DNA from: a virus
Reading direction: 5' to 3' (one strand)
IMG/VR virus record: IMGVR_UViG_3300026097_000612
Span: 1-20,887 of that record
Length of the DNA stretch: 20,887 nt
Shown: in pieces, positions 1 to 20,887 of the stretch
Position numbering within the stretch: position 1 is the stretch's first letter
How the letters are laid out: every line of letters starts with the position of its first letter
Made by a program: the position numbers and the translations under genes
The notes under the pieces: model-generated
Told to the model about the DNA's origin: nothing
Database searches by the model: none
The model's input: the letters and a program-made list of their open reading frames with translations, nothing else

Positions 1-434
1 GTAAAGATGCTGCTTGTGGTGAACGTCTCATCTTCAGCCATATTGGCGTCTGGAAGATCGACAGCACCGGTAGTCAGGTCATTCGTAGATGTGACGTGAA
101 CCTGACTTACAGCAGCACCACCAACTGTAGGTGGTCCTGTGTCGAGGTTGGCGACAGAGAGGACAGCCGTCAGGTTCGCAACAGCGTCTGCAATGTCTGG
201 GATTCCCGTCAGGATGCCATCAGCGGCAAGCACATGCTCAACGTCCATGACAACATTGTCAGCAACAGGTGCCTGCGTCTCTACAGGTGCAGCACCCATC
301 ACTTGCGTTTGGCTAAAGCCTGCCTGCTCCACAGAAGGTGCAGACGTAGTAATATCTACCGCTGAAATCTCAACGATACGTTCTGCACCATCATCCCCTA
401 ATGGGGCCGAAGCTAGTGGGCTAAAACCAAGCAT
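1..434 (-). CDS. Repeat-containing phage structural protein, partial (runs off left edge)
   Basis: The frame opens at ATG 434, four bases after the TGA of the gene before it, and stays open for 144 codons to the window edge, so the C-terminus is missing. It begins MLGFSPLASAPLGDDG and is then built from degenerate units of 23-24 residues with the pattern V-x5-(I/L)-x-T-x2-P-x-(V/L/I), for example VLAADGILTGIPDIADAVAN and VLSVANLDTGPPTVGGAAV. Short repeats of this type are familiar from fibre or appendage proteins of marine phages, but no catalytic motif is visible and the exact role is unknown. Its place after the fibre genes and its repetitive beta-prone sequence suggest a virion appendage protein. 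The reading frame is well supported; the function is inferred. Confidence 0.75.
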   Translation of the reverse strand, partial: MLGFSPLASAPLGDDGAERIVEISAVDITTSAPSVEQAGFSQTQVMGAAPVETQAPVADNVVMDVEHVLAADGILTGIPDIADAVANLTAVLSVANLDTGPPTVGGAAVSQVHVTSTNDLTTGAVDLPDANMAEDETFTTSSIF

Positions 435-437
435 CTA

Positions 438-743
438 TCAGTTACCTCGTAGAGCAAACCATTCGTTTACACGGGTCTCGACCTCAGCGTCAGTGAGGTT
501 GTTACCGTCTTCGTCGGTCATTGGCCGATCTGCGTGTAAGCCTTGCACATATGTCACCAACTCCGCGAGAGTGTACGTCTCAACAGTGTCAGGCACATAG
601 TACTTGCGATCATTCAGGTCTGGCGACCAGCCGATCAATTCGTGCGTAACTGGATTGTAAAAGTAACCGCCATCTTCGATCCACTCTGGGGCCTTCATGG
701 ACTCGCCACGACCCGTGCGGTGCATTAGGTATTTGATAATCAT
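438..743 (-). CDS. Small hypothetical protein of the fibre region
   Basis: A 101-residue protein that I do not recognise. ATG 743 is chosen because GAAAGGA lies about six bases upstream; an in-frame ATG at 725 has no comparable site. The sequence is acidic and soluble, rich in aromatic residues in the first half (EWIEDGGYFYNPVTHELIGW), with a helical C-terminal half (LTDAEVETRVNEWFALRGN). No signal peptide or membrane segment is seen. It sits between the last propeller fibre gene and the repeat protein gene. Small genes in such places often encode fibre assembly chaperones or minor tail components, but that is only positional inference. Confidence 0.7.
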   Translation of the reverse strand: MIIKYLMHRTGRGESMKAPEWIEDGGYFYNPVTHELIGWSPDLNDRKYYVPDTVETYTLAELVTYVQGLHADRPMTDEDGNNLTDAEVETRVNEWFALRGN

Positions 744-770
744 TGCTGATCCTTTCGTTAGGGTGTGGTG

Positions 771-1781
771 TTAGAGGCCAGTGGAGTATTGGTAGATAGC
801 GTCGCCAATATTGCCACTTATGAACATCTTAGTACCATCAGCGCTGAAAGCTAAGCCAATGGGAACAGTCTCCTGACCACTTACACTAAAGCTAACGCTA
901 TCATAAGAAGCAGTGCTCAGGTCAAATCCTGTAGACAAGCTGTATTGGTATATGCTGTCAGTGACAATACCAACTATGAACATCTGAGTGCCGTCAGGGT
1001 TGAAATCTAGGACATAAGGGCCAGTCTCCTGACCACTTACACTAAAGCTAACGCTATCATAAGAAGCAGTGCTCAGGTCAAATCCTGTAGACAAGCTGTA
1101 TTGGTATACGGTGTTGCTAGAGTTGCCAACCACATACATCTTAGTACCGTCAGTGTTGAAAACTAGGCCATTGGGGGTACCATCCTGACTAGCTACACTA
1201 AGGCTAACGCTATCATAAGAAGCAGTGCTTAGATCAAATCCTGTCGACAAGCTGTACTGGTATACACTGTCATTACTGCTTCCAGCTATGTACATCTTAG
1301 TTCCGTCAGTGTTGAAAGCTAGACCAGAGTGGCTAGTTTCCTGACTGCCTACACCAAAGAGAACGCTATCATAAGAAGCGGTGCTTATGTCAAAACCTGT
1401 CGACAAGCTGTACTGGTATACACTGTCATTACTGCTTCCAGCTATGTACATCTTAGTTCCGTCAGTGTTGAAAGCTATATCTCTGGGACTAGTTTCCTGA
1501 CTAGCTATACTAAAACTAACATTATCATAAGTCACATTGGATAAATCTACAGTCCAGCCTGAAGGAACAATCCCAATCTCCTTAAACTCACCGTTCAAAT
1601 ACTGGTACAGCACCTCGTTGGCGGTATCCCACCAGAAGTCACCCGTAGCTGGCGATGTAGGCTCAGTGGCGCTCTCAGTGTACCCTTGCAGGATACCGTT
1701 GCCGCCGATCTGAAATGCACCGTTTGGCAAGTCAACCGCAGAGCCACCGTTGATAAGTTCATCTGTCTTGAGTGTACTCAT
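771..1781 (-). CDS. Tail fibre-like protein with five beta-propeller blades (paralogue 3)
   Basis: 336 residues. Residues 1-75 form a head module (MSTLKTDELINGGS, then TEPTSPATGDFWWDTANE and LNGEFKEIG), a kind of short module seen near the N-terminus of phage fibre proteins. After a linker (GWTVDLSNVTYDNVSF) come five repeats of exactly 52 residues with the core GLAFNTDGTKMYIAGSSNDS followed by [19 protein letters not shown], resembling YVTN/6-bladed-type beta-propeller blades. The protein ends YQYSTGL. The last blade lacks its outer strand, which the N-terminal linker could supply. Probable role: receptor or surface-polysaccharide binding at the tail tip. The AGGA ribosome site lies nine bases before the ATG, inside the final codons of the preceding gene. 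Unlike paralogues 1 and 2, its own last codons lack AGGA. Function inferred. Confidence 0.8.
   Translation of the reverse strand: MSTLKTDELINGGSAVDLPNGAFQIGGNGILQGYTESATEPTSPATGDFWWDTANEVLYQYLNGEFKEIGIVPSGWTVDLSNVTYDNVSFSIASQETSPRDIAFNTDGTKMYIAGSSNDSVYQYSLSTGFDISTASYDSVLFGVGSQETSHSGLAFNTDGTKMYIAGSSNDSVYQYSLSTGFDLSTASYDSVSLSVASQDGTPNGLVFNTDGTKMYVVGNSSNTVYQYSLSTGFDLSTASYDSVSFSVSGQETGPYVLDFNPDGTQMFIVGIVTDSIYQYSLSTGFDLSTASYDSVSFSVSGQETVPIGLAFSADGTKMFISGNIGDAIYQYSTGL
866..1108. repeat. Perfect 87-bp direct repeat within paralogue 3
   Basis: Positions 866-952 and 1022-1108 are identical over 87 bases, offset by 156 bases, the length of one blade. They cover SLSTGFDLSTASYDSVSFSV and neighbours. Identity at silent positions points to recent duplication or conversion between blades. 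Confidence 0.9.
1240..1477. repeat. Perfect 82-bp direct repeat within paralogue 3
   Basis: Positions 1240-1321 and 1396-1477 are identical over 82 bases, again offset by 156. They cover LAFNTDGTKMYIAGSSNDSV and part of the next strand, a different part of the blade from the 87-bp pair. Confidence 0.9.
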
Positions 1782-1784
1782 CGG

Positions 1785-2816
1785 TTATAATCCTGTGCTG
1801 TATTGGTAGAGGGTGTCGCCTGAATTGCCGACTATGTACATCTTAGTGCCATCATGGCTAAATGTTAGGCCAACGGGAAGAGTATTCTGACTAGCTACAC
1901 TAAAGCTAACACTATCATATGAAGCTGTGCTTACATCAAAGCCTGTAGACAAACTATATTGAAAGACAGTGTCGTTGGAAAGACCAACCATGTACATCTT
2001 AGTACCGTCAGTGTTAAAGGTTACGCTAGCGGGAAGAGTATCCTGACTAGATACACTAAAGCTGACACTGTCGTATGAAGCTGTGCTTAGGTCAAAACCT
2101 GTAGACAAACTATATTGATGTACGCTGTCGCTAGAGATGCCAACCACATACATCTTAGTACCGTCAGTGTTAAAGGTTATGCCATAGGTATTAGTTTCTT
2201 GACTAGCTATGCTGAAGCTAACACTATCATATGAAGCTGTGCTTAGGTCAAAACCTGTAGACAAACTATATTGATATACGCTGTCGCTGTCAGTACCAAT
2301 TATATACATCTTAGTACCGTCAGAGTTGAAAGCTATCTCTCGGATAAAATTATCCTGACTAACTATGCTGAAGCTAACACTGTCATATGAGGCTGCGCTT
2401 AAGTCAAAAGCTGTGGACAAGCTGTATTGGTATACATTTTCATCTGAGGCACCAGCTAAATACATCTTAGTACCGTCAGTATTGAAAGCCATGCCTTGGG
2501 GATTCGCATCCTGACTGCCTACATCAAGGCTAACATTATCATAAGTCACATTGGACAAATCTACAGTCCAGCTTGCAGCGCCACCGCCCTCACCAATCAC
2601 ACGCTTCCACTCATCGTTGATGTAAACGTCATATGTGTCGTTGGCAGTGTCGTAGAACGTATCACCGTTTGCAGCGGCCTCTGGCTGCGTTTCACCTTCT
2701 GTGCGTGTAGGGGCCAACAAACCACTATCAACGCCAGATACCTTCACACCGTTGGTGAAGTTAGGGCTACCCGTGCCAGCACGGTCAGTAATCTTTTTGA
2801 TCTCAAGGTCGCTCAT
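1785..2816 (-). CDS. Tail fibre-like protein with five beta-propeller blades (paralogue 2)
   Basis: 343 residues with the same plan as its neighbours. The head begins MSDLEIKKITDRAGTGSPNF, matching the start of paralogue 1 ([17 protein letters not shown]), a signature often seen at the N-terminus of marine phage fibre proteins. It continues through NGDTFYDTANDTYDVYINDEWKRV and a glycine-rich hinge (GEGGGAAS) to the linker WTVDLSNVTYDNVSL, nearly identical to paralogue 3. Five 52-residue blades follow (typical core GITFNTDGTKMYVVGISSDS) and the protein ends YQYSTGL. Blades are closest to those of paralogue 3, the head closest to paralogue 1. AGGA in the last codons of paralogue 1 lies nine bases before this ATG. 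Likely a tail-tip adhesin; no enzymatic motif is seen. Confidence 0.8.
   Translation of the reverse strand: MSDLEIKKITDRAGTGSPNFTNGVKVSGVDSGLLAPTRTEGETQPEAAANGDTFYDTANDTYDVYINDEWKRVIGEGGGAASWTVDLSNVTYDNVSLDVGSQDANPQGMAFNTDGTKMYLAGASDENVYQYSLSTAFDLSAASYDSVSFSIVSQDNFIREIAFNSDGTKMYIIGTDSDSVYQYSLSTGFDLSTASYDSVSFSIASQETNTYGITFNTDGTKMYVVGISSDSVHQYSLSTGFDLSTASYDSVSFSVSSQDTLPASVTFNTDGTKMYMVGLSNDTVFQYSLSTGFDVSTASYDSVSFSVASQNTLPVGLTFSHDGTKMYIVGNSGDTLYQYSTGL
1791..1794 (-). promoter_or_regulatory. Ribosome binding site inside the C-terminal codons of paralogue 2
   Basis: AGGA is formed by the codons ACA GGA (Thr-Gly of YQYSTGL) and stands nine bases before ATG 1781 of paralogue 3. The 24 bases at 1787-1810 are identical to 2822-2845 at the end of paralogue 1. 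Confidence 0.6.
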
Positions 2817-2819
2817 AGA

Positions 2820-3854
2820 TCATAATCCTGTGCTGTATTGGTAGATGAAATCAGGGCTAGCAGTGTTCCCAATATACACTTTTGTCCCATCATAACTTAC
2901 ACTAGCACCTAGGGCTCCAGCAGGTGTGGCTAGTGTGCTAGAAAACGTAGCAGTTGTAAGATCATAAGCCGAAGATAAATTATATTGATGCAAGCTATCG
3001 GAATTAAAGCCCAGTATAAATAACTTATCACCCGCAGTATCAAAAAATATGCTAGTTAAGGATGCCTCTTTGGCGGATATATCAAGACTAACATTGTCAT
3101 ATGATGCTGTGCTTACGTCAAAAGCTGTGGATAAAGAGTATTGATATACTCGGTCCGAATCTCTCCCCCCAGCATACATCTTAGTTCCATCAAAGGTAAA
3201 ATACAAAGCCATCAGGTATGTTTCTTGAGAGGCAGCAGAGAAACTTACGTTGTCATAAGAAATTGTACTGGCATCAAATGCTGTGGATAAGCTGTACTGA
3301 TAGATACTATTGGTAGAGATGTCTGCTATAAACATCTTAGTGCCATCAGGGTTAAATTTAATGTTGGCAGGCTGGGTGGATTGTGAGGACAAACTGAACG
3401 ATACATTATCGTAAGTAGCTGTGGTAGTATCAAAGGCTGTTGAAAGACTGTATTGAAAAACACTATCGCTGCTAACGCCAACCAAGAACATCTTACTTCC
3501 ATCTGTACTGACCGCTACGGAATAGGGGCTTCCTTCTTGACCCCCCACTGCGAGTGGGTTGGAGTCTAGTGAAAGGTCAGCAGTGTTAAAGGTCCATGAG
3601 GGAGCAGAAATAGGAGCAGCAGCCCCAAGTTCAACTTCCTTAAACTCGCCAGCAATATACACCATCACTTTTTCGTTGGCTGTATCCCACCAGATAGCCC
3701 CATTCTTAGGGCTGGCAGGCTCAGTGGCGCTTGAATAGTACTCAGCAGTATTCAAAGTGCTCAAGGCGGAGCCAGCAACCGTCAACCCATCCGAAAAGTC
3801 AGGTGCACCCGTACCAGCCGCATCAGCGATGTTATCAACTTTGATCTGGGTCAT
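2820..3854 (-). CDS. Tail fibre-like protein with five beta-propeller blades (paralogue 1)
   Basis: 344 residues, first of three tandem paralogues in transcription order. The head reads [20 protein letters not shown], then [20 protein letters not shown] and [11 protein letters not shown]. Five blades follow that are more diverged than those of the other two copies (for example [20 protein letters not shown], then [19 protein letters not shown]); the fourth and fifth have lost part of the consensus ([32 protein letters not shown]). It ends YQYSTGL. The start ATG overlaps the TGA of the upstream fibre gene (ATGA), with GGAAGG about 11 bases upstream. Probable receptor-binding or fibre-tip subunit joined to the virion through the conserved head. 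Role inferred from domain type and position. Confidence 0.8.
2826..2829 (-). promoter_or_regulatory. Ribosome binding site inside the C-terminal codons of paralogue 1
   Basis: The same AGGA within ACA GGA, again nine bases before the next ATG (2816). The last paralogue, which has no close downstream gene, encodes the same YQYSTGL with TCC ACT GGC CTC and has no AGGA. Confidence 0.6.
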
Positions 3855-4594
3855 AGCACGAGATACCTTCCGCCTGTGGCGACAGTGACAGTTACACCAT
3901 CAGCAACCTCAACAGGGCCAACGCTAAGGGCGCTCTGGGTCGAACTGATAGTTGTGTTAGATGAAATGACACGGCCCGCCACGTTGATCGCATCAAACGA
4001 TCCGCCGCCACCGCTTGCCTGATCGACAAACGTCAGATTGCCGCTGCCGTCAGTCTTGATAACCTGATCTACCGTGCCGTCAGTGGTGGGTAGCGTGAAG
4101 GCAGAAACAAAGGATGTCAGGTTTGCGTCATACGCCTGCGCATCCGTGCCAACGACAGGGACATCCGCAGCGTTAGCCAACTCAACCCACGAACCAGCAT
4201 GGGCGAAGAACATAGCGCCCTCGCCATGAACATGAGCAATCATGCCGTGATTGTCAGTAGCGGAAGGCAGATCACCCGTGGCGGAATAAACATGCACAAT
4301 CTGCAAGTCTTTAGCCGCTGGGCTGATAAACACATAAGCAGAGCCAGAGAGGCTTAACAGGGAGCCTGTGCTGCTTTCTGTGAGGCTACGAGAGAGAGTG
4401 GTGCCGGAAGTCGTATAGACACCCGTACCAATCTCCCACGCATTGCCATCTTCAATGACGTAACGGACGGTTTGACCGTCAGATACACCTGCGTCAGCGA
4501 ATGATTGATAACCCGCCTCCGCTGAGTTGAGGGTGACGGTGCCAGTCCCAGTTGTCGCCGTAGACATTTTCGCGCGATTGACAAGCGTCACCAT
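3851..4594 (-). CDS. Phage tail fibre protein
   Basis: 247 residues. The first 75 ([52 protein letters not shown]) are a conserved module of tail fibre or collar proteins of marine phages. A middle part ([35 protein letters not shown]) and a C-terminal part ([36 protein letters not shown]) are also of types recurring in such fibres. No enzymatic motif. ATG 4594 has GAGGTGAG just upstream. The TGA overlaps the ATG of the first propeller gene, which suggests coupled synthesis and perhaps one fibre complex. A terminator-like hairpin lies immediately upstream, so this gene may depend on read-through or a separate promoter. Confidence 0.8.
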
Positions 4595-4615
4595 ATTCTC
4601 ACCTCAATTTAGTTC

Positions 4616-4644
4616 AGTAAACAAAGACCCTATTAAGCAGGGTC
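4616..4644 (-). terminator. Intrinsic terminator-like hairpin overlapping a stop codon
   Basis: On the minus strand GACCCT (4644-4639) and AGGGTC (4631-4626) form a perfect 6-bp stem around the 7-base loop GCTTAAT, followed by TTTGTTT. The stem's 5' arm is the last coding sequence (GAC CCT) of the gene ending at 4633, and its TAA lies in the loop. The stem is short and the T-run is interrupted, so termination may be partial. Confidence 0.5.
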
Positions 4645-5004
4645 AGGAATACCGATCTTGAATGAGGCCAGCGAGAACGTGTTGCCGTCAGTCACCGACT
4701 GAGATGCAGTCAAAGCGCCAGTCACGAGCAAGCGGCTGTTCGCTGTATCCACCAGCGCATAGTGCGTGGCTGTGCCAGTCGCTGTGATGCTGCCATCTGT
4801 GATAGCTGCAACAGTAACCTCACGACCACCACCAGAGCGGTCAGCAGGCGCGCCAATAGAAAGCGATGTGCTGTTGCCCAGTGTGCTTGTGGACGTTGCG
4901 TCAGCGTAAGTTGTCGCCTCTTGCGAAGTGACGTGAATTACGTTTGCCTCAGTGTCCAGCACGGTCAAGCCGTTATCGAACACTCGGTTGTCAAGAAAAG
5001 CCAT
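4633..5004 (-). CDS. Conserved marine-phage structural protein of unknown function
   Basis: 123 residues, starting MAFLDNRVFDNGLTVLDTEA and ending SLASFKIGIPDPA. I recognise this as a small protein type recurrent in fibre regions of marine phages (core NVIHVTSQEATTYADATS, APADRSGGGREVTVAAITDG, THYALVDTANSRLLVTG). It is beta- and threonine-rich with no cysteine, signal peptide or membrane segment; a virion decoration, collar or fibre-base role is possible but not shown. GGAGA lies eight bases before ATG 5004. It is the only gene here with a possible promoter just upstream (5065-5037) and a terminator-like hairpin at its end, so it may be transcribed as a single-gene unit. Confidence 0.75.
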   Translation of the reverse strand: MAFLDNRVFDNGLTVLDTEANVIHVTSQEATTYADATSTSTLGNSTSLSIGAPADRSGGGREVTVAAITDGSITATGTATHYALVDTANSRLLVTGALTASQSVTDGNTFSLASFKIGIPDPA

Positions 5005-5036
5005 GCTAGAAGTCTCCGAGATTTACATGCAAGCGT

Positions 5037-5065
5037 ATATTAAACGATTTTGCTCAACACCGCAA
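5037..5065 (-). promoter_or_regulatory. Possible sigma70-like promoter
   Basis: In the 64-base gap before ATG 5004, TTGCGG (5065-5060) and TAATAT (5042-5037) are separated by exactly 17 bases. The -35 matches consensus at 3 of 6 positions and the -10 at 4 of 6, so this is weak. The location in one of the few gaps, ahead of a gene with its own terminator-like hairpin, gives modest support. Confidence 0.25.
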
Positions 5066-5068
5066 TCC

Positions 5069-5443
5069 TTACGGCCTTGTGGGCCAGACTACATCGCGCG
5101 GGTCAGTCGTGTTGGCAGGCAAATCCCGCAAGGCTTGGCGGTAGGTCGCCCATGCAGCCTGATCTACGGGTGCATCAGGCACTTGGGTCCAGTCGGAAGA
5201 AGTCAGCAGGCGATCTCGTGACCCACGCAAGTCAATCCAAGCCCGGTCGATCTCTTCTTGTTCAATCGTGCTTGCAGGAATGTCCGCTACAGCACCATCA
5301 ACAACCATTTGCGTGCTGTGATCGTAGTGGCCCTCAATCAAGCCCTCGCCCTCTCTGGCAGTCACATTTGCTTGGTCTGAGTTTTTGCCACGGCCAGTGA
5401 AGCGACCTGTCACCAAATTATAGCGTGAGTATTGATACATCAT
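5069..5443 (-). CDS. Tail assembly chaperone-like protein
   Basis: 124 residues. The C-terminal half carries the pattern of the phage tail assembly chaperone family (Pfam Phage_tail_APC type): RDRLLTSSDWTQVPDAPVD, then WATYRQALRDLP and VVWPTRP at the end. In other phages such proteins follow fibre or tip genes and help fibre proteins fold or attach. The N-terminal half (MMYQYSRYNLVTGRFTGRGK) is of a type that often precedes this domain. The first of two adjacent ATG codons is preferred because GGAG lies eight bases before it. It overlaps the end of the J-like gene by four bases, so it is probably made together with the tip protein. Family assignment is by motif recognition only. Confidence 0.7.
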   Translation of the reverse strand: MMYQYSRYNLVTGRFTGRGKNSDQANVTAREGEGLIEGHYDHSTQMVVDGAVADIPASTIEQEEIDRAWIDLRGSRDRLLTSSDWTQVPDAPVDQAAWATYRQALRDLPANTTDPRDVVWPTRP

Positions 5444-8418
5444 TTCTTCAACTCCGTAACGACCAGCAGCATAGTTGGTTCAAGCGTGGCATCGCCGGGG
5501 CCAGCGTTCCCAATTTGAACATGGATCGTGGTTGAGGTGGAAGTTGCTGTTGTGGTTGCGATTACGCAGGGTACGGCTTTTGTTTCTCTAGCTGAGTACG
5601 GAACAACGAATGGATACGTTTCCAAGATTGTTGATCCTTGTAGCAATCTTGCATTTGCCCCAGAGAAGGTTCCTTGACCCTCATTACCAAATACGATTTG
5701 CCCAGCAGACCAAATAATAATTTGGTTCCCCACAGTGGTTGATAATGTAACACTTGAGACCGTCCTATAAGTAGCGAGTGAAGCGCCAAGAGAGGACTCA
5801 TCAACAGCAGTATTAGAAACAGCCTGATCTGCGATTTTAATCGTAGTTACAGCAAGGTTGTCGATCTTAGCGCTACTAATAACAGCATCATTGATCTGTG
5901 CTGAGTTAGTGATAACACCAGATGTAGCAAGCAGCCCACCTGTGATCGTGTTGGCTGTGATCTTGTCGCCAGTAATAACACCACCTTGGATAGCAGCACC
6001 GTAAATACTGTTTGCGGCGATAGCATTTGCACCGACAGCATTTGCGCTAATCTTACCAGCCTCAATCGCATCATCGGCGATCTGCGCTGTGTCAATAACA
6101 CCATTGGGTATTTGAGACTGAGCAATGCTCCCCTGCAAGTCGCTAAAACTCTCAGCACCACCAACAACTTGCTCCCAAGCAGAACCCGTCCACTGATACA
6201 GCTTTCCATCTGTGCGGTTAAACACCTTCTGACCTGTAAAGTCACCAGAAGCAGGCAGCGAGGTAACATCTTCAATCGCATAAAGACCCTGCTCCGTGAA
6301 CAGGCTATAAACACCATTCTCAAAGTCAGGATCGTCGATAAAGGTGGTTGTACCAGACACGCCAGACGTGAAAGCAGAGGTGTTGCCGCTATAGTCTACA
6401 GCCCGCAGGAAGTAATACTTAGTAACCTGAATGCCAAGATTAGAACGAATGAACTCACTGCCCGCTGATGTCCCAACCAGCGTAGCGCTGCCAGAATTGT
6501 TCGTGTCGTTTTCCCAGACCTCAACAAAGTTCAAGTCTGTATCAGCGGGGTTTGTCCAAGACACCGTAATGTAGCGAAATCCACCATCAGCAGAAACGCT
6601 GGTCGGAACACCCGGCGCAGTCGTATCGCCGCCAGATGTCAGCGTAACTGTAGCATAAGAACCAGTCGCACCGTTTACGCCAACAGACCGAACCCTGAAC
6701 GTGTATTCAACGCCATCAACAAGAGGGGCGATCTCAATGCTGCTCTCAGTTGTGGTTGTGCTGGCATATGTGCTGTCAGATGTCTTTTTCCATTCAACAT
6801 CATAGTAAGACAAGAACGCACTCGCAGCGTTATCCCAATTAAGAATGGCTGAGTTTATCGTTGTGCCATCGCCCTGCAACTGCGTAGCGTCAGAGGCGGT
6901 AAGATTAGTAATCGCCAACCCTGCATTAGCAACAGGCAGGTTGCTGTTGTTACCAATGATGTCGGACTCTTCAGCGTTCCAGTCAAATGCAGCAGCGGAT
7001 GTCTCTTGCAGAGTAAGATTGACCCGCAGATCGCCCGCATCTTGGTTGGACTCAAACTTCCAGCCGACAACCTCAAACTCCTTTTCATCGAAGCCATAAC
7101 GCTCATTGGTGAAAGCAATGATGTCGCCAACTTCCACATTGAACGCCTCAAGCCCAAAGTCTGCGCTGATCGTCATCTGCTCACGACCACGATAAAGCGT
7201 CATCTTAGCAATGCGCTGGGCTGTGGCTGCGCTTGTTGTAAATGGCAGGGGCAAGTCTAGCAGGATTTCATCGCCGCCATCTTCAGTCTGAAATACGCTG
7301 CTCTTGATCGCCGGATAGTCAGCAGTGATGAAGTCGTCATTAGCGTTGTTGAATGTGCCTGTCACGCCATTGAAGCTGTCACGCATACTGGATCGCGTGT
7401 TCACGTTGATAGGCCCACGCAGGTCATCCAGCGTCAATGTCTTAACAGGAGCCGTGTAAGCGCCGACCTTTAGCTTCCAGTAACCAGAACCCCAGAACAG
7501 CGTGCCAGCACAAGCCGTGGACATTTGGCCCAGCACCTTGCCCGTCGGTGAACTCGCCTTCACAATGCCGTTGATCGTGTACCGCTTTTCTGTACCAGAC
7601 CCGCTGAGACTTACATTCTCATCGCTCTCGTTTGCAGCGGCGGAAAACACCACATCATCAATCGCGCTGTCATTCAGGCCATAGTCGCTTGTGATGTAAT
7701 CGCGGATGCAAAGCGCAGCATTGTTGCTGTAAGCGGTGACGCCAGTGCGAGGGTCGTAAACCTTCTTACCCTTAACCTTTGCAGTAATGAGCGGCACGCC
7801 ACTAGCAAAAACAGTGGCATCATATTCATAGCGCACATAGAGGTAAGCAATGCCGTTACCGACAAAACTACTGTCAACGGAAGTCTCCGATTCCAAGTCG
7901 CCATCTACCGTTGACTGGTTGCCAAGGTGCTTCCTAATCCTAATCTTGCCATCCCAATCAACCTGCTCATCACCGGAACCTGCGGTGCTAACCAGCCCTG
8001 TGTTGGCGTCCCATGTCGCCACCTGATCGTTGATGTAGATGTCGCCAATCTCAGCAACTTCATGCCCGGCAAGAGCGATGATCTGGTGTAGGTACTTATT
8101 CTTATCGCCGGTTGACTCATAAAACGTAACAATGCCGCCCTTGCGCACCTCGCCGTAAACAAAGTCAGCAGGCGCAGCAGCATCCCGCGCATTGACCAGC
8201 GTTCCCTGCGATCCAAATGAGGAAAAGTCAGGCTTGGGTGCGAGGGCTGAGATAGCCCATGAGGTGACTTGGGAAATTGTAAGAGTTGCAAGGAATGTAG
8301 CTGTTGCCGCACTTACGCCAAAAGTTGATGTAAAAAAGAGAGCAACCGTCTCAACGCGGGGAACATTGCTCCAATCATTTGGATTGCGCAGAACATTATA
8401 CGGAAGATTGTTTTTCAT
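5440..8418 (-). CDS. J-like tail tip / host specificity protein with FN3 domains
   Basis: 992 residues. Residues 25-62 are hydrophobic and end ISALAPKPD, as in lambda gpJ-type and related tip proteins. Residues about 85-480 form the hub region (DFVYGEVRKGGIVTFYEST, YIYIND-like strands, GTLFWGSGYWKLKVGAY, TLTLDDLRGPINVNTR, VEVGDIIAFTNERYGFDEK), matching the putative phage tail protein type. Two fibronectin type III domains lie at about 500-595 and 600-692. A KVFNRTDGKLYQWTGSAWEQ segment (731-750) is followed by a repetitive beta-helix-like zone (765-875: AQIADDAIEAGKISANAVGA and similar) and a final beta-rich domain. It sits where RcGTA g15 lies but carries no sign of the large N-terminal half expected for that TIM-barrel protein. 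Its role is tail tip hub, receptor contact and fibre attachment. It overlaps both neighbours by four bases. Confidence 0.88.
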   Translation of the reverse strand: MKNNLPYNVLRNPNDWSNVPRVETVALFFTSTFGVSAATATFLATLTISQVTSWAISALAPKPDFSSFGSQGTLVNARDAAAPADFVYGEVRKGGIVTFYESTGDKNKYLHQIIALAGHEVAEIGDIYINDQVATWDANTGLVSTAGSGDEQVDWDGKIRIRKHLGNQSTVDGDLESETSVDSSFVGNGIAYLYVRYEYDATVFASGVPLITAKVKGKKVYDPRTGVTAYSNNAALCIRDYITSDYGLNDSAIDDVVFSAAANESDENVSLSGSGTEKRYTINGIVKASSPTGKVLGQMSTACAGTLFWGSGYWKLKVGAYTAPVKTLTLDDLRGPINVNTRSSMRDSFNGVTGTFNNANDDFITADYPAIKSSVFQTEDGGDEILLDLPLPFTTSAATAQRIAKMTLYRGREQMTISADFGLEAFNVEVGDIIAFTNERYGFDEKEFEVVGWKFESNQDAGDLRVNLTLQETSAAAFDWNAEESDIIGNNSNLPVANAGLAITNLTASDATQLQGDGTTINSAILNWDNAASAFLSYYDVEWKKTSDSTYASTTTTESSIEIAPLVDGVEYTFRVRSVGVNGATGSYATVTLTSGGDTTAPGVPTSVSADGGFRYITVSWTNPADTDLNFVEVWENDTNNSGSATLVGTSAGSEFIRSNLGIQVTKYYFLRAVDYSGNTSAFTSGVSGTTTFIDDPDFENGVYSLFTEQGLYAIEDVTSLPASGDFTGQKVFNRTDGKLYQWTGSAWEQVVGGAESFSDLQGSIAQSQIPNGVIDTAQIADDAIEAGKISANAVGANAIAANSIYGAAIQGGVITGDKITANTITGGLLATSGVITNSAQINDAVISSAKIDNLAVTTIKIADQAVSNTAVDESSLGASLATYRTVSSVTLSTTVGNQIIIWSAGQIVFGNEGQGTFSGANARLLQGSTILETYPFVVPYSARETKAVPCVIATTTATSTSTTIHVQIGNAGPGDATLEPTMLLVVTELKK

Positions 8419-8828
8419 ACTCTAACCCACGCTGCATCAATATCGTCTAGCGGCAGATATAGCACGCCAGACTTGTTCAAGAAAGCACCCTTAGTCCCAA
8501 CGCAGATGCCCATAGCTGCGCCAATAGCCCACCTGCGGGCCTTCTTGGTAGTCAGGAGCGCACCCAATGGCGGGACATGCTTAACACGCTGCAATCGGTC
8601 ATCCACGGCATCATAAAACAGAGTATAGCCAAACTCCGCCTGCAACTCGCTGACTTTAAGCAGCCGGGTGCCGTCTATATAACGGCCAAGCCAATCATCA
8701 GCCCAACCCTCACCGTACATCGCCCTGTAGGCACAATTCGTGAAGGTCAGGCAGTCATGATTGCCCCAAGCAAAAGGCTTGGCCTTGTTCGCCTTCAGGT
8801 AGGCGTTCAGGCTTTCTCTAATCTGCAT
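8415..8828 (-). CDS. DUF6950-family (NlpC/P60-like) tail tip protein
   Basis: 137 residues. FAWGNHDCLTFTNCAYRAMY near residue 19 is the Cys-containing motif of the NlpC/P60-like fold, followed by WLGRYIDGTRLL, and the C-terminal GICVGTKGAFLNKSGVLYLP fits the DUF6950 family. It occupies the place of the GTA peptidase gene g14, between the DUF2163 gene and the tip hub gene. The likely nucleophile is the Cys of HDC. The usual H-x-G-I/V motif of active NlpC/P60 enzymes is not evident (the corresponding strand reads AAMGICVG), so peptidoglycan hydrolysis is uncertain and a structural role is possible. TAATG joins it to the gene before and ATGA to the one after. Confidence 0.75.
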   Translation of the reverse strand: MQIRESLNAYLKANKAKPFAWGNHDCLTFTNCAYRAMYGEGWADDWLGRYIDGTRLLKVSELQAEFGYTLFYDAVDDRLQRVKHVPPLGALLTTKKARRWAIGAAMGICVGTKGAFLNKSGVLYLPLDDIDAAWVRV

Positions 8829-9427
8829 TATCGATCAGGGTTAGGCTGCGGCGGCGCTTGGTTGTTCGACGGCGAGTCGCCTGTTGTGTTTCGGCCCCAG
8901 ATCACATCACGATCCTGCAACCCAGACACATACGAAAAGAACGTGTCATTTGGATGCCTAGACTGGTGGTTCGCTTCAGTGTAGCGGCGATTGGATGCTT
9001 TCTCCAAGCGGACCAGCTTGCTCTCAACGGTTAAGGAAATGGTGCTCGTGTCACCGCCATCCTCAATCGTCATAACGTCCATCAGGCCGCTGAACACCTC
9101 AATCGTCGTGCTATCAGTCGTGCCAAAGTAAACCTTGCACTCACGCCGCTGATAAGGCTCCTGCAATGCCAGCGAAACCAAAGTCGCATCAATACCGCTT
9201 AGTTGCAGCGTGATCCGCTTGGCTGAGATGTCATTGACCTCTTCAAGCCCGCTGATACTCAGCAAGTTCCCTGTGCCAATGTAGGTGTCAGAGCGAATAG
9301 TGCGTTCGCCGTAGCCCGTCCAAAACCGAACAGGCGATGTGTCGAAGTTCATCTCAACAGCGTAGAACGGCTCAACCTCTGGCTGGCTCAGGGCCGTCAG
9401 AAGCGATGCTGGTGTGCTACGGGTCAT
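8828..9427 (-). CDS. DUF2163 tail tip protein (GTA gp13-like)
   Basis: 199 residues. The N-terminal part (FYAVEMNFDTSPVRFWTGYG, GTGNLLSISGLEEVNDISAK, RITLQLSGIDATLV) and the later ECKVYFGTTDS...FSGLMD section fit the DUF2163 domain of GTA-type baseplate hub proteins. The hallmark end motif HPNDTFFSYVSGLQDRDVIWG is close to the C-terminus and is followed by a short proline/asparagine-rich tail (QAPPQPNPDR). It is known in GTA particles as a hub component between the distal tail protein and the tip. ATGA overlap with the preceding gene and TAATG with the next indicate translational coupling. The C-terminal iron-sulphur or peptidase-linked extensions seen in some relatives are absent. Confidence 0.85.
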   Translation of the reverse strand: MTRSTPASLLTALSQPEVEPFYAVEMNFDTSPVRFWTGYGERTIRSDTYIGTGNLLSISGLEEVNDISAKRITLQLSGIDATLVSLALQEPYQRRECKVYFGTTDSTTIEVFSGLMDVMTIEDGGDTSTISLTVESKLVRLEKASNRRYTEANHQSRHPNDTFFSYVSGLQDRDVIWGRNTTGDSPSNNQAPPQPNPDR

Positions 9428-10041
9428 ATTGCCTCCATCGCGCTGAAGCTGATGCCGTAGATAGAAGCGTTGTTGATGCTCCAGTTGGTCTCGTTAGTCA
9501 TCAGCCTAAACTTGCCAACAGCGTTGCTCAAGGTGATTGATTCAGTACGGGTGCCGCGAACATGGGGCCAAACCTCAAGCGAAGTCTGCCCACTTGCATT
9601 CGTGCTGGCGTTCTCCAAAACCTTGTGCAGCGTAGCATCTGCGCCACTGCCGATCTGTATGTAGTCCCCCGCAAGGAGCCAATTAGATTTATTGTTCGAT
9701 GCCCCCGTGACCGCAATCGTACCCCCAGTCTGACTGGTGATAACAGGCGTTCCGGGGAATGTTGAAGCCAGTCCGCGTGGCGTGCAAGCAATCGGATCAC
9801 CCAGCAAAAATGTACCAAACTGCCCCCGGAGGGAAACAAGCCAAGCAACCCACTGCTCCGCGTCAGCCCGCTTCATTGGCGGCAGGGACACATCTGCTTC
9901 CCATGATTGACCTGAGTAGGCGTGAGACTGACCAGCAAACGTAAACGGGCTGCGAGAGTAGGCAACAGCGTTTTTCGCGCGAAGATCAATCTGAGCAACA
10001 CCTGTATGGGTCAGGAAACTCCGAGGATAAGATATAGCCAT
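9424..10041 (-). CDS. Distal tail-like protein (position of GTA gp12)
   Basis: 205 residues beginning MAISYPRSFLTHTGVAQIDL. The section MKRADAEQWVAWLVSLRGQF followed by GTFLLGDPIACTPRG is characteristic of a tail protein type found after the tape measure in many marine and alphaproteobacterial phages. A beta-rich second half contains WLLAGDYIQIG and LEVWPHVRGTR. By position it corresponds to GTA gp12 (DUF2460), the distal tail ring under the tape measure, but the sequence does not clearly show the DUF2460 pattern, so the match is by position and general type. Its ATG shares bases with the tape measure stop (TAATG). Confidence 0.7.
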   Translation of the reverse strand: MAISYPRSFLTHTGVAQIDLRAKNAVAYSRSPFTFAGQSHAYSGQSWEADVSLPPMKRADAEQWVAWLVSLRGQFGTFLLGDPIACTPRGLASTFPGTPVITSQTGGTIAVTGASNNKSNWLLAGDYIQIGSGADATLHKVLENASTNASGQTSLEVWPHVRGTRTESITLSNAVGKFRLMTNETNWSINNASIYGISFSAMEAI

Positions 10042-11990
10042 TATGAAAACGCCTTTCCGTATGAGCCGCCCTGACGCTTGGCATCAAGCACCGCAGCCTT
10101 TGACGCTTCAACCATTCTAGGCAGAAGCGCGCTGACCTCAGATCGCGTGACGCCGCTTTGGAACGTGTTGTTCTGGATGACAGTCACGCCATCGCCGCCA
10201 CCGTTAGCCATGTTGTTCGTCTGGGCTGCACTCAGAACGCGCCCGTTTACTTTAGGCACAAACAATTCCCTGCCATGCTCACCCGTCACATAAGGTTCGC
10301 CAGCCGTCACAGGACGGCCAGAAGCAGCAGGCCTAATCGGTGGACGCAGGCTGGTTGTTGGAGCACCCCCGGCACCCCCGGCACCCCCGCCAAATGCGCC
10401 TGTGATTGCGCTGACTAAGCGCTGAACAACAAGTACGCGATACAGTTCCTTGATAATCTGAGCCGCCATAGACTTGAAAGCATCCTTAGCGGACTCAGTG
10501 CCATCAATCATAGACATGAAGGTGCTTTCCATGCTGCCTTCTACAGTTCCCATGATGTTATCAAAATCTTCCGCACTCGCGCCAAGAGCGTCAAAAGCAG
10601 AAGGCACAGTTGCTATAGCTTCCAGCAAGCCAGAGATGTCGGTCGCGGCACGAGCCGCCCCGTTACTCAGGCGATCTGATAAAACTACTGGCTCAACAAG
10701 GCTGTCACCAAAAGAAACCATACCGTTGCTTGCGTTAGACAGCGCCTCCTCCAAGGCTTTTATATTTTCCTTTGTTCTAATCAACTGCTCGGACATTTCG
10801 CTATCAGCGGCGAGCATATCAGCCTGCTTGTTGAGCATATCTACTAAAGATTGCTGCGTTTCATCATAGCTGGCTGCGTTCAGTAGCGTTCGCTGCCCCA
10901 GCGCACGCATCGCGTCTCTTGCGGTGTTTATTCTTTCCATTAAGGATGAATACTCATCGCTGCCTAAGGCATTCGCGCGGTTTTCTGCAATGATAGCCTT
11001 TACGTTTTCATGCCTAGACTTAGCTTCTTCTAGCTTTTTAGAAGCTGCATCAACAGACATCGCAGTAGAACGGCCTAAGGTAATCTCTAACTTCTGAGAC
11101 TGAAGAATTTCATCGCCAAGAGCGAGAACAAGGTTTGAGGTTGCAGTTTCAAGATCACTTTGCGGGTCTAGGAAGCGATCAACAGCCTGAATAGCAGCAA
11201 CGGTGTTCTTTACGATTGCAGCGAAGCCCTCGGCTGCACCCACAAGAATTGGGGCCAACTCTGAAAGCGCAACAGAAAGTTGCGCCCTAATAATAGCAGA
11301 AGCCGCGTCCAATCGCGTTTGTGCTTCTTCTGCGCTGCGAATTAACTCTTCATCTATAACAGCACCGGCGGAATTAGCCGCAGCCTGCATTTCGCCAAGA
11401 GCAGATGAACCGCTGCGCAACATGTTCACCATCGCAACGCCTTCACGCCCAAACAAAGCGGCAGCTTTAGCCGCTCGCTCTGTGGGGCTTCCAATTTGAG
11501 CCATTTCATCCGCAACGACCTTTAGCGCATCGTCAATAGGTATTGACGTTAGTTCGTCAGCCTGAAGCCCCATTTCCTCAAGAGCTTTTTTTGCTGCGCC
11601 AGTGCCCATCTCGGCCTCGCCAAGACGCTTGGAAAAACGCTCAAGGCTTGATGTAAACTTTTGCTGGGAAACACCTGCGCCCTCAGCAACGAAACGCAAC
11701 TCTTGCAAAGCGTCAGTCGAAATCCCGATCTGGTCTGCCTTTTTGCCGATCTCATCCATTTCAGTTGTGATCTGCTTAACCTGCGCGATTATCATACCTG
11801 CACCAAGCGCAGGTAGAAAACGGCGAGCCGCTGTAGCGAGCATGTCAAATTTAGCCGATGTCCCTTTCAGGCTCTTGTTCGACTGCTTAGCGAAACGCTC
11901 AACACGCTTTTGGTTTCGCTCCATTGCTTTCGTGAACTCTTTGTCACGAGCGTTCAGGATGATGTTGAGTTGTTCTGCGCTAATTGCCAT
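10041..11990 (-). CDS. Tail tape measure protein
   Basis: 649 residues, highly helical. It sets tail length and is ejected with the DNA. The start (MAISAEQLNIILNARDKEFT, then KAMERNQKRVERFAKQSNKS) is the usual tape measure N-terminus with basic coiled-coil sequence. The stretch IGKKADQIGISTDALQELRF matches a common prophage tail length region. Hydrophobic segments occur near residues 52-67 and 235-265, a Gly-Gly-Ala repeat near 534-543, and the C-terminal GEHGRELFVPKVNGRVLS is a recurrent end motif. At about 1.5 angstrom per residue the tail would be roughly 100 nm long. GGAG lies seven bases before the ATG. It overlaps the second chaperone frame by 11 bases. Confidence 0.92.
   Translation of the reverse strand: MAISAEQLNIILNARDKEFTKAMERNQKRVERFAKQSNKSLKGTSAKFDMLATAARRFLPALGAGMIIAQVKQITTEMDEIGKKADQIGISTDALQELRFVAEGAGVSQQKFTSSLERFSKRLGEAEMGTGAAKKALEEMGLQADELTSIPIDDALKVVADEMAQIGSPTERAAKAAALFGREGVAMVNMLRSGSSALGEMQAAANSAGAVIDEELIRSAEEAQTRLDAASAIIRAQLSVALSELAPILVGAAEGFAAIVKNTVAAIQAVDRFLDPQSDLETATSNLVLALGDEILQSQKLEITLGRSTAMSVDAASKKLEEAKSRHENVKAIIAENRANALGSDEYSSLMERINTARDAMRALGQRTLLNAASYDETQQSLVDMLNKQADMLAADSEMSEQLIRTKENIKALEEALSNASNGMVSFGDSLVEPVVLSDRLSNGAARAATDISGLLEAIATVPSAFDALGASAEDFDNIMGTVEGSMESTFMSMIDGTESAKDAFKSMAAQIIKELYRVLVVQRLVSAITGAFGGGAGGAGGAPTTSLRPPIRPAASGRPVTAGEPYVTGEHGRELFVPKVNGRVLSAAQTNNMANGGGDGVTVIQNNTFQSGVTRSEVSALLPRMVEASKAAVLDAKRQGGSYGKAFS
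10363..10389 (-). repeat. Three perfect 9-bp direct repeats in the tape measure gene
   Basis: The plus-strand unit gcacccccg occurs three times in tandem, encoding three Gly-Gly-Ala triplets in the flexible C-terminal linker of the tape measure protein. Such a tract can change copy number by slippage without breaking the frame. Confidence 0.9.
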
Positions 11991-12159
11991 CTACCCGCTC
12001 CACAAGTTCACGATATTGCTGAGCCGTCATGGCATCAGAACCAGCTTTCTTTGGCGAGTGTGCATCAGACCACCCCTCAAAAACAAGCCATGTGTCTTTT
12101 GGCACCATATCACGGATTTCTTCAGGTTTTAACCCTGCAACAATCCCGTTCTTTATCAT
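11980..12159 (-). CDS. Second tail assembly chaperone frame (Phage_TAC_6-like)
   Basis: A 59-codon frame, MIKNGIVAGLKPEEIRDMVP to the end motif AMTAQQYRELVERVDGN, between the GTA-gp10-like chaperone and the tape measure. The place and the ending (MTxxxLxxLVERxx-like) fit the small second chaperone of GTA-like tails (DUF2376/Phage_TAC_6), which bridges chaperone and tape measure. As a free-standing gene its ATG at 12159 has no proper ribosome site: AGAGG lies only one base before it and AAGG about 14 bases before it. The frame stays open upstream through the chaperone's end to the A-run, so it is more likely translated as a -1 frameshift extension. It overlaps the tape measure start by 11 bases. 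Confidence 0.65.
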   Translation of the reverse strand: MIKNGIVAGLKPEEIRDMVPKDTWLVFEGWSDAHSPKKAGSDAMTAQQYRELVERVDGN

Positions 12160-12548
12160 GCCTCTGACGTTCAGCCTTCTAGGGTTTGGTCCGCCGTCTT
12201 TTTTTTTACATCCGACTCTTCAACTGCATCAGGCATGAAAGCAACACCCAAGGCTGCTTGCCCGATCTGGAAAAGCCGCATCAAGTCAGCGGGAGAACAC
12301 TTGGCAATAACTTCATCTGCCTCATGATCCTTCATACCACCACCAACCAACGCTAATGCCAGCAAATCACGGACCTCAACACTGGAAGGCTTGGTGCCAC
12401 GGCCAAAGAACCCGTCCCAAAGTTCAAAGATGCCACGATGCTTGTCCTCAAACCGCTCAATCTCACGATTGCGGAGCCGGAACGTATAGGAGGTGTCGCC
12501 GATATACTCGACAACACCCCCGCGCGGCGCTTCAGCCGTGATGCTCAT
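11980..12548 (-). CDS. Frameshifted long tail assembly chaperone (predicted -1 fusion)
   Basis: This entry is the predicted fusion made when ribosomes slip back one base on A AAA AAG (12204-12198), near the end of the chaperone gene at 12548-12171. After the slip, the -1 frame is open without a stop from GAC 12198 to TAG 11982-11980. It reads DGGPNPRRLNVRGM and then the 59-residue downstream frame. The product has 117 + 72 = 189 residues, an architecture parallel to lambda gpG/gpGT. Length arithmetic agrees: 569 bases plus one re-read base is 190 codons including the stop. RcGTA makes its two chaperones from separate genes, so the fusion here is an inference from sequence. No experimental evidence is available. 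Confidence 0.65.
12171..12548 (-). CDS. Tail assembly chaperone, GTA gp10-like (Phage_TAC_11)
   Basis: 125 residues. GDTSYTFRLRNREIERFEDK and HRGIFELWDGFFGRGTKPSS, then VRDLLALALVGGGMKDHEAD and LMRLFQIGQAALGVAFMP, fit the GTA gp10 chaperone family. Such proteins coat the tape measure while the tail tube grows. The last part is acidic and then lysine-rich (AVEESDVKKKTADQTLEG), and the codons GTA AAA AAA AAG form a run of nine A holding the slippery heptamer A AAA AAG. The gene begins directly after the major tail protein stop (TAAATG), with only a weak GGCGG upstream, so it may rely on coupling. Confidence 0.85.
   Translation of the reverse strand: MSITAEAPRGGVVEYIGDTSYTFRLRNREIERFEDKHRGIFELWDGFFGRGTKPSSVEVRDLLALALVGGGMKDHEADEVIAKCSPADLMRLFQIGQAALGVAFMPDAVEESDVKKKTADQTLEG
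12198..12207 (-). promoter_or_regulatory. Slippery sequence for -1 ribosomal frameshift
   Basis: The minus strand holds nine consecutive A followed by G, read in frame as A AAA AAA AAG. The last seven bases, A AAA AAG, are the X XXY YYZ heptamer used by E. coli dnaX. Only 8 codons of the chaperone remain downstream, and the -1 frame is open into the next chaperone domain. A downstream stimulating structure is not obvious: GACG and CGTC about 29 bases apart could pair weakly. Transcript slippage on the A-run is an alternative mechanism. Confidence 0.7.
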
Positions 12549-12974
12549 TTATGCCGCCGTAAAGGTGACTACACCGTTGCTTTCAAGAGACAGCGAGTAA
12601 GTCACGCCGCCTTCCGTCTCGCCACCGAACTCAAGCGATGTGATGCGGAACCCGCCAGCATATGTGCCAAAGTCAGGCACGACGATCTGCATATTGACCG
12701 CGTTATCAGCAGACATGGCGACAGTGTTCATACGAGCCTCTGCCGTGCTGTCCTCAAAGAAGCCGTCACCGGAAACAGCGACGTTCTTCAGGCCAGCGAG
12801 CGTTTCAGTCCACAGCGCACCTTCTGGTGCCGTGCAATCTGGCGTCGTAACGTCAATCGAAGAGTTGTTGATTGTGAGCGACTTGCTGTTCAATCCACAC
12901 AGGTTTGCAAAAGTTTCAGATGCCTCGCCGTCGCCGATTTTGACCAGCAGGGCGCGTCCAAGTTGTTTAGCCAT
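12549..12974 (-). CDS. Major tail protein (GTA gp9 / TP901-1 type)
   Basis: 141 residues that assemble into the tail tube. MAKQLGRALLVKIGDGEASE, then FANLCGLNSKSLTINNSSID, VTTPDCTAPEGALWTETLAG and the end YSLSLESNGVVTFTAA match the TP901-1/GTA major tail protein family. Two ATG codons are adjacent at 12977 and 12974. AAGGAGG is three bases from the first and six from the second, so the second is chosen. This is among the strongest ribosome sites of the window, as expected for an abundant virion protein. A small hairpin stands just before it. Confidence 0.88.
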   Translation of the reverse strand: MAKQLGRALLVKIGDGEASETFANLCGLNSKSLTINNSSIDVTTPDCTAPEGALWTETLAGLKNVAVSGDGFFEDSTAEARMNTVAMSADNAVNMQIVVPDFGTYAGGFRITSLEFGGETEGGVTYSLSLESNGVVTFTAA

Positions 12975-12992
12975 CATCGGCCTCCTTTAAGA

Positions 12993-13009
12993 GCGCTTGC
13001 CCAGAGCGC
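12993..13009 (-). other. Small hairpin upstream of the major tail protein gene
   Basis: On the minus strand GCGCT (13009-13005) pairs with AGCGC (12997-12993) around the loop CTGGGCA. It lies in the 38-base gap between the tail terminator stop and the AAGGAGG of the major tail protein. There is no T-run, so termination is unlikely; an mRNA-end or processing role is possible. Confidence 0.35.
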
Positions 13010-13015
13010 GGAAGT

Positions 13016-13432
13016 TCAGGCGGTATCAAGCATTGCTTGAAGTGCAATGACGGCTGTGTAACCACGGCCATCACCATCTCTTGTGACAGAAATCGTGTCA
13101 AAAATCAATTCGACCAGCGTATAGCCAGTCACTGTTACTGCGCTCTCCTGACGATGCAGAGCGTCTTTCACAGCCTCAACAATCCGCGTTGCCTCAACCC
13201 GGCCAGAGGCGCTGCGAGAATGAGCCTCCAAGCTAATATCAACCAGCGAACCCTGCGCGGTGTCAGTGTCAAATGCGCTGGGCTGGATCGTGTTGAAACG
13301 CAAGTAGGGATAGACAACATCCTGCGGAGGCTCATCATAAATGCGCGTCGAAACCAAATCGGTCACGCTACTTGCCGACTTTAATGCCGCCAGCAGACCC
13401 TTTTGTGTCGCCAATGCGTAACCGTCAGCCAT
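13016..13432 (-). CDS. Tail terminator / completion protein (DUF3168, GTA gp8-like)
   Basis: 138 residues. ALATQKGLLAALKSASSVTD, then TRIYDEPPQDVVYPYLRFNT, SLEAHSRSASGRVEATRIVE and AVKDALHR fit DUF3168, whose members (GTA gp8, related to the lambda gpU-type fold) cap the tail tube and join it to the neck. Its place directly before the major tail protein gene is the usual one. The start overlaps the end of the preceding gene by eight bases. No unusual features. Confidence 0.88.
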   Translation of the reverse strand: MADGYALATQKGLLAALKSASSVTDLVSTRIYDEPPQDVVYPYLRFNTIQPSAFDTDTAQGSLVDISLEAHSRSASGRVEATRIVEAVKDALHRQESAVTVTGYTLVELIFDTISVTRDGDGRGYTAVIALQAMLDTA

Positions 13433-13811
13433 TCATCGCATCCTTGATCGCTTTGTTAAGGTTGCGCTGAACAGTGCGCTTGTGCCGATCAGCAATCATC
13501 GCCTTCACTTCCCGACGGAACTGATAGCCATATTCCATATTGCCCCAGCCATAGTTGATCGCATTTGCAGCCAACCCATCCTCAAACTCGCCTTCATAAA
13601 AGTTGATGAAGCCAAATATTTCGCCGTCACGCACCTCAACATTACCGTTGATGCCGTCCTTCAGATCACCTTCCAGCACTGGCACAATAGAGCGCGCTTT
13701 GCGAACGCCAGAATTGACTGTGCGCCGAATAGACTTTTCCAACGCCTCATGCGCTTCTTTCGGCAGGTCTTTCATTTGCCGCATCAACTTTTTATGGCCT
13801 GTAACCTTCAC
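13425..13811 (-). CDS. HK97 gp10-like neck/tail completion protein
   Basis: 128 residues. KLMRQMKDLPKEAHEALEKS, then RTVNSGVRKARSIVPVLEGD and LKDGINGNVEVRDG, and a basic end (RHKRTVQRNLNKAIKDAMNG) fit the HK97 gp10 family, which lies between head-tail joining and tail terminator genes and helps connect head and tail. The start codon is GTG at 13811, whose GTGA overlaps the preceding stop; AAGGG is about ten bases upstream. The sequence FINFYEGEFEDGLAANAINY GWGN in the middle is the region of the family that usually binds the tail terminator, by analogy only. Confidence 0.82.
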   Translation of the reverse strand: MKVTGHKKLMRQMKDLPKEAHEALEKSIRRTVNSGVRKARSIVPVLEGDLKDGINGNVEVRDGEIFGFINFYEGEFEDGLAANAINYGWGNMEYGYQFRREVKAMIADRHKRTVQRNLNKAIKDAMNG

Positions 13812-14146
13812 GATGCGACGCCCTTTTCCAAGACGAACTCCATCAGAGTGTCCTTAGCGTCAACCTGCATCACATCCTTGATTGCCCAAGTGATGCCCCG
13901 TGCAATAACACGGTCAGCAGCCGTCACAGCCGATGTAACGCTATCTGAACGCACACGCAGCGTTGCAAGCGCCTTGTCCTGCAAAGCGCCGCCCGTAATG
14001 CGCTCACGGCCTTTCTGCTCGCGCAAATCAGCCGATCTGGTAGCCAAGTCGGACCAGCCACTATACACGTTACCATAATCGTCAGCAGCGCCCTCAGAGA
14101 GGCGCTGGAAGACAACACGGTCACGCATTAGGCCAGCCTTAACCAT
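13808..14146 (-). CDS. Head-tail joining protein (head closure)
   Basis: 112 residues. KAGLMRDRVVFQRLSEGAAD and DYGNVYSGWSDLATRSADLR are the standard start of the Phage_H_T_join family (HK97/SPP1 gp16-like stopper), and GITWAIKDVMQVDAKDTLME fits its second beta part. Such proteins close the portal channel after packaging. ATG 14146 is chosen over the in-frame ATG at 14128 because the family consensus begins a few residues before the RDRV motif. Its start overlaps the connector's end by eight bases. Confidence 0.87.
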   Translation of the reverse strand: MVKAGLMRDRVVFQRLSEGAADDYGNVYSGWSDLATRSADLREQKGRERITGGALQDKALATLRVRSDSVTSAVTAADRVIARGITWAIKDVMQVDAKDTLMEFVLEKGVAS

Positions 14147-14744
14147 ACCAGCAGTTCCGGTGCATGTTCAGCAGGTTCTCATATCCAAATGGTACATTGG
14201 ATAGTTCGTCCATGCCGGTCTGCTCGCGGTTGTCATACCAGTGGCCGATCAGCATCATCATCGCGTGCCGGATCGTATCAGGTACATCAGAAGATGCGTC
14301 CCCGTACCCAATTTCATACTCAATTTTAATTGCATCTTGACGGTCCTGCGCGACAGGCCAAGAAAAGCCCTCTTTTGGCCCAACCTTGCTCGCAAACTCA
14401 GTTCCGAAAACTTCATAATTGTTGATGTCATCGGTCTGCAAAACGCCGTCTTGATCGTAATACTTAACCGCGGTCACCGCCTGAACAGGTCCAAGGGTCA
14501 AAGGCACGCTCTGAGCGGGATTGGATGACAGCCACTGCGCCCATTTTTGAGTTATCATCGCCTGCCCCAAAGCGCCGCGCACATCAGTGTAAGCAACAGC
14601 GACATTGATTAGGCGAGAAATGATAACGTCATCATCACCATGCTCAACCCGCAACTGCTCCTTGACTTCCGCAAGTGAAATGGGAAGCCGTGCAGGCGGG
14701 TCCACGATCTCTAGCGCGTGGTGACAGGCGAGTGGCTTGACCAT
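14139..14744 (-). CDS. Head-tail connector protein (phiE125 gp8 / HK97 gp6-like)
   Basis: 201 residues. PARLPISLAEVKEQLRVEHG, then DDDVIISRLINVAVAYTDVR, GALGQAMITQKWAQW and a later VPDTIRHAMMMLIGHWYDNR, EQTGM fit the TIGR02215-type connector family (with a gp6-like DNA-packaging/adaptor N-terminal part). It forms the ring under the portal. It corresponds in order to GTA gp6. It starts three bases after the stop of the small head-region gene, with no strong ribosome site, so coupling is likely. Confidence 0.87.
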   Translation of the reverse strand: MVKPLACHHALEIVDPPARLPISLAEVKEQLRVEHGDDDVIISRLINVAVAYTDVRGALGQAMITQKWAQWLSSNPAQSVPLTLGPVQAVTAVKYYDQDGVLQTDDINNYEVFGTEFASKVGPKEGFSWPVAQDRQDAIKIEYEIGYGDASSDVPDTIRHAMMMLIGHWYDNREQTGMDELSNVPFGYENLLNMHRNCWYG

Positions 14745-14747
14745 GAT

Positions 14748-14939
14748 TTAGTCTTCCTTGACAGCAGTCTCAACTTTGCGCTTCTTGACCGCGCGCTCAA
14801 CCTTTGGAGCGACAACAGGCTCCGCAATGTTCGCCTCAATATAACGCTTGGCCTCTGCGTCATTGCAGTCAATGATGTCGCCTTCATTGTGCGAGAAATC
14901 AATTCCAGCCATCGAAGTTAGCAGTTTCACTTTAGGCAT
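14748..14939 (-). CDS. Small head-region protein
   Basis: 63 residues: MPKVKLLTSMAGIDFSHNEG, then DIIDCNDAEAKRYIEANIAE and a highly charged tail rich in Lys and Glu (VERAVKKRKVETAVKED). Short proteins beginning with KVKLL...MAG.DFS..EGD and ending in a charged tail are frequent directly after the capsid gene of HK97-type phages, but I know of no proven function. ATG 14939 is chosen because AAAGGAGG lies five bases upstream; the frame is open further upstream, but that would run into the capsid gene. A strong hairpin separates it from the capsid gene. A small head decoration or packaging accessory role is a guess. Confidence 0.8.
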   Translation of the reverse strand: MPKVKLLTSMAGIDFSHNEGDIIDCNDAEAKRYIEANIAEPVVAPKVERAVKKRKVETAVKED

Positions 14940-14963
14940 TTGGGCCTCCTTTCGGCTTAGTAA

Positions 14964-14985
14964 GTGGGCCAGTTTCCCGGCCCAC
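14964..14985 (-). other. Strong hairpin after the major capsid gene
   Basis: On the minus strand GTGGGCC (14985-14979) and GGCCCAC (14970-14964) form a perfect 7-bp GC-rich stem with an 8-base loop, extendable inward by a G-T pair. It starts about 12 bases after the capsid stop. The following TTACTAAG is not a true T-run, so it may protect the capsid mRNA 3' end or partly attenuate rather than terminate. Confidence 0.5.
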
Positions 14986-14997
14986 CCATAAACCGAC

Positions 14998-16245
14998 TTA
15001 CGATGCGGCTGTGATAAGGTGCTTAACAGCGGCTGTGTTGGACAGAACACCGTCGAAGCGGATGTAGCCCAAGATGCCGAAGTCAGGCGCAAAGCGCTCA
15101 CGAGCAACGTAGATGCTTGGCGCGCCTACCTTGCGAACGTAGAACTTGGACATATCACCAAACAGCATGACCTTTTTGGCCGCTGCGAGGCTGTCCATCG
15201 CTTGGTTTACAACAACGTTGTAGCCCAACAAGTTCTGTGGAACGCCAGCTTGATAGTTGCCCATCTGCCACAGGTAGTTGCCGTTGCCGTCTTTCAGCTT
15301 GCGAACCGCAGCAAGTGTGCTGTCGTTCATCATGATAGCTGTTGCAGGCGAGTTGCGGTAAGCTGGGTCAACAGAGTGGATCAGGTCAATGATCTCATCT
15401 GCGGTGACAGCAGCCGTCGCAGCAGCTTCTTTACCTTCAGCAGAGTTGGTGACGATGCCTTCAACATCAGAAGAACCGGAACCAGTTGTCAGCTTGTCGT
15501 TAGCGATGCGGCCAAGGCGCTCACCAATCAACTCACCCAACAGGCTTTCCATGTTCAGGATGCTGTCTGCATTCAGTTCCGCCGACCAGCGAATCCACTC
15601 AGAGTCGAACGAGAACGCACCGACGTTTTTCTGACCGAATGTAGCGTCTTTGCCGCCGTCATCTGTAGGCTGTGTGCCTTCAGTGTGCGCAACAGCAGTC
15701 ACGGCTGTGTCGTCAACAGTTGGAATGTTGAACGGACGGCCATCAGCAGAGTTGATAACTGTGAACAACTCGTTGCCGTACATTGGGCCAGTCGCGATCA
15801 TCGACTTTTCAATGAAAGTCGCCAACTCAGTTGGCACAGTGTAACCACCAGCCGCGTCAGTTGAGCCAACCTGTGCACGGTGCTCACGCAACACGTTGCG
15901 AACTTCTGCGTCAACAAAAGCATCACCACCAGCAGCGATCATCTCAGCGAAAGCAGCGCGGTAGTCCATTTTGAAACCTTCGTCCACAGCAGGTGCGGAA
16001 CGGTTTTCAAATGTTGGGCGACGGTCAAGGTCAACATCATCGCCAGCGCGAAGTGCCGCTTCAACCTTACCAAGACGCTCAGCTTTAGCCGCCAGCTTGT
16101 CGTGATCTGCCATCATCGCATCGAACTCACGCTCGATTTCTGCGGCACGGTCTTCTGGTGTGTTGTCTGTAACTTCAGACAATTTGGAACGGGCCTCTGT
16201 GGCAATATTTGCCATTTGCTCCCGCAGTGATTTAAGATCAGCCAT
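14998..16245 (-). CDS. Major capsid protein, HK97 family
   Basis: 415 residues. It forms the icosahedral shell. Residues 1-65 are a charged helical delta-domain-like scaffold (SLREQMANIATEARSKLSEV, DDHDKLAAKAERLGKVEAAL), normally removed by the prohead protease. The mature part begins near residue 90 and shows family motifs: TDAAGGYTVPTELATFIEKS, FGQKNVGAFSFDSEW, LGRIANDKLTTGSGSSDVEG, GNYLWQMGNYQAGVPQNLLG, and VMLFGDMSKFYVRKVG followed by ARERFAPDFGILGYIRFDGV. ATG 16245 follows AAGGAGG by five bases. An in-frame ATG at 16263 lies directly before that ribosome site and is unlikely. Hairpins stand on both sides of the gene. Confidence 0.95.
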   Translation of the reverse strand: MADLKSLREQMANIATEARSKLSEVTDNTPEDRAAEIEREFDAMMADHDKLAAKAERLGKVEAALRAGDDVDLDRRPTFENRSAPAVDEGFKMDYRAAFAEMIAAGGDAFVDAEVRNVLREHRAQVGSTDAAGGYTVPTELATFIEKSMIATGPMYGNELFTVINSADGRPFNIPTVDDTAVTAVAHTEGTQPTDDGGKDATFGQKNVGAFSFDSEWIRWSAELNADSILNMESLLGELIGERLGRIANDKLTTGSGSSDVEGIVTNSAEGKEAAATAAVTADEIIDLIHSVDPAYRNSPATAIMMNDSTLAAVRKLKDGNGNYLWQMGNYQAGVPQNLLGYNVVVNQAMDSLAAAKKVMLFGDMSKFYVRKVGAPSIYVARERFAPDFGILGYIRFDGVLSNTAAVKHLITAAS

Positions 16246-16298
16246 GCTGGCCTCCTTTTTCATTTGCCTTGCCCAAGGGCTGGGAAAGATTGGGCTAA

Positions 16299-16315
16299 AC
16301 AGCGGGAACCGCCGT
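16299..16315 (-). other. Hairpin between protease and capsid genes
   Basis: On the minus strand ACGGCGG (16315-16309) pairs with CCGCTGT (16305-16299, one G-T pair) around the loop TTC. It begins seven bases after the protease stop and is followed by TTTAGCCC, a very short T-run. GCCCAA and TTGGGC further on could form a second stem. Possible role: weak terminator, processing site or 5' stabiliser of capsid mRNA. Confidence 0.4.
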
Positions 16316-16321
16316 TATCTC

Positions 16322-17263
16322 TTACAGCTTAGCCTTCATGCGAAGGCGTCGTGCCGCTTGTGACTTCTGCTTTTCCGCACGATGCTGCTGCAACGCACGC
16401 AAACCGATTTCTGTGCCATCATAAGCTGGGGTCGTTACGATTGACACATCATAAAGCTGTAGGTCTTGAATGCTGCGGCGAGGCATATCACCACTGTCAT
16501 CCCACTCTTGACGTGTCGGGACAAATGCAAACGACATCTTGTCAAGATCGCCACGCTTCATCTTAGGTACGATACTGCGAACGTCTGGATCGCTTGCATC
16601 TAGGTAAGTGTCCACAAACAAGCCGCGATCATCTTCACGCAGGCTCAAAGTACCTGAACGAGTGCGCGCCAATGGCAATCCATCGTGGTTAATCAAGAAG
16701 ACAACATCATCGTTGCGCTCAAGCGCACTCTTAAATGCGCCACGCTCAATGACCTCACGGAACATGCCGCCGATGTTTGTCTCTTCACCAAATACAGCAG
16801 CATACCCAGTAACACGGATGCCGCCGTCATCTTCGGCACGAACCTCAATGCGCTTGGTCGGACGGAACTCGCGCTCTTGCTCTTCTGCAATCTCAGGCTC
16901 TTCGTATTCTTCAGACTTACCGAAAACAACAATCACTTCGTCTTCAGTCTCTTCAATGCGCTTGATGTGGCGCTTCTTCTTGCCATCCTCATCGTAAGCG
17001 CGCGCCGAAACCTTAGTGAGAGTGCTGAACTTGTGTCCAACGCGGGTGCCAGAAGGCCCCCAGCCATCCTCAACTTCACGATAAACCATAATTAACGCAG
17101 CAGGGTCATCCTCAGTGCCAGTGATGGTGAAGTCTGTGTCAGGCACGTCAATTTCGCCGTCACGCACAATGCGCTCAACTTGGCCGTAGACTTCGCCACC
17201 CGAACTGTCCCAAGTGACGTAATCATCAACGCTCAATTCATCAGGTTCTGCGCGATGCTGCAT
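16322..17263 (-). CDS. Possible nested short form of the prohead protease
   Basis: Inside the protease gene, GGAGG (17273-17269) lies five bases before the in-frame ATG 17263, a better ribosome site than that of the full-length start. Translation from here would give 313 residues, MQHRAEPDELSVDDYVTWDS onward, that is the Tudor-like domain plus protease without the first domain. The start falls exactly in the low-complexity linker between domains. Nested in-frame head genes are known from lambda C/Nu3. Whether this form is made is not known. Confidence 0.4.
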   Translation of the reverse strand: MQHRAEPDELSVDDYVTWDSSGGEVYGQVERIVRDGEIDVPDTDFTITGTEDDPAALIMVYREVEDGWGPSGTRVGHKFSTLTKVSARAYDEDGKKKRHIKRIEETEDEVIVVFGKSEEYEEPEIAEEQEREFRPTKRIEVRAEDDGGIRVTGYAAVFGEETNIGGMFREVIERGAFKSALERNDDVVFLINHDGLPLARTRSGTLSLREDDRGLFVDTYLDASDPDVRSIVPKMKRGDLDKMSFAFVPTRQEWDDSGDMPRRSIQDLQLYDVSIVTTPAYDGTEIGLRALQQHRAEKQKSQAARRLRMKAKL

Positions 17264-17614
17264 TGTAGCCTCCATTTGTTGCGACAATACCACAGAACTG
17301 CGCTCATCGTCCACTTGTTCTAATTGAGCGTTAGCCCAAGACCTGCCAGCGTCACCGCCCCAGAGCGCCCACGCGATGCGACCGTTGCTTGGATAGCCAT
17401 CCTCGCCGGGACGGAAGCCTTCAGCCTCCTTGTCCACCTCATGCCGCGAAAAATAACTAGCCATGCGCTGCACGGTTTCCATGCTAAGGTTTTCGCCGTT
17501 TGAAATGTCACGCGCACGAGCGATGCCAACCTCAGTTCCGCCGCGACCAAATTCACGACGCCAAGAAAGGCCGCGCTCAGCCTCTTCACGCATTGCCTTA
17601 TTCGGTGTCGGCAT
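16322..17614 (-). CDS. Prohead protease with two extra N-terminal domains
   Basis: 430 residues. The C-terminal part (about 255-405) is an HK97-type prohead serine protease: VTGYAAVFGEETNIGGMFRE, VIERGAFKSAL, LINHDG with the likely catalytic His310, and DLDKMSFAFVP with likely nucleophile Ser361. It would trim the capsid delta domain. Residues about 1-100 (REEAERGLSWRREFGRGGTE, VGIARARDISNG, YPSNGRIAWALWGGDAGRSW) form a basic domain of unknown function that I recall from other phage proteins. Residues about 125-202 (VDDYVTWDSSGGEVYGQVER, TGTEDDPAALIMVYRE, GHKFSTLTKV) resemble a Tudor-like DUF2945-type domain. ATG 17614 is favoured by the domain boundary, though only GGGGG lies upstream; a GTG at 17653 is possible. 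It overlaps the portal gene by 17 bases. A strong internal start exists at 17263. Confidence 0.88.
   Translation of the reverse strand: MPTPNKAMREEAERGLSWRREFGRGGTEVGIARARDISNGENLSMETVQRMASYFSRHEVDKEAEGFRPGEDGYPSNGRIAWALWGGDAGRSWANAQLEQVDDERSSVVLSQQMEATMQHRAEPDELSVDDYVTWDSSGGEVYGQVERIVRDGEIDVPDTDFTITGTEDDPAALIMVYREVEDGWGPSGTRVGHKFSTLTKVSARAYDEDGKKKRHIKRIEETEDEVIVVFGKSEEYEEPEIAEEQEREFRPTKRIEVRAEDDGGIRVTGYAAVFGEETNIGGMFREVIERGAFKSALERNDDVVFLINHDGLPLARTRSGTLSLREDDRGLFVDTYLDASDPDVRSIVPKMKRGDLDKMSFAFVPTRQEWDDSGDMPRRSIQDLQLYDVSIVTTPAYDGTEIGLRALQQHRAEKQKSQAARRLRMKAKL
17269..17273 (-). promoter_or_regulatory. Strong internal ribosome binding site
   Basis: GGAGG followed by CTACA and ATG on the minus strand, in frame within the protease fusion gene and at its first domain boundary. 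It would decide the start of the short protease form. Confidence 0.45.
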
Positions 17615-18824
17615 TAAAACCCCCAACCTGCGCAGAGATTGGAACAGTTGCACCCTGCACCATCAAGCTGTCGCCACCATCAACAGGCGGCATATTCTCA
17701 ATCGTGCGCACCTCATTCGGCGTGCGGATCGCGTTTTGGATTGTTGTCGCGTGCGCATCCATGCGGGTCTTGAAGTCGCCACGCAGAAGGCCGTCAACAT
17801 TGAACTCGACGTATTGCTTGGACCCGCGCGGGAACAGCTTCAGGTTCATTTCTTGCTCAACCTGCTCAATCCAGCGCTTCAGCGTGTGCTTAACAAACTG
17901 CAAATCCTGCTGCTCAGTGTTGCTGAACGTCCCGTGCGTAAGGTCTTGCAAGAATACAGGCGGCAGGCTGTATATACGAGCGATCTGCTCAATGCTAAAG
18001 CGCTGCAACTCAATAAGCTGCATTTGCTCTGGGTTGAAGCCGATCTGCTTCATTTCGTGACCCATTGGCAGCGCCATCACAGGCCGACCTTCACGCGCCA
18101 GCTTGGCAGTGGTCTTGGCAACGTCATCTGACGCCCTGCTGGCCGCTGCGCCGCTCTGGAACGGGCCTTGCAGAACGACGGGCGGGATACCACCGCTCTG
18201 GAACGCCTTAGCCCCGTAGCGGCTGGCTGCGATAGCCATGCCAATCGCATCTCGGTTCGTAGAGATTGGGCCTCGCACGTCCAAGCCGTTTGATTTCAGC
18301 ATAAATGGCACGTCAAGAACTTCAGCCGCAGAATAGGTTTGCCCCTTGTGAAGGTAAACCCGAACCTGACGACGGCCCTCTGTGCGATGCTCAACTCGCG
18401 TGTATTTTGGGTCAAGCGGCCAAAGGTTCTTCACAGCGCCATTGCCAGAGCGCTCGATGTAAGTAACGCAACGTCCGCCAGTGAATACCTGATCGAACAT
18501 ATACTTGCGCCACTCAAACGACGACATGCTGTCGTTCGCCACATCGTGCAGTATGCCTTCAAGCGGACCTGTCGCCCGCTGACGACCCTTTGTCGTCTTG
18601 CGGTAAACGTGCAAAGGCAGACCTGCCAACGTGCCACTCAGAAAGTTGACCGCAGCCCAAACCGCAGGAACGCCTAGCGCCGTGTCAGTGTTGACCGTCA
18701 CGCCTGCGGAAGCCGTCATTTCACCCCAGCCCATGACTTGCAGAAAGTCTTCTGCCGACACAGGAGCGTTTGGGTTTTCAAGATTGCGACTTTCCGTTTT
18801 GCGGAAGCGGTCAAATAATGCCAT
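17598..18824 (-). CDS. Portal protein, HK97 family
   Basis: 408 residues. It forms the dodecameric ring at one head vertex, docking the terminase and the neck. SAGVTVNTDTALGVPAVWAA, VNFLSGTLAGLPLHVYR, SSFEWRKYMFDQVFTGGRCV, and RFSIEQIARIYSLPPVFLQD, LTHGTFSNTEQQDLQFVKHT, LKRWIEQVEQEMNLKLF are the standard motifs of this family. ATG 18824 follows GAGGA by eight bases; a TTG at 18851 without a better site is rejected. It overlaps the protease gene at its end. A small stem (CGAG/CTCG) could partly mask the GAGGA. Confidence 0.94.
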   Translation of the reverse strand: MALFDRFRKTESRNLENPNAPVSAEDFLQVMGWGEMTASAGVTVNTDTALGVPAVWAAVNFLSGTLAGLPLHVYRKTTKGRQRATGPLEGILHDVANDSMSSFEWRKYMFDQVFTGGRCVTYIERSGNGAVKNLWPLDPKYTRVEHRTEGRRQVRVYLHKGQTYSAAEVLDVPFMLKSNGLDVRGPISTNRDAIGMAIAASRYGAKAFQSGGIPPVVLQGPFQSGAAASRASDDVAKTTAKLAREGRPVMALPMGHEMKQIGFNPEQMQLIELQRFSIEQIARIYSLPPVFLQDLTHGTFSNTEQQDLQFVKHTLKRWIEQVEQEMNLKLFPRGSKQYVEFNVDGLLRGDFKTRMDAHATTIQNAIRTPNEVRTIENMPPVDGGDSLMVQGATVPISAQVGGFNADTE

Positions 18825-18860
18825 CACGAGCGTCCTCGATGTTTGTTGCAAACTAGCACA

Positions 18861-20378
18861 TCAAGCACTTATCGTAAAGTCTGGGTCATCCCAAGGCGAT
18901 GAAGCGACCACATGCTCAACCATAGCCTCGCTGCCCAGCGCCATAGCCAACGCCACCAGTCCGTCAATCCTGCCGATAGACTTTGCCTTGTTCAGCTTCC
19001 TGTTCCCCGCTGGATCGCGCTCAGCAATCGCATTGGCCGCGCACATATTCATCACAGGATTGTCACCGTGCGCCAGCTTGTGATCCACCACCAGCCGCTC
19101 TAGCTTATCAACAGCCGGGGCCATGTCCTTGAAACCCTGACCGAACGGCTGCATCGGCAACTGCACGCCAATCGTGTCTAACTCACGGGTGAAATCGTTG
19201 ATACGCCATCGGTCATAGGCCAACAACTGCAAGTCAAAGTTCTCAGAAGCCTCTGCAACATGCTGAGCCACAACAGCAGGTACAATCACCGGTCCATCAA
19301 TCAAGGTGATGTAGCCCTGCTTGGCCCACACGTCATAGGGAACCTTGTCTTCTTTGGCGCGCTCCCTGATGCCGTCAGCAGGCATAAAGAACTGCGGAAC
19401 GACGTGATACTTGTCACCGTCGGGGAACACCATCACAAAAGCCGTCAAATCTCGGCTGGATGACAGGTCCAAGCCCGCAAAGCACGTTGCGCCGCTGTCA
19501 ATCTGCGGAGATGCCTTGTTCGCTTCCCACTCGCCACGGTTTAGGAATGGGCTAGTCGCCTCAATCCGCTGGTTCAGGAAAAGCCAGCGAAAGCTGTTTT
19601 CTTTTGCAGGCAATCGTGCCGCCTGCTTGGCGAAGTCCTGCAAATCTTTCAGGCCACGAAACTCGCCAAGAGCCGGGTTGGCCGCCTTCCACGCAGCCTT
19701 GTCCATAACCTCGCAGTCTTCTGGTGCCGTATATACATGGCTGACAATCCGCCTGTCTTTTGCATTGGCGGCATCGTCAAGCCAAATGCTAAACAAGTCG
19801 CCGTCAGTCGCAGCCTGCGTGCTGATCGCAATCAACAGCGGGTCGTCGTGCGCGCCCTGCGCCGTCTCAATCGCCTCAATGAAACTGTCAGTCGGGCCAC
19901 GAACCTGACCCACCTCATCCAAAATCGCCAAGACAGGCGACAATCCGTGAGCCGTGCCAGCCTCCGCACTGATCGCCCGATACTCAACATTCATCGGCAG
20001 GCCGACCAAAGACTTCTGCGAAGGCACGATCTTGATAAGCTGAGATAGACGCGGAGAAAGCCTGACCATTTTCTCTGCCAGCTTAAAAACTAGACTGGCC
20101 TGCTCGCGGCTGCGAGCGCCGCTGATGATCTGGCTGTTCTGCCTCGCCTCTGGTCCCACGATGTGCGCCAAAAGGATCGCGGCAATTAAAGCCGACTTTC
20201 CGTTCTTTCTGCCGACGCTGAGATATGCGCGACTGGTTCCCTTGGGGTTGTCGTAAACATCTAAGATGAACTTGCGCTGGAACGCCATCAGCTTGAGAGG
20301 CTGGCCGACCAGCTTGCCCTCTGGCACAGGGCAGAAAGCCTCAACAAACTTGCAGACCTGCTCTCCGCGTGTGGACAT
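18861..20378 (-). CDS. Terminase large subunit
   Basis: 505 residues. This is the ATPase and nuclease that packages DNA. It is a Terminase_1 (HK97/YmfN-like) protein: Walker A variant SVGRKNGKS at 54-62, Walker B VLAILDE at 149-155 with the catalytic Glu155, coupling motif ISTQ at 185-188, and the RNase H-like nuclease beginning CFAGLDLSSSRDLTAF at 299-314 with Asp304 and Asp310. A late acidic residue lies in SIGRIDGLVALAMAL. Length is usual for the family and all key residues are present. Its ATG overlaps the small subunit stop (TGATG), suggesting coupled synthesis. Confidence 0.95.
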   Translation of the reverse strand: MSTRGEQVCKFVEAFCPVPEGKLVGQPLKLMAFQRKFILDVYDNPKGTSRAYLSVGRKNGKSALIAAILLAHIVGPEARQNSQIISGARSREQASLVFKLAEKMVRLSPRLSQLIKIVPSQKSLVGLPMNVEYRAISAEAGTAHGLSPVLAILDEVGQVRGPTDSFIEAIETAQGAHDDPLLIAISTQAATDGDLFSIWLDDAANAKDRRIVSHVYTAPEDCEVMDKAAWKAANPALGEFRGLKDLQDFAKQAARLPAKENSFRWLFLNQRIEATSPFLNRGEWEANKASPQIDSGATCFAGLDLSSSRDLTAFVMVFPDGDKYHVVPQFFMPADGIRERAKEDKVPYDVWAKQGYITLIDGPVIVPAVVAQHVAEASENFDLQLLAYDRWRINDFTRELDTIGVQLPMQPFGQGFKDMAPAVDKLERLVVDHKLAHGDNPVMNMCAANAIAERDPAGNRKLNKAKSIGRIDGLVALAMALGSEAMVEHVVASSPWDDPDFTISA

Positions 20379-20848
20379 CAGTTAGGCAAGGCGATCAAGC
20401 CGCCCTCCGATGCGTCATCAATCGCTGAACGCGCAGTCTTCACATTTTTAGCACTAGCGTTCAGGGTGCGCGGATCGCTCGCCTGCTGATTCAGGGACAT
20501 TGAGCGGATCACCGCAAGCTGCCTGCGCTCAACCGTGTCGATGATCGCCAAAAGCGGATTCGGGATTTGTGTGCCGCGCTGGTTTTCAACAATCGCACCC
20601 TGCGCCTCAAGCTGCGCTTGATACTCGCGAATGTCAGCCTCCATCTTCACGACTTTAGCCAGCAGAAGCAGGTCCATGTCCCGCCAGTCCTCGCGTGCGC
20701 GCGCGCGCGTGAACTGATCCCATATTACGCGCTCAGCGTCATTCCGCAACTCGACACCCTGCGGTACAGGGACGCCCTCAATCGCGCCTCTGAAGCCCCC
20801 GAGAGCCGCTGTGACGCTGTTTTTATCGCTACGCTTCTTCTGACCCAT
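20378..20848 (-). CDS. Terminase small subunit (P27-like)
   Basis: 156 residues. It recognises the packaging site on the phage genome and hands it to the large subunit. WDQFTRARAREDWRDMDLLL, LAKVVKMEADIREYQAQLEA, QIPNPLLAIIDTVERRQLAV and IRSMSLNQQ fit the P27/TIGR01558 small terminase pattern. ATG 20848 is chosen because GAGG lies five bases upstream; a TTG further upstream at 20878 lacks support. The gene contains a 20-bp alternating purine-pyrimidine tract. The remaining 39 bases to the right edge show no gene. Confidence 0.82.
   Translation of the reverse strand: MGQKKRSDKNSVTAALGGFRGAIEGVPVPQGVELRNDAERVIWDQFTRARAREDWRDMDLLLLAKVVKMEADIREYQAQLEAQGAIVENQRGTQIPNPLLAIIDTVERRQLAVIRSMSLNQQASDPRTLNASAKNVKTARSAIDDASEGGLIALPN
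20692..20711. repeat. 20-bp alternating CG-rich tract
   Basis: Positions 20692-20711 read cgcgtgcgcgcgcgcgcgtg, strictly alternating pyrimidine and purine, inside the small terminase gene (it encodes part of FTRARARED). Such tracts can adopt Z-DNA. It may be only the result of Arg/Ala codons. Confidence 0.8.
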
Positions 20849-20887
20849 CTTTCCCTCAGTTTTTCCGTAAACGCGCAAAAAGTAAGT

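Follow-up and report, generated by a model that had tools for sequence, protein, structure and literature searches.

INTRODUCTION

Frameshifting in tail chaperone genes is a standard example of recoding by the ribosome. In lambda and its relatives among the dsDNA phages, the G and G-T pair lies between the genes of the tail tube and the tape measure and consists of a short product and its extension in the -1 frame. An experimentally tested tail chaperone cluster showed 6-7% frameshifting (PMC3711429), and phages of R. capsulatus are said to carry, as a rule, a programmed translational frameshift in their chaperone genes (PMC8601537). Gene transfer agents (GTAs) of the RcGTA type differ in that g10 (PF11836) and g10.1 (PF09550) are separate genes, the second with a start of its own.

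A frame can also be changed during transcription. Bacterial RNA polymerase slips efficiently at nine A's or T's, and the dnaX gene of Thermus, which has two lysine tRNAs, uses a run of nine (PMC5009743). On runs of 7-11 A's, bases are inserted at least twice as often as they are deleted (PMC6260861), and a run of 11 A's in tssM leads to a shift of about 20% (PMC4256274). In the literature that we covered, which is incomplete, we found no report of transcriptional slippage for a tail assembly chaperone. Here, we describe a tail chaperone gene of a virus in which a run of nine A's (A9) joins two overlapping frames.

RESULTS

A split chaperone gene in the tail module

The DNA analysed here (the window) is the linear virus record IMGVR_UViG_3300026097_000612, 20,887 nt in length. 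Transcription of the minus strand runs through the small and large terminase subunits, portal, protease, capsid, adaptor and head closure, followed by an HK97 gp10-like gene, tail terminator, tail tube, the chaperone gene, tape measure, distal tail protein and further tail genes. The window reads as a siphophage contig with terminase, portal, an HK97-type head and a GTA-like tail module; given its small and large terminase, portal, protease and capsid genes, it reads as a phage and not demonstrably as a GTA. Two further features of the contig were seen in passing. The frame of the head maturation protease (16322-17653, minus strand) has an extra N-terminal part that matches PHROG 2859, a family of unknown function, and three tandem paralogous genes of about 340 residues lie at 771-3854 (minus strand), with neighbours 66% and 47% identical; their repeats match beta-propeller families (SGL, lactonase) weakly, and they are probably tail-associated.

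The chaperone gene (12171-12548, minus strand) sits between the major tail tube gene (12549-12977, minus strand; PF06199, E = 1.8e-28; PHROG 1407) and the tape measure gene (10041-11990, minus strand; PHROG 9483, E = 1.6e-39), and it has an overlapping downstream frame, as expected of a pair of the lambda G and G-T kind. Its zero-frame product of 125 residues passes the curated cut-off of PF11836 (Phage_TAC_11 / GTA-gp10) with 30.1 against 27.8 bits and also matches PHROG 8985. The AlphaFold model of this product has a mean pLDDT of 87.6, and a PDB fold search with it gave nothing below E 0.8. PF11836, despite its Pfam name, is described by Pfam and PHROG as a tail tube protein; here the tube is the neighbouring gene.

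From its ATG at 12548, the gene runs to the end GTA AAA AAA AAG ACG GCG GAC CAA ACC CTA GAA GGC TGA. The A9 run occupies 12207-12199 and is followed by a G at 12198, so that A AAA AAG (12204-12198) lies in phase, exactly where the initial annotation had placed it. A second in-phase heptamer, A AAA AAA (12207-12201), overlaps the first, and both have the X XXY YYZ form of a site of ribosomal -1 frameshifting. Translation also bore out the two frames: the zero frame stops eight codons after the AAG of the run (TGA, 12173-12171), while the -1 frame (12198-11980, minus strand) is free of stops for 72 codons, from DGGPNPR to RVDGN, passes through a small frame with an ATG of its own and ends at a TAG (11982-11980), overlapping over 11 nt with the tape measure gene, whose ATG is at 11990. 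With the shift at AAG, the fusion would comprise 117 + 72 = 189 residues.

Searched directly, the -1 product matched nothing in Pfam, PHROG or the phages collection. No direct hit to PF09550 (Phage_TAC_6 / GTA gp10.1) reached the cut-off, two relatives scoring 13 bits against 23.4, and distant homology to GTA gp10.1 was found by profile comparison (hhalign, E = 2e-6, probability 89.5). Its AlphaFold model has a mean pLDDT of 84.6, and the one real match in BFVD is a 59-residue uncharacterised phage protein, 78% identical.

The length of the run is conserved, its codon phase is not

Six productive scans of viral contigs and genome searches gave 170 distinct relatives in which both domains could be placed; the cellular genomes with relatives are of the Rhodobacteraceae family. 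A class-level search of 385 genomes yielded no new members beyond the seed genome, and a further alignment-based scan returned mostly loci already found. Exactly nine A's make up the run in 153 of the 170 distinct relatives (325 of 344 fetched loci, a figure that includes overlapping fetches of the same contigs). Clustering at 80% identity gave 58 clusters and, with one row per cluster and site type, 60 representatives, among which 45 have A9. In the 297,080 bases of the 60 representative related loci there is no other run of nine or more A's or T's and there are two A8 runs. Because exactly A9 stands here in 153 of 170 relatives and nowhere else in 297 kb, its presence at the chaperone site is not chance. 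This is the alignment of relatives that the initial annotation had called for, and the -1 frame is open in those relatives that have the -1 relation.

Is it the slippery heptamer that is conserved, or the run? The 153 A9 members fall into phase 2 with the -1 relation (100), phase 0 (45), phase 1 (4) and phase 2 with the downstream domain at +1 (4); among the A9 representatives, 21 have phase 0, 4 phase 1 and 20 phase 2. On the tree of the 60 rows, parsimony requires at least eight changes of phase among A9 members and at least seven changes between A9 and heptamer-only sites, counts that are rough, since many forks are weakly supported. In each of the three phases, a run of seven A's is enough to hold an in-phase A AAA AAA; thus, the heptamer does not explain a length of nine. 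Transcriptional slippage would be expected to leave this very pattern, a homopolymer of A or T of 8-9 bases or more with length and not phase conserved. In the phase-2 members, the codon before the lysine run encodes V, S, A, I, T or L, but its last base is A in 104 of 104 (log10 P of -22 from the genes' own codon usage in 20 representatives, a value that treats lineages as independent and is indicative only). The base before A9 is a pyrimidine in 44 of the 45 representatives and G in the remaining one, and the base after it is G in 40 of 45; these flanks do not depend on phase, and shared descent contributes to them.

Relatives with other runs are few. Six have A6 followed by G, giving A AAA AAG; of those with A7, three give A AAA AAG (phase 1) and one A AAA AAA (phase 2). 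Two others (L193, L274) replace the A-run by G GGA AAG, the slip site of lambda. The lineages that lack A9 and keep a canonical heptamer (L155, L193, L274, L276, L279, L282, L291, L292, L297, L306) are nearly all of those without A9, often with hairpins or Shine-Dalgarno-like motifs. Across relatives, the slippery sequence is conserved and the two frames stand in a fixed relation, with the exception of the clade of L126, L135, L139 and L154, of L140, which has A8, and of the Rhodobacter phage RcapNL, which has A7 and both domains in one fused frame of 190 codons. The L126 clade has A9 with the second domain in the +1 frame, so that a shift of +1 or -2 would be needed; this arrangement is consistent over four contigs with some sequence differences.

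Several members deserve a remark of their own. RcapNL gp16 (L085, 3001-3573) is the only named phage relative and may make no short form, or make one by some other route. The most distant member, L195, has no A-run; only G GAA AAG precedes the stop at the 3' end of its zero frame, and the downstream domain lies in -1. A zero-frame homologue in L003 (3001-3216) stops early, after 72 codons, has no A-run in place and is probably a degraded copy. L001 (PBTA01000007.1) carries this alphaproteobacterial-type phage module on a contig of a MAG named Euryarchaeota, probably a binning error.

Polymerase or ribosome?

We compared the surroundings of A9 and heptamer-only sites. Over the 50 nt downstream, the mean structure z is -0.07 for the A9 class (n=45) and -1.44 for the heptamer-only class (n=10), a difference that holds after GC matching, though on small numbers (p=0.005; GC-matched p=0.011; 10 vs 45). 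Upstream motifs resembling a Shine-Dalgarno sequence are also stronger in the heptamer-only class (p = 0.025; GC-matched 0.059). The A9 class is unstructured over these 50 nt and so lacks the usual, though not obligatory, downstream stimulator of ribosomal shifting.

Since the run is phase-free, has pyrimidine and G flanks and lacks ribosomal stimulators, and since the L126 clade needs the other frame, we favour slippage of RNA polymerase, which probably acts as the main agent at A9, over a shift made by the ribosome alone, an account that we regard as possible but clearly less likely. The latter would have ribosomes move back by one on the tandem A AAA AAA / A AAA AAG, as in lambda G and G-T and in E. 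coli dnaX, with the extra A's only raising efficiency. The window does have a canonical heptamer in phase, as do those A9 relatives whose second domain lies at -1; A AAA AAA is in phase within every A9, and in the window A AAA AAG is too, so that ribosomes could shift here as well. The A9-less homologues, including those with G GGA AAG, probably use ribosomes, so that the ancestral mechanism may be ribosomal, and programmed translational shifts are described as usual for R. capsulatus phage tail chaperones (PMC8601537). In one Rhodobacteraceae-family genome that carries a relative, tRNA-Lys(UUU) is the only lysine tRNA among 43 tRNA matches, a list that is incomplete in that some expected tRNAs are missing; it is with such a tRNA set that ribosomes shift on dnaX in E. 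coli. E. coli RNA polymerase, moreover, prefers T runs and slips less on A runs (PMC6260861).

Weighed against the ribosome as sole agent, nine A's are kept in three phases although seven suffice, within flanks that are independent of phase, and the protein does not need KKK, as heptamer-only relatives (L297, L306, L276) have KK only. The A9 representatives lack downstream structure, and the L126 clade needs a frame that a -1 shift cannot serve, although a -2 ribosomal shift could. The initial annotation had proposed a GTA-type chaperone pair joined by a dnaX-like site. The pair stands, with its PF11836 match, its gp10.1-like domain and a conserved shift; a mechanism like that of E. coli dnaX does not follow, given a run free in phase, the L126 clade at +1 and the missing stimulators, and the pattern of A9 conservation resembles dnaX of Thermus, where RNA polymerase slips, more than the ribosomal shift of E. 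coli dnaX.

The second frame codes before its first ATG

The small frame has an ATG at 12159-12157 (minus strand) and 59 codons, and it could be translated as a second protein, coupled after the TGA and with no fusion. This is precisely the arrangement of true GTAs, an ATG is in place in 34 of the 38 closest relatives, and a 59-residue protein is on record in BFVD/UniProt, by annotation. We nevertheless consider a separate start very improbable. The initial annotation had judged this ATG to be without a usable ribosome site, and indeed AGAGG lies only 1 nt before it, with no Shine-Dalgarno sequence at proper spacing. The ATG is also not conserved: TTA replaces it in 4 of the 38, and an in-frame ATG is missing from this vicinity in 37 of 53 lineages.

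Codon-position variability was determined in the 38 close relatives with an ungapped spacer. For positions 1, 2 and 3 of the -1 frame it was 0.33, 0.38 and 0.51 between the run and the zero-frame stop, and 0.37, 0.19 and 0.60 between that stop and the ATG; within the small frame, too, the third position is the most variable. As third positions vary most already between run and ATG, the -1 frame is coding there. In the AlphaFold model, the first helix of the -1 product spans residues 11-20, and the small-frame ATG corresponds to residue 14, so the helix begins before the ATG. RcapNL, in turn, fuses both domains in its single frame. As the ATG is lost in many lineages and the -1 frame codes upstream of it, we reject separate initiation; judged by its sequence, the extension is expressed only after a shift.

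The contrast with RcGTA, for which the initial annotation had named two separate chaperone genes, is borne out by 30 GTA g10 loci from Rhodobacteraceae-family genomes. In 29 of them, the gp10.1 frame has a start of its own that coincides with the g10 stop or lies close to it; A-runs around this stop reach 4 at most, and there is one isolated heptamer only and no shared slippery site. The window, in contrast, does not have g10 and g10.1 as separate genes with their own starts. Two separate genes and no A-run, a pattern that the initial annotation had named as a possible refutation, characterise the true GTAs; nearly all A9-less relatives of the window keep the heptamer.

A homopolymer between two frames is also the usual anatomy of a contingency locus, in which switching between A9 and A10 at the DNA level would toggle the fusion within the population. 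A10 is present in only 2 of the 170 distinct relatives, where the -1 relation is kept and the frames are not fused, and the chaperone ratio would probably be disturbed in a population that makes purely the fusion or purely the short form; we therefore reject phase variation as a highly unlikely account. That the split is a homopolymer indel of sequencing or assembly in a gene that is truly one in-frame fusion can be practically dismissed. Homopolymers are indeed error-prone, L140 has A8, and RcapNL with its A7 carries both domains in one frame; but this split, with exactly A9, is found again in well over 100 contigs and in cellular genomes, over diverse lineages and three phases, and heptamer-only relatives keep it without a long run.

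DISCUSSION

We conclude that A9 is almost certainly a programmed recoding site by which one gene would give two tail chaperones, a short form of 125 residues and a fusion of 189. Unshifted expression would yield the short form. RNA polymerase slipping on A9 and adding one A would let ordinary translation continue into the -1 frame, and some of the fusion may also come from ribosomes that shift on these A's. In the L126 clade, slippage that loses one A or adds two could serve the +1 frame. By analogy with lambda G and G-T, many short and few long copies may cover the tape measure and bring in the tube protein.

How does this locus compare with those described before? With RcGTA it shares a first gene that is homologous (PF11836) and a second domain that is distantly so, but its extension needs a shift at A9, whereas GTA g10.1 has its own start. 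It resembles lambda in gene order, in the pairing of a short product with a -1 extension and, in some relatives, in the use of G GGA AAG; its proteins, however, are of the GTA-gp10/gp10.1 type, and most relatives have a phase-free A9 without recognisable ribosomal stimulators. With dnaX of Thermus thermophilus it has in common a nine-base homopolymer and homologues elsewhere that use A AAA AAG on the ribosome, whereas in Thermus the long product is the unshifted one and slippage was demonstrated, while here the long product would need the shift and slippage is deduced from conservation. RcapNL gp16 has the same two domains and gene order, but its A7 lies in an uninterrupted frame, so that the long form needs no shift. 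The Dinoroseobacter phage vB_DshS-R4C is likewise a siphophage of Rhodobacteraceae with a GTA-like tail and a -1 frame after its annotated chaperone, but its chaperone proteins are others and its slip site is G GGA AAC, directly before the stop. That -1 frame (L422, 8840-8998) is unannotated, likely a frameshift product missed in the published genome.

Frameshifted tail chaperones were already known; new are a run of nine A's that is free in phase and a type of site that has switched repeatedly. We lean towards the view that these alphaproteobacterial phage chaperones set their ratio of short to long form by polymerase slippage at a phase-free Y-A9-G, swapped repeatedly, in at least seven changes, with stimulated ribosomal -1 heptamers, which would make them a natural series of replacements of recoding mechanism at one gene. 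In practice, gene callers either miss the 189-residue fusion or annotate a 59-residue fragment that starts at an ATG without conservation. Should polymerase slippage do this job in a large phage clade, transcription would be the step that sets the product ratio, and the clade with its mixture of A9 and heptamer sites would offer a test set for the replacement of recoding mechanisms by one another.
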